Source: Halocynthiibacter sp. SDUM655004 (GTDB taxonomy: Bacteria; Pseudomonadota; Alphaproteobacteria; Rhodobacterales; Rhodobacteraceae). Taken from it: a stretch of 64,000 nucleotides of DNA. A program made the position numbers and the translations under genes. Shown in pieces: positions 1 through 64,000 of this stretch. The stretch covers positions 124,001 through 188,000 of the forward strand of contig NZ_JAPDUG010000001.1 in NCBI RefSeq assembly GCF_026015885.1, read 5' to 3'. Numbering within the stretch: the stretch's first letter is position 1; every line of letters begins with the position of its first letter. The notes below the pieces were generated by a model. It was not told where the DNA came from. It made no database searches and saw nothing but the letters and a program-made list of their open reading frames with translations.

Positions 1-789
1 CAGGTTGGTTGCACGCTGACATGTACGTTCTGCCATACGGGTACGCAGAAGCTTGTACGGAACCTGACTGCCGCCGAAATCATCGGTCAAGTTATGGTTG
101 CGCGGGATGATTTGGGCGAATGGCCCAAGCTCGGAGAAGCCAATCCGCCCAAGGTTAGGCTCTTGTCGAACATCGTTTTGATGGGCATGGGCGAGCCGCT
201 CTATAATTTCGAGAACGTCCGTGACGCGATGAATATTGCGATGGACCCAGAGGGCATCTCACTATCGCGCCGTCGGATCACCCTTTCTACAAGCGGCGTT
301 GTCCCCGAGATTTGGCGCACCGCAGAGGAAATCGGATGCCAGCTTGCGGTGTCGTTCCACGCCACCACCGACGAGGTGCGCGATGTCTTGGTTCCGATCA
401 ACAAACGCTGGAACATCGAAGCGCTGTTGGAGGCTTTGCGGGCGTATCCAAAAGTGAGCAACAGCGAGCGGATCACTTTTGAATATGTGATGCTCAAGGA
501 TGTGAACGACAGCGACGAGGATGCACACAGGCTGATGAAGCTGATCGAAGGCATCCCGGCCAAGATCAACCTTATTCCGTTCAACGAATGGCCGGGTGCA
601 CCTTATCAGCGGAGCAGCAATAACCGAATTCATGCCTTTGCGGATATCGTGCACAATGCGGGCTATTCCTCGCCGATCCGCCGTCCGCGGGGCGAGGATA
701 TTATGGCCGCATGCGGACAGCTCAAATCCGAAACGGAGCGTGCCCGTAAAAGCAAGAAGCAGATCGAAAAAGAAGCGGGATTAGGCTGA
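1..789 (+). CDS. rlmN: 23S rRNA / tRNA adenine C2-methyltransferase RlmN (5' truncated by window edge)
   Basis: Radical-SAM enzyme that methylates C2 of A2503 in 23S rRNA and A37 of some tRNAs. Reading frame 1 is open from base 1, so the N-terminal part lies outside the window; 262 codons remain. The CxxxCxxC cluster that holds the 4Fe-4S centre is at visible residues 4, 8 and 11, followed by the family motif MGMGEPL and, near the C-terminus, the conserved cysteine in the context AACGQL that forms the methyl-transfer intermediate in RlmN. The C-terminus is Lys/Glu-rich. It ends 12 bases from the convergent LOG-family gene. RlmN is favoured over Cfr because of the housekeeping context and the AACGQL ending. 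Confidence 0.95.
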
Positions 790-801
790 ATTAGAGCCTA
801 A

Positions 802-1647
802 CTATCGTCCCGGGACTTCTTTTCTCGGGGGCTGGATGTCCCAGTTTTCGATCACTTCAACAGCTTCAGCCGCAGTATCGACAAAGCGGAAGAGATCAAG
901 ATCGTCAGCAGAGATCGTTCCGGCTTCTGCCAGAGCTTCCCAGTTGATGATTTTTTCCCAGAATTCCTTGCCAAAGAGCAGAAACGGAACCGGCTCCATC
1001 CGGCCTGTTTGAATGAGGGTAAGCGCTTCGAATGTCTCGTCCAGCGTGCCAAACCCGCCTGGAAACACTGTGATGGCTTTGGCGCGCATCAGGAAGTGCA
1101 TCTTGCGAATGGCGAAATAGTGGAAGTTAAAACAAAGCTCCGGTGTTACATATTCGTTCGGGGCTTGCTCAAAGGGCAGCACGATATTGAGGCCCACAGA
1201 GACACCGCCCGCGTCAACCGCGCCGCGACTACCGGCTTCCATGACGCCAGGACCGCCGCCAGTTACAATCACGTTGTCTTTGTTTCCTGTTTCCATTGAC
1301 TTCAAAGTCATCAAACGGGCAAATTCCCGCGCTTCCTCGTAATAGCAGGACAGATCCGCGAGCGTTTGCGTGCGCGCCGTGTCTTTTTTCGCGGGCTCCG
1401 GAATGCGCGCGCCGCCAAACATAACGACGGTTGAATTGATACCGTGCTCGTCCAGGCCCATCTCCGGCTTGAGCAATTCAAGCTGAAGTCGCACAGGGCG
1501 CAACTCTTCGCGGCACATGAAATCGCTGTCATCAAAGGCCAGTCGATAGGCAGGAGAGCGTGTTTGCGGCGTATCTGGCGTATGGTGTGATTGCTCGCGG
1601 TCTTGGTGGCTGTCTCGGAAAGGGTGGCGGCGGCTGTCGTCGTTCAT
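802..1647 (-). CDS. LOG family protein (TIGR00730, nucleotide 5'-monophosphate phosphoribohydrolase-like)
   Basis: The 281-residue Rossmann-fold protein carries the family signature PGGFGTLDE and the upstream GGGPGVMEA loop. In characterised members these bind the ribose-phosphate and catalyse release of the base from cytokinin riboside or purine nucleoside monophosphates. The first 45 residues are polar and His/Arg-rich and probably disordered. The ATG at 1647 follows AGGAAA with 6-base spacing. It is convergent with rlmN and divergent from dapD across 89 bases. The family is certain; the physiological substrate is not. The old label lysine decarboxylase, which would seem to fit next to dapD, is known to be wrong for this family. 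Confidence 0.88.
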   Translation of the reverse strand: MNDDSRRHPFRDSHQDREQSHHTPDTPQTRSPAYRLAFDDSDFMCREELRPVRLQLELLKPEMGLDEHGINSTVVMFGGARIPEPAKKDTARTQTLADLSCYYEEAREFARLMTLKSMETGNKDNVIVTGGGPGVMEAGSRGAVDAGGVSVGLNIVLPFEQAPNEYVTPELCFNFHYFAIRKMHFLMRAKAITVFPGGFGTLDETFEALTLIQTGRMEPVPFLLFGKEFWEKIINWEALAEAGTISADDLDLFRFVDTAAEAVEVIENWDIQPPRKEVPGR

Positions 1648-1736
1648 CGGGTGTTTCCTCTAACCTGCATTGCGTGCTTACCCTTAGCGGTCTATATGCT
1701 TCAACGAACTGACGCCATAGAGGATTAGGGTTACGC

Positions 1737-2564
1737 ATGTCTAACGCACAACTGGAAACCGCAATCGAAGCAGCATGGGACGCGCGCGACACGATCACGC
1801 CCGACACCAAAGGCGAACAACGTGACGCGATCGAAGCGACACTTGCCGCACTTGATGGTGGTACGCTGCGCGTGGCCGAGCCGCGCGACAATGGCGAATG
1901 GCACGTAAACCAATGGGCCAAGAAAGCTGTGCTGCTTGGATTCCGCATTAAAGATATGGAACCACAAAGTGGCGGCCCGCAAGGTTCCGGCTGGTGGGAT
2001 AAAGTCGACAGCAAGTTCCTTGGTTGGGGCGAGAACGAATGGAAATCTGCGGGCTTCCGCGCTGTTCCAAACTGCGTTGTTCGTAAATCCGCCTATATCG
2101 CACCTGGCGTTGTCCTGATGCCATCCTTCGTGAACCTCGGCGCTTATGTGGATGAAGGCTCCATGGTTGATACATGGGCAACAGTCGGATCCTGCGCGCA
2201 GATCGGCAAAAACGTACACCTCTCTGGTGGTGTAGGAATCGGGGGCGTTCTTGAGCCAATGCAAGCTGGTCCGACCATCATCGAGGACAACTGCTTTATC
2301 GGTGCGCGCTCTGAAGTTGTTGAGGGCTGCATCGTTCGCGAAGGCTCTGTTCTTGGCATGGGTGTGTTTATCGGCAAGTCGACCAAGATCGTTGATCGTG
2401 AAACCGGCGAAGTGATGTATGGCGAAGTTCCCCCATATTCGGTTGTCGTAGCAGGCTCTATGCCAAGCAAAAACGGCGTAAACCTCTATTGCGCCGTGAT
2501 CGTTAAACGCGTCGATGCAAAGACACGTAGCAAGACAGGCATCAACGAGTTGCTTCGCGACTAA
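1737..2564 (+). CDS. dapD: 2,3,4,5-tetrahydropyridine-2,6-dicarboxylate N-succinyltransferase DapD
   Basis: This enzyme transfers succinyl from succinyl-CoA to tetrahydrodipicolinate in the succinylase branch of meso-diaminopimelate/lysine synthesis in the cytosol. The 275 residues match the usual DapD length. An N-terminal helical domain (about 1-100) is followed by a left-handed beta-helix built from hexapeptide repeats (about 100-240, with stretches such as [10 protein letters not shown] and [10 protein letters not shown]). It sits 480 bases upstream of dapE, which performs the desuccinylation two steps later, with one small conserved-looking gene between them. Confidence 0.97.
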
Positions 2565-2580
2565 CGCGGCATTCATTGAC

Positions 2581-2613
2581 CATGCGCCCCTGCCTTGCTA
2601 AGCGGGGCGCATG
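2581..2613 (+). repeat. 10-bp inverted repeat covering the start codon of the next gene
   Basis: The arms CATGCGCCCC (2581-2590) and GGGGCGCATG (2604-2613) are perfectly complementary around a 13-base loop. The right arm contains both the only G-rich ribosome-binding-like stretch and the ATG (2611-2613) of the following small gene. There is no T-run, so it is a poor intrinsic terminator. It could limit translation of the downstream gene or act as a 3' stabiliser of dapD mRNA. Confidence 0.6.
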
Positions 2614-2952
2614 ACAGCAAAAAACGCTAAATCAAAGAAATCCTCACGCCAGAAAGTCTTTACGCTTCTGGTTGAAGTCGGCCGCAGCGAGAATGACGGC
2701 TTACCTGAAAAGGCAACGGGCGCGGCGCTGATGGTCTACGCAAGCGGTGTGGATGAGGCCGAGGCCGTTCGCGAAACGGTTGCGATCCTGAAGCAAGCTG
2801 AAATGGCTCCGCTTGATGTCTCTGGCTATGGCACTCTTGAGGAGCGCCTCAAAGAGGGGCACGACATCTCTCAGGAAGAGCGTGATCTTATGGCGCGCGC
2901 CAAAGAAGAAAACAGCGTTATCGTCGTGCAGTCGACTCCCTTTTTCGACTGA
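2611..2952 (+). CDS. Hypothetical protein between dapD and dapE
   Basis: I do not recognise a named family. The 113-residue protein has a basic, Lys/Ser-rich N-terminus (about 1-15), then an alternating beta/alpha pattern (FTLLVEVG, a stretch from GAALMVYASG, a helix around EAVRETVAILKQA) and an acidic helical stretch before the C-terminal strand VIVVQSTPF. No signal peptide or membrane segment is visible. It lies in the same direction as dapD and dapE, 46 bases after dapD. That suggests co-transcription but not necessarily a role in lysine synthesis. Its start codon lies inside a strong hairpin, so either translation is controlled or the true start is a later codon. Codon use looks like that of its neighbours. 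Confidence 0.7.
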   Translation: MTAKNAKSKKSSRQKVFTLLVEVGRSENDGLPEKATGAALMVYASGVDEAEAVRETVAILKQAEMAPLDVSGYGTLEERLKEGHDISQEERDLMARAKEENSVIVVQSTPFFD

Positions 2953-3044
2953 ATTAGACACTGTTTTGGGCAATTCGTCGCCCGATTTTACAGTATATGC
3001 ACAACGCCTGAGCGGGCATCAAACCGCAAAGACAGGAACCAGAC

Positions 3045-4190
3045 ATGACCAACACAGACCCTGTAAGCCTAACCGCAGATTTGATCCGTTGCCCCTCGGT
3101 GACGCCAGAAGAAGGCGGCGCGCTTGTCTTGCTTGAGAAACTTCTGTCAGACGCTGGTTTCGAATGCACGCGTGTGGATCGTGGTGGCGTAAGCAATCTG
3201 TTTGCGCGCTGGGGGCATCGCGGCGCAAACAAGACGTTCGGGTTTAACGGGCACACCGATGTTGTCCCTGTTGGGGATCTCGCGGCATGGACAGTTGATC
3301 CCTTCGGTGCCGAGGTGAAAGACGGCTGGCTTTATGGTCGTGGCGCGACGGATATGAAATCCGGCGTTGCGGCTTTTGTTTCTGCGGCCATTGACCTTGT
3401 CACAAATACGCCACCGGATGGCGCCATTATCATTGCCATAACAGGCGACGAAGAAGGCGACGCCATCGATGGTACGACTGCGCTTCTGGACTACATGGCC
3501 GAGGAGGGCGAAAAAATGTCGGTTTGCCTTGTCGGAGAGCCAACATCGCCGAATGTGCTTGGTGATATGATGAAGATCGGACGACGCGGTAGCTTGACTG
3601 CGTATTTCACAATCAATGGTGTGCAAGGACACTCGGCCTATCCACATCGTGCCAAGAACCCTGTGCCTGCAATGGCGCGGCTCATGGATCGGTTGGCGAG
3701 CCATACACTCGATGAAGGCACAGACCATTTCGATGCCTCAACCCTCGCGATCACAACTATTGATACCGGAAATACCGCGACAAACGTTATCCCTGCGGCG
3801 TGCAAAGGCACTGTAAATATTCGGTTCAATGATACGCACAGCGGCGCAAGCCTTGACGAATGGCTTCGTAGTGAAGCCGATAAAGTGGCGCAGGAGTTTG
3901 GCGTTGATATCGAAGTTAAGGTCACTGTTTCGGGCGAAAGCTTTGTAACTCCACCCGGAGAGCTTTCGGCTATGGTTGCCAAAGCGGTGACGGAAGAAAC
4001 GGGCGTAACCCCCGAACTTTCGACATCCGGCGGTACTTCAGATGCGCGGTTCGTAAAAGACCACTGTCCTGTTGTGGAGTTTGGCCTTGTTGGAAAAACC
4101 ATGCATCAGGTGGACGAATGCGTTGAGATCGACCAGATCAACCGGCTTAAGTCTATCTACGCCCGCGTTCTGAACGACTATTTTGCATGA
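3045..4190 (+). CDS. dapE: Succinyl-diaminopimelate desuccinylase DapE
   Basis: Zinc-dependent M20 amidohydrolase that removes succinate from N-succinyl-L,L-diaminopimelate. The metal ligands are visible in order: the histidine and aspartate of [10 protein letters not shown] (about residue 68), the bridging aspartate of [10 protein letters not shown], and the glutamate pair of GDEEGDA. A lid/dimerisation domain follows at about 180-295, where [11 protein letters not shown] carries the conserved histidine. Length 381 fits the family. The upstream AGGAA supports the ATG at 3045. Its last four bases overlap the GNAT gene start, so the two are translationally coupled. Confidence 0.97.
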
Positions 4191-4609
4191 CGGTTCATAT
4201 CGAACAAACAGACGATTTCGAGGCCTGCCTTGCGCTTAGGATCGAAGTGTTTGTTCGTGAACAAGGTATACCCTTTGATGAAGAGATCGATGATCTAGAT
4301 GCAGAAGCTCTCCATCTGATTGCCGTTGATGATGGAAAACCAGTTGGAACGGCGCGTTTGATTGTCGACGGAAAGACGGGGAAAATCGGGCGTGTATGCG
4401 TTGCGAAAAGCCATCGGGGCACGGGCTTGGGCGCTGCTTTGATCAAGGCAGGGCTTGCGCGGTTTGAAGCCGATTCAGGCCTGAATAGAGCCTATCTTTC
4501 GGCGCAAGTTTCCGCGATTGGATTCTATGAGCGGCTCGGGTTCAAAGCCTACGGAGAGCCTTACGACGACGCTGGCATTCCGCACCGTGATATGGAGCGG
4601 CCTTTGTGA
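4187..4609 (+). CDS. GNAT-family N-acetyltransferase
   Basis: A single acetyltransferase domain of 140 residues. The acetyl-CoA pyrophosphate-binding motif A appears as [14 protein letters not shown] (about residues 72-85) and the C-terminal [11 protein letters not shown] loop is typical of the family. The N-terminal [17 protein letters not shown] resembles the YjcF/ElaA subgroup. The substrate cannot be read from sequence. The gene overlaps dapE by 4 bases and the next gene by 4 bases, so it is in the middle of a packed operon dapE-GNAT-TIGR04282-like-rnr. Confidence 0.9.
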
Positions 4610-5223
4610 AACCAACGCTCGTGATCATGCTCAAAGAACCACGGCCCGGACGGGTGAAAACGCGGTTGGGCAGAGGTATCGGCATGGTTGGGGCCGCGTG
4701 GTGGTTTAGGCATCAGGTCTCATCGCTGTTACGTGAGTTGGCTGATCCGCATTGGCAAATTTTGCTTGCTGTCTCTCCAGATGTTGATGGAGCCAAGAGC
4801 CGTGTTTGGCCTGCGCGCTTTCAGCGTATTCAGCAAGGGCGCGGCGACCTCGGTGATCGGATGGGGCGGCTTTTTCGTGGCTTACCAGCAGGTCCAGTTG
4901 TGATTATCGGTGCGGACATTCCAAACATCAAAAAGTCCAATATTAGAGCCGCTTTTAGGGCGCTCGGACGGAATCAAGCCGTTATCGGACCGGCGCCAGA
5001 CGGGGGCTATTGGCTCATCGGATTGAAGCGCGTTGCGCGCCCACCGGCCACTCTGTTCGAAGGTGTGCGTTGGTCAAGTGAGCACGCCCTTGCAGATACG
5101 TTAAAGTCGCTTGGCACTTATTCGGTTGCGATGATTGAAACCAAACAGGATGTTGATAGCGTGGACGATCTCCGCGCCCTTCGAAGCAACTCCATGCGTG
5201 ACGTGCCCAATTCCCCGTGCTAG
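4606..5223 (+). CDS. DUF2064 / TIGR04282-like glycosyltransferase-fold protein
   Basis: The 205-residue alpha/beta protein resembles the nucleotide-diphospho-sugar transferase-like TIGR04282 group. It shows the N-terminal KEPRPGRVKTRLG loop, a central ADIPNI metal-binding-like element (about residue 103) and the GPAPDGGYWLIGL motif (about 128-140). Members are annotated as arsenosugar-synthesis glycosyltransferases when next to ars genes. No such genes are nearby, so the role here is open. It starts with GTG overlapping the GNAT stop codon. Confidence 0.82.
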   Translation: MKPTLVIMLKEPRPGRVKTRLGRGIGMVGAAWWFRHQVSSLLRELADPHWQILLAVSPDVDGAKSRVWPARFQRIQQGRGDLGDRMGRLFRGLPAGPVVIIGADIPNIKKSNIRAAFRALGRNQAVIGPAPDGGYWLIGLKRVARPPATLFEGVRWSSEHALADTLKSLGTYSVAMIETKQDVDSVDDLRALRSNSMRDVPNSPC

Positions 5224-5232
5224 TGCAGGCGG

Positions 5233-7494
5233 ATGGTACATATCCCTTCTAAAGACGAGATCTTACAGTGGATCTCGGACAATCCGACGAAAACGAGCAA
5301 ACGAGACATTGCCAAGGCATTTGGCATCAAAGGTGCTGCGCGGATTGATCTGAAGCGCGCGCTCAAGGAACTCGAGAGCGAAGGCCACCTACAGAAGCGC
5401 AAGCGCAGCTATACCGACCCTGAAGAGCTACCACCCGTGAGCGTTCTGGAGGTCATTGGGCCAGACGCCGATGGTGATCTGACCGCGCGACCCCTTGAAT
5501 GGCAAGGAACCGGTGAGGAGCCCAGAGTTGTGGTCGTTCCAAAGTCTGGCGATCCGGCCCTTGGTAAAGGAAACCGCATCCTCGCGCGCTTGAAAAAGGT
5601 AGGCGGCGATGAGTTTGATTATGAAGCGCGCCTCATACGTAAAATCGGCTCTAACCCGCTTCGAATTCTCGCAATATTCCGCGAAAGCCACGAAGGTGGT
5701 CGCCTTGTTCCGATTGATAAAGGGGCGGATAAGGAATGGCTCGTACCTGAAGGTGCGACCGATGATGCACGCGATGGCGAGCTTGTCGAAGCGCAGCAAA
5801 CAGGCCCAAAAGGACGCATGGGGCTTCCGCGCGCCAAGGTCGTTGCTCGCCTAGGAGACCCTACCGAACCGCGCGCTGTTTCTCTTATCGCCATTCACCA
5901 GCATGGGATTCCCGATCATTTTCCTGACGCTGTAATCGCGGAAGTCGATAAGGCAAAGCCGGCGCCGTTGGGTGATCGGCTCGATCTGCGGGACATGCCT
6001 CTCGTGACAATCGATCCTGTCGACGCGCGCGATCATGATGATGCCTGTTTCGCCCAAATAGACACTAATCCTGCCAATAAGGGCGGCTTTATCGTTTGGG
6101 TCGCTATTGCGGATGTTGCGCATTACGTCACGCCTGGGTCGGCGCTTGACCGCGAGGCGCGCAAGCGAGGCAACTCCAGCTATTTCCCTGATCGCGTTGT
6201 GCCGATGTTGCCAGATCGGCTTTCCGGCGATCTGTGCTCGCTACACGAAGGCGTTGAGCGCCCCTGCGTTGCGGTAAAAATGGTCATCGACAAAGATGGG
6301 ACTAAGATTTCTCACGAATTCCATCGCGCGATGATGAAGTCTGCGGCCTCGCTTGCATATGCCGAGGTTCAGGACGCGATGGATGGCCGCGCAAATGAAA
6401 AATGCGAGCCGCTGTTAGAGGATGTCATCAAGCCACTTTACGGTGCATATGCGGCTCTAACACGGGCCAGAGAGGCGCGGCAGCCGCTAGAATTAGACCT
6501 CCCAGAGCGCAAAATCGAGCTTGGCGAAGATGGAAAAGTTGCGTCGATTGCGTTTCGCGAGCGGCTTGACGCGCACAAAATGATCGAAGAGTTCATGGTG
6601 CTTGCCAATGTCGCAGCAGCGGAAACTCTTCTGAAAAAGAAAACGCCTCTGCTCTATCGCGTTCACGAAGAACCAAGCACAGAGAAGCTAGAAGCTTTGC
6701 GAGAGACAGCTGTTTCGTCAGGATTGGTTTTGGCAAAAGGGCAGGTGCTCCAGACGCGGCACTTGAATCAATTGCTGGCACAGGCCGCAGGCACGGATCA
6801 GGACGAGTTGATCAATATATCAACGCTCCGCTCCATGACGCAGGCCTATTACAGCCCAGAGAACTTTGCTCATTTCGGCCTCGCGCTTCGAAACTACGCG
6901 CATTTCACATCGCCCATCCGGCGTTACGCTGACTTGATCGTGCATCGCGGTTTGATCACCGCGCATGGGTGGGGCGATGATGGTCTGAGCGAACAGGATA
7001 TTGAGGCACTCGAGGAAACAGCACAGCAGATTTCTGATACCGAACGTCGTTCTATGGTTGCGGAGCGTGACACGACTGATCGCTATTTGGCGTCTTATCT
7101 CTCAGAGCGATTGGGGAATGAGTTCAGTGGCCGCGTTGCCGGAATTGCGCGGTTTGGCGTGTTTGTGAAGTTGGATGAAACTGGCGCTGACGGGTTGGTT
7201 CCAATTGGAACAATCGGGCGCGAGTTCTTCGTGCATGACGAAGAAACCAACACACTTCGTGGCGAGAAAACAGGTCTCACGATTGGGCTTGGGCAACGCG
7301 CGCTTGTGCGTCTTGCAGAGGCAACTCCGGTCACAGGAGGCATCACATTGGACCTTTTGGAGTTGGATGGGAAAGCGCTTCCCAAGAGCTCCAATTCGCG
7401 TGGCGGAAAGACGCATCGAGGCCGAAAAGTGGGTCAAACACGGGCGAAAAAGGCAAAATTGAAGCGCAAGGTAAAGCGGAAGCGTGGGAACTAG
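5233..7494 (+). CDS. rnr: Ribonuclease R
   Basis: Processive 3'-5' exoribonuclease that degrades structured RNA, including mRNA and rRNA fragments. Domains in order: an N-terminal winged-helix-like segment (about 1-65), cold-shock/OB domains (about 65-235), the RNB catalytic domain starting near residue 255 with the metal-binding aspartates in DPVDARDHDDACF and the conserved SPIRRYADLIVHR stretch (about 560-573), an S1 domain (about 630-715) and a very basic Lys/Arg tail. The 753-residue length is usual for alphaproteobacterial RNase R. AGGCGG precedes the ATG at 5233. It lies 9 bases after the TIGR04282-like gene. Confidence 0.96.
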   Translation: MVHIPSKDEILQWISDNPTKTSKRDIAKAFGIKGAARIDLKRALKELESEGHLQKRKRSYTDPEELPPVSVLEVIGPDADGDLTARPLEWQGTGEEPRVVVVPKSGDPALGKGNRILARLKKVGGDEFDYEARLIRKIGSNPLRILAIFRESHEGGRLVPIDKGADKEWLVPEGATDDARDGELVEAQQTGPKGRMGLPRAKVVARLGDPTEPRAVSLIAIHQHGIPDHFPDAVIAEVDKAKPAPLGDRLDLRDMPLVTIDPVDARDHDDACFAQIDTNPANKGGFIVWVAIADVAHYVTPGSALDREARKRGNSSYFPDRVVPMLPDRLSGDLCSLHEGVERPCVAVKMVIDKDGTKISHEFHRAMMKSAASLAYAEVQDAMDGRANEKCEPLLEDVIKPLYGAYAALTRAREARQPLELDLPERKIELGEDGKVASIAFRERLDAHKMIEEFMVLANVAAAETLLKKKTPLLYRVHEEPSTEKLEALRETAVSSGLVLAKGQVLQTRHLNQLLAQAAGTDQDELINISTLRSMTQAYYSPENFAHFGLALRNYAHFTSPIRRYADLIVHRGLITAHGWGDDGLSEQDIEALEETAQQISDTERRSMVAERDTTDRYLASYLSERLGNEFSGRVAGIARFGVFVKLDETGADGLVPIGTIGREFFVHDEETNTLRGEKTGLTIGLGQRALVRLAEATPVTGGITLDLLELDGKALPKSSNSRGGKTHRGRKVGQTRAKKAKLKRKVKRKRGN

Positions 7495-7595
7495 GTATCG
7501 GCAAAAATCGGCGTAGCTTTGCTAAAACAAGGCTGGACAATTTACAGAGTTGAAAAACGCGATACTCTGAAGGGAGAGCAGCAAATGATAAAACC

Positions 7596-8849
7596 ATGCA
7601 ATTACTTCGAACGATACTCATTGCCCTTTCCCTTTGTATCCCGGCATTTGCATATGCCGCGGGTGAAAAGACCCGCCCAATGGCACGTCCTGATGTGACA
7701 GGAGATATGCACATGAGCGCGGCACAAGGTGAGCAGGGATTTGAGGCGTGGATTCACCAATTTCGGGCGCGTGCGCGCGGCCAAGGAATTTCGGATGCGA
7801 CCCTAAACAGTGCTTTTGGCAGCATTTCCTATGATGCGGATATTGTGAAGAAAGATCGCAACCAGTCTGAGTTTACTAAACAGATTTGGGAATATCTTGA
7901 TAGCGCGACCTCTGATGCGCGTGTCTCGAACGGTAAGAAAGCGTTGAGCAAACACATTGAGTTGTTGCAGCAGATCGAAGCGACCTACGGTGTTGAAAAA
8001 GAGATCGTTGCCGCTGTTTGGGGGCTTGAAAGTGCCTATGGTGCGTTTCGTGGTGATGTCCCGATTATAGAGGCACTCGCAACATTGGCCTATGACGGGC
8101 GACGCGGGCGGTTTTTTGAAAGTCAGCTGATCGCGGCACTTAAGATTTTGCAAGCAGGGGATGTTTCCCCAAGCAAAATGAAGGGAAGCTGGGCCGGAGC
8201 TATGGGTCACACCCAATTTATGCCCACGTCCTATTTGAGCTATGCCGTTGATTTCACGGGTGATGGAAAGCGCGACATTTGGGACGATAATCCTGCCGAT
8301 GCGCTGGCTTCAACGGCGGCTTATCTGCGGGAGTTCGGATGGAAGACAGGCCAGCCTTGGGGTGTTGAAGTTCGCCTTCCAAAAGGGTTCGACTATCGGC
8401 AGACAAGCGAACGTGTAAAGAAACCAGTGCCGGCATGGACCGAAATGGGCGTGCGCGATGTAAGCGGCAAGTCGGTGCCGAACTATGGCCGCGCGTCAAT
8501 CTTGCTGCCCGCTGGTGCGCAGGGAGCGGCGTTCATGATCTTTGACAACTTCCATGTGATAGAGCGATACAACACGGCGGATGCCTATGTGATTGGTGTG
8601 GGCCATTTGGCAGATCGAATTGCTGGTGGCCCGCCGATTAAGGCGACCTGGCCGCGTGCTGACCGTCCGTTACATTTTAAGGAAAAGATTGAGATGCAAC
8701 AGCTTTTGGCCAAAGCTGGTTTCGATCCACAAGGTACGGATGGCATTATTGGGCCGAATACGATTGCGGCGATTAAAGCGTTTCAAGAGGATGTAGGTAT
8801 GGTGCCCGATGGGTACGCCAGTGTTAACGTTCTGAAGAAGCTTCGATAA
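7596..8849 (+). CDS. Lytic murein transglycosylase, MltB type, with peptidoglycan-binding domain
   Basis: Periplasmic enzyme that cleaves glycan strands to form 1,6-anhydromuramyl ends. There is an N-terminal signal peptide (residues 1-22, ending AYA-AG). The SLT_2 domain follows (about 50-345), with the catalytic glutamate in AAVWGLESAYG (about residue 149) and the substrate-groove motif GAMGHTQFMPTSY. A C-terminal PG_binding_1 domain (about 360-417) contains GIIGPNTIAAIKAFQ. It lacks an evident lipobox and is probably soluble. The best ribosome-binding sequence (GGGAGAG, 7572-7578) is 17 bases upstream of this ATG and is better placed for an out-of-frame ATG at 7585. Confidence 0.93.
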   Translation: MQLLRTILIALSLCIPAFAYAAGEKTRPMARPDVTGDMHMSAAQGEQGFEAWIHQFRARARGQGISDATLNSAFGSISYDADIVKKDRNQSEFTKQIWEYLDSATSDARVSNGKKALSKHIELLQQIEATYGVEKEIVAAVWGLESAYGAFRGDVPIIEALATLAYDGRRGRFFESQLIAALKILQAGDVSPSKMKGSWAGAMGHTQFMPTSYLSYAVDFTGDGKRDIWDDNPADALASTAAYLREFGWKTGQPWGVEVRLPKGFDYRQTSERVKKPVPAWTEMGVRDVSGKSVPNYGRASILLPAGAQGAAFMIFDNFHVIERYNTADAYVIGVGHLADRIAGGPPIKATWPRADRPLHFKEKIEMQQLLAKAGFDPQGTDGIIGPNTIAAIKAFQEDVGMVPDGYASVNVLKKLR

Positions 8850-8852
8850 CCA

Positions 8853-9518
8853 ATGCGTAGCTTCGATGAGATCTACGAGATTTCGGCAAGCCGCAAGGGC
8901 GGCGTCGATGCACTTGAAGAGCTGTTAAGTAAGCCTTTGCCTCAGAGCGAGCTGTTGGAAATTCCGGATGACAGATGGTTGTCGCGGTTTAGCCAGCATG
9001 TGTTTTCTGCTGGTTTTAACTGGAAGGTGATTGAAACAAAGTGGCCGGGGTTTGAAGAAGCTTTTCACGGGTTTGATCTTGGGCGCTGTGCATTCATGGA
9101 TGACGAGATGTTTGACTCCCTCATCCAAGATACGCGGATCGTGCGGCACGGGGCAAAGATCCTGTCGGTTCGAGACAATGCGGCGTTTCTGCTTGAGTTG
9201 CGTGATGAACATGGCTCTGTTGCCCAAGCATTGGCAGGATGGCCCAAGGATGACTATGTCGGGCTGCTAAAAATGCTTAAGAAGCGCGGCACACGTCTTG
9301 GCGGGAATACTGGGGCGTATGCGTTGCGGTTTATGGGCGTTGACGGGTTTATTTTCTCGCGCGATGTGGTGGGAAGGCTGGTTGCTGAAGGGGTTATCGA
9401 CAAGGCACCGACGTCGCAAAAGGCATTGGCGCAAGCACAAAATGCCTTCAACACTTGGGCCGAACAATCAGGCCGCAGTTTAACGGAAATCAGTCGAGTG
9501 CTGGCGTTTAGCCTTTAA
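8853..9518 (+). CDS. DNA-3-methyladenine glycosylase I family protein
   Basis: Base-excision-repair glycosylase of the Tag / HhH superfamily, expected to remove N3-methyladenine. The 221-residue protein shows the family pattern FSAGFNWKVIETKWPGFEEAF-like (split across residues 51-70), a glycosylase core with DTRIVRHGAKILSV, and a GGNTGAYALRFMGVDGFIFS segment near residue 150. I do not see the four Zn-binding residues of E. coli Tag clearly, so it belongs to the divergent Tag-like group. It begins 3 bases after the lytic transglycosylase gene and overlaps the convergent LacI gene by 4 bases. Confidence 0.85.
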   Translation: MRSFDEIYEISASRKGGVDALEELLSKPLPQSELLEIPDDRWLSRFSQHVFSAGFNWKVIETKWPGFEEAFHGFDLGRCAFMDDEMFDSLIQDTRIVRHGAKILSVRDNAAFLLELRDEHGSVAQALAGWPKDDYVGLLKMLKKRGTRLGGNTGAYALRFMGVDGFIFSRDVVGRLVAEGVIDKAPTSQKALAQAQNAFNTWAEQSGRSLTEISRVLAFSL

Positions 9519-10573
9519 TCTCTACGCTTTTTGCGCTTCAGAGTATCGCCGAGCTTCAGCTTTGGCGTAAGTTCAACGCGATCCTCCGGGCTAGGGTCTT
9601 CCCCCTGCGCGCGGCGCGCAATGATTTGCGCGGCAAGCTTGCCGATCTCGCGGCGTTCCGACCCCATAGAGGCAAGTTTGCGCGGCAACCCGTCTAAGAG
9701 TTCGACACCATTGAAGCCCGCAAGTCCGATGTGTTTCGGAACCTTGATACCTTTTTCCAGACAATAAAGAAGCCCGCCTGCGCCAATCATGTCATTGGAA
9801 TAATAGAGGAAATCTAGGTCTGGTGTGCGCTCAAGCATCGCCTCTGTCATTTCGCGCCCTTTAAGGAGCGCAGAGCCGCCAGAGTAAAATTCCTGATCGG
9901 CCACCTCAAGCCCAGCTTTCGCCAAGGCTTCGGTAAACCCCTCAAACCGTTTGCGCGCACGGTGATCGAGCGGCATCTTTGTGCCCATGAATCCGATGCG
10001 TTTGTAGCCAGCCTTGATAATCGCTTGCGCCATCTTGCGACCGGCGCGGCGATGCGAAATGCCGACCATTGCATCTATGGGTTCGCCATCGACATCCATA
10101 ATCTCAACGATAGGAATGCCTGCGTTCTCCATCATTGCGCGTGAAGCGTCGGAGTGCTCCAAACCTGCAATGATTACGCCGGAAGGCCGCCACGAGAGCA
10201 TTTCAAAGAGAACTTCTTCTTCCTTTTCCGGCAGGTAATTCGTGACGCCAACAACAGGCTGAAGTGGCGTGTCATCAAGCACGTCTGAAATGCCCGTTAA
10301 AACTTCGGGGAATACCATGTTTGAAAGCGACGGGATGATAACCGCCACCAGATTAACCCGCTGGCTGGCCAAGGCGCCCGCGATCTTGTTGGGGACATAT
10401 CCAAGTCGCTTTGCCGCCTCCTGAACCTTGACCCGCGTCTCCGCCGAGACATCGCCACGATTTCGCAGCACGCGGGATACCGTCATTTCGCTCACACCCG
10501 ATGCTTCAGAGACATCGCGGAGGGTGAGGGGACGCTTAGTTGCAGGGGAGGACTGGCTCAATGTAACCACCAT
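9515..10573 (-). CDS. LacI-family transcriptional regulator (GntR-like)
   Basis: 352 residues. An N-terminal helix-turn-helix with the LacI-family pattern TLRDVSEASGVSEMTVSRVL (about 18-37) and a hinge helix ending near NKIAGALASQR is followed by a periplasmic-binding-protein-like sensor (about 75-340). Overall it resembles E. coli GntR, the gluconate repressor (shared MLSW, GIPVVE-like and NDMIGAGG-type elements). A GntR-type palindrome lies 67 bases upstream in the divergent intergenic region. This suggests autoregulation and control of the divergent GH3 gene. The inducer is unknown; no gluconate genes are adjacent. Confidence 0.9.
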   Translation of the reverse strand: MVVTLSQSSPATKRPLTLRDVSEASGVSEMTVSRVLRNRGDVSAETRVKVQEAAKRLGYVPNKIAGALASQRVNLVAVIIPSLSNMVFPEVLTGISDVLDDTPLQPVVGVTNYLPEKEEEVLFEMLSWRPSGVIIAGLEHSDASRAMMENAGIPIVEIMDVDGEPIDAMVGISHRRAGRKMAQAIIKAGYKRIGFMGTKMPLDHRARKRFEGFTEALAKAGLEVADQEFYSGGSALLKGREMTEAMLERTPDLDFLYYSNDMIGAGGLLYCLEKGIKVPKHIGLAGFNGVELLDGLPRKLASMGSERREIGKLAAQIIARRAQGEDPSPEDRVELTPKLKLGDTLKRKKRRD

Positions 10574-10639
10574 ATGAAATTTTGATTTCTTTATTGATAG
10601 CGCGAAAATCTCTCTTGTCCAATGACGGATGCTGGAGTA

Positions 10640-10653
10640 TGTTATCGCTAACA
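10640..10653. promoter_or_regulatory. GntR/LacI-type operator palindrome
   Basis: TGTTA-TCGC-TAACA is a perfect 5-4-5 palindrome in the 246-base space between the divergent LacI regulator and GH3 genes. It matches the ATGTTA-N4-TAACAT consensus known for E. coli GntR/IdnR. Assignment to the adjacent regulator is inference. Confidence 0.6.
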
Positions 10654-10819
10654 GTAAAGTCCGGCGCGTCCTGCAAGCTCTCTATCTCTTGGCGCAATGG
10701 ATTGAGGGGGATGTGGTGGGCCAAATTCACTCCCCCTTTACTGTAACCTCCAACGGTATTTCTCTTTGCTCCGGTCTGCGGAACGTGCCACTGTTTTCGC
10801 AAGAAAAACGGAGGTAGGC

Positions 10820-11914
10820 ATGGCGGATTTATCGGAAGTCGGGCAGCATTTTCTGATGGGGCTTCGGCCGACAACGTCGTTGCACAAAGATGACAAGCAC
10901 ATGTTGGCCACGCTTAAGCCGCTCGGGATTGTGCTCTTCCGCGATAATTTCCTCCAAGATGCGCCCTACGATGAATGGTTCCCTGCCTACCAGTCATTGC
11001 TAAATGAGGTTGCAGCTGCGCTTGGGCGCGATGATTTTGTTGTCAGTATTGACCATGAGGGTGGTCGGGTCTGCCGGCCTCCCGAGCCAGTAACTCAATA
11101 TGATTACGCTCGAAATTGGGTGGACAAGGCTGAAAATGTAGGCGTTGCCGTTGGGCGCGAGCTGGCGTCTATGGGGATCAACCTGAATTTTGCACCGGTG
11201 CTGGATATTGACTCTAATCCGGACAATCCGGTCATTGGCCCTCGCGCGTTTGGCACTACTCCAGAAGATGTTGTTAAGGCTGGTCTGACGTTTGCGCGGG
11301 CGATGGAAGGCGAAGGGGTTGTAGCATGTGCGAAACACTACCCTGGCCACGGAGACACAGCGCAGGACTCACATTACGAACTGCCTGTTGTGAATACGCT
11401 TGCCGGAGAGCGCAATATCCGCGAGTTGGTGCCGTTCAAGGCCGCAATTGAAGCGGGAATGCAGATGATCATGACCTCGCACGTTATGATTCCGGATATT
11501 GATCCAGATTTTCCCGCGACATTATCAAGCCGAATTGTTCGTGAAGAACTTCGTGGTCGGTTTGGCTACGATGGCGTTGTGATTTCAGACGACACAGGCA
11601 TGCGCGCAATGGACAGCTATTTCAAAGACCCGTCCGTAGCAGCGGATTTCTTTGCGTCAGGGCATGATATTCTAATGATCTGTTCCTATTGGGCAGATAC
11701 CGACAGAGCGCTTGGCCTTGCGGAGCATCTTATTAAAGCAAAGAAATCAGCGAGCTATGCGCAAGGTATTCTCGCGCCTTCCGAGCAGCGGCTGGCCCGT
11801 TTCCGCGAAACTTTGCCAAAGAATACACCAAAGCACATGCCGCCAGAGTTCTGGGCAGCACATAAAGAAGTTGCCCCGCTATTTGCGGGGGAGCGGGCTG
11901 TTATCGTTCGGTAA
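10820..11914 (+). CDS. Glycoside hydrolase family 3 beta-N-acetylhexosaminidase (NagZ-like)
   Basis: 364 residues from ATG 10820, chosen because GGAGG lies at 10810-10814; the frame is open 18 codons further upstream. Family features: IDHEGGRVCR (substrate loop), KHYPGHGDTAQDSH, with the His/Asp acid-base dyad of NagZ-type enzymes, and VISDDTGM, carrying the nucleophile Asp. No signal peptide is seen, so it acts in the cytosol, most simply in muropeptide or chito-oligosaccharide recycling. It diverges from the LacI regulator, with an operator between them, which suggests sugar-responsive expression rather than a constitutive recycling role. Confidence 0.88.
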   Translation: MADLSEVGQHFLMGLRPTTSLHKDDKHMLATLKPLGIVLFRDNFLQDAPYDEWFPAYQSLLNEVAAALGRDDFVVSIDHEGGRVCRPPEPVTQYDYARNWVDKAENVGVAVGRELASMGINLNFAPVLDIDSNPDNPVIGPRAFGTTPEDVVKAGLTFARAMEGEGVVACAKHYPGHGDTAQDSHYELPVVNTLAGERNIRELVPFKAAIEAGMQMIMTSHVMIPDIDPDFPATLSSRIVREELRGRFGYDGVVISDDTGMRAMDSYFKDPSVAADFFASGHDILMICSYWADTDRALGLAEHLIKAKKSASYAQGILAPSEQRLARFRETLPKNTPKHMPPEFWAAHKEVAPLFAGERAVIVR

Positions 11915-12229
11915 TTGACGTGGCGAATGCGTCGCCACCTGTGCTGGTTGGGTGCGCGTAAAGTCACGTCTTTAACATTGATTTAATTGATGAAATATTC
12001 GAATCTTCACTTGAAAGGATGTGCATGAGTTCCGCATGAATTCACACTACATTCCCAATACATTACCCAGAAGTTTATCGTTACGCGTTAGTGCTAAGCT
12101 TTGCCAAAAACTCGGTCTTTAGACACTCGAGAGTGGACGCGAACGAAGGTATTGCCTCGCTGGCTGTTCAGAGGTCGAAGTTTGCAACGCAGGATTATCC
12201 CGCGGTCTGTCAAGTCGCTTCGGTGGCTA
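11915..12229. other. Intergenic region between convergent GH3 and NYN-RNase genes
   Basis: 315 bases without a convincing gene. Just after the GH3 stop there is a hairpin GTGGCGA (11920-11926) / TCGCCAC (11932-11938) with a 5-base loop and no T-run. The rest is moderately AT-rich. I see no tRNA cloverleaf. A plus-strand open frame from 12101 runs antisense into the RNase gene and is a shadow. Confidence 0.5.
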
Positions 12230-12988
12230 TTAAATGCGATGTTGAAGCAACCTGATTTCGTCACCCGATATTTTAACGCCCTTGCGCCAAAGGTTGTCCT
12301 TCATCACGGACGGATATTTGTGTGCATAATCACGATATCTGTCGTTGGACACAGCAAAGGATATTGGCAAATAATTGAGGCATTCGAGAATGTATTTGTC
12401 AGCTTGAACTCCGCTAGGCACGATATAGATTTCGTTTTTCTTGAGCCCGAAGATACTTTCGAGCATCGCCAATGAATGTCGCGTGCCGCTTGAAAAAGCC
12501 CCGTGTTTGCCGAGTGTGTAAAAGATATTGGCGTCAAAAAAACAAACGATACGATATCCCTGCGAACGAAGAAGGTCTACGACTTCACCAAGCGGTTGGG
12601 CGTCTAGGCCATGTTTGTGCCCAAGATGGTAAATGTTGCTTCCATCAAAAACCGCTGTTTTCTCATCCAGTCGCAATTCGCGCATGAATCCCTGACGATC
12701 ATTCCGCAGCAGAAAATGTTGCTTGTGTGCGCGAGCGCTGCGATTCAGCAACCACCAGAGCATCGTCAATGTCGCTAAAAGGATCAAAACGGGGGCCATG
12801 CCCAGGTCTGTCTCTCCCAAAAACAACCACAAAAGCAGCGCAGATAAGCATGCGAGAAGGCTGAAGTTTGCGAGATTTAGAAGGGTCCGACCGATCCACG
12901 ACCCAGCAATTGCGCTTGGTTGAGAGTCAAAATTATTTGTGAGCAATTCGCCCAATGTCACGGGTTTCGAGGCCAAAGTGTTTCTCAT
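12230..12988 (-). CDS. Membrane-anchored Zc3h12a/NYN-type ribonuclease (PIN-like)
   Basis: 252 residues. Two hydrophobic segments at about 37-57 and 64-81 anchor the protein; the soluble domain follows. The C-terminal half looks like the RNase_Zc3h12a (NYN) PIN-like fold. The first acidic residue is in VFDGSNIYH (Asp115), then CFFDANIFY (Asp152), an Asp near residue 187 and the family hallmark VSNDRYRDY (Asp206), followed by a basic NLWRKGVKI strand. These four acidic positions are the expected Mg2+-binding set, so the site appears intact. In animals the related domain degrades mRNA. Bacterial membrane-anchored versions are little studied. It stands alone between a GH3 gene and an ABC operon. 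Confidence 0.75.
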   Translation of the reverse strand: MRNTLASKPVTLGELLTNNFDSQPSAIAGSWIGRTLLNLANFSLLACLSALLLWLFLGETDLGMAPVLILLATLTMLWWLLNRSARAHKQHFLLRNDRQGFMRELRLDEKTAVFDGSNIYHLGHKHGLDAQPLGEVVDLLRSQGYRIVCFFDANIFYTLGKHGAFSSGTRHSLAMLESIFGLKKNEIYIVPSGVQADKYILECLNYLPISFAVSNDRYRDYAHKYPSVMKDNLWRKGVKISGDEIRLLQHRI

Positions 12989-13424
12989 GTAAATGCTGTT
13001 TGAAGAAAGGTACTCAAGCTAATCTAAAATGTCTGTAAAGGTATGAATTGCTTTGACTGTAGTCAAAATAAGTCAATCAAACAACGCCTTGCTATAGCTC
13101 GAAACCTTCGTACTGCGGATTCCATTATCCGCCATCTTTCTTCCTGCTCATTGGCAGTCATGGCCCATCGCCGACAATCACCACGGGTTAGCGTGCTGCT
13201 CATCAAAGCAGACATTCGCTGCGAGCGCTCGGATTGACGAATTGATTTCACGGGTTCGTTCAGTAGTTGTGAGCGGCTAAAGCGAACCTCTATTTTCGAG
13301 ATTAACAACGAACCTTCAATGTAATGGTCAAATTCGTTACACTTGGTAAGTTGACCAGAACCGCCTTGACCTCATTGGAATAATGCGCAGTCTCAGCGGG
13401 TAACGAATTTCAGGAGAACCGACG
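12989..13424. other. Intergenic region between divergent RNase and ABC-importer genes
   Basis: 436 bases expected to hold promoters for both flanking genes. The only structured element I find is the inverted repeat described at 13325-13357. Small open frames on both strands (for example 81 codons at 13063-13308, minus) have no ribosome-binding site and no recognisable protein pattern. Confidence 0.5.
13325..13357. promoter_or_regulatory. Inverted repeat upstream of ABC importer, possible operator
   Basis: TGGTCAA (13325-13331) and TTGACCA (13351-13357) are perfect complements separated by 19 bases, about 70 bases before the substrate-binding-protein start. The centre-to-centre distance of 26 bases is more than two helical turns. 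TGGTC/GACCA half sites are common in GntR/FadR-family operators, but no such regulator gene is adjacent. Confidence 0.3.
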
Positions 13425-15002
13425 ATGAGCCATTACCTAAAAAAATCATTTGTGCTCGGAGGAGCGCTCTCATTGGCGGCGCTAAGCGTTCAGGCTGAAA
13501 GCTTCAACTGGGCGTCGAAGACAGATCCGCAGACGATGGACCCTCACGCTGTCAACTCTACGCCAGTGTTGTCATTTCTAAACAACATCTATGAAGGTCT
13601 TGTACGACGTGCGCCGGATATGTCGATCGAACCGTCGCTCGCGACGTCATGGGAACCGCTGGAGGGCGAGAACGGCTGGCGTTTCAATCTGCGTGAAGGA
13701 GTGACATTTCAGGACGGCGCTGCCTTCACCTCCGAAGATGTCATGTTTTCTTATGAACGCGCGTCAAGTGAAGCAGCCGATACTCGGTCATGGTTCTCGC
13801 CAGTTACTGATGTGCGCATCGTTGATGACTACACGATTGAATTCCTGACGAATTCCCCAAATCCATTGTTCCCATCGTCTATCGCGAACTTCATGATCCT
13901 CGATTCCGATTGGGCAAAGTCGAACGATGCGGTTTTACCTGCCAAGGATTCCGAGAATTTCGCGACCCTGAATGTGAATGGCACCGGCCCCTTCACCGTT
14001 GCAAGCCGCGATCCTGGCGTGAAGACCGTTTTGGTACCACACGCAGAATGGTGGGACACGCCCACTCACAACATCACCGAAGCCACGTTTACCCCGATCG
14101 GTAACTCCGCTACTGGTCTGGCCGCGCTTTTGTCAGGTGACATTGATTTCATCGAGCCGATCCCGTTGCAAGACGTTGAACAGGTCGAAAGCCGTGATGG
14201 GTTCCGTGTTATCGAAGGTGAGGAAACCCGAGTCATCATGTTCGGTTTCGGACATGAACACGACACGCTGCTCTACTCAAACGATGTAACCGACACGAAC
14301 CCGTTTACTGATCCGCGCGTGCGACTGGCTGCGGCACATGCTATCGATATCGCATCCATCGACCGCGTGCTATTCCGCGGTAAGATCGAAGCGGCTAGCC
14401 AGTTGGTGCCAGCAAATATTTCCGGCTACTCCGAGGCCAATCAGGACCGCCCCGCGTATGATCCCGAGCGAGCAAAAGAACTTCTTGCAGAGGCAGGGTA
14501 TCCCGATGGGTTCAGCTTCGGTTTGAAATGCACAAACGACCGTTACATTAACGACGAAGCCCTGTGCCGTGCGGCAGCTTCGATGTTTGCGGCTGTCGGT
14601 CTGGATGCACAATTGTCCACAGGTCCGGTGCGCGACTATTGGGAGCAGCTGCGAGCAGACGATTTCGATATGTACCTCTTGGGCTGGTCCCCAGGCACAT
14701 TCGATATCGAGCATCCGGTGCGGTTCTTGCTTCATACCCAAGACGACGAGGCCAAATTGGGATCTTGGAATTTCGGTAACTATTCCAACGCCCGCGTTGA
14801 TGAGCTGTTGCCTTTGATCTTGAAAGAACTCGATCCTGCGGCACGTCAGGACATGATCGATGAGTTGGTCAAGATTACGCAAGACGAAGTTGCATATATC
14901 CCGCTATATACGCAGCCGCTGATCTGGGCAGTGAAAGACAATATCGACGTTACTCAACGCGCCGATAACTTCTTTATGCTGCGTTGGGTCACTGTGAACT
15001 GA
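13425..15002 (+). CDS. ABC transporter substrate-binding protein, family 5 (peptide/opine/nickel type)
   Basis: Secreted solute receptor of 525 residues with a Sec signal peptide (about 1-24, ending VQA-ES). The SBP_bac_5 pattern is visible: DPQTMDPHAVNS near the N-terminus, NNIYEGLVRR, EPSLATSWEP, NLREGVTFQDG and the C-terminal DYWEQLRADDFDMYLLGW. It is the first gene of a four-gene importer (receptor, two permeases, fused ATPase). Ligand specificity within the di/oligopeptide group cannot be read from the sequence. An AGGAGA precedes the ATG. Confidence 0.93.
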   Translation: MSHYLKKSFVLGGALSLAALSVQAESFNWASKTDPQTMDPHAVNSTPVLSFLNNIYEGLVRRAPDMSIEPSLATSWEPLEGENGWRFNLREGVTFQDGAAFTSEDVMFSYERASSEAADTRSWFSPVTDVRIVDDYTIEFLTNSPNPLFPSSIANFMILDSDWAKSNDAVLPAKDSENFATLNVNGTGPFTVASRDPGVKTVLVPHAEWWDTPTHNITEATFTPIGNSATGLAALLSGDIDFIEPIPLQDVEQVESRDGFRVIEGEETRVIMFGFGHEHDTLLYSNDVTDTNPFTDPRVRLAAAHAIDIASIDRVLFRGKIEAASQLVPANISGYSEANQDRPAYDPERAKELLAEAGYPDGFSFGLKCTNDRYINDEALCRAAASMFAAVGLDAQLSTGPVRDYWEQLRADDFDMYLLGWSPGTFDIEHPVRFLLHTQDDEAKLGSWNFGNYSNARVDELLPLILKELDPAARQDMIDELVKITQDEVAYIPLYTQPLIWAVKDNIDVTQRADNFFMLRWVTVN

Positions 15003-15026
15003 TCGAGATAGAAAAGCAGTAAGGCA

Positions 15027-16001
15027 ATGGTGTTTTTCCTGACAAAACGGCTGATACAGTCGGTGTTTGTGATGCTCGCCGTTGCCTTTCTGGCGTTCTC
15101 TTTGTTTCGCTATGTGGGTGACCCCGTGTCTCAAATGACGGGGGTCGAAACTTCGGTGGAAGATCGCGAACGCTTGCGTGAAGATCTCGGTCTAAACGAC
15201 CCATTCGTCTATCAGTTTGTGCGCTTTACTGGCGACTTGTTGAAAGGCGATTTCGGATATTCCTATCGAACGCGTCAACCGGTGGCGGAAATGATCGCAT
15301 CGCGTATTCCCGCCACATTGGAGCTTGGGCTAGTTGCGCTGATGATCTCGCTGCTGGTTGGCATTCCGGCGGGTGTCTACACTGCTCTGAGGCCGCGCGG
15401 GTTTGCCACGCAAACGATATTGATGCTCACACTGGTCGGCGTTTCAATTCCCACCTTTGTCATCGGCATCATGCTGATCTTCTTTTTTGGCGTTCAACTG
15501 GGTTGGCTGCCTACGTTCGGGCGCGGCGGCACAGTGAGTGTGGGCGGTTGGGAAACGTCGTTTCTAACGATAGACGGCTGGCGCTCCCTGATTTTGCCAG
15601 CGCTGACACTCGGTGTGTATCAGCTTACGTTGACGATGCGACTCGTGAGAGCAGAAATGATGGACGTTATGCAGTCCGATTATATCCGCTTCGCAACGGC
15701 GCGCGGTGTGCCGATGGGACGTATGTATTTCCGTCATGCACTGTCAAATACCATGGTGCCTGTCATCACAATCATTGGCCTTCAGTTTGGCGGCGTTATT
15801 GCGTTTTCCATTGTCACCGAAAGTGTATTCCAGTGGCCGGGGATGGGTTTGTTATTTCTCGAGTCGATCCGCTTCGTCGATATTCCTGTAATGGGCGTGT
15901 ATTTGGTCGTGATCGCATTTTTCTTTGTTCTCGTGAACCTGATCGTTGATCTTCTGTATGTGCTGATCGACCCACGTTTACGCATAAGTGATGTGTCCTG
16001 A
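15027..16001 (+). CDS. ABC transporter permease, DppB/OppB type
   Basis: 324-residue inner-membrane permease with six predicted membrane segments (about 10-30, 100-125, 135-160, 180-200, 250-275, 290-312). The EAA-loop pattern RFATARGVPMGRMYFRHALS (about 213-232) docks on the ATPase. The N-terminal domain with DPVSQMTG and LGLNDPFVYQF is typical of the DppB family. It lies 24 bases after the receptor gene and its stop overlaps the start of the second permease by one base. Confidence 0.94.
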   Translation: MVFFLTKRLIQSVFVMLAVAFLAFSLFRYVGDPVSQMTGVETSVEDRERLREDLGLNDPFVYQFVRFTGDLLKGDFGYSYRTRQPVAEMIASRIPATLELGLVALMISLLVGIPAGVYTALRPRGFATQTILMLTLVGVSIPTFVIGIMLIFFFGVQLGWLPTFGRGGTVSVGGWETSFLTIDGWRSLILPALTLGVYQLTLTMRLVRAEMMDVMQSDYIRFATARGVPMGRMYFRHALSNTMVPVITIIGLQFGGVIAFSIVTESVFQWPGMGLLFLESIRFVDIPVMGVYLVVIAFFFVLVNLIVDLLYVLIDPRLRISDVS

Positions 16002-16906
16002 TGCTCGACTTTATCAAACGCCATGAAGGCCTTTGGCTTTTCACGCACTCACCGTCGGTGATGATCGCCGCGATTGTTGCGCTGGCCATCCTGATCGGAG
16101 CAGTTTTCGCGCCGTGGATTGCGCCGGTAGACCCCTATGACCTTTCATCGTTTTCGCTGATGGATGGATTGCTGCCTCCTGTATGGGAGGAATTCGGAAC
16201 ATCCAAATTCCCGCTCGGCACCGATGATCAGGGGCGAGATATGATTTCCTCCATCCTGTACGGCGCGCGGCTTTCGCTCATCATCGGGGTCTGTGCAATG
16301 GCGATCGCGTCGATCTTGGGCGTTGGGCTTGGGTTGGCTGCCGGATACATTGGCGGGCGATTTGATGCTGTTGTCATGCGCATCGCCGACATCCAACTGG
16401 CTCTACCCGCGATCCTGACTGCCTTGTTGATCGATGGCATCGCTCGCGGAATCTTGCCCCCAGAGTTACGGCAAGACATGCGCGTCGTTGTTCTGACGCT
16501 CGCAATTGCGCTGTCGCTTTGGGTAAACTTTGCGCGGACCGCACGAGCATCGACATTCGTCCAGATGAACAAGGAATACGTGCAGGCAGCAATGATGCAG
16601 GGCCAACACCCGTTGCGGATCATGTTTGTGCATATCCTGCCGAATATTCTGGGGCCGTTGCTGGTGATCATGACCGTCGATCTAGCCTCTGCGATCTTGC
16701 TTGAGGCGACCTTGTCATTTCTTGGTATTGGTCTGCCTGCCGACAGCCCGTCATTGGGCACATTGATCCGAATTGGGATGCAATTCCTCCTGTCCGGCGA
16801 ATGGTGGATTTTGTGGATACCTACGCTGTTCCTGATCGCGCTGGTCGTGTCCATCAACGTGCTGGGCGATTTCCTCCGTGACGTCTTCAATCCGAGGCTG
16901 CGCTGA
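16001..16906 (+). CDS. ABC transporter permease, DppC/OppC type
   Basis: 301 residues with an N-terminal membrane segment (about 24-45), the DppC-type periplasmic loop containing FPLGTDDQGRDMISSILYG, and four or five further membrane segments. The EAA loop KEYVQAAMMQGQHPLRIMF is at about 188-206. It pairs with the preceding permease. The start ATG shares its A with the preceding stop (TGATG) and its stop overlaps the ATPase start, so all three membrane/ATPase genes are translationally coupled. Confidence 0.94.
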   Translation: MLDFIKRHEGLWLFTHSPSVMIAAIVALAILIGAVFAPWIAPVDPYDLSSFSLMDGLLPPVWEEFGTSKFPLGTDDQGRDMISSILYGARLSLIIGVCAMAIASILGVGLGLAAGYIGGRFDAVVMRIADIQLALPAILTALLIDGIARGILPPELRQDMRVVVLTLAIALSLWVNFARTARASTFVQMNKEYVQAAMMQGQHPLRIMFVHILPNILGPLLVIMTVDLASAILLEATLSFLGIGLPADSPSLGTLIRIGMQFLLSGEWWILWIPTLFLIALVVSINVLGDFLRDVFNPRLR

Positions 16907-18597
16907 TGTTGAGGGTTGAGAACCTAACCGTAAAATTCCCGTCTCGCTTTGGTGACTTTACCGCCGTGCAAGATTTGTCGATGACCATCAAGCCGGGTGA
17001 AATTCATGGTCTCGTCGGTGAGAGCGGCGCAGGTAAATCCACCGTCGGCGCGGCAATTATCGGGCTGCTGCAAAGCCCGGGCTATATATCGGACGGCACC
17101 ATGATGCTGGGTGACACCGATTTGCGCGGTCTGGACCAGCAAGAAGCCCACCGTCTGCGCGGCAAGCGTATTTCGATGATCTTTCAAGACCCGCAGACAA
17201 GCTTGAATCCTTTAATGCGCATTGAGGACCAACTCGTAGAGACCATCCTCGCGCATGAAGATATTTCCGCCGCTGCAGCCAAGAGCCGCGCAATTGATCT
17301 GCTCGAAGAAATGGGAATCAAAGACGCGGCGTCGCGCATGCAATCATATCCGCACCAATTTTCTGGGGGCATGCGCCAACGTGTTGTTATCGCCTTAGCG
17401 CTTTGCACAAATCCCGAGTTGATTATTGCCGATGAGCCGACAACCGCCCTTGATGTCGCGGTGCAATCGCAAGTGCTGGATCTAATCCGGCGTCTTGCAG
17501 AAGTACGCAAGGTCGGGTTTATGTTGATCACCCATGATATCGGCGTGATTGCGCGAATTGCCGACACAGTAACGGTCATGCGGCACGGCAAAGGAATTGA
17601 AAGCGGTCCTACTGCGCAGGTTCTGGGAAATCCGGTTCATACCTATACCAAACAATTGATGGCGGCCGTGCCCCCACTCGATCGGAAGATAGACCGTTTC
17701 ATGGTGCCGGAGAAAGACGACATTGTGACACCAAGTATGAACAGCGGTGCCCAAGCAGAGGCGTGGTTGCTTAGCGGTACAAAGTCGGACCCGATCGGCC
17801 TTTCTCTCTCTGATATCGACGTTACTTTTCCGGGTGTTCGGACATCTATCTTTAGAAAGCCGGATCCGTTTGTCGCGCTAAGCGAAATCAGTTTCGACGT
17901 TCGCCCGGGGTCCGTCATGGGAATTGTCGGAGAAAGTGGCTCCGGAAAATCTACGCTGGCGAAAACACTGACCGGACTGGTCAAACCAGCCAATGGCACG
18001 ATGACACTTGGGAGTGCCGATCTGCCTGGTGGAAAAACAAGAGCACGCAAACATCCATCGCGTCAGCTGATGCAGATGGTTTTCCAAGACCCGTTCTCCT
18101 CCCTGAATTCGAGGCACAAGATTGGTGATATCTTGGCCGAACCACTTTGGCTGTATGGTCTGGTCAAGGATCAAAAGGAACGACAGGAATTGTGTGCAGA
18201 CATGCTCGGCCTTGTCGGCATGCCACCCGAGGCAATCAATAAGTTTCCTCACCAGTTTTCCGGTGGCCAACGTCAACGCATCGCGGTTGCACGGGCTCTT
18301 TTGGCGCGGCCGAAAATACTGATCTGTGACGAGCCAACTTCGGCCCTCGACGTATCCATTCAAGCACAGCTTTTGAACCTGCTGAAAGACCTGCAAAAGG
18401 CGTTTGGATTAACCGTCATCTTTATCAGCCACAATCTATCGGTCGTGCGCCAGATGTCGGATGATGTTGTGGTTTTGCGCAACGGACGCATTCAAGAAAA
18501 AGGACCTTCAGAGCAGGTGTATGAAGACCCTAAAGCGGACTACACAAAGAGATTACTGGAACTGACCCCAACAATGCCAAGTCAATGGATGTCATGA
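16906..18597 (+). CDS. ABC transporter ATP-binding protein, fused DppD-DppF type
   Basis: 563 residues containing two complete ATPase domains in tandem. The first has Walker A GESGAGKST (about 39-47) and signature FSGGMRQRV with Walker B LIIADEPT. The second has Walker A GESGSGKST (about 344-352), signature FSGGQRQRI and Walker B LICDEPTSALD. The oligopeptide-permease extension follows the first domain (VHTYTKQLMAAVPPL). This one polypeptide therefore supplies both nucleotide-binding subunits of the importer. Last intact gene of the operon. Confidence 0.95.
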   Translation: MLRVENLTVKFPSRFGDFTAVQDLSMTIKPGEIHGLVGESGAGKSTVGAAIIGLLQSPGYISDGTMMLGDTDLRGLDQQEAHRLRGKRISMIFQDPQTSLNPLMRIEDQLVETILAHEDISAAAAKSRAIDLLEEMGIKDAASRMQSYPHQFSGGMRQRVVIALALCTNPELIIADEPTTALDVAVQSQVLDLIRRLAEVRKVGFMLITHDIGVIARIADTVTVMRHGKGIESGPTAQVLGNPVHTYTKQLMAAVPPLDRKIDRFMVPEKDDIVTPSMNSGAQAEAWLLSGTKSDPIGLSLSDIDVTFPGVRTSIFRKPDPFVALSEISFDVRPGSVMGIVGESGSGKSTLAKTLTGLVKPANGTMTLGSADLPGGKTRARKHPSRQLMQMVFQDPFSSLNSRHKIGDILAEPLWLYGLVKDQKERQELCADMLGLVGMPPEAINKFPHQFSGGQRQRIAVARALLARPKILICDEPTSALDVSIQAQLLNLLKDLQKAFGLTVIFISHNLSVVRQMSDDVVVLRNGRIQEKGPSEQVYEDPKADYTKRLLELTPTMPSQWMS

Positions 18598-18662
18598 TGA
18601 CCCAAATGACAGGTGAGCAGGCATTGCGTAGTTTGCGGCAAAGGTCTGGTTCACGCCGTTAG
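18594..18662 (+). pseudogene. Possible truncated remnant of a fifth operon gene
   Basis: An ATG overlaps the ATPase stop as ATGA, the same coupling used by the other genes of this operon, but the frame closes after 22 codons. The context suggests an operon gene whose body has been lost. It is too short to assign and may be chance. Confidence 0.2.
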
Positions 18663-18760
18663 CGCGGAATGTCGAACTACATCTCCTTGTCGGAAGAAGC
18701 GTTCTGACTTTGAATCAACTGAGCAAGTATTTAATTGTAATCCGCATGCAAATTGATTGC

Positions 18761-18799
18761 GCCAGAGGTGCGTTTTAGCGCCGGTAAGGCACCTCCGGC
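18761..18799. repeat. Imperfect inverted repeat between ABC operon and gyrB
   Basis: GCCAGAGGTGC (18761-18771) and GCACCTCCGGC (18789-18799) pair at 10 of 11 positions around a 17-base loop, in the 280-base space between two convergent units. No T-run follows on either strand, so it is either a factor-assisted terminator or an mRNA 3'-end stabiliser. Nothing else is visible in this gap. Confidence 0.4.
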
Positions 18800-18877
18800 G
18801 TGAAATTAAGCTAGCTTATGGGCCAACTACGCAGACCTTTACTGCGAATGCAGAAATTTACGTGTCTCTACGCGCAC

Positions 18878-21307
<2,430 letters not shown>

Positions 21308-21364
21308 TCAAATTTTGAATATTTATACGGTGTTTCCAGAGGATTGTCACGCAATTGAGCGCAA

Positions 21365-21994
21365 TTATACGAGGGCAGAAACCGTAAGATACGCCCCGAC
21401 TCCGAGCAGGAGAGCGCCAGCAAAAATATTCAGCCTGGAAAGTGCTTTGGGCGTGCTGAGAAACCCTCTTAAACGGTGTACCAACGCGGCAAATATCAGG
21501 TTGCCGACAAAGGGCACAATAATCGACAAGAACACGATTGCGGCAATGTCTGGTGGTGTGATCTGTGTGAGATCGAAGAACCCGGGCAGCATACCCATAT
21601 AGAACAGGATCGCCTTTGGGTTTCCGAGGATAACGGCGACGCCGGCCAGAAATCCGGCCAGCACTCCGGGGCGGGTCAGGCGGCTATCGGTGTCTATTGT
21701 GCGGTCTGCGTGGCGGATAAGCTGTATACCGAGATAGAGGAAAAACGCAGCAGCGCCGTAGCGCAGAATCGTCATCAACCCATCAATTTCCTCAACCAGC
21801 CAGCTAACGCCAAGAACAGCAAGCAATGGCCAGAAGGCATCGCCAATCGCAACGCCAAATGCGAGCGGCCATGCCGCAGAGAAGCCGCCAGACAAAGCGC
21901 GCGCCACAATCGCAACCCAGACAGGGCCGGGAGTTAGGAACAAGACGAGCAACGCGAAGGCGTATAGGGCGAGGTCAGAGGCCGCGAGTGTCAT
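21365..21994 (-). CDS. LysE/RhtB-family amino-acid exporter
   Basis: 209-residue inner-membrane protein with about six hydrophobic segments (about 6-28, 38-60, 70-88, 112-135, 145-168, 187-207). Family hallmarks are the N-terminal FLTPGPVWVAIVARALSGG and the LGIQLIRHA segment. Members export amino acids such as homoserine, threonine or lysine; the substrate here is unknown. The start overlaps the recF stop by 4 bases, so it is translationally coupled to recF. Confidence 0.9.
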   Translation of the reverse strand: MTLAASDLALYAFALLVLFLTPGPVWVAIVARALSGGFSAAWPLAFGVAIGDAFWPLLAVLGVSWLVEEIDGLMTILRYGAAAFFLYLGIQLIRHADRTIDTDSRLTRPGVLAGFLAGVAVILGNPKAILFYMGMLPGFFDLTQITPPDIAAIVFLSIIVPFVGNLIFAALVHRLRGFLSTPKALSRLNIFAGALLLGVGAYLTVSALV

Positions 21995-23109
21995 TTGGCA
22001 ACACGAATTTCAGATGTGCCGTCATTATCAGTTACCTCAAGGTGGTCCGCTCGCGCACCGAGCTCAACAAAGAGTTCCGCTCCAGTACCTGTCATGAAGG
22101 CCTGTGCGTTAAGGGCGCAAAGCTCGTCATAGAGCGCGGCGCGGCGGCTGGAATCTAGGTGTGCAGCAACCTCATCAAGCAACAGAATCGGTGGCGCTCC
22201 GATTTCGTTCGCCAAGGCCCGCCCATTTGCGAGAATAAGGGAGATCAACAGCGCTTTTTGCTCGCCTGTGGAGCAGTCTTTGGCGGGTACGTCTTTTTCG
22301 GCGTAAACCGCACCGAGATCTGCCCGATGGGGGCCGATGAGCGTGCGTCCGGCGCGAATATCGAGCGCGCGATTGTCCGCGAATGCAGCGGCTAGGTCTT
22401 GGGCTTGTTCGGGCTTTGGGGCGGAGTCATCAATATGAAACAGGGCGAGATCGGCCTTCGGAAAGCTGGTTTCCGCCGCCTCTTGCGCGTCTGTGAGTTT
22501 GTTGACGGTATGGTGGCGATTGGCCCAAATTTGCGCGCCGACGTCTGCCATTTGTTTTTCAAGTGCGAGATACCATGACGGATCGCGCACTTGGTCTTTC
22601 AAGAGCCTGTTGCGCTCGCGCATGCATTTTTCATAAGTCAGCACTGCGTCGGCGTGTTCGGGCAGAAAGCTCAGCACCATTCGATCAAGAAACCGACGAC
22701 GCCCTTCAGCGCCCTCTATCCAGAGCCGATCCATGGAAGGGATGAGCCAGAGAACGCGCGCAATCTCGCCTAAGGCGTTTTGCGGGGCGGATTTTCCGTC
22801 AATTTTGACCTGTCGTGCCGCGCCACCTTCAGACCATGTTTCAATTTCATATAGGTGGGATTGCGAGTTTAAGACCGCAGAGATTTTCCAGCCGTCCACA
22901 CCGGCCTTGCGTGTCATATCAGCAGCGCTTGCGCGGCGGAGACCCCGACCGGGAGAGAGAAGCGAAATTGCCTCAAGGACATTGGTTTTGCCTGCGCCGT
23001 TTGGGCCGAAAATCGCAACGGGTTTGCCGGATAGCTCTAATCGGCTCACTTTGTGCGAGCGGAAATGGGAAAGAGTTAGCGCATGAACCGAGAGGCCTGT
23101 CATTGGCAT
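21991..23109 (-). CDS. recF: DNA replication and repair protein RecF
   Basis: SMC-like ATPase that loads RecA at gapped DNA with RecO and RecR. Walker A is FGPNGAGKTNVLEA (about 33-46), the signature-like STGEQKALLISL is at about 270, and the Walker B region ILLLDEVAAHLD is near 305. The 372-residue length fits the family. The gene follows dnaN by 38 bases in the conserved dnaA-dnaN-recF order. The ATG at 23109 is followed three codons later by no better alternative. Confidence 0.96.
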   Translation of the reverse strand: MPMTGLSVHALTLSHFRSHKVSRLELSGKPVAIFGPNGAGKTNVLEAISLLSPGRGLRRASAADMTRKAGVDGWKISAVLNSQSHLYEIETWSEGGAARQVKIDGKSAPQNALGEIARVLWLIPSMDRLWIEGAEGRRRFLDRMVLSFLPEHADAVLTYEKCMRERNRLLKDQVRDPSWYLALEKQMADVGAQIWANRHHTVNKLTDAQEAAETSFPKADLALFHIDDSAPKPEQAQDLAAAFADNRALDIRAGRTLIGPHRADLGAVYAEKDVPAKDCSTGEQKALLISLILANGRALANEIGAPPILLLDEVAAHLDSSRRAALYDELCALNAQAFMTGTGAELFVELGARADHLEVTDNDGTSEIRVAK

Positions 23110-23147
23110 TTTCCTGCGCTTTGTGTTTGCCCTAATACGGGCAAACC

Positions 23148-24266
23148 TTAGACTCGCATCGGCATGACAACATAGACCGCCGAGGTGTCATTGCCTTCGC
23201 GCATCAAAGTTGGGTCACCAGCAGAGTTAAACATGAACACTGCGTTCTCACGATCAACTTGGCTTGCGATCTCAAGAAGATACTTGGCGTTAAACCCGAT
23301 CTCCAAACGTTCGTCGCCATAAGCCACGGCGAGCTCCTCTTCCGCAGCGCCACTGTCTGGCGCGTTGACGGAAAGTACCAAACGGTCTTCATCGAGTGAA
23401 AGTTTAACCGCACGGCTGCGCTCACTGCTCACAGTGGATACACGATCAACAGCTTTCGCGAATTCGGCTGCGTCGACCTCAAGCTTGCGCGTGTTACCGG
23501 CGGGGATAACGCGTGTGTAATCTGGGAAGGTTCCGTCGATGACTTTGGAAGTCAGCGTGATTTCAGGTGTGGCAAAGCGCACCTTAGTTTCGCTTACAGA
23601 AACGGCGATTTGCACATCGTCGTCCTCAAGAAGCTTGCGCAACTCGCCAACAGTTTTTCGGGGAACAATCACACCGGGCATGTCCGCAGCACCTTCTGGA
23701 AGGTCAGCATCAATGCGGGCTAGACGGTGACCGTCTGTGGCCACACAACGCAACACTTTGCCGCCTTCGGCATCAGCGATATGCATGAAGACACCGTTCA
23801 GGTAATATCTTGTTTCCTCCGTCGAAATCGCAAATTTCGACTTATCGAACAAGCGACGCAGCACGACCGCACTCGCCGTGAAGTTGGCGGTGTATTCTGA
23901 AGTGGCCATCACAGGGAAATCTTCGCGCGGGAGCGTGGCCAGCGAGAAGTTGGAGCGGCCCGCCTCGACAGTCAAGCGACCAGATGCGCCATCGTCGGTC
24001 AATTGAACAAGTGCACCGTCAGGAAGCTTGCGGACGATCTCGTGAAGCAGAACCGCCGAAACCGTTGTTGCGCCAGCGCGTTCAACTTGCGCAAGGGTCT
24101 TGTCCACAACTTCAATATCAAGGTCGGTGGCGCGGAAAGAAACGGCCTCACCCTCGGCCTCGATCAAGACATTGGCGAGGATAGGTATCGTGTTGCGACG
24201 CTCGACCACGGATTGTGCTTGCGAAACCGCTTTTAGAAGTGCGGCGCGTTCGATACTGATTTTCAT
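23148..24266 (-). CDS. dnaN: DNA polymerase III beta sliding clamp
   Basis: Ring-shaped processivity clamp. The 372 residues contain three topologically equal clamp domains (about 1-125, 126-252, 253-372), and the C-terminus VYVVMPMRV forms the usual partner-binding pocket edge. The N-terminal MKISIERAALLKAVSQAQSV is typical. It lies 126 bases downstream of dnaA on the same strand. Confidence 0.97.
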   Translation of the reverse strand: MKISIERAALLKAVSQAQSVVERRNTIPILANVLIEAEGEAVSFRATDLDIEVVDKTLAQVERAGATTVSAVLLHEIVRKLPDGALVQLTDDGASGRLTVEAGRSNFSLATLPREDFPVMATSEYTANFTASAVVLRRLFDKSKFAISTEETRYYLNGVFMHIADAEGGKVLRCVATDGHRLARIDADLPEGAADMPGVIVPRKTVGELRKLLEDDDVQIAVSVSETKVRFATPEITLTSKVIDGTFPDYTRVIPAGNTRKLEVDAAEFAKAVDRVSTVSSERSRAVKLSLDEDRLVLSVNAPDSGAAEEELAVAYGDERLEIGFNAKYLLEIASQVDRENAVFMFNSAGDPTLMREGNDTSAVYVVMPMRV

Positions 24267-24392
24267 TCTGTTGCTCCTACCGACAGGTGCAGGGGCGAAG
24301 AGGCAAAGCCTCCGCCCGATGTTGCGAGTTCAATGGAATGTCCGACGATATGAGGGGGGCGTCAAGGGCAGAAGCCCCCTCAGCGAAGGTTT

Positions 24393-25751
24393 TCAAGCCT
24401 CTAGGCTGCGGCGCAACAGTTCAAGGTCTTCTGCGATCTGGTTGTCATGCGCTTTAAGCTCTTCAATGCGCTTCACGCCGTGCATCACGGTCGTGTGGTC
24501 GCGCCCGCCGAACCGACGTCCGATTTCTGGGAGCGAACGGCTGGTGAGTTGCTTGGAAAGGAACATCGCAACCTGACGTGGACGTGCGATTGTTCGCACA
24601 CGCTTTGGGCCAATCATTTCGGAAAGGCGGATGTTGTAATGCTCGCTTACTTTACGCTGGATTTCCTCGATTGTGATCTTGCGATCAGAAGCGCGGAGAA
24701 TATCTGCGAGGCAGTCTTGAGCGAGTTCGAGCGTAATCTCACGACCCACGAGAGACGCGAAGGCAAACAATCGGGTCAGCGCGCCCTCAAGAACACGGAC
24801 GTTCGTTGAAATGCGGTGGGCGAGGAATTCAAGAACGCCATCAGCCAGAACCAGTCCGGAATATTGTTTACGATAGAGTTCGACCTTTTGCTGCAGAATG
24901 CCAAGGCGCAATTCGTAATCGGTCGGATGAAGATCAACCACAAGGCCGCACTGCAGCCGCGATTTGATACGATCTTCAAGCTCTTTGATTTCACCGGGTG
25001 CGCGATCGGCAGAGATGATGATCTGTTTGTTCTGATCGACCAGCGCGTTGAACGTATGGAAAAACTCTTCCTGCGTTGAATCTTTGCCCGCGATGAATTG
25101 CACGTCATCAACCATCAGAACATCAACCGAGCGGAAGAGTTCCTTGAAATCCATCATCTTGCGTTCGCGAAGCGCTTGAACAAAGCGGTACATGAACTGC
25201 TCGGCAGAGAGGTACACGACATTCAGGTCGGGGCGCTCGCTCTGAAGCTCTTGAGCAATAGCGTGCATCAGGTGTGTTTTACCGAGGCCAACACCACCGT
25301 AAAGGAACAGAGGGTTGAATGAAACGGGGCCACCTTCGGCCACGCGTTTGGCGGCGGCGTGGGCAAGTTCGTTAGGTTTGCCGACAACAAAGCTGTCGAA
25401 CGTAAAACGCGAATCCAGCGGCGCGCCGGGAAGCTCTACTTCGGGGGCTTGGGTTTGTGTTTGGGCAGGGGTAGCGCCTTGGGACTTCTTGGGAGCGGTG
25501 CGCGTTGCGGTTTTGGCCACAGCGAATTCCAAACGGTGAACCGCTTCTCCTGCTTCATTCAGCAGGTGTTTGATCTGCTCGCCAAAATTGCGAGAGACCC
25601 AGTTTCCCATGAAACTTGTCGGAACTGAGAAAACGGCAACGCCATCACGAAATCCGGAGAACTCAAGTGGTTCTATCCAATTTGTGAAGTTGCTCGTTCC
25701 AACAGTTCTTTGCAGCTCTTCCCGTACCGATCCCCAGGTCTCGTTGGTCAT
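24393..25751 (-). CDS. dnaA: Chromosomal replication initiator DnaA
   Basis: AAA+ initiator that binds DnaA boxes and melts oriC. Start set at ATG 25751 (MTNETWGSVREELQ), giving 452 residues, the normal length; the frame stays open 103 codons upstream but that part is not protein-like. Domain I spans about 1-80. A Pro/Gln-rich linker lies at about 90-115. Domain III has Walker A GGVGLGKTHLMHAI (about 155) and Walker B VLMVDDVQF. Domain IV has the DNA-binding signature GGRDHTTVMHGVKR (about 422-435). Confidence 0.96.
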   Translation of the reverse strand: MTNETWGSVREELQRTVGTSNFTNWIEPLEFSGFRDGVAVFSVPTSFMGNWVSRNFGEQIKHLLNEAGEAVHRLEFAVAKTATRTAPKKSQGATPAQTQTQAPEVELPGAPLDSRFTFDSFVVGKPNELAHAAAKRVAEGGPVSFNPLFLYGGVGLGKTHLMHAIAQELQSERPDLNVVYLSAEQFMYRFVQALRERKMMDFKELFRSVDVLMVDDVQFIAGKDSTQEEFFHTFNALVDQNKQIIISADRAPGEIKELEDRIKSRLQCGLVVDLHPTDYELRLGILQQKVELYRKQYSGLVLADGVLEFLAHRISTNVRVLEGALTRLFAFASLVGREITLELAQDCLADILRASDRKITIEEIQRKVSEHYNIRLSEMIGPKRVRTIARPRQVAMFLSKQLTSRSLPEIGRRFGGRDHTTVMHGVKRIEELKAHDNQIAEDLELLRRSLEA

Positions 25752-26293
25752 TCTTGTCTTACCCGCTTCGTCAAATATTCCTGAAACCACCGCAGCAGCG
25801 ATTCCAGAATCCCCAAATAAAGCAACCACGCTCCGACTGTTTGCGTCATTGACATAACGCAAACGCCTTCCCCGTTCGGACTCACATAGAATCCGGGACT
25901 TGTGACAGCTCGCTACGCTGGAACTCCCGAATTCCAGCAAACAACCTGGCCTCACACAAGCGAGGGGGCGAAGAGGGATGCGGCGCGCTCGCGAAGAATA
26001 TCTCCGCAAAATGCGCTTTAACCACTCAAGGCAGCGGCAGAACCAAGCCTTGAGAAACAAATCAACCCAGCGTTGTTCTCTCGCCGAGATGTCAAACCAC
26101 TGGTTGCCCGGCGTTTGTTCTACTTCGGCTGTGTTGATGTCGACTCTTCAGACGCGACGTGAATCGCATGGACAAGCTAGCAAGGGTTCAGCGACACGCG
26201 CAACTTATCTTCGGCCTTGACTCTGTCTTTCTTCAAACGAATCTGAGAAGCCCTTTTTTAGTCTCTTTTGAAGAAACATTTTTGTCGCAACGA
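25752..26293. other. Long dnaA leader / rpsT-dnaA intergenic region
   Basis: About 540 bases without a supported gene. It must hold the dnaA promoter. I looked for DnaA boxes (TTATCCACA or single-mismatch forms) and a clustered AT-rich element and found none, so I do not call oriC here. Small hairpins are present, for example CTGGAA (25918-25923) / TTCCAG (25932-25937). A perfect 9-bp inverted repeat TTTTTGTCG / CGACAAAAA (26279-26287 and 26291-26299) abuts the rpsT terminator. Confidence 0.6.
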
Positions 26294-26294
26294 C

Positions 26295-26325
26295 AAAAAA
26301 AGAGCGCCCCCATAGGGAACGCTCT
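26295..26325 (-). terminator. Rho-independent terminator of rpsT
   Basis: Read on the minus strand, AGAGCG (26325-26320) pairs with CGCTCT (26306-26301) around a 13-base spacer whose ends can add GC pairs. It is followed at once by a run of seven T. It lies 28 bases after the rpsT stop and so separates rpsT from dnaA transcription. Confidence 0.85.
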
Positions 26326-26352
26326 CTCAATAACCAAAGCAGTCGATTCGTA

Positions 26353-26616
26353 TTAGGCGATTGCCTTAACGCGTGCCGAAAGGCGCGACAGTTTACGAGC
26401 GACTGTGTTTTTGTGGTAGATGCCTTTAGTCACACCGCGCATCAGCTCTGGCTGAGCAGCGCGAAGTGCAGCAGTTGCATCTTCCTTGTTGCCGGACTCG
26501 ATCGCTTCCTCAACCTTGCGGAGGAAGGTGCGAACGCGCGAACGGCGTGCTTTGTTTACTTGGAAACGACGCTCGTTTTGACGGGCGCGTTTTTTAGCTT
26601 GGGGCGAATTTGCCAT
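26353..26616 (-). CDS. rpsT: 30S ribosomal protein S20
   Basis: Small basic 16S rRNA-binding protein, 87 residues from [13 protein letters not shown] at 26616. This is the canonical start; the open frame runs 5 codons further. The sequence is Lys/Arg/Ala-rich and helical, with [19 protein letters not shown] and the C-terminal [16 protein letters not shown], typical of S20. Followed by a strong terminator, so it is transcribed separately from dnaA. Confidence 0.97.
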
Positions 26617-26710
26617 ATCTCGAATTCCCACTTGTTGGGGTCGTGTAAATCTGAAGTTGGGCTTCTAGGCCCGACTCGCTCGTAAGTCAACGGGGTTTTC
26701 GCGCTTTTTC

Positions 26711-27487
26711 CTACTTATCGCGGAACTGCGCTTCTCTTTTTTCCTGAAACGCTGCCATTCCCTCTTTTTGGTCCTCAGTCGCGAAGAGCGAGTGGAACAA
26801 ACGCCGTTCATAGAGCAGCCCCTCGGAAAGCGTTGTTTCATAGGACCTATCGACCGCTTCCTTGGCCGCTTTCGTTGCGAGTTGGGACTTCTCCGCAATC
26901 TTGTGGGCCGCGCTCAAGGCTTCATCCATAAGTTTCTTGGCGGGGACCAATCTGCTTACCAAACCGGAGCGTTCCGCTTCTTCGGCATCCATGAAACGGC
27001 CAGTCAGGTGCATATCCATTGATTTCGACTTGCCGACGAATCGAGTCAGTCGCTGGCTTCCGCCCATTCCGGCAATAACGCCGAGGTTGATCTCGGGCTG
27101 CCCGAACTTCGCGTTGTCGGCGCAGATGATGAAATCACACATCATTGCAAGCTCACATCCGCCACCAAGAGCATAGCCCGCGACGGCGGCGATGATTGGC
27201 TTTCGGTTGTTCAGGAGGCGTGTTGTCTCGGCGCCGAAATAGTCAGAGCCAAACATGTCGACAAAGCTCTTATCCGCCATCTCTTTGATGTCTGCGCCCG
27301 CGGCGAATGCTTTTTCCGAACCTGTCAGAACAATGCAGCGGACTTTGTCGTTCTTCTCGGCAGCCTCTAAAGCATCCGCCAATTCGCCCAGAAGTGTCGA
27401 ATTGAGCGCATTTAGTGCTTCGGGTCGGTTGAGTTTAATAAGAGCGACGTGGTCTTCGACATCGACGATCAGGGTCTCATAAGCCAT
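26711..27487 (-). CDS. Enoyl-CoA hydratase
   Basis: Crotonase-fold hydratase of fatty-acid beta-oxidation, 258 residues from [19 protein letters not shown]; the open frame extends 20 codons upstream without family similarity. The oxyanion-hole stretch [13 protein letters not shown] (about 60-72) and the two catalytic glutamates in [15 protein letters not shown] and [17 protein letters not shown] are all present, so it should be active. It resembles the short-chain (mitochondrial ECHS1-like) group. It lies 61 bases after mutM on the same strand. Confidence 0.93.
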
Positions 27488-27548
27488 GTTCAGGTACCAA
27501 TTTGTTACAGTTAGCTCTTGGATTATCAGTCTTGCGAGACCATTCAAC

Positions 27549-28400
27549 CTATCTTTGGCACGTGGGGCAATAGAATGTCGAACGGCCCGATTGGGAAATA
27601 CGCTCGATTTTCGCGTTGCATTCTGTGTTCACACAAGACTCTCCTTCGCGGCCATAAACCTTGAAACTATGTTGAAAATAGCCAAGATCTCCGTCTGCCT
27701 GCCTGTGATCCTTTAGTGTTGAGCCTCCTGCCTCAATCGCTTCAGACAGAACATCACGGATAGCAGGAACCAGTGCAGCAATATCACGCTGCCGAAGTTT
27801 TTTTGCCTGTTTACGTGGCGATATGCCCGTGCGGAAAAGAATCTCACAGACATAGATATTGCCCAATCCCGCGACGATTCTTTGATCTAGAAGTACGGAT
27901 TTCATTGGTGCTGTTTTGGTTGCGAGTTTTTCGGCGAGGTAGGTTTCGTTAAACTCATTCCCGAAGGGCTCCGGGCCAAGGACTTTGAGGAGTTTGTGCT
28001 CCTCCGCAGTGTCGGTATTTAATAAGTCCATAGCGCCAAAACGGCGTGGGTCATTGAATGTCACACGAGCGCCGTTGTCGAAATCGAGCACAACATGATC
28101 GTGTTTCTCTGGTGCGGGATGGTTGAAATGAAAATCGCCAACCGTTCCGCCGGATATCAGCATCCGACCCGACATGCCTAAATGGATCAGAAGTGTTTCT
28201 CCGGTATCAAGGTTCGCAAGAATGTATTTTGATCTGCGTCTCAACCCCAAAATCCGCGCCCCTGTTAACCGCGCTGCCATATCAGGCGGAAAGGGCCAGC
28301 GCAGATCGGGGCGCCGGATATCGGCTTTTGTTATCACCGCGCGCTCCATTACTGGTAACAACCCGCGACGAACCGTCTCTACCTCGGGTAATTCGGGCAT
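27549..28400 (-). CDS. mutM: Formamidopyrimidine-DNA glycosylase
   Basis: Bifunctional glycosylase/AP lyase that removes 8-oxoguanine and FapyG. The N-terminal PELPEVE supplies the catalytic proline and glutamate; the lysine of the [11 protein letters not shown] strand is the third catalytic residue. The C-terminal zinc finger has four cysteines (CVNTEC near 259-264 and CPTC near 279-282). The 283-residue length is normal. It diverges from ubiE across 86 bases that must contain both promoters. An 8-oxoG repair gene in an organism with an RpoE singlet-oxygen response is expected. Confidence 0.96.
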
Positions 28401-28486
28401 GAAATGTTTCCTTCTGTGCGGCGTTCATTGTAACCAAGACTGAGCGCTCTATAAGAGTGGTGTGATTTAGGAATGGGCAAGTCAAA

Positions 28487-29239
28487 ATGACCGAGAACTC
28501 CCAAAAAACAACTCACTTCGGTTTTCAGACCGTCGACGAGGATGCAAAAGCGGGCATGGTGCATGGTGTTTTCACCAATGTCGCCTCGAAATACGACGTG
28601 ATGAACGACGCCATGTCGATGGGAATCCATCGCATCTGGAAGGAAGCGATGATGGATTGGCTCGCGCCGCGAGCAGGCCAGCAGCTTCTTGATGTGGCCG
28701 GCGGCACGGGGGATATTTCGTTTAAGTTCCTGAAGCGCGCCGGACATGGCCATGCAACGATATGCGACATGACCGAGAGTATGCTGGTTGAGGGCGCACA
28801 GCGCCCGCAGGCTCGCGAACGGGCGGATGAGTTGGATTGGGTCGTCGGCGATGCAATGGCTTTGCCTTTCCCTGATAACTCTTTCGATGTGTATACGATC
28901 AGTTTTGGCATTCGGAATGTAACGCGCATTCAGGATGCACTCGACGAGGCGTTTCGCGTATTGCGCCCTGGCGGTCGGATCATGGTTCTGGAGTTCTCGC
29001 AATTGCCGAATGCAGCGATGCAGAAAGCATATGACCTTTATTCCTTCAATGTCATTCCGAAAATGGGGAAGATGATCGCCAACGACGAAGAGAGCTACCA
29101 GTATCTGGTCGAATCTATCCGCAAGTTCCCCGATCAGGAAACTTTTGCAGGCATGATCCGCAAAGCTGGCTTCGACAATGTTAAGTATCGGAATCTCTCG
29201 ATGGGAATTGCCGCACTTCACTCAGGATGGAAAATCTAG
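28487..29239 (+). CDS. ubiE: Ubiquinone/menaquinone C-methyltransferase UbiE
   Basis: SAM-dependent enzyme methylating C2 of the ubiquinone ring (and demethylmenaquinone where present). SAM motif I is [13 protein letters not shown] (about 65-77); the ubiE/COQ5 signatures are around [17 protein letters not shown] (about 36-52) and [16 protein letters not shown] (about 158-173). 250 residues, normal length. The stop TAG is immediately followed by the ubiB ATG, so the two are one operon. Confidence 0.97.
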
Positions 29240-30769
29240 ATGCGCGGCCCTCATAATATCTGGCGATTTGTACGAACCGGCGCAACTTTCGAGCGGACCG
29301 GTGCCATGGCCGTTATTCTCGATGCAATTGATGCGCCGCCGATCATTCGCATTCCGCTGCGCAGTCTGGTCTGGCCGTTTCGCTGGCTGGGGCTAAAAGG
29401 AGATCCGGCGCTGTCGCCTGTTGTGCGTGCGTTGAATGCGCTGGGGCCAGCCTACATTAAGTTCGGCCAGATGATCTCGACCCGTCCCGATATCGCGGGT
29501 GCCGACTTGGCGCGGGAATTGCGCGTTCTACAGGACAAGCTCCCTCCATTTCCGACCGAAGAAGCAATTAAATCCATTGAAGCAGAATTGGATCGGCCGG
29601 CATCGGAGCTGTTCAGCGAGTTTGGCGATGCCGTCGCGGCGGCAAGTATCGCGCAAGTCCATCGCGCGCGCTTGGCCGAAAACGGCAAAGAGGTTGCGGT
29701 TAAAGTTTTGCGGCCCAACATCGAAAAAGCATTCCGAAAAGACATCGATGCTTTCTATTTCGCGGCTGGCCTTTTCGAGTTTCTTTCCCCAGCATCTCGC
29801 CGTTTGAAACCGACGGATGTGATAACTCATTTCGACAAAGGCGTGATGGGCGAGTTGGACCTAAGGCTCGAGTGTGCTGCGGCGTCTGAGTTTGCTGCGA
29901 GCACAGCCAAAGACCCTGGTATTCAAATCCCCGATCCGGAATGGGATTTGTCTGGCAAACGGGTCATGGTACTTGGATGGGCTGAAGGCGTTCCAATCGG
30001 TGACAATGATGCGCTCGATGCTGCGGGCCACGACCGGACCAAGATTGCAGCGCGTGTTTTGCAACTCTTTTTGAGCCACGCGTTGCGCGACGGCTATTTC
30101 CACGCTGATATGCATCAAGGCAACATGAAGATCGCCGCAAATGGCGACATTATTGCCTATGATTTCGGTATTATGGGCCGGATCGACGAATACACTCGCC
30201 GTGTTTACGCAGAGATTTTGTACGGCTTTATTCAACGAGATTACAAACGGGTCGCGGCGGTCCATTTTGAGGCCGGCTATGTTCCTGCTGACCGTGATGT
30301 GGATGAGTTTGCCAGTGCCATTCGCGCTGTAGGTGAACCGATTTTTGGAATGGATGCTACGGGCATTTCCATGGGTCGCCTCCTGCATCACCTTTTCGAG
30401 GTGACGGAGCGCTTCGGAATGGAGACCCGCACCGAGTTGATCTTGTTGCAACGAACAATGGTTGTTGTCGAAGGGGTCGCGCGTTCGCTTGATCCGCACA
30501 TCAACATCTGGAATGTCGCGCGCCCTGTTGTTGAGGATTATATCAAGACGAACCTCGGCCCGCGTGCCTTCCTTAAGGATTTCGCACAGTCCGCTCGTGT
30601 GCTTAGCCGCCTTAGCCCTTTGTTGCCGGAATTGGCGGAGCAGGTGTTGATGAAGCAAACCCAGCCTGAAGAAAAGCGTGCGAAATCGCGTGGCCTCGGG
30701 AGCGCTGGTATGTTCGCGTTGGGCGCGGGCGTAGCTCTGGCGGGTGTTTGGGCCGGAACACTTTTTTAG
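29240..30769 (+). CDS. ubiB: Ubiquinone biosynthesis protein UbiB (ABC1/ADCK kinase-like)
   Basis: Membrane-associated atypical kinase/ATPase needed for ubiquinone synthesis. 509 residues. Family marks: KFGQMISTRPDI (the KxGQ motif, about residue 74), the alanine-rich nucleotide loop AAASIAQVHRARL in place of a kinase glycine loop, HADMHQGNMKI and YDFGIMG (metal-binding). A C-terminal hydrophobic segment (about 485-507, MFALGAGVALAGVWAGTLF) anchors it. It overlaps the convergent kinase-fold gene by 4 bases. Confidence 0.96.
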   Translation: MRGPHNIWRFVRTGATFERTGAMAVILDAIDAPPIIRIPLRSLVWPFRWLGLKGDPALSPVVRALNALGPAYIKFGQMISTRPDIAGADLARELRVLQDKLPPFPTEEAIKSIEAELDRPASELFSEFGDAVAAASIAQVHRARLAENGKEVAVKVLRPNIEKAFRKDIDAFYFAAGLFEFLSPASRRLKPTDVITHFDKGVMGELDLRLECAAASEFAASTAKDPGIQIPDPEWDLSGKRVMVLGWAEGVPIGDNDALDAAGHDRTKIAARVLQLFLSHALRDGYFHADMHQGNMKIAANGDIIAYDFGIMGRIDEYTRRVYAEILYGFIQRDYKRVAAVHFEAGYVPADRDVDEFASAIRAVGEPIFGMDATGISMGRLLHHLFEVTERFGMETRTELILLQRTMVVVEGVARSLDPHINIWNVARPVVEDYIKTNLGPRAFLKDFAQSARVLSRLSPLLPELAEQVLMKQTQPEEKRAKSRGLGSAGMFALGAGVALAGVWAGTLF

Positions 30770-31626
30770 GCCTTTAGCGCTGTGAGTTCGGCTTGGAGCG
30801 CCTTCTCGTAGTCGCGATCCCCTTGCGAGATTTTCCACAGGCAGTAAGCCGCCATGCGCCAGTGAAACAACGGTGTCAGAAGCTGGAAGCGTTTCTGCAG
30901 CAAGGGATCGCCGTACGCTTGAAGCAGAGTGCGTGCGTCTGCGTCGCTTAACGGGCCTTCGCCATATAGGATTTGCATCGCGGGAGAGAGGAATATTGCA
31001 AAGTCCTCGCAAGGGTCGCCGATTGCGGGGCACTGCCAATCGATGAATTGGATCCCCGTTTGCGTAACAAGGATATTCGCGGGAACGAGATCCCCGTGCA
31101 GGAACACCGGAGGTGTTTCTGAAATATATGGAAGGTCAGGCGGGGGAGGAAGTAACTGCTTTTCTGCCTCTTCGCACAGAGACAGGATTTTCTGGCCTTG
31201 AAGTAAGAGTTTTGATGCAACAGGCAGGCCAGCCTTCAGCAATGACGGAGCGTTCTGGTTATGGAGAAACCGAATTGCCTTACCGAGCTTGGAGGCGCTT
31301 TCGCGGGTTGGTTTCCAAATCTCGCCATCAAGGTATTCATAGACTAGGCAAAGCCCCTCACGCGCACTGAGGAGTTTTAGCGGGTTTGGTGAAATACCTT
31401 TTCCACTGAGCTCGGTCAGCGCGGCAAACTCTGCGCCCGCTCTGTTGGGAAAGAGGGGGTTCGTGCTTTCTTTCGGGTAGAGCTTGCAAACGAGCGTTTC
31501 GGTTTCGGATTGTAGCTTCCATGAACGATTGCTCCGACCACCCTTAAGAGGCGTCCAGACCGTGCTGTCCTTGGCTAGGCCTTCGGCGCAGAGTCTATCC
31601 TGAAGAATTTGCGGAGCTTCTGCCAT
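30766..31626 (-). CDS. Aminoglycoside phosphotransferase / choline kinase-fold protein
   Basis: 286-residue soluble protein. The APH-family catalytic loop is FLHGDLVPANILV (about 173-185) and the metal-binding motif is FIDWQCPAIGDPCEDFA (about 193-209). The N-terminal GGRSNRSWKL acts as the nucleotide loop, as in choline/ethanolamine and thiamine kinases. Substrate unknown; nothing nearby suggests antibiotic resistance. It is the last gene before the flagellar region, convergent with ubiB, and 65 bases downstream of flgD on the same strand. Confidence 0.85.
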   Translation of the reverse strand: MAEAPQILQDRLCAEGLAKDSTVWTPLKGGRSNRSWKLQSETETLVCKLYPKESTNPLFPNRAGAEFAALTELSGKGISPNPLKLLSAREGLCLVYEYLDGEIWKPTRESASKLGKAIRFLHNQNAPSLLKAGLPVASKLLLQGQKILSLCEEAEKQLLPPPPDLPYISETPPVFLHGDLVPANILVTQTGIQFIDWQCPAIGDPCEDFAIFLSPAMQILYGEGPLSDADARTLLQAYGDPLLQKRFQLLTPLFHWRMAAYCLWKISQGDRDYEKALQAELTALKA

Positions 31627-31691
31627 CTCTTGCCTGTACCAAATAAATGTCTGGGCAAGCTAGTCAGACGGGCTCGAATGATCAACACTCG

Positions 31692-32354
31692 CTATTCCTT
31701 ACGTAGAGCCGTGACTTCATCAACAGCGACAATTGCGCCGCTATCCAAAACAAGTTTGGTTGTGCCTCCATCTTGTCGAGCTTCAACAACCTGCGAATAG
31801 CTTTCTATTTGTTTGGTCGCTAGCTGCTCCCCTTCGCTATAGCTTTCTAGCGAAAAGCTATAGTTACCGTGAAGCATTGGTGATCCCGCAGTATTCTGCC
31901 CCGTCCATTCGAAGGGCTCGTCGGTAACGGGGATCTCGGTTCTTTGAACAACGGTCCCCAATTCGTTCCGAACCAACAGGAATGTCTGGTCAGCACCGCT
32001 TGGTGGATTTGGCGCAAGTGTAATTGGGGCGCCATCAAACTTTGTTGGGGCAGATGAGCGGGCATCCATGCCGACCCAACTCGCGACTTGAGACATCCCG
32101 TTTGAACCGTAACTCGCAACAAGATTCTCCAACAATTCGTTTGTCTTAACACCCTGCTCAACATTGGAGAACGTGGCAAGCTGCGCGGCAAAATCGGTTG
32201 AGTCCGTCGGATTCAACGGGTCCTGATTGTTGATTTGCGCTGTCAGCATCGTGAGGAAGGTATCGAAGTCTGAGGCCAGTGCTTTCCGATCGGCGGTTGA
32301 TTCCCTGATTGGCTCCGATGTCTGAGTTGGCGGGGTTTGAGAGGAAATTTCCAT
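31692..32354 (-). CDS. flgD: Flagellar hook assembly protein FlgD
   Basis: Scaffold capping the growing hook. The conserved N-terminal FLTMLTAQINNQDPLNPTD (about 34-52) and FAAQLATFSNVEQG are diagnostic. The C-terminal half carries the Fn3/tudor-like beta region, where GTVVQRTEIPVTDEPFEW is typical. 220 residues. It begins 11 bases after fliK on the same strand, forming a fliK-flgD unit. The hook protein FlgE is not in the window. Confidence 0.93.
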   Translation of the reverse strand: MEISSQTPPTQTSEPIRESTADRKALASDFDTFLTMLTAQINNQDPLNPTDSTDFAAQLATFSNVEQGVKTNELLENLVASYGSNGMSQVASWVGMDARSSAPTKFDGAPITLAPNPPSGADQTFLLVRNELGTVVQRTEIPVTDEPFEWTGQNTAGSPMLHGNYSFSLESYSEGEQLATKQIESYSQVVEARQDGGTTKLVLDSGAIVAVDEVTALRKE

Positions 32355-32365
32355 CTGTGTCCTTT

Positions 32366-34162
32366 CTAGACGCGGTAGTCCACACTTTCGGCGGACCCCA
32401 ATTTGAGTTTTCTTGGTGGGAGAGTTTCAGAACCATTCTTGGTTGAAGCGCTGAAGTCAGAAATGTCTTCTTGGTCGCGCCTGTGTTGATCGGGGATGTG
32501 CTCCGAACCAGATTGGGAGAAGCTGAAAGCCGTACTTTCGTATCCCAGCGATTGAAAGCCTTGGGAGAGCATTTCGATGTTGCGGCGCATGAGATCGAGC
32601 GTTTCAGGCCGTTCTGCAACGATAGAAAGCATCATGCCGTGTTCAGCTGGCAGGAGCGTAAGCCGAACTTTTCCTAACTCTTCCGGCGATAAGGCAATTT
32701 CTATTGGGCGATTGGGCTCATGCGGGAATGATTGGGCGAGTTGCTGCACAATCAGTCTAGGTGTCTCTGGTCGCAAACCTGCAACTTCCCTTGAAGACGT
32801 CGTGGGTGCTGATGCTGAGGATTCAATTCGGCTAAAGCTCGTTTCGATCTCGGTCTCTCTCGGCTGCGGATCATCTATCTGAGCAATTTCAATCAATGAA
32901 CTGGAGGCGAGATGCTGCGGTTCATTCGAACCAGCCTGAACATTGCTTGGTGCTTTCGGCAGCTCGAATTTCGGTCGATCCAATTGCGCTGTAGATTCTA
33001 GCTTCTCTGGGCGTGACGCAGCGGTGGTTTCGTGCGTAGAGATTCCTATAGGCGCTTCGCTATGGAGAATGTCTTTGGGAACTTCAGGTTTATGAGTCGA
33101 GTTTGTGCTCGCGTCGGTGTTTGCAACGACCGATTGATCGCGTTGGCTTGTTTGATCCTTTCGATAAGCACCAAGGGAAGCGGAAGACTCCGACGGAGTT
33201 GGTTTCGTAGTTTCTTGTGTCTGCGGTTGAGTTACAGACTCGATCTGAGCAGTTTCCGTTTCGATGTTGGTAGATTGCAAACGGACCCCTGTGGGTTCGG
33301 ATGGAACGCTCGTCTGAGTTGGTGCGAACGGAGTTTGCCCGGTATTATGGGCAACTTTGTAAGTTTGTGATGCCTGCGGATTGTGTCCATCTCCACCAGC
33401 AAGCGTCCTATTCTGTGGTTCTTTAAAGTGGTAAACTGGGTTCCAAGTTTCTTTGGGTCTTTGTTGATCTGGAGGCGATTGAGTACTAACTGTTCCCGCC
33501 TGTTCGTCGCTCCAGCTCTCGTATTTCCCTTGGATCGGTGCGGGTGCCTCACGTTTTTTCTGGGACTTGTCGGTGTTAGATTCCAATGGCTGGTCGATAC
33601 GTTTATCGCTTATTGCCGCCGCTAGCTCTGGAACCTCGTTTCCGATGGGTGCTGCTTCAGACTGGCCTTGCGTGCCATTCAAAGGAGTAGAGTTGTAGCC
33701 CTGTTCTTGGGCATTGGTATCGCGTGCATCGGCTGTGGTCGCTCTGGTGATTTCGATCGAGTTATTAAGCACAGAAGTAGGCGTTTCTTGGGGGACACTA
33801 ATGTCATTCTGTGTTTTCTCGATCTTGCGATCATCAAAAGCTGCTTCACTTGTATGACCGACCAGCGATAATTCCTGTAGAGCGGGTGCTGTTACAGACC
33901 CCATCTTCAAGCCATCCGACGCATCCATTTGGATGAGAGACGCTCTCGGAGTTGAAACAACATCGACCGGGATTGTGCGTTGGGCCGCTGGGACTTCGCC
34001 ACCAATAATCGACTCTTGAAAAGAGGCGCCTTCCAGTTGCGTCTCTGACAGAGCGTTTAAGAAGCTTTCAGCACCAGAAACATCACTTTCGCCACGCGGC
34101 TTTTCCGGTGCGGATATTGTGGGTAGCGCCGTCATGAGTTGCGCGAGAATAGTGCTTTTCAT
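32366..34162 (-). CDS. fliK: Flagellar hook-length control protein FliK
   Basis: Secreted molecular ruler that switches the export gate from hook to filament substrates. 598 residues. A long low-complexity Thr/Ser/Gln/Pro/Glu-rich N-terminal ruler (about 1-480) precedes the compact FliK C-terminal domain (about 485-575: PIEIALSPEELGKVRLTLLP and LMRRNIEMLSQGFQSLGY). Only the C-terminal domain is conserved. The divergent partner is flgJ, across 109 bases. Confidence 0.9.
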   Translation of the reverse strand: MKSTILAQLMTALPTISAPEKPRGESDVSGAESFLNALSETQLEGASFQESIIGGEVPAAQRTIPVDVVSTPRASLIQMDASDGLKMGSVTAPALQELSLVGHTSEAAFDDRKIEKTQNDISVPQETPTSVLNNSIEITRATTADARDTNAQEQGYNSTPLNGTQGQSEAAPIGNEVPELAAAISDKRIDQPLESNTDKSQKKREAPAPIQGKYESWSDEQAGTVSTQSPPDQQRPKETWNPVYHFKEPQNRTLAGGDGHNPQASQTYKVAHNTGQTPFAPTQTSVPSEPTGVRLQSTNIETETAQIESVTQPQTQETTKPTPSESSASLGAYRKDQTSQRDQSVVANTDASTNSTHKPEVPKDILHSEAPIGISTHETTAASRPEKLESTAQLDRPKFELPKAPSNVQAGSNEPQHLASSSLIEIAQIDDPQPRETEIETSFSRIESSASAPTTSSREVAGLRPETPRLIVQQLAQSFPHEPNRPIEIALSPEELGKVRLTLLPAEHGMMLSIVAERPETLDLMRRNIEMLSQGFQSLGYESTAFSFSQSGSEHIPDQHRRDQEDISDFSASTKNGSETLPPRKLKLGSAESVDYRV

Positions 34163-34271
34163 CCAAAGTCTCCGGAATTCTTCCTCGAGAGAACTTAAGC
34201 GCTAGATAGTTACTAGTTATTTACTGATCACATCGCATACTCATGAAAATGCATACAATTGCAGGTAATCT

Positions 34272-34556
34272 ATGACGAGTATCCATCACACCACGCCCGT
34301 TGTTCCGCTGAAAACTAATGTGTCATCTGATACGGAGCTCATGAAGGTGGCAAAGGATCTGGAGGCGAACTTCTTAGCTGAGATGCTGAAGGCTGCGGGT
34401 TTAGGCAAAACCAGCGAAACCATGGGGGGCGGAGCAGGCGAGGAGCAGTTTAGCTCTTTTCTTCGGCAAGCTCAGGCGGAAGCGATGGTAGAGAAGGGAG
34501 GAATCGGGCTCGCCCAGTCTCTTTTTGAGGCATTGAAGGAGCGCGTCGATGAATAG
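34272..34556 (+). CDS. flgJ: Rod-binding protein, FlgJ N-terminal type
   Basis: 94 residues corresponding to the rod-cap domain only (core KDLEANFLAEMLKAAGLG, about 27-44, and GGAGEEQFSSFLRQAQAEAM). The muramidase half found in enterobacterial FlgJ is absent, which is usual in alphaproteobacteria, where a separate lytic transglycosylase opens the wall; such a gene is present at 48552-49319. The gene overlaps the next one by 8 bases. Confidence 0.88.
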   Translation: MTSIHHTTPVVPLKTNVSSDTELMKVAKDLEANFLAEMLKAAGLGKTSETMGGGAGEEQFSSFLRQAQAEAMVEKGGIGLAQSLFEALKERVDE

Positions 34557-34899
34557 CTCAGATACAATTTCTCAACTCTCTGACACTTTGGATTTGGAGC
34601 GTGCTCGGCTCCTTTCCGGAGATATCCTTAAATTTGAATCTATTCTGGCGGAAAAGAAGCGACTTTTTGAAATGCTTTTGGAAGGCGAAGCGCCGGACAG
34701 GTTGGCGCTCGATACTTTGCGAAAAAAGGCGTCCGAAAATCAAGCGCTACTTGCGACGACAATAAGAACGATCCGGGGCGTAAACGGGAGAATTTCCGCT
34801 CATAAGAACCGCCAGGCAGGCATTGTTTCTTATTCCCAAAATGGGGCGCGCGTACAAATCGGCGGCACAAGCATGACAAGCTTCGAATCCCGATCTTAA
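34549..34899 (+). CDS. Small coiled-coil flagellar protein, FlgN-like
   Basis: 116 residues, predicted almost wholly helical (about 5-90: heptad-like LSDTLDLERARLLSGDI then ILAEKKRLFEMLLEG). It ends in a basic, Gly/Ser-rich tail. Position after flgJ, size and helical pattern fit an FlgN-type chaperone for hook-junction proteins, but the similarity is weak and I do not recognise it outright. Translationally coupled to flgJ; the flagellin gene follows after 206 bases. Confidence 0.6.
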   Translation: MNSSDTISQLSDTLDLERARLLSGDILKFESILAEKKRLFEMLLEGEAPDRLALDTLRKKASENQALLATTIRTIRGVNGRISAHKNRQAGIVSYSQNGARVQIGGTSMTSFESRS

Positions 34900-35072
34900 T
34901 AACGCGCCATTTGTGTCAAATTGGCATGAAATGGACATCCGAGGTTAGGATAGTGTTCACGTTTCACCCCCATTTTTAAATCACTTCCAAGGGGAAGGCT
35001 GAAGCTCTGAAAAAGGGCTTCGAGGACATGTCAGAACGGCATTCGCACATCTTCGAGGTGTAAATTCATGAC

Positions 35073-35086
35073 TGCGCAAAAGCGCA
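35073..35086 (+). promoter_or_regulatory. Hairpin in the flagellin 5' untranslated region
   Basis: TGCGC-AAAA-GCGCA forms a compact stem-loop 19 bases upstream of the flagellin ATG, just before the AAGGAAA ribosome-binding stretch (35094-35100). The flbT product encoded downstream is known in Caulobacter to act on the flagellin mRNA 5' leader, so this is a plausible target or a stability element. Confidence 0.4.
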
Positions 35087-35105
35087 TACAGTTAAGGAAA
35101 GCAAT

Positions 35106-36632
35106 ATGTCTAGTATTCTGACAAACACAGGTGCAATGGTCGCGCTGCAAACGCTGAAAGGCGTAAATGTAAATATGGCGACTACCCAAAACGAGATTTC
35201 GACGGGTAAGTCGGTATCTTCTGCTAAAGACAATTCTGCTGTCTGGGCAATTTCCAAAGTTATGGAAGCAGACGTGAACGGCTTTAAGGCAATTTCCGAT
35301 AGCCTTGCTCTCGGAGAATCTACGGTCGCGGTTGCTCGACAGGCTTCTGAAACGGTAACCGACTTGTTGACTGACATTAAAGGCAAGATCGTTGCGGCAC
35401 AGGAGGAGAATGTCGACCGGACTAAAATTCAGACAGATATTTCTGCGCTTCGTGATCAGATTACTGCGGTGGTTAGTGCTGCGCAATTTAACGGTCTGAA
35501 CCTCATTCAAGGGACTGAAGACGTTGATATTCTGTCTTCTCTTGATCGTTCAGCAGATGGTTCGGTTGCAGCCACAAACATTACGATCTCTCGTCAGGAT
35601 CAATCGACGGCCGCAGGGACATATGGTTCAGGCACTGACATATCCGCTAATGCGGTAATCGCAGATAGCGCATCTGCAGTGGCATCCTCGGCAAACACCG
35701 CAGTTGTATCTTATGCGAATACTTGGGCAGCGAATGATACTGCAACTTTGACGGTTGCCGGAGTTGAGCTTAGCTTTACTGCGACGGGCGCTGCAGTTGC
35801 TGATGTTGCCAGCTTTTTTGAGGGTGCGATCAATGGCCTTGGTCTTGATGGTGTCACGGCATCTTCGTCCGGTGGTGATCTTACAATTAGCTCCACGCGT
35901 GCCTTTGAAGACCTTTCCGTAACGTCTGCGTCTTCAACCGCTGGAGACGGTGACGCACTCATCACATCGTTGAACGGCACAGGTTCTCTTACGCTCGCAA
36001 CGGGGGATATCAGCAAGCGCGCTGAGCAGATCGATATGTCGACTGCAGCAGCTGTTTCCGAAGGCGATAGCTATAAAGTGACTGTCGGCTCTAATTCCTA
36101 CAACTACATCGCTGGCAAAGGCGAAAGTATGGAGGATGTAGCCAAGGGCCTTAAAACTGCAATTGATGGCGGTAGTATTGCTGGCGTAACCACTAAGGTT
36201 GTTCAGGATGCTACGACAAAGCAGTGGAGCGTTCAGATTGACAATGATGGAACCGGCTCAACGTCTCTTGCTTTGTCAACTGCGGCGAACCAAGACGGGA
36301 AGGCTTCGGGTGGTCTTTTTGGGCTCGATAAAATCGACGTGCGCACCGACGCAGGAGCTAGCTCTGCTTTGGATAGCATCGAAACGCTAATTCAATCATC
36401 AATCGACGCAGGGGCGAATTTTGGTTCCGCACAGGCACGGATTGAGAACCAGAGCGATTTCATCAGCAAACTCACCGACTCGCTAAAGTCGGGAATCGGG
36501 ACGTTGGTTGATGCAGATATGGAAGAAGTATCAGCTAGGCTAACTGCGCTTCAAACTCAGCAACAGCTTGCCGTACAATCCCTATCGATTGCAAATCAGG
36601 CACCACAGTCGATCTTGTCTCTATTCCGTTAA
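35106..36632 (+). CDS. fliC: Flagellin
   Basis: Filament subunit, 508 residues. The conserved D0/D1 N-terminus (about 1-140, with NEISTGKSVSSAKDNSAVWAIS-like core and AAQFNGLNLIQG) and C-terminus (about 430-508, NFGSAQARIENQSDFISKL and LSIANQAPQSILSLFR) bracket a long Ala/Ser/Thr-rich surface region (about 145-425) that forms the exposed, variable domain. It is larger than the minimal alphaproteobacterial flagellin of about 270-400 residues. Only one flagellin gene is seen here. flaF, flbT and a DUF1217 gene follow. Confidence 0.95.
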   Translation: MSSILTNTGAMVALQTLKGVNVNMATTQNEISTGKSVSSAKDNSAVWAISKVMEADVNGFKAISDSLALGESTVAVARQASETVTDLLTDIKGKIVAAQEENVDRTKIQTDISALRDQITAVVSAAQFNGLNLIQGTEDVDILSSLDRSADGSVAATNITISRQDQSTAAGTYGSGTDISANAVIADSASAVASSANTAVVSYANTWAANDTATLTVAGVELSFTATGAAVADVASFFEGAINGLGLDGVTASSSGGDLTISSTRAFEDLSVTSASSTAGDGDALITSLNGTGSLTLATGDISKRAEQIDMSTAAAVSEGDSYKVTVGSNSYNYIAGKGESMEDVAKGLKTAIDGGSIAGVTTKVVQDATTKQWSVQIDNDGTGSTSLALSTAANQDGKASGGLFGLDKIDVRTDAGASSALDSIETLIQSSIDAGANFGSAQARIENQSDFISKLTDSLKSGIGTLVDADMEEVSARLTALQTQQQLAVQSLSIANQAPQSILSLFR

Positions 36633-36643
36633 CTCAAACCTAC

Positions 36644-36674
36644 AGTCGGAGCACTAAACAATAGCGCTCCGACT
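36644..36674 (+). terminator. Stem-loop after flagellin
   Basis: AGTCGGAGC (36644-36652) and GCTCCGACT (36666-36674) are perfect complements with a 13-base loop, 12 bases after the flagellin stop. The T content downstream is weak (ATTCTATG), so it could be a partial terminator giving more flagellin than flaF-flbT mRNA, or a 3' stabiliser. Confidence 0.65.
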
Positions 36675-36708
36675 ATTCTATGAAATTGTTCAATCGGAAG
36701 GATTCGGA

Positions 36709-37086
36709 GTGAACGCAATTCAAAAGGCGCAGTCCGCCTATGGAACAACTCGAGAGACAATAAGAACGCCTAAAAGCATTGAGTTTGAAGCTTTTGCACG
36801 TATTTCACACAGTTTGAAATCCGCCGAAGAAAAAGGCAAAAAAGGGTTCAATTCTCTTGTTCAAGCTCTAGACACAAACCGGAAACTTTGGACGATACTC
36901 GCCGCTGATGTTGCCGAGGAAAAAAACCCTCTGCCTCAAGAGCTTAAAGCAAGAATTTTTTATCTTGCCGAGTTTACCAATCTACATACGCGGAAGGTGC
37001 TCAAGCGAGAGGCATCAGCTCAAGTTCTAATTGAAATTAATATGTCGATAATGCGTGGCCTAAAAGCGGGAGCAGCGAACCAATGA
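36709..37086 (+). CDS. flaF: Flagellar biosynthesis regulator FlaF
   Basis: 125-residue soluble helical protein of the FlaF family. The N-terminal AQSAYGTTRETIRTPKSIEFEAFARIS and KARIFYLAEFTNLHTRKVL are characteristic. In Caulobacter FlaF is needed for flagellin production and secretion and counteracts FlbT. GTG start at 36709 preceded by a GGAAGGATTCGGA purine stretch. Its stop overlaps the flbT start by 4 bases. Confidence 0.9.
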   Translation: MNAIQKAQSAYGTTRETIRTPKSIEFEAFARISHSLKSAEEKGKKGFNSLVQALDTNRKLWTILAADVAEEKNPLPQELKARIFYLAEFTNLHTRKVLKREASAQVLIEINMSIMRGLKAGAANQ

Positions 37087-37490
37087 GTGGACTTGTACTT
37101 AAGCTCGGACCGAAAGAAAGAGTGCTGATAAATGGTGCGGTAATCGAAAATGGCGAGAGGCGGTCGCGTTTGTCAATTGTAACGCCAAACGCCAATATTC
37201 TTCGACTTAAAGACGCTATTCATCCAGAGGACGCAAACACACCTGTCCGGCGCGTTTGCTACATCGCGCAACTGGTTTTGTCCGGTGATGCCGAGCCAGA
37301 TGACGCCAAGTTGCAAATTCTCAGAGGAGTCGAGCAATTAAGCCAAGTACTGACCGATATTGATAGCCGCGAACAATTAACGAACGCTACAAATGCTGTG
37401 CTCGACGGGCGTTTCTATTTTGCACTCAAATCCTTGAGAGCTCTTTTGCCAAGAGAAGATAGGCTATTCGCCGCATCAAAAGCATCATGA
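37083..37490 (+). CDS. flbT: Flagellin translation repressor FlbT
   Basis: 135 residues, with the family pattern LKLGPKERVLINGAVIENG at the N-terminus and RVCYIAQLVLSGD centrally. FlbT is known from Caulobacter to destabilise flagellin mRNA through its 5' leader until the hook is complete. Overlaps flaF upstream and the DUF1217 gene downstream by 4 bases each, so the three are one coupled unit behind flagellin. Confidence 0.92.
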   Translation: MSGLVLKLGPKERVLINGAVIENGERRSRLSIVTPNANILRLKDAIHPEDANTPVRRVCYIAQLVLSGDAEPDDAKLQILRGVEQLSQVLTDIDSREQLTNATNAVLDGRFYFALKSLRALLPREDRLFAASKAS

Positions 37491-38302
37491 CATTCCAAGC
37501 CATTATTCCTGTAGGTGGATATGCAGGATGGAAATTTCTTGAGAGGACAAGAGAAGATCAGTCCCAACTCATGAATAAGTCACCTGTTTTGGCGCGCGAG
37601 GTGAAGTACTTCGAAGAAAAAATAGGCAGCGTAAAAAATGCCCAGGACCTAATTAGAGATCACACTCTGTTAAAGGTCTCGCTTGGAGCATTCGGGTTAT
37701 CCGAGGATATTCCGAATAAAGCTTTCATTCGAAAGGTGCTCGAAGAAGGATCGGCTGCGGAAGGAGCTTTTGCAAATAGGTTGTCGGATAAGCGCTACTT
37801 TGAGCTAACAAAAGCCTTTGGATTCGATCAACAGGTTCCCAACACACAGAAAAGCAGTTTCGCAGAGCAAATCGTAAGTGCATATCAAAAACAAAGTTTT
37901 GAAACTGCGGTGGGCGAGCAAGACCAGAATATGCGATTAGGGCTAACGGTTCAGCGCAAATTAACTGAAATTGCGTCGAGCGACAAAAGTGAGAAGGCCA
38001 AATGGTTTTTGGTCATGGGAAGCCCGCCGCTAAGAGAAGTTTTTGAGACGGCGTTCAACTTACCAAAGTCCTTTGGAACTTTAGATTTGGATAAGCAACT
38101 CGAAGTTTTTTCAGAGAAAGCAGCCAAGTCGTTTGCGTCACCGAACCTCTCTCAGTTTGCAGACAAAGAAGCGCGCGATGAGCTTATTCAAAAGTTCCTA
38201 ATCAATTCGCAAATCAAGCAGGCGAACCAATCGTTTAACGCTCAATCAACTGCTTTGCAGTTGCTGCAAGCCTCCAGTAGTCGCGGCCTTCTCGGCTATT
38301 GA
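37487..38302 (+). CDS. DUF1217 flagellar-associated protein
   Basis: 271 residues of mainly helical, charged sequence with the DUF1217 pattern YFEEKIGSVKNAQDLIRDHTLLKVSLGAFGL-like (about 39-70, split) and DKRYFELTKAFGFD. The family occurs almost only in alphaproteobacterial flagellar clusters and lacks a known biochemical role. No signal peptide or membrane segment is seen; secretion through the flagellar export gate is possible. It is coupled to flbT and ends 31 bases before the convergent fliI gene. Confidence 0.82.
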   Translation: MTFQAIIPVGGYAGWKFLERTREDQSQLMNKSPVLAREVKYFEEKIGSVKNAQDLIRDHTLLKVSLGAFGLSEDIPNKAFIRKVLEEGSAAEGAFANRLSDKRYFELTKAFGFDQQVPNTQKSSFAEQIVSAYQKQSFETAVGEQDQNMRLGLTVQRKLTEIASSDKSEKAKWFLVMGSPPLREVFETAFNLPKSFGTLDLDKQLEVFSEKAAKSFASPNLSQFADKEARDELIQKFLINSQIKQANQSFNAQSTALQLLQASSSRGLLGY

Positions 38303-38333
38303 TGCGGACTTAAGATATGGGGAGCCCAACATT

Positions 38334-39659
38334 TCATTCCATAGTCGAACCAATGCAATTTCTAAGCTGTTCAAAACTGTTTTCAATTCCTTGTGCATCC
38401 GCCGACCCAATGAATTCGTCTAACGTTGGCCAGATTGAAATAGCTTCATCAATGAGTGGATCAGAACCCTTCGCATATAAGCCTGCTTGGATCATCGCTT
38501 CTGATCTTTCATAGGCTCCGAGAAGTTGGCGTGTTCTTTGAATAAGTTTGTTCTCATTGTCGTTCGCTGCGGATGGCAAACTACGTGAAACAGATCGAAG
38601 TAAATTAACAGCAGGATATCTTCCACGTTCAGCGATTTCTCGGTCTAGGATCACGTGCCCATCAAGCACCCCTCGCATTATGTCGGCGATTGGTTCTTCC
38701 ATATTGGACCCTGCCACTAACACGGTGAAGATCGCCGTAATGTCGCCGTCGCCAACCTTTCCTGGTCCGGCTCTTTCGGAAAGTGACATGATCGCGTGTG
38801 ACATCGACGCGGGATATCCATGGAGCGAGGCATTCTCACCAGCGGCCAGTGCAACTTCGCGATGAGCTTCCGCGAAGCGTGTAATTGAATCGACCAAAAG
38901 CAAAACCTGAAGCCCTAGATCACGGAAATACTCAGCAACCGTCATTGCTGTAAAGACACATTTGCGCCGCGTTAGAGGCGACTGATCTGATGTTGCGGCG
39001 ATTAGAACCGCCTTATCGAGACCTTCTTTGCCAAGACCGTTTTCGATAAATTCACGAACTTCTCTTCCGCGTTCGCCAACCAGTGCAATTATCACCACAT
39101 CGGCCGACATTCCTTTTGCAAGTTGGGATAGGAGTGTTGATTTGCCAACGCCAGATCCGGCGAATAGTCCCATGCGTTGCCCGCGCACAATTGGAAGTAG
39201 TGTGTTAAAAACCGCGAGGCCAGTCTCCATACGTTCGCCAAGCGCTTTTCTTTTTGTGGGCGATGGCGGAGCCCCATGAATAGGGCGCTTGTTTGGCCCT
39301 TGATGTAATTTTCGACCATCAAGCGGTTGACCAAATGGATCAATGACGCGTCCAATCCATGACGTGCTCGGAGACAATTGAAATGATCCAGAATGCAAAA
39401 CACGATCACCAATTCGAATGCCATCAACATTCTCGGCTAAAAGCATTTTCGCCCGGCCGGGTGTAACGACCAGCACTTCTCCTTCAACAGATGTCCCGCA
39501 TTTACGGACAACCGTGATGCTATCTCCAACACTTACATGATCTGATAAGCCTGCCACCCAAACGGTGTTTTGCGAAATTTCGAGAACACGCCCAACTGCG
39601 CGTGAAAGCTGAAGCTCTTCAATTTGTGAGGTAAGCGAATTCAGTTGCTCGAGCGACAT
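38334..39659 (-). CDS. fliI: Flagellar export ATPase FliI
   Basis: Hexameric F1-beta-like ATPase energising export of flagellar proteins. Walker A is GLFAGSGVGKSTLLSQ (about 164-179), Walker B VLLLVDSITRFAEA (about 248-261), and the ATPase alpha/beta signature PAVNLLRSVSRS is present. 441 residues. Partners FliH and possible FliJ-like proteins are encoded elsewhere in the window. Single gene on the minus strand, divergent from flgB. Confidence 0.95.
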   Translation of the reverse strand: MSLEQLNSLTSQIEELQLSRAVGRVLEISQNTVWVAGLSDHVSVGDSITVVRKCGTSVEGEVLVVTPGRAKMLLAENVDGIRIGDRVLHSGSFQLSPSTSWIGRVIDPFGQPLDGRKLHQGPNKRPIHGAPPSPTKRKALGERMETGLAVFNTLLPIVRGQRMGLFAGSGVGKSTLLSQLAKGMSADVVIIALVGERGREVREFIENGLGKEGLDKAVLIAATSDQSPLTRRKCVFTAMTVAEYFRDLGLQVLLLVDSITRFAEAHREVALAAGENASLHGYPASMSHAIMSLSERAGPGKVGDGDITAIFTVLVAGSNMEEPIADIMRGVLDGHVILDREIAERGRYPAVNLLRSVSRSLPSAANDNENKLIQRTRQLLGAYERSEAMIQAGLYAKGSDPLIDEAISIWPTLDEFIGSADAQGIENSFEQLRNCIGSTME

Positions 39660-39679
39660 TCTGTTCTCCTTTTGATCAC

Positions 39680-39696
39680 TAAACCCTTTCTAAAGG
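39680..39696. promoter_or_regulatory. Degenerate CtrA-like site between fliI and flgB
   Basis: TAAACC-CTTTC-TAAAGG resembles the CTAACC-N5-TTAAGG sites found at 49341-49357 and 53757-53773, with three mismatches, and keeps the spacing. Position in the divergent fliI/flgB gap is suitable for regulation, but the match is weak. Confidence 0.25.
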
Positions 39697-39741
39697 AATC
39701 AGGGTTAAGAGTTGGTTGAAGCCGATCAAGGGAGAAGCCCT

Positions 39742-40125
39742 GTGTTTGAAAACATATCAGTTCTTCGCATGTCTCAAGCGATGACCAACCACGCATCTAC
39801 GCGGCAATCCGTGATTGCTGAGAATGTAGCTCATGCGGATACGCCAGCTTATAAAGCTAAGACGGTTAAACCTTTCGCTGAGCTCTATGGAAGCAGTAGC
39901 GATACGCAGTTGAAATCAACACGCTCTGGGCATCTGGATTTCCAACATTCACCGACTTCTGTACAGGATGCGATTGTTCCATCCGAAGCTGAAGCGTCCC
40001 CCAATGGAAATAACGTCGGTCTTGAGCGAGAGCTGATGAATGCCAGCATTGCGCGGCATGATTTTGACACGGCGATCGCGATCTACAAGTCCACGCTTAA
40101 CGTTCTTCGAACGAGCATTCGCTAG
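39742..40125 (+). CDS. flgB: Flagellar basal-body rod protein FlgB
   Basis: Proximal rod subunit. Start set at GTG 39742 (VFENISVLRMSQAM) because GGGAGAA lies 6 bases upstream and homologues begin at this point; the frame is open from a TTG at 39712. 127 residues. The rod motif SVIAENVAHADTPAYKAK (about 22-39) is diagnostic. First gene of the flgB-flgC-fliE-fliQ-flgF-flgG-flgA-flgH unit. Confidence 0.92.
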   Translation: MFENISVLRMSQAMTNHASTRQSVIAENVAHADTPAYKAKTVKPFAELYGSSSDTQLKSTRSGHLDFQHSPTSVQDAIVPSEAEASPNGNNVGLERELMNASIARHDFDTAIAIYKSTLNVLRTSIR

Positions 40126-40141
40126 GAAAGGGACGAGCTAG

Positions 40142-40534
40142 ATGAGTGATCTATTAAAAACAATGACCCTTTCAAGCAGTGGCATGCAAGCGCAGGCTAG
40201 CAGGCTGAGGCATGTGTCAGAAAATATCGCAAACTCGGATACGCCAGGCTATCGACGGAAAACCATTTCGTTCGAGGAGATTGCGGGGAAAAGCGCAGCG
40301 GCTGGTGGCGTGCAAATTGGAGCAGTGCAACTGGATAAAACTGAGCTGCAACGAGTTTACGATCCCTCTCACCCGCTCGCAGATGTTTCAGGTCACTACG
40401 AAGGCTCGAATGTCGAGCTAATTGTTGAAGTTGCAGATGCACGAGAGGCGCAACGTTCATACGAGGCGAATTTGAAGATGTTCGATCAAGCACGGCAAAT
40501 GTCGTCGGCCTTGCTCGACCTACTCCGTCGATAA
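40142..40534 (+). CDS. flgC: Flagellar basal-body rod protein FlgC
   Basis: 130-residue rod subunit. N-terminal rod domain with SENIANSDTPGYRRKTISF (about 27-45) and the C-terminal VADAREAQRSYEANLKMFDQ (about 100-119) that packs beside it. 16 bases after flgB, 12 before fliE. Confidence 0.94.
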   Translation: MSDLLKTMTLSSSGMQAQASRLRHVSENIANSDTPGYRRKTISFEEIAGKSAAAGGVQIGAVQLDKTELQRVYDPSHPLADVSGHYEGSNVELIVEVADAREAQRSYEANLKMFDQARQMSSALLDLLRR

Positions 40535-40546
40535 AGGAGAGTTTTT

Positions 40547-40837
40547 ATGAATATCAACACAACTTTGGCCGCGCAAAATTACAACGCAATGCGTACGGCG
40601 ACGGCGCCGAAACCAGCTTCGGGTGAAACCTCTGGTTCGTTTACGAAAGTTGCGCAAGATTTTGCAACCACGCTGGTCAACAGTGAAGAGCAAGCTAAAG
40701 CGGCGATGACGAGCGGAGCAGACCCGAACTCTCTTGTTCAGGCGCTCGCGCAGACCGAACTTGCAGTCGAAACAGCTGTGAGCGTGCGAGATAGGGTCGT
40801 TGAGGCATATCAGGAAATTCTACGGATGCCGGTGTAA
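40547..40837 (+). CDS. fliE: Flagellar hook-basal body complex protein FliE
   Basis: 96 residues; joins the MS ring to the rod. The conserved C-terminal helix LAQTELAVETAVSVRDRVVEAYQEILRMPV-like region (about 65-96, split) is typical. A GGAGAG sequence precedes the ATG. fliQ starts two bases after the stop. Confidence 0.92.
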   Translation: MNINTTLAAQNYNAMRTATAPKPASGETSGSFTKVAQDFATTLVNSEEQAKAAMTSGADPNSLVQALAQTELAVETAVSVRDRVVEAYQEILRMPV

Positions 40838-40839
40838 TC

Positions 40840-41106
40840 ATGGATGAATTTCAGATCTACGATACGCTACGGCAGGGGCTTTGGATCGCAGTTGTTATTT
40901 CAACGCCTATTCTTGTCGTTGCATTGGTCGCTGGCTTGATTATCGGCCTATTCCAAGCTCTCACATCTATTCAGGAAATGACGCTGACTTTTGTGCCCAA
41001 ACTGGGCGCGATGCTCGTCGTGTTTTGGATGACAATGGGGTTTATGACCGAAACGTTGGTTTCGTTCTTTAAAAGCGGCCTCGTTCCACTGATTGCGGGA
41101 GTGTAG
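40840..41106 (+). CDS. fliQ: Flagellar export-gate protein FliQ
   Basis: 88-residue inner-membrane protein with two membrane helices (about 16-40 and 52-75) and the conserved ALTSIQEMTLTFVPKL between them. It assembles with FliP and FliR (both encoded in the window) into the export-gate channel. Its placement inside the rod-gene operon is normal for alphaproteobacteria. Confidence 0.95.
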   Translation: MDEFQIYDTLRQGLWIAVVISTPILVVALVAGLIIGLFQALTSIQEMTLTFVPKLGAMLVVFWMTMGFMTETLVSFFKSGLVPLIAGV

Positions 41107-41109
41107 CCA

Positions 41110-41823
41110 ATGGACAATGCAAGTTATACCGCGCTCACTCGGCAAACAGGCTTGCGGAAAGAAATGCAAGCGGTTGCCAACAATATTGCGAACCTTTCGA
41201 CCACTGGATTTCGCAAAGAAGGCGTCGTGTTCGCGGAACATATCAAGGCCCTTGATCCAGAAAGCGAAAGCCTGTCGATGGCCCATGCGAGTGTCGCCAG
41301 AACAGATTTTTCGCAAGGGGCACTGAAGCAAACCAACGGAACGTTCGATCTCGCCATCGAGGGAAACGGGTTTTTCCTAGTCGAAACGGAGGGTGGACAA
41401 CGGTTGTCTCGTGGTGGGGCATTTCTTGCCAATAGCGAGGGGGATTTGGTGACACCTGATGGCGCGCGAGTCCTCGACGCGGGTCAAGCACCGATATTTG
41501 TGCCTCCGGATGCCTTGGAAATTAGCATAGGCAGCGACGGTACGTTGACCGCAGACGGTCGCCCAATATCCCAGATCGGGGTGTTCGAACCAACTGAAAC
41601 CAACAGCCTATCCCGTGAAAATGGTGTTCGCTTCGCATTTGAGGGCGATCTTCGGCCGCAAACCGAAAGTCAGGTTCTTCAGGGATTTGTCGAGGATTCA
41701 AATGTAAATCCAATCATAGAAGTGTCTCGGATGATCGAGGTCCAGCGCGCTTACGAACAGGGGCAGAACTTTCTGGAAAAAGAAGATGAGCGCATTCGTT
41801 CTGTTCTGAGAACTCTCGGCTAA
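41110..41823 (+). CDS. flgF: Flagellar basal-body rod protein FlgF
   Basis: Proximal rod protein of 237 residues. N-terminal NNIANLSTTGFRKEGVVFAE (about 20-39), central FDLAIEGNGFFLVE (about 79-92) and C-terminal VNPIIEVSRMIEVQRAYEQG (about 198-217) are typical of the FlgF/FlgG group. It is shorter than FlgG and precedes it, which supports FlgF. Confidence 0.92.
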   Translation: MDNASYTALTRQTGLRKEMQAVANNIANLSTTGFRKEGVVFAEHIKALDPESESLSMAHASVARTDFSQGALKQTNGTFDLAIEGNGFFLVETEGGQRLSRGGAFLANSEGDLVTPDGARVLDAGQAPIFVPPDALEISIGSDGTLTADGRPISQIGVFEPTETNSLSRENGVRFAFEGDLRPQTESQVLQGFVEDSNVNPIIEVSRMIEVQRAYEQGQNFLEKEDERIRSVLRTLG

Positions 41824-41838
41824 TCGAAAGGGAAACAC

Positions 41839-42624
41839 ATGCGAGCTTTAGCAATTGCCGCGACCGGTATGTCTGCCCAACAGATGCGGGTTGAAACGAT
41901 CTCCAATAACTTGGCGAATATGAACACTACCGGGTACAACGCGCGCCGCGCGGAGTTTGCGGACCTACATTACCAACAGCAAACACGGGCTGGAACGATC
42001 GTTTCCTCGGATGGGACTGCGCTTCCAACCGGCGTACAGCTTGGGCTTGGCGTTCGTCCAACTGCAGTTACGGTTCAACTTGCGCAAGGGTCGCTTGCTG
42101 AAACTGGCGGTGATCTTGACCTCGCCATCGAGGGGGCTGGATACCTTGAAGTTACGCTCCCATCCGGCGTTTCAGCTTACACTCGCGACGGTGGTTTACA
42201 CCGCTCCGCTGAAGGTTTGATTGTTACGTCAGACGGCTATCCCGTGGTGCCGGACATAACCATTCCAGATGATGCTCGCAGTATTTCAATCAACGCGGAG
42301 GGCGAAGTTTATGCATATTTTTCAGATCGTGTTGAGCCAGAAGTGCTGGGTCAGTTCACGCTAGCTGGTTTTTCAAATCCGAAAGGTCTTGAGGCCATTG
42401 GTTCGAACCTTTTTCTTGAATCTGCGGCATCTGGCCAAGCTAACATTTCGGTACCAGGGGAAGACGGAATAGGAACTCTGCGCCAGGGTTATCTCGAGTC
42501 GTCTTCGGTTGATGCTGTTCGAGAAGTGACTGAACTTATTGAAGCCCAACGAGGCTATGAGCTAAACGCCAAAGTGCTTACCGCCGCTGATCAGATGCTT
42601 AGCGCAACTTCACAGGTGCGATAA
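41839..42624 (+). CDS. flgG: Flagellar basal-body distal rod protein FlgG
   Basis: 261 residues. MRALAIAATGMSAQQMRVE at the N-terminus, SNNLANMNTTGYNARRAEF, and the C-terminal LIEAQRGYELNAKVLTAADQM are the FlgG hallmarks. The stop overlaps the flgA start by one base. Normal family length. Confidence 0.95.
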   Translation: MRALAIAATGMSAQQMRVETISNNLANMNTTGYNARRAEFADLHYQQQTRAGTIVSSDGTALPTGVQLGLGVRPTAVTVQLAQGSLAETGGDLDLAIEGAGYLEVTLPSGVSAYTRDGGLHRSAEGLIVTSDGYPVVPDITIPDDARSISINAEGEVYAYFSDRVEPEVLGQFTLAGFSNPKGLEAIGSNLFLESAASGQANISVPGEDGIGTLRQGYLESSSVDAVREVTELIEAQRGYELNAKVLTAADQMLSATSQVR

Positions 42625-43043
42625 TGAGGCTGCTCATGTTCATTGCCGCAACTCTATTTAGCGCTGACGTTGCGAGTTCTGATATTCTTGTTGCGGCGAG
42701 AACGCTCAGAAGCGGCGACATAATCGAGGCAAGCGATTACGCCATTGCCGAGGGCAATGTTGCCGGCGCGATTGATGCAGCAACAAACATCGCAGGGCTT
42801 GAAGCTAAAACTGCAATTTATGCTGGCCAGCCAATCCAAGCGGGTTCTATCGGCGCACCTACTGTCGTTGCCCGAAACCAGCCAGTTTTGCTGATTTATT
42901 CCCAAGGTGGAATCTTCATTGCTACCGAAGCGCGCGCGCTCGGTCGGGGCGGCGCCGGAGATTCAATTAAGGTCATGAATTTGGCGTCGCGGTCGACGGT
43001 TCTGGGCGTTGTTCAGACGGATGGAAGTGTCAAAGTTAAATAG
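42624..43043 (+). CDS. flgA: Flagellar P-ring assembly chaperone FlgA
   Basis: 139-residue periplasmic protein with a signal peptide (about 1-19). A SAF domain follows, including RTLRSGDIIEASDYAIAEG and GQPIQAGSIGAPTVVARNQPV. It is a short FlgA of the alphaproteobacterial type. It assists assembly of the P ring; the P-ring gene flgI itself is not in the window. Confidence 0.9.
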   Translation: MRLLMFIAATLFSADVASSDILVAARTLRSGDIIEASDYAIAEGNVAGAIDAATNIAGLEAKTAIYAGQPIQAGSIGAPTVVARNQPVLLIYSQGGIFIATEARALGRGGAGDSIKVMNLASRSTVLGVVQTDGSVKVK

Positions 43044-43050
43044 GATGATT

Positions 43051-43776
43051 ATGAAAAAAGTACTGATTTCTGCCGGTTTTCTCTGTGGCGCTGTAGCCTG
43101 TTCACCGTTGGAGGAAGTTGGGCGTGCTCCCGACTTTACCAATTCCGTTACCGGCCCAGAATACAATGCAATGATGTCGCCTGGATTTCCGGCAACGGTT
43201 GACCGCAGCCGCAAAGACATCGCCTCGCTTTGGAGCAGAGAGCAGCAATCGCTTCTTGGAGATCGAAGAGCGCTGAAGCGGGGAGATATTCTCACTGTTG
43301 TAATTGAGATAGATGAGAAAGCAGAAATTTCCAATTCCACCGAACGGAGCCGTGATGGGCAGAAGTCTATGGGGATCCCTTCGTTCTTTGGGTTGCCCCA
43401 ACGTGCAAACGAGTTGCTTCCTGTTGGGGCAAACATGGCAAACGCAGTTGAAACGAACTCGTCTACCTCGCACCAAGGCGACGGCCAAGTGAAGCGCAAA
43501 GAGAAAATCACGCTTCGAGTCGCGGCTACCGTCGTTGATGTTCTACAAAACGGCGTTTTGGCAATTCAGGGATCGCAAGAAGTTCGGGTCAATTTCGAAA
43601 TTCGGGAATTGCTTGTTTCTGGTTATGTTCGACCTGGAGACATCACGCGCCAAAACCAAATTACCTATGACAAAATCGCGTCGGCCCGCATTTCATACGG
43701 CGGCCGCGGTCAAATTACGACGGTTCAGCAGCCCGCATACGGTCAGCAGATAGCCGATATTGTGTTACCATTTTGA
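43051..43776 (+). CDS. flgH: Flagellar L-ring lipoprotein FlgH
   Basis: Outer-membrane ring subunit, 241 residues. Start set at ATG 43051, 7 bases after flgA, preceded by AGGATGA; the open frame runs back into flgA. A lipoprotein-type signal peptide ends at Cys17 (AVACS). Family features include SLWSREQQSLLGDRRALKRG, ILTVVIEIDEKAEISNST and the C-terminal ISYGGRGQITTVQQPAYGQQ. Confidence 0.93.
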   Translation: MKKVLISAGFLCGAVACSPLEEVGRAPDFTNSVTGPEYNAMMSPGFPATVDRSRKDIASLWSREQQSLLGDRRALKRGDILTVVIEIDEKAEISNSTERSRDGQKSMGIPSFFGLPQRANELLPVGANMANAVETNSSTSHQGDGQVKRKEKITLRVAATVVDVLQNGVLAIQGSQEVRVNFEIRELLVSGYVRPGDITRQNQITYDKIASARISYGGRGQITTVQQPAYGQQIADIVLPF

Positions 43777-43784
43777 GGCGCGCG

Positions 43785-44273
43785 ATGAAGTTCCTACTAC
43801 CAATAATATTGTGTCTATTTGGAATTGCGGTGGGTTTTGGCTCTTCTAAAGCGGTTCCACTGATGCAGGCAGCATTGAATGATGAATGCACATTGGACAC
43901 AACGGAAACTCACCCATTGGAGGTGGCTGAAATTGAAAGCACCTCAAGCGAGTACTTAAAACTTAGTAACCAGTTTGTTGTTCCTATTGTTCGTGAAAAT
44001 GATGTGGGAGCATTGGCGGTTCTTTCGCTGAGTCTTGAGGTGAAAGAGGGGCAGAAAGAAGCTGTATTTGAAATGGAGCCAAAAATCCGCAATGAGCTTC
44101 TGGCAGTACTTTTTGATCATGCGAATGAAGGTGGCTTTGACGGGCAATTTGCTTCGCGCAACAATCTCGACCTTCTGCAAACTAGGTTGCTTGCGTCGGT
44201 TAGAGAGGCAACAGACAATCAAGTTACCGATGTTCTTATCACCGATATCGTTAGGCAGAACATATCGAACTAG
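43785..44273 (+). CDS. FliL-like flagellar protein (second FliL paralogue)
   Basis: 162 residues with one N-terminal membrane anchor (about 3-24) and a periplasmic SPFH-like FliL domain whose ending DVLITDIVRQNI is typical. Start set at ATG 43785 (GAGG 6 bases upstream); the frame also opens at a TTG at 43773 overlapping flgH. A canonical FliL is encoded at 53235-53711, so this is a divergent second copy at the end of the rod/ring operon. It ends convergent with, and overlapping by 4 bases, the 116-residue coiled-coil gene. Confidence 0.75.
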   Translation: MKFLLPIILCLFGIAVGFGSSKAVPLMQAALNDECTLDTTETHPLEVAEIESTSSEYLKLSNQFVVPIVRENDVGALAVLSLSLEVKEGQKEAVFEMEPKIRNELLAVLFDHANEGGFDGQFASRNNLDLLQTRLLASVREATDNQVTDVLITDIVRQNISN

Positions 44274-44620
44274 CGACTATTCTTCGATTTTGAAAGCGAC
44301 TTAAGAGCTTGAGTTTGCCCAAAAGCCTTGGCCGCTTTGTTTTTCTGGGCATCAATCTCGGCCATAATATTTGAACGCTCTGTGTTTATCTCCACCGCGC
44401 GCATTGATCGCCAGTCGTTCCACCTCGAACTGAGTTCACAGTAAGCGATGGTGGTTTCGATATCGGTGTCTGTCCCGTAACAAGCTGCAGATTGAGCTAG
44501 AGACGTGAACTCTTCCGATAGAATTTGGTTAGCACTTTCCAATGCTTTTAACTTGCCGAGCTCGGTGTCGAGTTTGAGCTTTGCAAGAATCTTGAGTTTT
44601 TCTAGGTTGCGCCGCTTCAT
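44270..44620 (-). CDS. Small coiled-coil protein at the end of the flhB operon (FliJ-like?)
   Basis: 116 residues, Lys/Glu/Ala-rich and predicted helical throughout (about 1-45 and 65-110). No signal peptide or membrane segment. FliJ, the coiled-coil stalk of the export ATPase, is not otherwise evident in this window and has similar size and charge, so an FliJ-like role is a reasonable guess, not a recognised match. Its start overlaps the flhB stop by 4 bases, so it is co-translated with the export-gate genes. Confidence 0.5.
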   Translation of the reverse strand: MKRRNLEKLKILAKLKLDTELGKLKALESANQILSEEFTSLAQSAACYGTDTDIETTIAYCELSSRWNDWRSMRAVEINTERSNIMAEIDAQKNKAAKAFGQTQALKSLSKSKNSR

Positions 44621-45687
44621 GTAAGGTTTCCTGCTTTCTTTCGAACGCTCTCTGCGAAACGGATCGCAAGCGCAACGGCCTCGTAGTGTTCCGCATGGAC
44701 TTCTTCGCCAAGTTCGACAGTAGCATAGATGGCGCGGGTTGCGGGCGGGTCTCGGTGGATTGGGACGCCGTTCTCGATCGCTGTTTCGCGGATTCTCATT
44801 GCAACTTCATCTACTCCCTTTGCAACGCAGACCGGAGCGCCTCCGCTCTTTTTGTTCCAAACTAACGCAACAGCGAAATGGGTAGGGTTAACCAGCACAA
44901 CATCAGCCTTTGGTACTTCTATCATCATTTTATTGAGTGCAATTTCCTGCCCTCGCTGACGACGCTGCCCTTTTTGATGTGGGTCGCCTTCGGAATTCTT
45001 CTGTTCGTCTGTTAGTTCTTTCCGAGACATCATGTTTTTCCGGTGATGTTCTTTGTACTGGAACAGATAATCAACTACGCCGATACAAACGGAAATCAAC
45101 ACTACGACCACAACAAATTGGACTATCAGCGACATCATTCCAATGATTGCTTGCTGCGCGGAGAGGTTTGCGATTGATAGAATTACAGCGCGCTTCTTCG
45201 CTAGAAATACGCCGAGAATAATTGAAACCAGCACCAGTTTTGCTGTGCTTTTGCCAAACTCAAATAACCCTGAACGACCAAACTTATTCTTCAAGTTCGA
45301 CAGCGGAGAGATTTTGGACAGTTTGGGTTCGAGTTTTGCTGGCGCAAAAACAAAGCCTTTCTGAAAGAATACGACACCAATAACCATCACTACGGGCAAG
45401 ACGAAAAGAGGGGCTAACGGAAACAGTGATGAAGCAATTGCTCCGGTCAAACTCGCAGTTGTCGTTGCAGCTACGAAGTTTTGTGGAGAATGCAGTAATA
45501 TGGAAAGTGCCGCCGCTGAGCGCGGAATTGCATTTGGCCCGAACACAAACAACGCAATTAGAAAACCTGTAAAAGACGCAGCTGTTATCAAATCCGTTGA
45601 GCGCGGAATCTCACCTTTCTTTCGAGCGTCATCCAGCTTCTGCTGAGACGCTTCATATTGTTTTTCACCTTCGTCGTTTTGGCTCAT
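44617..45687 (-). CDS. flhB: Flagellar export-gate switch protein FlhB
   Basis: 356 residues: N-terminal EKQYEASQQKLDDARKKGEIPRS-like stretch, four membrane helices (about 32-55, 85-110, 140-160, 185-208) and a cytosolic domain containing the self-cleavage motif NPTH (about 266-269, in VLVNPTHFAVAL). Autocleavage there switches export specificity together with FliK. Overlaps fliR by 4 bases. Confidence 0.95.
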   Translation of the reverse strand: MSQNDEGEKQYEASQQKLDDARKKGEIPRSTDLITAASFTGFLIALFVFGPNAIPRSAAALSILLHSPQNFVAATTTASLTGAIASSLFPLAPLFVLPVVMVIGVVFFQKGFVFAPAKLEPKLSKISPLSNLKNKFGRSGLFEFGKSTAKLVLVSIILGVFLAKKRAVILSIANLSAQQAIIGMMSLIVQFVVVVVLISVCIGVVDYLFQYKEHHRKNMMSRKELTDEQKNSEGDPHQKGQRRQRGQEIALNKMMIEVPKADVVLVNPTHFAVALVWNKKSGGAPVCVAKGVDEVAMRIRETAIENGVPIHRDPPATRAIYATVELGEEVHAEHYEAVALAIRFAESVRKKAGNLT

Positions 45688-46454
45688 TGAGGTTTCAAAA
45701 ACGGATTAAAAAGAGTTTCAGAAAATGCTGCCCACCAAAGGGAGATAATTGCGGGCGAGATCAGCAGAAGAAGCACAATTCCTCCTAAGGTGATCGCTGG
45801 TGCACCGACCATCGCGACCATCAACTGTGGCATCGCACGGTTAATGACGCCGATTGCAACGTTGTAGAGGAGAGAAGCAGCGAGAAACGGAGATGAAAGG
45901 ACAAAGGCGAGCGAAAATGCTCTGGCGATGTGACTAACACCTAAGTTGGTAAGATTTTCACCAGATGGAAGCTGCCCAATGGGTAAAACAGTATAGGAGA
46001 GTATGAACGCTTCGATAACGAGAAGATGAAATCCGTTTGCGAGCGCCACCGAGAGCCCCCCCCAGAACAACAAGTGCCCGATGGCGGGCTGTGGCTCCGA
46101 TGATGCCGTGCCAAACATTTGCGAAAGCGAAATCGATTGAGCAACAATCGCACCAATCATTTGAAGTGCGAAGACGAATGAACGAAGAATTATGCCCAAG
46201 GACAGTCCGGCAACTATTTCGACGGCTACTTCAACAATCCCAATTTCCGCAAACGCTTGGTGCTCTGCAAACAAGATTGAATATACCGGTACAGTGAATG
46301 CTAGCGATAGGCCCAGACGTATTCGCATTGGAATTGCTTGCTCACCGAATGCTGGCAGTAGTGCCATTGTTGCGCCGACTCGCAGGAAAGTAAGGAAAAA
46401 TGACGTAACAATCGCCTGATTTTGAGCTAAGAGTATGGAAAGGTCGGCTGTCAT
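45684..46454 (-). CDS. fliR: Flagellar export-gate protein FliR
   Basis: 256-residue polytopic membrane protein with six to seven hydrophobic segments and the family stretch FLRVGATMALLPAFGEQAIPMRIRLGLS-like near 24-51 (split). It forms the export gate with FliP and FliQ. Overlaps flhA and flhB by 4 bases on either side. Confidence 0.95.
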   Translation of the reverse strand: MTADLSILLAQNQAIVTSFFLTFLRVGATMALLPAFGEQAIPMRIRLGLSLAFTVPVYSILFAEHQAFAEIGIVEVAVEIVAGLSLGIILRSFVFALQMIGAIVAQSISLSQMFGTASSEPQPAIGHLLFWGGLSVALANGFHLLVIEAFILSYTVLPIGQLPSGENLTNLGVSHIARAFSLAFVLSSPFLAASLLYNVAIGVINRAMPQLMVAMVGAPAITLGGIVLLLLISPAIISLWWAAFSETLFNPFLKPQ

Positions 46455-48541
46455 TTCGTGACAAACCCAACAAGCGCTGGTTTGGCGTCTGTTCCAATTT
46501 CCTCAAATGAAAGGACTGGGTTTGAGATGCCTTTGGCGGTCAGAACGGTTCTGAGGAAACGCCGCCGCATTCTTGAAGTTACGATTGCTGGGAACGCTCC
46601 GTTTTCTCCGGCGCGGGCGACTTTCTGAGCAATTCCATCAGCCAGAGAATTGAATTCGTCAGGAGGAAGGGCAACGTCTATTTGCCCTCGATCACCCTCG
46701 ATTTGATACTGATTGAAGGTCGCTTCCCATTCCGGAGCGAGTTGGACAAGAGGGATTGAGCCATCGTCGCGGCGAATCTCAGAGACGAGTTGAAAGCCAA
46801 GCCGCTGGCGGACGTGTTCTGTAATGCCTTCGCTTTTTTGATACACAGGTCGAGCTTCAGAGATGGCTTCCAGAATGAGTGCAAGATTACGTACAGAAAC
46901 TTGCTCTTCGAGCAGCTGGCGCATCACGCTAAGCAGAAGATCCACGGGCACTTTTTCGGGAATGAGTTCGTCAAGTAGCTGCTGATTTGCGCGCGCGCGA
47001 GATTCGTCTGAAAGATTTGTGAATTCCTCAAGTATGCGACGAAGAGCTTTCAGCGTTAGAAGCCGCGGGAAGTTGCTCTTAATTGTTTCTAAAAGGTGTG
47101 TGGCGAGCACTTCGCTGGGGGACACAATTGTGATGCCTGACGTGGCAACAGCCTCTTGATTCTCGGAGTTTATCCAGCGGGCCGGAGCGCCGTATACAGG
47201 TTCCTTTACATTGGTGCCTGCTTCCAGAAGATCTTGGTTGTCGGCCAGCAATGCGAGAACCTTGTCTTGCTCAACTCGGTCGCTTGCTTGTTCGACACCT
47301 TGAATTTTGATGATGTAGGTACCGTTTGGAAGCGTAGCGTTATCAGAAAGCCGTATTTCGGGAAGAACCAAACCGTAGACGGTTGCAATATGTTTGCGCA
47401 TATTCTCGATTCTGACGTCGAGTCCTGTTGCTGGGTCGAGCACCATATTTATGAGATCGGGCGCAAATTCTATATGGATGTCATCAAGATCCAACAAATC
47501 CCCTAGCGATTTTTCAGCAGCGACCTGTTCGGCGTTGTTTTCGGAAGTGATTTCATCGGCCTGGGCTTTGTTTTTCGTATAAACAAACCAAGATGCAGAA
47601 CCAAGCAAAGCCGCGCCGAGCATAAATGGGAGAAATGGAAGCCCCGGAACCAGAGCAAATACGCCCATAAGGAAAGCGACGGTCGCGAGCGCAGAGTGGT
47701 GGCGTCCGAGTTGTGAGAAAATTGCGAGATCTGTTGAGCCCGTTGCTCCGCCGCGTGCAAGCAAGAGTGCCGAGGCGATAGAGATTATGACGGCTGGAAT
47801 CTGTGAAACCAAGCCATCTCCGACTGTTAGTATTGCGTAGGTCTCTAGGGCTTGCCCCGCTGGCATTTTGTGAACAACCAAGCCCATTACAAGCCCCATC
47901 ACTAGATTGAGCAGTGTAATGAGAAGCCCTGCAACAGCATCGCCTTTCACAAATTTTGACGCACCATCGAGAGACCCAAAGAAGGTTGTTTCGGCTTGGT
48001 CGTTCTCACGGCGGGCTTTCGCCTCGGCGTGGCTTATTGCTCCTGCGGACATGTCTGCATCGATGGCCAGTTGTTTGCCGGGCATCGCGTCCAATGCAAA
48101 CCGCGCTCCCACTTCAGCCATTCGGCCTGCGCCTTTAGTGATGACGATGAAGTTGACAATGAGAAGAACACCAAAAACGACTAACCCCAAGAAAACGCTG
48201 CCGCTCATTATGAAGCTTGCAAAGCCTTGAATCACATTGCCGGCTGCGTTCGCACCGGTATGCCCCTGGCCGATGATGAGCTTGGTCGATGACACATTGA
48301 GCGACAAACGCAGCATGAGTGATGCTAACAGAACCGTCGGAAACGCTGAGAAATCCAAGGGGCGTTCGATGAATAGGGTGACCGTAAACATCAATATCGC
48401 AAGAGCAAACGAAGCAGCTAATCCAACGTCGAGAACCCAAGAAGGGACGGGCAAAATCATCATTACGATAACTGCCATCAAGGCCAAAGCCAGCAGTACC
48501 GTTGGGCTGAATAGCAAAGGAATCTGGTTCGAGAAACGCAT
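46451..48541 (-). CDS. flhA: Flagellar export-gate protein FlhA
   Basis: 696 residues. The N-terminal half has about eight membrane helices, with the FHIPEP-family cytosolic loop in AEVGARFALDAMPGKQLAID (about 139-158). The C-terminal cytosolic domain (about 335-696) receives chaperone-substrate complexes. Length and motifs are canonical. It lies between the lytic transglycosylase and fliR in the minus-strand operon. Confidence 0.96.
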   Translation of the reverse strand: MRFSNQIPLLFSPTVLLALALMAVIVMMILPVPSWVLDVGLAASFALAILMFTVTLFIERPLDFSAFPTVLLASLMLRLSLNVSSTKLIIGQGHTGANAAGNVIQGFASFIMSGSVFLGLVVFGVLLIVNFIVITKGAGRMAEVGARFALDAMPGKQLAIDADMSAGAISHAEAKARRENDQAETTFFGSLDGASKFVKGDAVAGLLITLLNLVMGLVMGLVVHKMPAGQALETYAILTVGDGLVSQIPAVIISIASALLLARGGATGSTDLAIFSQLGRHHSALATVAFLMGVFALVPGLPFLPFMLGAALLGSASWFVYTKNKAQADEITSENNAEQVAAEKSLGDLLDLDDIHIEFAPDLINMVLDPATGLDVRIENMRKHIATVYGLVLPEIRLSDNATLPNGTYIIKIQGVEQASDRVEQDKVLALLADNQDLLEAGTNVKEPVYGAPARWINSENQEAVATSGITIVSPSEVLATHLLETIKSNFPRLLTLKALRRILEEFTNLSDESRARANQQLLDELIPEKVPVDLLLSVMRQLLEEQVSVRNLALILEAISEARPVYQKSEGITEHVRQRLGFQLVSEIRRDDGSIPLVQLAPEWEATFNQYQIEGDRGQIDVALPPDEFNSLADGIAQKVARAGENGAFPAIVTSRMRRRFLRTVLTAKGISNPVLSFEEIGTDAKPALVGFVTK

Positions 48542-48551
48542 TTTGGATGAC

Positions 48552-49319
48552 CTAATTGCTTGCTATGAAACGCGATGTTTGTCGCTCGCCCATTGGTACG
48601 AGGGAGCCGAGTACTGGTAGTTGATCTGTTTGTTGTAGAAGCGGGAACAGGTTCTCGTTTGCGACTACGCTGTTGCTGTCCTGTTCTTCGGAATGGGTCT
48701 CCGTTATGGCATCTTTAGGTAGCGAACTCTTTATACGTTTGAAGCGTTTTTTGTATTTGTTGGCAAACTCGGGTGTACGTGAGTGGTATGCGCCGGCAGC
48801 GTCTTCCCAGTTGCCCATTTCCTGATAGAGATCTTTCAGAAACCGCGCCGCGTATATCGCGTTTTTCTCCGGGTCGAACATTTCTTGGATCGAAGAGAAA
48901 TTGTGGCCGTGCCATCTGTAGTTAATTTGAAAACAACCAATGTCGAAACTGCGCGCGCCACCTAGATAACTATCTTGAACATAGTCGAAAGCTTGGTTTC
49001 TTGAATCGAACCAGACACCTTTGCCTTCCATATTTACTGTCCAGGGCCAGGGCGAAAAGCTTCCGTTTTTCTTCCGGCCTGTCTCGGCTAGCGAAATAGA
49101 ATATAGGACTTCTACCGGTACACCTGTTTTATTTGCAGCGGCAAGCGTCGCATCTGAACATACCGAGTTTTGTGAGTTGTTTAGACTTGCGTGGCCTGCA
49201 AACGGGGCAGCGAAGGCCAGCAGTACTCCAAGAATAGCTTGAAGCGCGCGTCGCTGGACACGAACAAAAATTTTGTCATTTTGGAGGCTGCCAAGAGCCT
49301 TGCAATTCTTGCATCTCAT
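48552..49319 (-). CDS. Lytic transglycosylase (SLT domain) in flagellar operon
   Basis: 255 residues. An N-terminal hydrophobic stretch (about 27-45, ILGVLLAFAAPFAGHA) suggests export. The SLT domain follows (about 55-195), with the catalytic glutamate in LYSISLAETG and the GCFQINYRWHG motif. A Ser/Asp-rich tail ends the protein. GGGAGAATGAG precedes the ATG at 49319. Since the FlgJ of this cluster lacks a muramidase domain, this enzyme probably opens peptidoglycan for rod penetration, as SltF does in Rhodobacter sphaeroides; its identity with SltF is inference. Confidence 0.82.
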   Translation of the reverse strand: MRCKNCKALGSLQNDKIFVRVQRRALQAILGVLLAFAAPFAGHASLNNSQNSVCSDATLAAANKTGVPVEVLYSISLAETGRKKNGSFSPWPWTVNMEGKGVWFDSRNQAFDYVQDSYLGGARSFDIGCFQINYRWHGHNFSSIQEMFDPEKNAIYAARFLKDLYQEMGNWEDAAGAYHSRTPEFANKYKKRFKRIKSSLPKDAITETHSEEQDSNSVVANENLFPLLQQTDQLPVLGSLVPMGERQTSRFIASN

Positions 49320-49340
49320 TCTCCCAAAATACAGATCGAA

Positions 49341-49357
49341 CCTTAAGCAAAGGTTAG
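49341..49357 (-). promoter_or_regulatory. CtrA-like binding site upstream of the lytic transglycosylase / flhA genes
   Basis: On the minus strand CTAACC-TTTGC-TTAAGG, i.e. CTAA-N7-TTAA, one mismatch from the CtrA consensus TTAA-N7-TTAA. It lies 22 bases upstream of the SLT gene start in a 50-base gap, and shares both 6-base halves exactly with the site at 53757-53773. Confidence 0.5.
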
Positions 49358-49369
49358 TGCTGCTGGCTG

Positions 49370-51322
49370 CTATTTCACGGTGATTGAGTTAGACATTCCA
49401 CTCAATCTCTCACGGTCTTCGCGACTATTTTGAAGAAGCTGCGCTGCGAATGTAGGGGTGATTTGGCTCTGAGGTGTATCGTTAACAACTTCGACGGTAT
49501 GTGTTTCGATTTGGGAATCGGCTCGTCGCCCATTGCTGGGCATCTCTCGGTTGCCCCAATCTCGAGTTCTTTCCGCTGTAGGCTTCACTGTGCCTGTTTG
49601 TCTCAGCTGAGATTCGTGCGTTATGAACCCAAGTGCGGTGAGCCTCTCGGAGATCTTTTTTTGTAGATTCGGAGGTAGATCGCTGCGCTCTTCCAATGCG
49701 CTTTCGCTCAGTTGAAATAGTAGAAACTCCTCGGTCTCTGCGTCAATGTTTGCTTGGAAAATACGCTCAATTAGGCTTGGTTTATACGGACTAAGCAGAT
49801 TGAATTGGTTGCTCTTCAGCGCAGTTTCGAGCGCGAACTCAAAGTCATTTTGATTTATCAACGCTTCAACTAAGACTTCTTTTGTGTAGCGTCCAATTTC
49901 CGTTTCGCGGAATTCTAGATCAATACTTTCCAGGAACACTAGTTCGCTTGCGGCAACCGATTGGGGTTTTGAAAAGTCGCTTACAATTGATTTGAGAGCG
50001 CTTGCTTCAAGCTCCCCAAGCTCACGAGCTACTTTTTCACTTATCAAAGGGAAGTAATTGTCATCGCCGTAGCTGACAGCGCCTTCTAGCTCGACATTGT
50101 ATAACGCTGAGATTTTCTTTTGAAGGTGCTCAGGTAGTAATGCGAACTGCCTTTTCATTTCTTCTGTTTTAATTCTCGGTTCGTTGCGCCCAAGGCTCGT
50201 CCAGAAAAGCAATCGTATGCCGCAATTCGCTGGTAAGTTTGCGGTTAGCTCATCGTTTGGATTCTTCCCAGTTAGCCTTTGCGCAATTAGGCTAAGCACG
50301 ACTCTAGAGTTAAATTTTTGACTTTTCGGTTCGAGTAGCCCTAAGGCTTCAGATCCTAACCCAGCATAGATATGTGCTTTAATCTGCTTTAGTTTGTTAC
50401 TCTCAGTTGATTCTATTTGGACTGCATGATTGGCTTTGCGTAGATTTTCTAACGGGTCCTCAACTGTCGCCCAGTTGTTTAAGTTAAAATCAAAATCGCA
50501 GAATGGCTTTTTATGAAATTTTGATGCATTTGCATGTTGCAAGGGGTCATGGATTTCAGACTGTAGTTGTGTGGGAGTAGTAGAGCGCGGGGCCTCTTCC
50601 TGAATTGAATTATTCCTTCGCACTGGGTGTGCGTTGGTGTCTAATTTGACGGCCGCGTCGGGTTTCATCTCTGGTATCGGCTCAATTTCCACGAAACCGT
50701 GATTTACAACTCGACCTAGTTCGGTAAGCAATTGTCGCTCAAAATTTGAAGACTGTGCGGCCAAACTTGATGGCCTATCTTTTGCAATTTTGTCGGGTTT
50801 GTTTGGATTGATTGAATTTACTATTAGTTTGCCGCTAAGTATTTGGGCTTGAGGCCGCAGTAGAGCCATTTGGGTTATTGCGTAGCCCAATGCAGTTTTA
50901 ATTCCACCAACTAGCGAAGCGACCTCTTTGTTGTCTTCTGAATTGTTATGTGCAGACCTAGTTGGTTCTTCGCTAAATACGTCTAACACGAGCCTATCGC
51001 CCTCCAGCTCAAACGCTTCTGTCTTGCATTCACAATTCAAACGCAGCGATAGGGCTTGTTTGTTCGCATCAAAACTAACATCTGCAATGCGTGTGCGAGG
51101 TATGCGATCAAATACTTTGTTTGTAAGTATCGATAGGTCTTTGGATTCAAAGTGAAGCGCGTAACCGCTTTCCACTTTGTGCAGGCTCCAATCAACTTCT
51201 TTGGAAAAGTCCAGAACCAGCCTAGAAAAATCTTTGTGCTCGCCAGACCGTACGACAATCGTTTCGGCGGCGAGCGGGACGCCCAAAAACAAAAGCGCGA
51301 GGATTAATCCAAAGCGTTTCAT
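49370..51322 (-). CDS. Large periplasmic motility-associated protein, AMIN-like N-terminus
   Basis: 650 residues with a clear signal peptide (about 1-19, ending LAA-ET). Residues about 20-125 form short beta strands in an AMIN-like pattern (VVRSGEHKDFSRLVLDFS, YALHFES, LVLDVFSEEP). A polar, low-complexity linker follows (about 130-310), then a helical, TPR-like region (about 315-600). No known family is certain. It is coupled to motA by a 4-base overlap and lies two genes from a motE-like gene. In Sinorhizobium MotE is the chaperone of the periplasmic motility protein MotC, so a MotC-type stator role is the leading hypothesis. The gene is visibly more AT-rich than its neighbours. Confidence 0.65.
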   Translation of the reverse strand: MKRFGLILALLFLGVPLAAETIVVRSGEHKDFSRLVLDFSKEVDWSLHKVESGYALHFESKDLSILTNKVFDRIPRTRIADVSFDANKQALSLRLNCECKTEAFELEGDRLVLDVFSEEPTRSAHNNSEDNKEVASLVGGIKTALGYAITQMALLRPQAQILSGKLIVNSINPNKPDKIAKDRPSSLAAQSSNFERQLLTELGRVVNHGFVEIEPIPEMKPDAAVKLDTNAHPVRRNNSIQEEAPRSTTPTQLQSEIHDPLQHANASKFHKKPFCDFDFNLNNWATVEDPLENLRKANHAVQIESTESNKLKQIKAHIYAGLGSEALGLLEPKSQKFNSRVVLSLIAQRLTGKNPNDELTANLPANCGIRLLFWTSLGRNEPRIKTEEMKRQFALLPEHLQKKISALYNVELEGAVSYGDDNYFPLISEKVARELGELEASALKSIVSDFSKPQSVAASELVFLESIDLEFRETEIGRYTKEVLVEALINQNDFEFALETALKSNQFNLLSPYKPSLIERIFQANIDAETEEFLLFQLSESALEERSDLPPNLQKKISERLTALGFITHESQLRQTGTVKPTAERTRDWGNREMPSNGRRADSQIETHTVEVVNDTPQSQITPTFAAQLLQNSREDRERLSGMSNSITVK

Positions 51323-52188
51323 ACCGCGATCGACTTAACTTCTTTAAGCGCCTCTTCTAGCTCTCCAAAACTTGGGCGACTGTGGCTTGGGGTGTTTTGC
51401 CGCCCGACCTCGATGCAAATATTTGTGGCGTGGTTGTGCAAGTTGGCAACGAGCACATCCTTTATCAGGCTGTAGAAATGTGCATCTTCTTCGACGACCG
51501 ATTGAACCTTTGCTGCAAAGGGGCCCATCAACCCATAAGCGAGAAAGACGCCGAGAAAGGTCCCGACAAGTGCGCCGCCGATCAGTTTCCCAAGTATTTC
51601 AGGGGGTTGATCAATCGATGCCATTGTTTTGATAACACCAAGAACCGCGGCAACAATGCCAAGCGCAGGCAACCCATCTGCAAGCGCCTGAAGGGCGTGA
51701 CTTCCATGCATTGCGTGTTGAAAATTTGCGTCTATGCGCTTCTCCAATACGTCCTCAACTTGATGCGGATCATCGTAGTTCATCGAGGCAGAACGCAATG
51801 TGTCGCAGATCAAGCCGATTGCCTCTGCGTCGGCGAGAATGCGCGGGTAGCGTGTAAATATTTCGGATGTTTCTGGTGCTTCGATGTGTTCTTCGAGTGC
51901 AACTGAGTTTTGCCGTGCGAGTCTAATGAGCTCAAATAACAAGCAAAGTAGATCGCGGTAATCATTGTGTTTCCAGCGTGTGCCGCGAAAGACTTTTAGA
52001 ACGTCAGATAATGTGGATTTCGCCCCAGAAGAATCATTCGAGATGAGGAATGCACCAACACCCGCACCGCCGATCATCATCAACTCAAAAGGTAATGAAT
52101 GAAGGATTATCGACATCTTGCCACCAGCGGCTAAATAGCCACCAAAGACCATGACGAAAATCACGACAATGCCTATTATTCCAAGCAT
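51319..52188 (-). CDS. motA: Flagellar motor stator protein MotA
   Basis: 289 residues. Membrane segments at about 1-22, 27-48, 168-190 and 200-225 surround a large cytosolic loop. The conserved ADGLPALGIVAAVLGVIKTM (about 167-186) and LGKLIGGALVGTFLGVFLAYG identify the proton-type MotA of alphaproteobacteria. It must pair with MotB, whose gene is not in this window. Overlaps the 650-residue gene. Confidence 0.95.
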   Translation of the reverse strand: MLGIIGIVVIFVMVFGGYLAAGGKMSIILHSLPFELMMIGGAGVGAFLISNDSSGAKSTLSDVLKVFRGTRWKHNDYRDLLCLLFELIRLARQNSVALEEHIEAPETSEIFTRYPRILADAEAIGLICDTLRSASMNYDDPHQVEDVLEKRIDANFQHAMHGSHALQALADGLPALGIVAAVLGVIKTMASIDQPPEILGKLIGGALVGTFLGVFLAYGLMGPFAAKVQSVVEEDAHFYSLIKDVLVANLHNHATNICIEVGRQNTPSHSRPSFGELEEALKEVKSIAV

Positions 52189-52262
52189 TTACTTTGCTCA
52201 CTAACTAGGGAAAACTCTGAAAAGAATTGCAGGCGTGTATTAAAAAACCCTCAATATGCCCA

Positions 52263-52859
52263 TCATTCGGACTGAATGTTCGCATTGCGCCCTGCTAAAA
52301 CGACGCTAATTGCATATGCGGACTCAGCTGGTAGTGATGCGAGAATATTGGCAGCGGTTTCGGACCTCATTCTCGCGATAAAACCGGCGGCGAAATCAGG
52401 TTCCATCTGCTCAAAGAGAGGCGCAGATTCGCTGGCTTTCATGTTCTCGTATAGTGCCGTGAGTTTATTAATATCTTCGTCTGCAGCGGAGTTTGCTTGG
52501 GCGATTGTTTGGCTTAAGGCCTCTTCTGCGGCGAGGAGATCTTGCATATTTTCTTCATAGACCCGTTCCGCAATTGCAAGTGTTGCTAACCTCTCTGCAA
52601 TTTCGGCCTCTCGTTTCTCTGCATTTCGTTCTCGTTCTTGCAAAGAGGTTACAAGTGCCTCAAGGCCGTCCGTTGGAATACAGTAATCGGGCTCTGCCGG
52701 AGCGGTTAAACTCTCAAATTCGCGTGCAAGCGCTGGGCCCGCGCCACTGCCGAGGCGCATGAGCGCGGAGAGAATAAAGAAGCTAGCAACGATGATAAGG
52801 ACGTTTCGGCTGCTTTTTCGTTTTCTGGAACGCACGTCTTTAGTTTGCTTAGGTCTCAT
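52263..52859 (-). CDS. MotE-like protein (membrane anchor, coiled coil, MgtE_N/FliG-like C-terminus)
   Basis: 198 residues. A basic start is followed by one membrane segment (about 20-37, VLIIVASFFILSALM). A long coiled coil comes next (about 68-125: repeated Glu/Ala/Arg heptads). The C-terminal MEPDFAAGFIARMRSETAAN and ILASLPAESAYAISVVL repeats have the MgtE_N / FliG-middle pattern seen in MotE. MotE in Sinorhizobium folds and stabilises MotC. It overlaps the DUF6468-like gene by 4 bases and precedes motA by 74 bases. Confidence 0.7.
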   Translation of the reverse strand: MRPKQTKDVRSRKRKSSRNVLIIVASFFILSALMRLGSGAGPALAREFESLTAPAEPDYCIPTDGLEALVTSLQERERNAEKREAEIAERLATLAIAERVYEENMQDLLAAEEALSQTIAQANSAADEDINKLTALYENMKASESAPLFEQMEPDFAAGFIARMRSETAANILASLPAESAYAISVVLAGRNANIQSE

Positions 52860-53224
52860 TTGGCCCCCGATCGATGAAAAAAGCCAGCGCCCTTTACACT
52901 CTCTTTCGGGGCTGCTTCAGCTTGCGGCGCCTCGCCGTTCACGGGCAGATCGTGCAGAGAGGCAACGAGAATTTCGAGTTGCTTTGCGGCAGTTTCTGCA
53001 CGTTCGGTTAGTGAATGAAGCGAAGCGGTTGAGTTGACGGCCGCCTGCTGGGCGTTCTGCAAGGTGGTCGTCATGTCATCGACCTGTGCCGACATGACGG
53101 CAACCGCGCCTCCAACCCCTTTCTCAAGGTCATTAAATTTTTTGAGCCGCCGAGAAAGGATCACGCAGTAAAGAGCAGCGCCTAATGTTCCTGCGAGCAA
53201 GAATATGTCTGAAATTAAATCCAT
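52856..53224 (-). CDS. Small membrane-anchored coiled-coil protein, DUF6468-like
   Basis: 122 residues. One N-terminal membrane segment (about 5-23) is followed by CVILSRRLKKFNDLEKGVGG, a pattern typical of DUF6468 proteins from alphaproteobacterial flagellar operons, then a coiled coil (about 45-95) and a polar tail. Function unknown. It lies between fliL (11 bases) and the motE-like gene (4-base overlap), so a stator-related role is likely from context only. Confidence 0.6.
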   Translation of the reverse strand: MDLISDIFLLAGTLGAALYCVILSRRLKKFNDLEKGVGGAVAVMSAQVDDMTTTLQNAQQAAVNSTASLHSLTERAETAAKQLEILVASLHDLPVNGEAPQAEAAPKESVKGAGFFHRSGAK

Positions 53225-53234
53225 CTAAGCCTCT

Positions 53235-53711
53235 CTAGTTTAAAACGAATTCCATGATCAGGAGATCACTCGCATTCTCCTCGCCGACTATGAGTTGAAC
53301 GCGATAGAGGACTTGGATCCGGAGCATGTAGAGTGAATTCGAACGCTCCAAGTCTTGGACTTTCAAGGCCCTCAAGTAGCGGTTCAGGGTGTCCACAATC
53401 CGGGGCTTTAAAGCCTCAACGGCCTTTTCCTTACCCTTTGGGACTTCGATTTGAGCGGAGAACCTAAGGTGCCGTTGGTTGTTGCCGTCGTTGAGCGAAA
53501 TCAGCAAAGGCTCAAGGGGAACAAACGAAACGTCTGAGTAGTCAGGTGTTTCGCTGGCGTGTTCCTTCGAACTTTTTTTGAACGCATTGGTTCCCATGCT
53601 GAAATAAAAGTAGCTACCGGCACCGCCAGCCAAAAAAAGTACGAGACTTAACAGGACCATTCGAATGGCTCCTGATGAGCGGCTTATCTTTTCAGAATCC
53701 TGGGCAACCAT
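53235..53711 (-). CDS. fliL: Flagellar basal-body-associated protein FliL
   Basis: Single-pass membrane protein that surrounds and stabilises stator units. 158 residues from ATG 53711, chosen because GGTGG lies 5 bases upstream; a GTG at 53720 is an alternative. The membrane segment is at about 17-39 and the periplasmic domain has FVPLEPLLISLNDGNNQRHLRF and the typical end NASDLLIMEFVLN. First gene of the minus-strand stator/export operon, divergent from fliF. Confidence 0.92.
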   Translation of the reverse strand: MVAQDSEKISRSSGAIRMVLLSLVLFLAGGAGSYFYFSMGTNAFKKSSKEHASETPDYSDVSFVPLEPLLISLNDGNNQRHLRFSAQIEVPKGKEKAVEALKPRIVDTLNRYLRALKVQDLERSNSLYMLRIQVLYRVQLIVGEENASDLLIMEFVLN

Positions 53712-53756
53712 TTCGTCCACCGTTAAATGCGATGGAATCGTTATGCCGCATGAAAA

Positions 53757-53773
53757 CTAACCGATTGTTAAGG
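53757..53773 (+). promoter_or_regulatory. CtrA-like binding site between fliL and fliF
   Basis: CTAACC-GATTG-TTAAGG, i.e. CTAA-N7-TTAA, one mismatch from the CtrA consensus. It sits in the 120-base space between the divergent fliL and fliF genes, 58 bases before the fliF start. CtrA is known to control flagellar genes in Caulobacter and in Rhodobacterales. Confidence 0.55.
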
Positions 53774-53831
53774 CTGATCGGTGAAAGTTGATTCTGTTGA
53801 TTTGGCAGAAGCCAATTGAAAAGGAATCGAA

Positions 53832-55481
53832 GTGCAACAATTTCTCGCTCTCTGGCAGTCTCTGAGTATGCCTCGGAAAATTTCTGTCGTCGCGGCAACT
53901 CTGGCTATGTTTAGTGCTGTTTTGATGATCTCGCGGGTCGCATCTTCTACGTCCATGTCTCTATTGTACGCGGGGCTAGAGCCGGGAAGTGCTGGTGAAG
54001 TCGTTGCGGCTCTTGAACAGCGTAGTGCGCCATATGAGGTGCGTGGGAGCGCGATCTACGTCGATAGCCAGCTTAGAGACGAGTTGCGGCTCTCGCTCGC
54101 CGCAGACGGGCTCCCGGAGAACGGCGCACAAGGCTATGAGCTGCTCGATTCTCTTACAGGTATTGGAACTACCTCGCAGATGTTTGACGCGGCGTACTGG
54201 CGTGCGAAAGAAGGCGAATTGGCGCGCACAATTCTTGCCAGCTCTAGCTACAAAAGCGCTCGTGTTCATCTATCGAATATGGTCAAGCAGCCGTTTAGTC
54301 GGGATGGTGACCGCACCGCATCGGTGACCGTCAAAGCGCAAAGCACAGTTACCCCGGATCAAGCGCGCGCCCTCAGATTTCTTGTAGCGTCGGCCGTTTC
54401 TGGTCTTATGCCAGAAAATGTCTCCGTGATTGATGGGCGTATTGGCAAAGTGATCGGCGCTGAAAATGAAGATCACGGTTTCCAAAATCCGGACGAGCGC
54501 GCGAAGGATATCAAGAATCGAGTGCTCCGGATTATTGCGGCACGCGTAGGGCCGGAAAACGTTGCTGTCGAAGTCAGTGTTGAAGCAGACATGGACAGCG
54601 AATCTATCGTTTCGCGAGAGTTCGATCCAGAGAGCCGTGTAGCGATCAGTACGGAAATTGAGGAACGGACTGCGAAATCCAATGATGTTCGAGGGTCTGC
54701 TGTGACCGTCGCGAGCAATCTGCCGGATGGTGATGCGGGGGCAAAAGATGACAACCGAAGTAGCGAAGATCGAGAATCAAAAGAGCGGACAAACTATGAG
54801 GTTTCTGAGACGAAACGCGAAGTTCTAAAGGCTCCGGGCGCGATAAAGAAGATAACCGTAGCAGTACTTGTCGACGCGGTTCATACGGTCGACGAAAAGG
54901 GTAACGAAAGCACAGCCCCACGTTCGCAAGAAGAATTGGATGCGCTCAGAGACCTTGTTGCTTCCGCGGTCGGGTACGACGAATCTCGCGGCGATGTAAT
55001 TACCATCAAGTCCATGGTGTTTGAAAAAACAGCCGAACTCGGGACGGTAGCTGATGTCGATATTCTGACTACAATGGGAATCAATCTGACCCAAATCGTT
55101 CAGCTTGTGTTGCTCGGTTTGGTCGCGATGATAGCAATTCTATTTGTGATCAGACCATTTTTCTTGGGGAAACATAACGTAGGTCAGGCTGGTGAAACGC
55201 TTGAACTGCCAAATGAACTCACGCGCGAGCAGCGCCAAAACGCTCCAATCAGCGGTGAAATTGATGATGGAAGTCTGCCGATTCATCAGATGAATACAAT
55301 TGCAGAGTTTGATTCTGGCAACGAGTTTGAACCATTGCCGGAGCTCAATGTGGCCTCCGGATATGTCGGTCAAACCGAGCCTAGCGATCCTGTCGCGCGG
55401 CTTCGTAAGATGATTGAAGAGCGTCAGGAAGAAACGGTTGCGACATTGAAAAACTGGATGGAAGAAGGGGAGACAACATAA
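53832..55481 (+). CDS. fliF: Flagellar MS-ring protein FliF
   Basis: 549 residues from a GTG start. Membrane segments at about 20-40 and 417-440 flank the periplasmic ring-building region (YscJ-like motifs LLYAGLEPGSAGEVVAALEQ and RVHLSNMVKQPF). The C-terminal cytosolic helix (about 520-545: ARLRKMIEERQEETVATLKN) is the FliG-binding peptide, so the cell must encode FliG elsewhere. Heads a fliF-fliH-fliN-fliP operon with overlapping ends. Confidence 0.95.
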   Translation: MQQFLALWQSLSMPRKISVVAATLAMFSAVLMISRVASSTSMSLLYAGLEPGSAGEVVAALEQRSAPYEVRGSAIYVDSQLRDELRLSLAADGLPENGAQGYELLDSLTGIGTTSQMFDAAYWRAKEGELARTILASSSYKSARVHLSNMVKQPFSRDGDRTASVTVKAQSTVTPDQARALRFLVASAVSGLMPENVSVIDGRIGKVIGAENEDHGFQNPDERAKDIKNRVLRIIAARVGPENVAVEVSVEADMDSESIVSREFDPESRVAISTEIEERTAKSNDVRGSAVTVASNLPDGDAGAKDDNRSSEDRESKERTNYEVSETKREVLKAPGAIKKITVAVLVDAVHTVDEKGNESTAPRSQEELDALRDLVASAVGYDESRGDVITIKSMVFEKTAELGTVADVDILTTMGINLTQIVQLVLLGLVAMIAILFVIRPFFLGKHNVGQAGETLELPNELTREQRQNAPISGEIDDGSLPIHQMNTIAEFDSGNEFEPLPELNVASGYVGQTEPSDPVARLRKMIEERQEETVATLKNWMEEGETT

Positions 55482-56080
55482 TGTCAAAACCTCTTCAGCT
55501 TGATGATTTTTCAGCTACAGAGCGACTGGAAATCAAAAGTCAAAAGCTTCCTATTGAAAAGCAGGAAGAGATCCGTCTCGCGGCATATGAGCAAGGTTAC
55601 AAGGCGGGATGGGAAGATTGTGTTGCCGCTAATGAAAGTGACCAGACGAGAATTTCGGAAGAACTCGCGAGCAACCTTAATGAGTTGTCATTTACGTATC
55701 ATGAAGCGCGGTCGTCAGTTCTGAAATCACTTGAGCCCGTGCTGAAGAAAATAACGGGTAAAGTTCTTCCAAGTATTGCGATGGATAGTTTTGGCGATCT
55801 TGTGGTTCAGAAAGCGTTAGCGCTGGCGAATGGTGCTTGCGATGTCCCGGTTGAGATTGTCGCATCCTCTGCAACTCTTGAAAAGATCACACCTTCTTCC
55901 AGCAAAGTTGAAAGCCTTCCATTGCAGTTCGTTGAAGAGCCCTCTCTTGGGGTCGGCCAAGTGTTTTTGCGTTTTGGAGCAAGCGAGCGTCAGATCGATG
56001 TCGAAAGCGTATTTGAAGGCATTAATGAAATCGTAGACGGCTTGTTTGAAGAAGACGGAGGGCTGGTAGCAAATGGATGA
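55481..56080 (+). CDS. fliH: FliH-like flagellar export ATPase regulator
   Basis: 199 residues. The N-terminal AYEQGYKAGWEDCVAAN-type helix (about 36-52) has the EQGY...G repeats of FliH, followed by a coiled coil and a C-terminal alpha/beta domain as in V-type ATPase stalk subunits. It overlaps fliF by one base and fliN by 8. Weakly conserved family; context supports the call. Confidence 0.78.
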   Translation: MSKPLQLDDFSATERLEIKSQKLPIEKQEEIRLAAYEQGYKAGWEDCVAANESDQTRISEELASNLNELSFTYHEARSSVLKSLEPVLKKITGKVLPSIAMDSFGDLVVQKALALANGACDVPVEIVASSATLEKITPSSSKVESLPLQFVEEPSLGVGQVFLRFGASERQIDVESVFEGINEIVDGLFEEDGGLVANG

Positions 56081-56360
56081 GAATTCAATGAACGAGACTG
56101 TGGGCAAGCTGTATACCGACCTCCCGCTAGAGTTAACCGTATCAGTCGGGCGCGCGCGCCCTCTGATTAAGGATTTAATCGAAGCACAAAAGGGAACAGT
56201 ACTGCCCTTAGATGCGCGCGTTGATGATCCAGTAACGATCTATTTGGGCAACAAATTGGTGGCAACGGGTGAGCTGGTTGAGATGGACGGAGATCAACGC
56301 GGCAACCTTGCCGTCAAGCTCACGACAGTTAGCGGTTTGACAGAAAGTCAAAACAGATGA
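56073..56360 (+). CDS. fliN: Flagellar motor switch protein FliN
   Basis: 95-residue C-ring subunit. The whole sequence is a single SPOA domain: LELTVSVGRARPLIKDLIEA-like (about 15-34), VLPLDARVDDPVTIYLGNKLVATGE-like and the conserved final strand. FliM and FliG, its usual partners, are not found here. Overlaps fliH and fliP. Confidence 0.93.
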   Translation: MDENSMNETVGKLYTDLPLELTVSVGRARPLIKDLIEAQKGTVLPLDARVDDPVTIYLGNKLVATGELVEMDGDQRGNLAVKLTTVSGLTESQNR

Positions 56361-57097
56361 ACTCGCTCCCAATTCGCGTTCTATTCCTGACCTTTCTAAT
56401 TCTAGCCGTGTCAGGAGATGCAGTTAACGCACAGGAAATTGCGATCTCCTTTGGCGAGGGTACGTCTGTAGCTGGTCGCAGTATTCAACTCATCGTGTTG
56501 CTGACGATTCTCAGTGTCGTACCTGGGCTGGCGATCATGATCACGTGCTTTCCATTCATTGTGACTGTGTTGTCGATATTACGACAAGCTATTGGCTTGC
56601 AGCAATCACCTCCCAACATGTTAATTGTCAGTTTGGCAATGTTTTTGACTTATTTCGTAATGCAGCCTGTGTTCGAAGAAGCATGGGAGACCGGGCTTGA
56701 TCCTCTCGTTGCCGAGGAGCTGGAACTGAAGGATGCGGTAGAGAACATGCTTTCCCCGTTCAAGATGTTCATGATGTCGAGAACAGATCCGGAAACGCTC
56801 CAGTCTCTAATCGACCTGCGAGAATCCACAGTTTCTGGTTCTACAGAGGCCGAGGAACAGCTTTCAATTCTAGTACCTTCATTCCTCATTTCTGAAGTGA
56901 CGAAGGCATTTCAGATAGGGTTCATTGTTTTCCTACCATTTCTCATCATTGATTTGGTCGTTGCCGCGATCCTAATGTCGATGGGTATGATGATGGTGCC
57001 CCCCGCGATTGTTTCGCTTCCGTTTAAGCTGGCTTTCTTTGTCGTAGCGGATGGCTGGACGCTCATTAGTACAGCGCTTGTTGGCAGTTACTTTTGA
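56357..57097 (+). CDS. fliP: Flagellar export-gate protein FliP
   Basis: 246 residues with a cleavable signal peptide (about 1-25), as in other FliP proteins, and four membrane helices. Signature motifs are CFPFIVTVLSILRQAIGLQQ (about 63-82) and FLIIDLVVAAILMSMGMMMV (about 193-212). Last gene of the flagellar region. A 277-base gap follows, holding an inverted repeat. Confidence 0.96.
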   Translation: MNSLPIRVLFLTFLILAVSGDAVNAQEIAISFGEGTSVAGRSIQLIVLLTILSVVPGLAIMITCFPFIVTVLSILRQAIGLQQSPPNMLIVSLAMFLTYFVMQPVFEEAWETGLDPLVAEELELKDAVENMLSPFKMFMMSRTDPETLQSLIDLRESTVSGSTEAEEQLSILVPSFLISEVTKAFQIGFIVFLPFLIIDLVVAAILMSMGMMMVPPAIVSLPFKLAFFVVADGWTLISTALVGSYF

Positions 57098-57227
57098 ATT
57101 TGCACACACGATGAAATCGCCAAAATTCTTTTGAAAGCGGCAACCTCTTCTCACGACAAAAAACTCGATTCGGCTAATTTTTCATGGCTAGCGCAGGGTT
57201 GCGGGTGGAAACAATTCAACCGATTGC

Positions 57228-57281
57228 GGCGAATTTGTGATGTTTAGACATGTTTCTGACATAATTTGAGCCAAATTCGCC
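57228..57281. repeat. Inverted repeat upstream of the GGGTGD-repeat protein
   Basis: GGCGAATTTG (57228-57237) and CAAATTCGCC (57272-57281) are perfect 10-base complements separated by 34 bases. Inside lie two similar direct elements, TGTTTAGACA (57241-57250) and TGTTTCTGACA (57251-57261). This compound structure is about 95 bases before the start codon and may be an operator region or an RNA stem. Confidence 0.45.
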
Positions 57282-57374
57282 TAAGTTCTTCCATATTTCG
57301 ATGGGTTGGCGCATATTGAAGGTAGTTTAAGGCGCTCCGAGCGTCATAGTAATTCGTATCAGGAGTACAGAGTC

Positions 57375-58211
57375 ATGAGACGCTTGGGTTTCAAGAATAC
57401 AGTCGCAATTGCAATTTTAGGGTCATTCGCAGCAACCGGTGCTATGGCTCAGAGTAATTCCAGCAGCGCGAAATTCTACACGATTTCGGATGTTAAGAGC
57501 GCTGGAGATATTAAAATCCTCTGCGCCTTCAAGGATCTTTCCAATGGTCAGGTTGCGTATCTTCAAAGCATGCCAAACTTCGACGATATCCTCGCGGCTG
57601 CGGTTAAAGTTTGCCCAGATACGGCGCTCGACCTGACAGATTTTGCAACTGCTTCGGTTGGCGGCGGCGATGTCGGAAATGATAAAGACGAAAACCCAGT
57701 TTTTATGGGTGAGCCAAAACGCAAGAAATCTAGCTCCAAGCCAACTTCCGTCAAAACCAAGCCAACCTCCGTCAAAACTGTGCGCGAGTATGATGATGAC
57801 ATAGAGGACGAGGAAGAAGATTCAGGCGACGACGGTAATGACGGCGGCGGCACTGGAGACGGTGGTGGAACTGGCGACGGCGGCGGCACTGGAGACGGTG
57901 GCGGTACTGGCGACGGTGGCGGTACTGGCGACGGCGGCGGCACTGGAGACGGTGGCGGTACTGGCGACGGCGGCGGCACTGGTGATGGTGGCGGTACTGG
58001 TGACGGTGGCGGTACTGGTGACGGTGGCGGTACTGGTGACGGTGGCGGTACTGGAGACGGTGGCGGCACTGGAGACGGTGGTACAGATAGCGACGATGAG
58101 AAGCGCGGTAACGGCAATTCATCCTCTACCAATGGCAACTCTGGTGGTTCCAAAGGTAACGGTAGCAGCACCTCTAGCGGCAACCAAGGGAACGGTCAGT
58201 CCAAAAAATAA
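57375..58211 (+). CDS. Secreted protein with 13 tandem GGGTGD hexapeptide repeats
   Basis: I do not recognise a family. 278 residues from ATG 57375 (AGGAG 9 bases upstream). Signal peptide about 1-25 (ending AMA-QS). A short globular part (about 26-95) contains two cysteines (ILCAFKDLS and VKVCPDTALD) that could form a disulphide. A Lys/Ser/Thr stretch with a repeated KPTSVKT follows, then an acidic Asp/Glu run, the GGGTGD array (about 157-234) and a Ser/Asn/Gly-rich tail. The Gly/Asp repeats suggest a flexible or calcium-binding surface spacer. A strong terminator follows. Repeat number is likely to vary between strains. Confidence 0.8.
   Translation: MRRLGFKNTVAIAILGSFAATGAMAQSNSSSAKFYTISDVKSAGDIKILCAFKDLSNGQVAYLQSMPNFDDILAAAVKVCPDTALDLTDFATASVGGGDVGNDKDENPVFMGEPKRKKSSSKPTSVKTKPTSVKTVREYDDDIEDEEEDSGDDGNDGGGTGDGGGTGDGGGTGDGGGTGDGGGTGDGGGTGDGGGTGDGGGTGDGGGTGDGGGTGDGGGTGDGGGTGDGGGTGDGGTDSDDEKRGNGNSSSTNGNSGGSKGNGSSTSSGNQGNGQSKK
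57843..58076 (+). repeat. Tandem repeat, 13 units of 18 bp, coding
   Basis: Thirteen exact-length 18-base units encode GGGTGD in frame. Units differ only at third-codon positions (GGT/GGC, ACT kept, GGA/GGC/GGT, GAC/GAT), so the peptide is identical in every copy while the DNA is slightly diverged. A partial unit GGT follows at 58077. Confidence 0.97.
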
Positions 58212-58234
58212 GTATCTTCAAGCCTGACAAAAAG

Positions 58235-58268
58235 AATGCGCGCGGTGCAAACGCCACGCGCATTTTTT
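58235..58268 (+). terminator. Bidirectional Rho-independent terminator
   Basis: AATGCGCG (58235-58242) pairs with CGCGCATT (58257-58264) around a loop that can pair further, followed by six T on the plus strand. On the minus strand the stem is followed by TTCTTTTT, so it can also end the peptidase transcript (stop at 58287). Confidence 0.88.
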
Positions 58269-58286
58269 CGTACTAATGTCAGATTT

Positions 58287-58916
58287 TCAGCTTTTTAGAA
58301 TGCCGCCTGTTAAAACAGCAACCCAGTTATTTGGTGATTTCGGGCTTTGCATGCGCAGGAAAGTGTAGCCTGTTTTTCTCCAAGGTTTGATCTGATTTAC
58401 CAAGTTATCCAGCACATAATCGCCGTTTGACGTGCGCATGATCAGAACAGCATGGGCATTGCGCTTTTTGTCTAGAACAGTTGCAATCAAAAGCGCTTCG
58501 GGCGGATAGCCCATTTTGATGAGTTCGCGCTTCTTAAGCAGAACAAAATCCTCACAGTCTCCACCGCGTCGTGTCGGGAGCGCCCAGTATTCTTTTACGC
58601 GATACTGTTGGCTGTCAGAGATTTCATTCACCCGTCGATTGATACTCGCGTTCAATCTCTTAATCTTGTTCATATCGAGTTGAACGTTCGCGGATTTTGA
58701 CGATCCAGCACAGGCCCATGAATAGCGCCCGCATACGCCAGCAAATCCCATTGGTGCCGCAGCAGGGGAGCGTTGAATGAGAAAACGGCTGTCGACCCGT
58801 TCGGAGGCTTGTGTTTGCGTAGCGCTGGAACCGACTGCAACCGCAGCAGCACAGAGAAGCGCGATCGCCGCGCGTGCAAGCTTGACTTGAAATAGTCCTT
58901 CAATTCTGTTCCGCAT
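58287..58916 (-). CDS. Transglutaminase-like cysteine peptidase (BTLCP / DUF920, LapG-related)
   Basis: 209 residues from ATG 58916, chosen because a typical signal peptide follows (about 13-37, ending TQA-SE); the open frame runs 27 codons further up. The Cys-His-Asp triad is complete: Cys121 in RRGGDCEDF, His155 in NAHAVLIM and Asp170 in DYVLDNL. BTLCPs are periplasmic proteases. LapG of Pseudomonas releases a surface adhesin under c-di-GMP control through LapD. No LapD gene is adjacent. It is convergent with the repeat-protein gene and shares its terminator. Confidence 0.88.
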   Translation of the reverse strand: MRNRIEGLFQVKLARAAIALLCAAAVAVGSSATQTQASERVDSRFLIQRSPAAAPMGFAGVCGRYSWACAGSSKSANVQLDMNKIKRLNASINRRVNEISDSQQYRVKEYWALPTRRGGDCEDFVLLKKRELIKMGYPPEALLIATVLDKKRNAHAVLIMRTSNGDYVLDNLVNQIKPWRKTGYTFLRMQSPKSPNNWVAVLTGGILKS

Positions 58917-59241
58917 AACAATAGCCCAACCTAAAAACACTGTTGAGCCTAGGAAGCCATTCGAATCTGGCGGGAATGTGGTGCGAAATTGGGTCATTGT
59001 GTGTCGATAATCAAAGTCTTGTCACATGTTGGTACTATGACTTCTTTAGCAATAAGGACTTTTTCAACGCCTCCGGTTTTGTTATTTGATAGTCCGTTGA
59101 AACGGAACTTACGTTGGTTGCAATTCGTGTGTGATGATAATTATCAAGAGAAACGTAGCAGCAACCGAGCACAAAAGGTAAGCCTCTTCCGATAACATTG
59201 CGATCTGAATTGGTCACAATTCGGTTGGTCGGCGAAAAGAC
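58917..59241. other. Intergenic region upstream of the cysteine peptidase
   Basis: About 325 bases without a supported gene; it must hold the peptidase promoter. The notable element is a 12-base perfect palindrome, TGATAATTATCA, at 59135-59146, listed separately. No sigma-E-like TGATCC motif is present. Confidence 0.5.
59135..59146. promoter_or_regulatory. AT-rich palindrome TGATAATTATCA, possible Fur-family site
   Basis: The palindrome reads as two overlapping TGATAAT / ATTATCA halves, resembling half sites of Fur-type operators. It is about 220 bases from the nearest start codon on its 3' side (minus strand), which weakens the case. Confidence 0.25.
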
Positions 59242-59264
59242 GCGAGGTTTGTGCGAAACCTCGC
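59242..59264 (-). terminator. Hairpin after the sigma2/RskA-like gene
   Basis: GCGAGGTTT (59242-59250) and AAACCTCGC (59256-59264) form a perfect 9-bp stem with a 5-base loop, 48 bases after the stop at 59313. On the minus strand it is followed by GTCTTTTC, a weak T tract. Confidence 0.7.
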
Positions 59265-59312
59265 TCATTTATGACACTTCGTTTCAAGAGCAGCATGTTT
59301 TGAGCCCCAATT

Positions 59313-60149
59313 CTATTCGGTTACAACAGGGCCAGCGGCGATCATTTCAGAAAGCCCGCCGGATTCAACGTCGTCTGAGCCAGCTCTAGCGGTGATCGCC
59401 AGAATGCCGCCATCAAGCTGGGAACGGATCTGTTCGGCTACGATGAAGTCAGTTGCGCTATCCTTAGGTAGGACGCCCAATGACACGGGGATAATAGCAC
59501 CGGAAGGGATTAGCCAAAGCTCCAGTTCAGTTCCGTCCGCGGGTTGCTCTTCTTTGTCCTCGATGTGTACGGCGCCGGAACTCACGTTGTAAGTCAGCGC
59601 AAGAAAAACATCATCGCCTTCTGTTTGAAGGGTTGCGCTATGAGTTGCCACGGGAAGAGGCTCAGGCGCAGGAAGCGTTGCAACACCAATTGCTAGAATT
59701 ATCATAAGTGCGGAAGCGGCACCTAAAAAGAAGCGAAACCAGGAATGTTTCCGCTTCGGGGCTTTGGGCGATGCCTTTTTAGTTGGCGTTGCGACAGCCG
59801 GTTCCGATAACCGTTTCTTTATTGTGAGCTTGATATGCCGTGGCGGCAAAATTGGGACGATGACATCTGGTTCGTTTTTGTCAGCGCTCTGAAACTTTGG
59901 CGTTTGGCGCGCGGTCCAGAAAATCCATTCGATTGGGTCCAGGCCGCTTGCCTGATAGCTGCCAGCAGTTGCCCAGATTGCGAGATACGTATCGAACAAA
60001 GCCTCTTCGGATTGAACACGGCTTCCCAGAGTTTGATTGCAATATCCGAATAATTGCGAGCCGGTCTCATTGTACAGCTTGGAAAGCGCGTCTTGGTCGC
60101 CGTTTCCAATCTGCAGGATCAAATTCTCTAGTTCGTTTGTACTGGTCAT
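59313..60149 (-). CDS. Putative fusion: degenerate ECF sigma region 2 + membrane segment + RskA-type anti-sigma C-terminus
   Basis: 278 residues from ATG 60149 (AAAGGC upstream; GTG at 60152 is an alternative). Residues about 8-82 follow the ECF region-2 pattern: NGDQDALSKLYNETGSQLFG, then a SEEALFDTYLAIWATAG helix and a DPIEWIFWTARQ helix. They align in order with the RpoE encoded at 62128. The basic promoter-contact segment after region 2 and the whole of region 4 are missing. A membrane segment follows at about 138-160. Residues about 170-278 resemble the periplasmic RskA / anti-sigma-K C-terminal domain (LELWLIPSGA, VSLGVLP, LAITARAGSDD). It may be a membrane-held sigma mimic. No separate cognate sigma gene is adjacent except rpoE. 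Confidence 0.65.
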   Translation of the reverse strand: MTSTNELENLILQIGNGDQDALSKLYNETGSQLFGYCNQTLGSRVQSEEALFDTYLAIWATAGSYQASGLDPIEWIFWTARQTPKFQSADKNEPDVIVPILPPRHIKLTIKKRLSEPAVATPTKKASPKAPKRKHSWFRFFLGAASALMIILAIGVATLPAPEPLPVATHSATLQTEGDDVFLALTYNVSSGAVHIEDKEEQPADGTELELWLIPSGAIIPVSLGVLPKDSATDFIVAEQIRSQLDGGILAITARAGSDDVESGGLSEMIAAGPVVTE

Positions 60150-60221
60150 CACAGGCCTTTGGTCGTTCTATGATGTTGCTAGACACGGAAATCGTGGCGG
60201 CATTGAGGGCGGATTTCGTCA

Positions 60222-60251
60222 ATTTTGCAGAACCGTCAAATAAACGGATCA
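60222..60251 (-). promoter_or_regulatory. Weak RpoE-like promoter upstream of the sigma2/RskA-like gene
   Basis: TGATCC (60251-60246) is followed after 18 bases by CAAAAT (60227-60222). The -35 matches the other three sites exactly, but the -10 lacks the TA pair. It overlaps the 3' end of the 166-residue gene. Confidence 0.25.
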
Positions 60252-60736
60252 TATGCCCATTGCAGAAGCGCTTGCCGCTGTTTGGGTCGGCAGAATAGAT
60301 CGTTTGGGTGGCAGTTTGACTTGATTTGCCCTGCATGGCGCGCGAAGGATTTCCAGCGCTTGATCTGAATTGAGTCGATGTTCTCCAACCGTCTGCCCAT
60401 GTAATACCGGCAATACCATTGAAACCAGCCGCGTGGGTCAGGTCCGTAGATCCAACCTTTCTGTTTCCAGACACTTAGAGGTTGGCGGCTTTTGATGCCG
60501 AAATAGTTGAGTTGAACAGATGGCTTGTCAGCAATTTTTGCCATTTCGAACCAGTCTTCGGGAAATTCATCTTGGCAATCGTTGATGTACTTTCCTTCAA
60601 ATACGCCGAGTTCAAGCATTTGCTTTGGCGTATGAAAGGGACGGAACGCTGGGTCAAAATTCTCACCCGGTTCCGCAATGCACAAATACACGTAGTCAGT
60701 TTGAAAGCTATCGTTTACGTGAATCTCGCGGGTCAT
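60236..60736 (-). CDS. Hypothetical protein, Trp/Tyr-rich C-terminal half
   Basis: 166 residues; I do not recognise the family. No signal peptide or membrane segment. The sequence is rich in aromatic residues: QLNYFGIKSRQPLSVWKQKG, then GWIYGPDPRGWFQWYCRYYM. A basic helix with KRWKSFARHAGQI and a C-terminal CRPKQRQALLQWAYDPF follow. The high Trp/Tyr content and Arg-rich helix recall nucleic-acid- or pigment-binding proteins, but that is only impression. It lies between the fasciclin gene (56-base gap holding a terminator) and the sigma2/RskA-like gene (86-base gap), all on the same strand. Confidence 0.72.
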   Translation of the reverse strand: MTREIHVNDSFQTDYVYLCIAEPGENFDPAFRPFHTPKQMLELGVFEGKYINDCQDEFPEDWFEMAKIADKPSVQLNYFGIKSRQPLSVWKQKGWIYGPDPRGWFQWYCRYYMGRRLENIDSIQIKRWKSFARHAGQIKSNCHPNDLFCRPKQRQALLQWAYDPFI

Positions 60737-60756
60737 AAAAAAACTTCTTGAAAAGT

Positions 60757-60785
60757 GGCGCTCCGCCCGAAATTGACGGAGCGCC
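60757..60785 (-). terminator. Terminator after the fasciclin gene
   Basis: GGCGCTCCG (60757-60765) and CGGAGCGCC (60777-60785) form a perfect 9-bp GC-rich stem with an 11-base loop, 7 bases after the fasciclin stop. On the minus strand ACTTTTC follows. Confidence 0.75.
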
Positions 60786-60792
60786 GTAGGGT

Positions 60793-61305
60793 TTAGCAGC
60801 TTGGTTTAGTGCCGGGGAGCAGCACTTTGTCGACAACGTGGATTACGCCATTATCCGCCATAATATCTGCGATAACAACGTTGGCCATTTGACCTGTGCC
60901 GTCAGCTACCATCACCCCGTCAGCGCCGGCTTTGATGCAAAGGCGATCGCTTTCGAGCATTGGTTTCACGTAAGTTGAGCCAGCAGGGATCATGTCTGAG
61001 GTCAGCTTACGGTCGTCTACGTGGTAAAGAAGGACGTTGGTGAGTTGCTGTTTGTTCTCTGGCTTGAGAAGCGTCTCGACTGTGCCTTCTGGCAGAGCAG
61101 CAAATGCATCATTCACCGGAGCGAATACTGTGAACGGACCTTCACCGGAAAGTGCGTCTGCGAGGCCGGCTGCTTGTACGGCTGCAACCAGAGTTGTGAA
61201 GCGCTCATCGCCTGCTGCGATTTCAACGATGTTGTCAGCAGTTGCGGCGGAACCTGCGGCGCTGATTGCGAGTGCTGCTACTGTAGCTTTGATACCAAAT
61301 TTCAT
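60793..61305 (-). CDS. Secreted fasciclin (FAS1) domain protein
   Basis: 170 residues from ATG 61305 (GGAGA upstream; the open frame extends 50 codons further without protein character). Signal peptide about 1-23 (ATA-DN). A single FAS1 domain follows (about 24-165), with the H1 motif FTVFAPVNDAFAALPEG, the central LTNVLLYHVDDRKL and the H2 motif NGVIHVVDKVLLPG. FAS1 proteins mediate adhesion or bind small ligands at the envelope. The RpoE-type promoter upstream places it in the ChrR/RpoE regulon; I recall a fasciclin gene (RSP_1409) in the Rhodobacter sphaeroides RpoE regulon. Confidence 0.92.
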   Translation of the reverse strand: MKFGIKATVAALAISAAGSAATADNIVEIAAGDERFTTLVAAVQAAGLADALSGEGPFTVFAPVNDAFAALPEGTVETLLKPENKQQLTNVLLYHVDDRKLTSDMIPAGSTYVKPMLESDRLCIKAGADGVMVADGTGQMANVVIADIMADNGVIHVVDKVLLPGTKPSC

Positions 61306-61361
61306 TTTATCTTCTCCAAATTGCTGGACTGTTTTGCTAGTCCGTTTCTGTGTTCGTATCT

Positions 61362-61391
61362 CGATTACGCGAGCCGTCTGGAGATGGATCA
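61362..61391 (-). promoter_or_regulatory. RpoE (ECF11)-type promoter of the fasciclin gene
   Basis: On the minus strand TGATCC (61391-61386), an 18-base spacer, then TAATCG (61367-61362), about 57 bases upstream of the fasciclin ATG. Same -35 and same spacing as the two promoters at rpoE. Confidence 0.75.
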
Positions 61392-61443
61392 GAAAATCAC
61401 GGTTTCGTGATGATTTATTTTTAATCGACTGATTTAAAACATA

Positions 61444-61469
61444 AAAACCCGCCAATGTTGGCGGGTTTT
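61444..61469. terminator. Bidirectional terminator after rpoE-chrR
   Basis: AAAACCCGCCAA (61444-61455) and TTGGCGGGTTTT (61458-61469) are perfect 12-base complements with a 2-base centre. On the minus strand it follows the chrR stop by 26 bases and ends in a T run (TTTTTATGTTTT). It insulates the fasciclin promoter from rpoE-chrR read-through. Confidence 0.9.
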
Positions 61470-61495
61470 GTTTCTCTTCGTCGTTTTATTGGTGC

Positions 61496-62131
61496 CTAGA
61501 TTTTGAATATCGGCTGCAACAATCGCGGCATTAACGAGTTAAACTTTAGTGGAGCATCCGTTGCGGCCAAGCAGATGCACGGATCACCTGCATCAGCGAT
61601 TGGGGTATGCTCAACATCTTCGTTGGCAACCTCAACATCTCCGACACCAAAACGTCCACCTTCGTCACTAAAGCTACCTTGCAGAACGAGCGTCAGCTCA
61701 AGGCCTCCGTGGGAGTGATCTGGCATGGCTTGACCTGGGGGAATGTGAAGCAGGCGAACAGAACCATTCTCTCCAGCAGAGATGATGCATTGCTTTACGC
61801 CCAGCCCAAGAGATTTCCATTTTGGCGGCTGCCCTTCGAGCGCCTCCATAACCGGGCCGGGGAGTGCGCCTTCGCGCTCATATACCGGTTCACGGACGAA
61901 ATCATCGTCAAGCTGCGCTAGAATGCTCGCCTTCAAATCTTTTGAAAGGCGTTCCTCCAGCGTCGTTTCAAGTACGACACCGCCAGCGGCATTGTGCGCC
62001 TCAAGCGAAGCGCGGCAGTCGTCACATAGTGACACATGCGAGGCAACAACCAACGCAAAAGGCTGTGGAAGTGTTCCTGCGGCATATGATGCGAGCAGGT
62101 GGTCTGGTAAATGATGGGTAATCGCGGTCAT
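61496..62131 (-). CDS. chrR: Anti-sigma factor ChrR (zinc, cupin type)
   Basis: Zinc-dependent anti-sigma factor that holds RpoE inactive until singlet oxygen triggers its turnover. 211 residues. The N-terminal anti-sigma domain has the ZAS zinc ligands His7, His32, Cys36 and Cys39 (SHVSLCDDC), matching the H-H-C-C set of Rhodobacter sphaeroides ChrR. The C-terminal cupin-like domain keeps His139, His141, Glu145 and His175 (MPDHSHGGLELTLVLQG and EDVEHTPIAD), so both metal sites are intact. It overlaps rpoE by 4 bases. Confidence 0.94.
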   Translation of the reverse strand: MTAITHHLPDHLLASYAAGTLPQPFALVVASHVSLCDDCRASLEAHNAAGGVVLETTLEERLSKDLKASILAQLDDDFVREPVYEREGALPGPVMEALEGQPPKWKSLGLGVKQCIISAGENGSVRLLHIPPGQAMPDHSHGGLELTLVLQGSFSDEGGRFGVGDVEVANEDVEHTPIADAGDPCICLAATDAPLKFNSLMPRLLQPIFKI

Positions 62132-62700
62132 GATCGCATCCCCTTTAACTCATGTCTTAGGCGCTCCAACCCCAGTCGGACGCGCGATTTGATTGTTCCA
62201 AGCGGTAACCCCGTCTGGTTGCTGATCTCCTGGTGGGTCAGCTCACCGAGGTACACCCTCTCGATTATTTCCCGTTGGTCCGGTTTAAGCCGCTGAATGG
62301 CTTCTCTGAGCTTGGTAGCTTCTTGTTCTAGTGCGAGCGACTGTGACGCATCTGGTTCCGGATCCGGCTCTTGCGTGAGCTCTTCCGGAATGGGGCGCCG
62401 CTCCTTTCGGATCATGTCGATCATACGGTTGCGGGTGACCTGATAAACCCACGCAGAGACTTGCGCTCGGTTCGGGTCAAATTGATCTGCCTTACGCCAA
62501 ACTGTCAGCATTACGTCTTGAACGATCTCTTCGGCTTGACCCGAAGATACTCCAGAACGCATGACAAAACCTTTCAGGCGTGCGGCGTAATGGTCAAACA
62601 AAGCCCCGAATGCGGCTTTGTCGCGATTGTCGCGGACGGCAATCATCCACTGTGTTTCTTGTGATAGCGCGCTTTGCGTGTTCACGTCGGTCCTATCCAT
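62128..62700 (-). CDS. rpoE: ECF RNA polymerase sigma factor RpoE (ECF11)
   Basis: Sigma factor of the singlet-oxygen response. Start set at ATG 62700 (190 residues); a GTG at 62685 has a better ribosome-binding site (AGGA), and the frame is open to 62880. Region 2 spans about 15-85 (FGALFDHYAARLKGFVM, AEEIVQDVMLTVW, VYQVTRNRMIDMIRKERR). Region 4 spans about 130-185 (LKPDQREIIERVYLGELTHQ, TGLPLGTIKSRVRLGLERLR). Followed by chrR with overlapping codons. Its upstream region carries a promoter of its own target type, so it should be autoregulated. Confidence 0.93.
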   Translation of the reverse strand: MDRTDVNTQSALSQETQWMIAVRDNRDKAAFGALFDHYAARLKGFVMRSGVSSGQAEEIVQDVMLTVWRKADQFDPNRAQVSAWVYQVTRNRMIDMIRKERRPIPEELTQEPDPEPDASQSLALEQEATKLREAIQRLKPDQREIIERVYLGELTHQEISNQTGLPLGTIKSRVRLGLERLRHELKGMRS

Positions 62701-62803
62701 TTGCCAAGCGGGTATACCCGAACGCCTCACTGGTGGTGAGACATAGGTGCGCCGCCGTGGCTTGAGGGCTGTTTGTGTTTCTGCTTCTACAACTATCATA
62801 CTT

Positions 62804-62833
62804 CCAATACGGGGCAGCAGAAAATTTGGATCA
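62804..62833 (-). promoter_or_regulatory. RpoE-type promoter of rpoE-chrR
   Basis: On the minus strand TGATCC (62833-62828), an 18-base spacer, then TATTGG (62809-62804). This would start transcription about 95 bases before ATG 62700. The -35 is half of the palindrome GGATCA-AAAA-TGATCC shared with the divergent promoter. Confidence 0.65.
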
Positions 62834-62837
62834 AAAA

Positions 62838-62867
62838 TGATCCGAACTGTTTTTTTCGGCGTAATAT
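62838..62867 (+). promoter_or_regulatory. RpoE-type promoter of the FAD-dependent oxidoreductase
   Basis: TGATCC (62838-62843), an 18-base spacer, then TAATAT (62862-62867), 25 bases before the ATG at 62893. Four bases separate it from the divergent rpoE -35, so the two holoenzymes would compete or pack back to back. Confidence 0.75.
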
Positions 62868-62892
62868 CAGTCAACAACAAGCTGGAGAGACC

Positions 62893-64000
62893 ATGTCATT
62901 TGATATCCCTCACTCAGAACCAAAGCGCGTAGCCATTATAGGTGGAGGCATTTCAGGGCTTGCCGCAGCGTATCTACTCTCGACCCGCTGCTCGGTCACT
63001 CTATTTGAAGCGGGTCAGAAACTTGGCGGCCACGCACGAACGATTCATGCGGGCCGGAATGGTAATCAGCCTGTGGACACCGGTTTCATCGTATTCAACA
63101 AAGTGAATTACCCGCATCTGACGAAGATGTTTGAGCATTTGGATGTTCCGATCATCAAAAGTGATATGAGCTTTGGCGCGACGATTGATGATGGGCGGGT
63201 CGAGTACGGCTTGGCCACACTTGGTGCTCTCTTCGCTCAGAAGCGCAACCTTCTCCGCCCAGGTTTCGCGCGCATGATCCGTGACATCGGACATTTTAAC
63301 AGCCAAGCCGAGAAGCTCGCCACAGACGACAGCGCCACAATCGGCGAACTTATGGACGATCTTCGCGTTGGCGAGTGGTTCCGACGCTTTTATCTGTTGC
63401 CGCTTTGCGGTGCGATCTGGTCCACGCCGCCCTCCAAAATTCGCGACTTTCCAGCGCACACGCTTGTACAGTTTTTCCGCAATCACGCGCTTTTGTCGGC
63501 GACGGGACAACATCAGTGGTGGACCGTAAAGGGCGGAAGCCGAGAATATGTGTCACGCTTGGAACATTACCTGCGCGCGCGCGGTGTTGCCCTGCGTACG
63601 GGTACTCCTGTCTCAAATGTTGTGCGGAAAGAAGGGGGCGTAACAATTCAAACCTCGGCTCAAGCACCTGAACAGTTTGATGAGGTGATCTTTGCATGCC
63701 ATTCAGATCAAGCGCTAAAGCTCCTGCAGAATCCAACACCAGATGAAATCGCTGCACTTTCTGCAATTCGCTTTCAGGACAATGAAGTCATCCTGCATCG
63801 TGATGAAACACAAATGCCGTTGCGCCGTTCTGTTTGGTCAAGCTGGGTTTATCGCGCCAATTCAACAAAAGACGAGCCGAAAATCGGTGTGACCTATTGG
63901 ATGAACCGGCTTCAAGCCATTCCCGAAAATGATCCTCTTTTCGTGTCGCTTAACCCGCTTAAGCCCGTACCGGACGAGCTGATTTATGACCAAAAAACAT
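62893..64000 (+). CDS. FAD-dependent oxidoreductase (amine-oxidase/UfaO-like), 3' truncated by window edge
   Basis: 369 codons are visible and the frame is open at the window end. The N-terminal dinucleotide motif GGGISGLAAAYLLS (about 17-30) is followed by the FAD-contact EAGQKLGGHARTIH and DTGFIVFN, typical of the NAD(P)-binding amine-oxidase-like proteins found next to cyclopropane-fatty-acid synthase genes. A GGAGAG precedes the ATG. In Rhodobacter sphaeroides related genes are RpoE targets involved in furan fatty acid synthesis; a DUF1365 and a cfa-type gene would be expected just outside the window. That expectation is inference. Confidence 0.85.
   Translation, partial: MSFDIPHSEPKRVAIIGGGISGLAAAYLLSTRCSVTLFEAGQKLGGHARTIHAGRNGNQPVDTGFIVFNKVNYPHLTKMFEHLDVPIIKSDMSFGATIDDGRVEYGLATLGALFAQKRNLLRPGFARMIRDIGHFNSQAEKLATDDSATIGELMDDLRVGEWFRRFYLLPLCGAIWSTPPSKIRDFPAHTLVQFFRNHALLSATGQHQWWTVKGGSREYVSRLEHYLRARGVALRTGTPVSNVVRKEGGVTIQTSAQAPEQFDEVIFACHSDQALKLLQNPTPDEIAALSAIRFQDNEVILHRDETQMPLRRSVWSSWVYRANSTKDEPKIGVTYWMNRLQAIPENDPLFVSLNPLKPVPDELIYDQKT

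Follow-up and report, generated by a model that had tools for sequence, protein, structure and literature searches.

The question raised by this locus is what a single protein can be that joins part of a sigma factor to the membrane-anchored part of an anti-sigma factor. Such a gene switch normally consists of two proteins, the sigma factor and a membrane protein that keeps it in check. The gene, which we call FUS, encodes 278 amino acids at positions 59313-60149 (minus strand) of the window, i.e. the whole 64,000-nucleotide stretch of DNA analysed here. A sequence-only reading had seen in it a fusion of sigma region 2 to a membrane-anchored RskA-type domain, and matches to the NCBIfam model PRK12514 and, over the cut-off, to the Pfam model PF10099 confirmed this fusion. 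In the reading that we prefer, to which we give a probability of about 0.5, a SigK-type operon was collapsed by a deletion, and FUS would be a membrane protein under envelope control whose sigma2 is self-masked and dead for transcription.

The FUS frame is uninterrupted from the ATG at 60149 (with a GTG at 60152) to the stop codon at 59313-59315 on the minus strand. Residues 1-83 (59901-60149, minus strand) form the sigma region 2 domain, as judged from the PRK12514 match, the alignment and the AlphaFold2 model; they comprise regions 2.1-2.3 with region 2.4 not recognisable, so that the sigma-like part described earlier is present but ends near residue 83 rather than 75. In the profile searches RskA_C (PF10099) was matched at 30.5 bits (cut-off 29.4), and residues 1-82 matched PRK12514 strongly (E 1.6e-17 for the whole protein, 9.4e-19 for the fragment alone), but Sigma70_r2 (PF04542) taken alone scored 19.6 bits (E 8e-4), below its cut-off of 24. 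On the PRK12514 match we consider the sigma identity of the N-terminal part secure.

What had been said of the missing parts was also correct. Pfam found no region 4 match in FUS, and region 4 is deleted in the alignment with intact relatives; the same alignment shows that region 2.4 is absent, that the IDRLR stretch is gone and that the position of Asn82 is occupied by Gln. Asn82 is equivalent to N88 of sigmaH, which acts as the wedge at the -10 element (PMC6411747). It is present in all 34 intact members of the reference set and replaced in the four fusions described in this work (Q/D/D/D), with the qualification that other polar residues occupy the position in other sigmas and that Asn is likewise missing there from a few separate sigma genes of the wider set. 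Since region 4 and the part that reads the -10 element (region 2.4 and the wedge Asn) are both absent by sequence, FUS cannot be a working sigma factor.

After a junction at residues 84-95 (59865-59900, minus strand), placed by alignment and spacing comparison where intact operons have about 461 nt, residues 96-118 (59796-59864, minus strand; PPRHIKLTIKKRL) appear to be helix 4 of the anti-sigma domain (ASD), retained as the only one of its four helices. The identity of this segment, which we infer by reference to the solved complexes (PMC7406223), draws on three lines of evidence: the NF052375 match in FUS begins at profile position 49-50, the ASD ends of relatives matched the region of residues 96-118 in tblastn searches (E 0.002 and 0.012), and AlphaFold2 predicts a helix there. 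In G001, a genome of the same genus, the corresponding helix reads PPAHLKSAIDARL, versus PPRHIKLTIKKRL in FUS. The earlier description of a sigma-like instead of a sigma-binding domain before the membrane holds as far as sigma2 is concerned, but helix 4 (residues about 103-115) survives between sigma2 and the membrane. The transmembrane helix follows at residues 137-157 (59679-59741, minus strand), assigned from its hydrophobic sequence and from helix 42-62 of the model of residues 96-278, and residues 164-278 (59316-59660, minus strand) make up the periplasmic RskA_C beta domain, on the PF10099 match and the model. The family motif of RskA_C, EPxGGSPTGxPTG, is replaced in FUS by RAGSDDVESGGLSE. 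A compensated frameshift was considered as the cause and rejected, for the motif is absent from the other frames too.

The two halves of FUS were modelled separately, as whole-protein alignments of both halves misaligned the anti-sigma rows. In the AlphaFold model of residues 1-140 the N-terminal fold consists of the sigma2 helices, as the sequence-only reading had anticipated, with block pLDDT values of 94-98 for residues 1-80 and 91 for residues 81-90. Foldseek ranked the SigK/RskA and SigW/RsiW complexes first among its PDB matches (probability 1.00, though with E-values no better than 0.04-0.07); a search with the sigma2 alignment as profile had SigK (4NQW) as its best PDB match (E 5.5e-21). 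The model of residues 96-278 contains helix 4, one transmembrane helix and a folded beta domain, the latter half yielding no meaningful relative in Foldseek. Both models place helix 4 at residues 103-115, with pLDDT of 50-63 in the cytoplasmic (1-140) model.

In the solved complexes it is regions 2.1-2.2 of sigma2, the beta' clamp-binding face, that are contacted by helix 4, and sigma4 is contacted by helices 1 and 3 (PMC7406223). The parts deleted from FUS and the parts kept in it are thus matching halves of the sigma/anti-sigma interface, and by keeping sigma2 together with helix 4 the deletion left one matched half of that interface in cis. Because the sigma2-binding helix is kept, the sigma2 face of FUS is probably covered in cis: helix 4 would fold back onto the face otherwise open to the beta' clamp and would thereby leave sigma2 self-masked.

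The ancestry of both halves lies with SigK-RskA (ECF18/19-type, Mycobacterium tuberculosis, 4NQW) and the alphaproteobacterial PRK12514 sigma/RskA operons. We searched 395 genomes of the family, drawn at about one per genus, and 142 of them (~36%) matched the FUS query at E<=1e-7; among the matches listed, only FUS itself spans both halves in one stretch. In the paired loci read in the family, sigma and RskA are separate adjacent genes that mostly overlap, and a fasciclin gene then follows the pair in most loci examined with wide flanks. In a plasmid collection, too, sigma and anti-sigma are annotated as separate genes wherever both are annotated. Sigma residue 83 and ASD helix 4 lie 36 nt apart in FUS; in 36 intact loci the gap measures 437-494 nt, with a median of 461. 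A single deletion, of about 425 nt, in an overlapping SigK-type sigma/RskA gene pair would be the simplest account of the origin of FUS and would have joined the two frames. Gone from FUS are sigma region 2.4, region 4 and ASD helices 1-3; sigma2, ASD helix 4, the membrane helix and the periplasmic domain are kept in frame.

The source genome itself encodes one RskA_C protein, one fasciclin protein and no intact sigma/RskA copy. No convincing remnants of sigma4, of the ASD (helix 4 itself apart) or of a fasciclin gene were found beside FUS, and a scan of genome contigs found no close relatives of FUS. G001 has RpoE, ChrR, the fasciclin gene and a 166-aa gene in the same order and carries an intact sigma/RskA pair at another locus, its sigma scoring 278 bits against PRK12514 (above the cut-off) and its anti-sigma standing at the cut-off of NF052375.

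That FUS is absent from the syntenic site of G001 is one of several observations that fit another view, in which the gene is a functionless remnant of a sigma/RskA/fasciclin system since lost, its frame still open through chance or because toxic misfolding is mildly selected against. The FUS branch is the longest in the tree (2.25, where intact family members reach 0.92 at most), and about half of the family-invariant residues are lost in both halves (19 of 34 kept in sigma2, 14 of 28 in RskA_C), together with the whole RskA_C motif, where no intact relative falls below 74% and 79% of the invariants, respectively. Lys32, Arg39, Gln52 and Asn82 are among those lost. Against a relic stand the 278 codons free of stops and frameshifts despite such divergence, the preservation of the sigma2 fold and of core residues (much of the hydrophobic core among them), the position in an operon with a hairpin after the gene, and the independent recurrence of the architecture in another genome, G1090, with a well-kept RskA_C (22 of 24 invariants). 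The GC content by codon position (0.59/0.45/0.52) is as in neighbouring genes, and the other frames are full of stops. In a neutral simulation run to equal loss of invariants, about four stops accumulated on average and the probability of none was ~0.23 x 0.09 = 2%, with indels uncounted and on the assumption that the residue losses came after the fusion. The pattern of divergence fits changed rather than absent constraint, and we regard a relic as possible but doubtful.

The surroundings of FUS suggest how it might be expressed. We take TGATCC-N18-TA to be the RpoE-type promoter pattern. It occurs at three sites in the 64-kb window (1.3 expected by chance), all where promoters are expected: before the fasciclin gene (61366-61391, minus strand), before rpoE (62808-62833, minus strand) and before a divergent gene; in G001 and G010, too, the pattern lies close to the fasciclin gene. 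Reading along the minus strand, the sigma factor RpoE (62128-62880; true start probably downstream of its promoter site) and its neighbour, the anti-sigma ChrR (61496-62131; TIGR02451 over the cut-off), are followed by the fasciclin gene (60793-61455; PF02469, E 1e-33), which is likely the first of the operon and whose true start is probably the internal Met of MKFGIK, by the conserved hypothetical gene of 166 aa (60236-60736), by FUS and by a terminator-like hairpin 48 nt after it (59242-59264). We found no such hairpin between the fasciclin gene, the 166-aa gene and FUS. The earlier placement of FUS downstream of an RpoE-type promoter and the fasciclin gene stands, and FUS is apparently the third gene of an RpoE-driven fasciclin operon; as such it would be made from that operon and seated in the inner membrane.

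Two features of this region are recorded as side observations. RpoE-type promoter sites lie back-to-back at 62808-62863, between rpoE and a divergent oxidoreductase-like gene. The 166-aa protein, which gave no family match at a meaningful E-value, has homologues of ~50-71% identity scattered over Alphaproteobacteria, Vibrio, TM6 and candidate-phyla MAGs, and this scatter suggests horizontal spread. Synteny through this neighbour was tried as a guide and set aside, the gene being patchy and its linkage not conserved.

Membership in what appears to be the transcription unit of an RpoE-controlled gene also favours the proposal that FUS is a sigma mimic, whose membrane-tethered sigma2 titrates an anti-sigma such as ChrR, making the RpoE response stronger or longer. 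Like PhyR, FUS has a sigma-like fold that is degenerate and does not read promoters (PMC8103513); unlike PhyR, it is anchored in the membrane, belongs to another sigma lineage and has no sigma4-like part, nor was a receiver domain detected in it by Pfam. Its sigma2 is of the PRK12514/SigK lineage, with only ~27% identity to the RpoE orthologue of G001, and the local RpoE is matched at 3 of 10 helix-4 contact positions (a hand count from the alignment and Table 2 of PMC7406223). On these grounds we consider ChrR an unlikely target of titration. Further points against a mimic are that the helix 4 of FUS would compete in cis, that anti-sigmas are mostly orthogonal between sigmas (PMC7406223), that no RskA-type anti-sigma other than FUS, hence no remaining partner of that type, was found in the source genome, and that the genome holds PhyR itself in a separate, ordinary PhyR-NepR-EcfG set. 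A mimic of this kind thus seems improbable to us.

FUS might instead act as a decoy for RNA polymerase, its sigma2, tethered or released, binding the beta' clamp and limiting other sigmas. Regions 2.1-2.2 are indeed the clamp-binding part (PMC7406223), and the sigma2 fold is kept in the model. At that face, however, the invariant Gln52 is Phe, and Lys32 and Arg39 are both Gln; the change of Gln52 in particular speaks against a decoy, and the clamp site would in any case be covered by helix 4. We consider this explanation very improbable.

Under the preferred reading of a collapsed, self-masked sigma2 protein, cleavage of FUS, should it occur as in other RskA- or IutY-type proteins, would release a sigma2 fragment. 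Such a fragment could only compete, for RNA polymerase or for an anti-sigma helix 4, and would not support transcription.

A search across the phylum returned one stretch matching query residues 4-227, in G1090, which belongs to another genus of the same family. The gene (L121:5315-6121, G1090b) encodes 269 aa with sigma2, helix 4, a transmembrane helix and RskA_C, and both Pfam domains are over their cut-offs (45.7 and 65.9 bits). The same genome holds at L121:3703-4914 a fusion of 403 aa that combines a full-length sigma with the ASD, a transmembrane helix and RskA_C, and at L123 an intact sigma/RskA pair with fasciclin. The two fused ORFs lie in tandem at L121 (G1090:C60) beside genes resembling N-acetylmuramoyl-alanine amidase and penicillin-binding protein. 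A further single-ORF fusion of full-length sigma, ASD, transmembrane helix and RskA_C is found in G376 (L125:2113-3324); Pfam gave no region 2 match for it, its sigma region 2 being degenerate.

In the tree G1090b groups with its own clade. AU tests rejected the monophyly of FUS and G1090b (p = 8.4e-5) and a common origin of all four fusions (p 0.01); a pairing of the two G1090 fusions (G1090a with G1090b) was not rejected, nor was that of FUS with the G376 fusion (G376f). The form made of sigma2, helix 4, transmembrane helix and RskA_C would thus have a separate origin in one or more other genera of the family, and this independent recurrence speaks for some function of the architecture, which may be useful to the cell. 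A wider generalization, that RskA-type operons collapse repeatedly into membrane-anchored pseudo-sigmas, the minimal sigma2-helix 4 form having arisen independently at least twice as a new self-masked regulator that on proteolysis releases a transcription-dead competitor, we put forward only as an unlikely extension. An assembly or annotation artefact is hardly credible: although the exact FUS protein is known from one genome, the gene lies inside a contig of 1.58 Mb, its frame is diverged yet codon-typical, and similar independent fusions occur in other genomes.

Fused sigma/anti-sigma proteins are already known in IutY and in several ECF groups. FUS resembles IutY of Pseudomonas putida (ECF243, FecI/FecR type), in which a cytosolic sigma and a periplasmic anti-sigma-type domain form one membrane-spanning protein (PMC5411451), in that its sigma part and periplasmic anti-sigma part share one ORF. 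In the characterised IutY the sigma remains functional and is set free by Prc/RseP, and the periplasmic part is of the FecR type (PMC5411451), whereas FUS has sigma2 alone and an RskA_C part. ECF48/52/53 and ECF36 likewise have a sigma fused to an anti-sigma and transmembrane segments but are other ECF groups, described as sigmas with regulatory extensions and not as sigma2 alone (PMC8999054). With a normal RskA, FUS shares RskA_C after one transmembrane helix and differs in having no helices 1-3 and no RskA_C motif; from SigK-RskA it differs further as one polypeptide devoid of sigma4 and region 2.4. MPT70/83 are fasciclin proteins. The fasciclin linkage of the operons related to FUS corresponds to the control of MPT70/83 by SigK in mycobacteria (PMC7509140). 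What sets FUS apart is a sigma that is dead by sequence, with half of the sigma/anti-sigma interface surviving in cis; the reduction is repeated in another genus. If functional, FUS would show a transcription switch turned into a membrane regulator and would offer, in a minimal natural form, a test of the two-interface model of how sigma and anti-sigma bind.

Elsewhere in the window, at 57306-58211, we observed an ORF in which GGGTGD is repeated in tandem about a dozen times, flanked by an acidic stretch on one side and an SNG-rich tail on the other.
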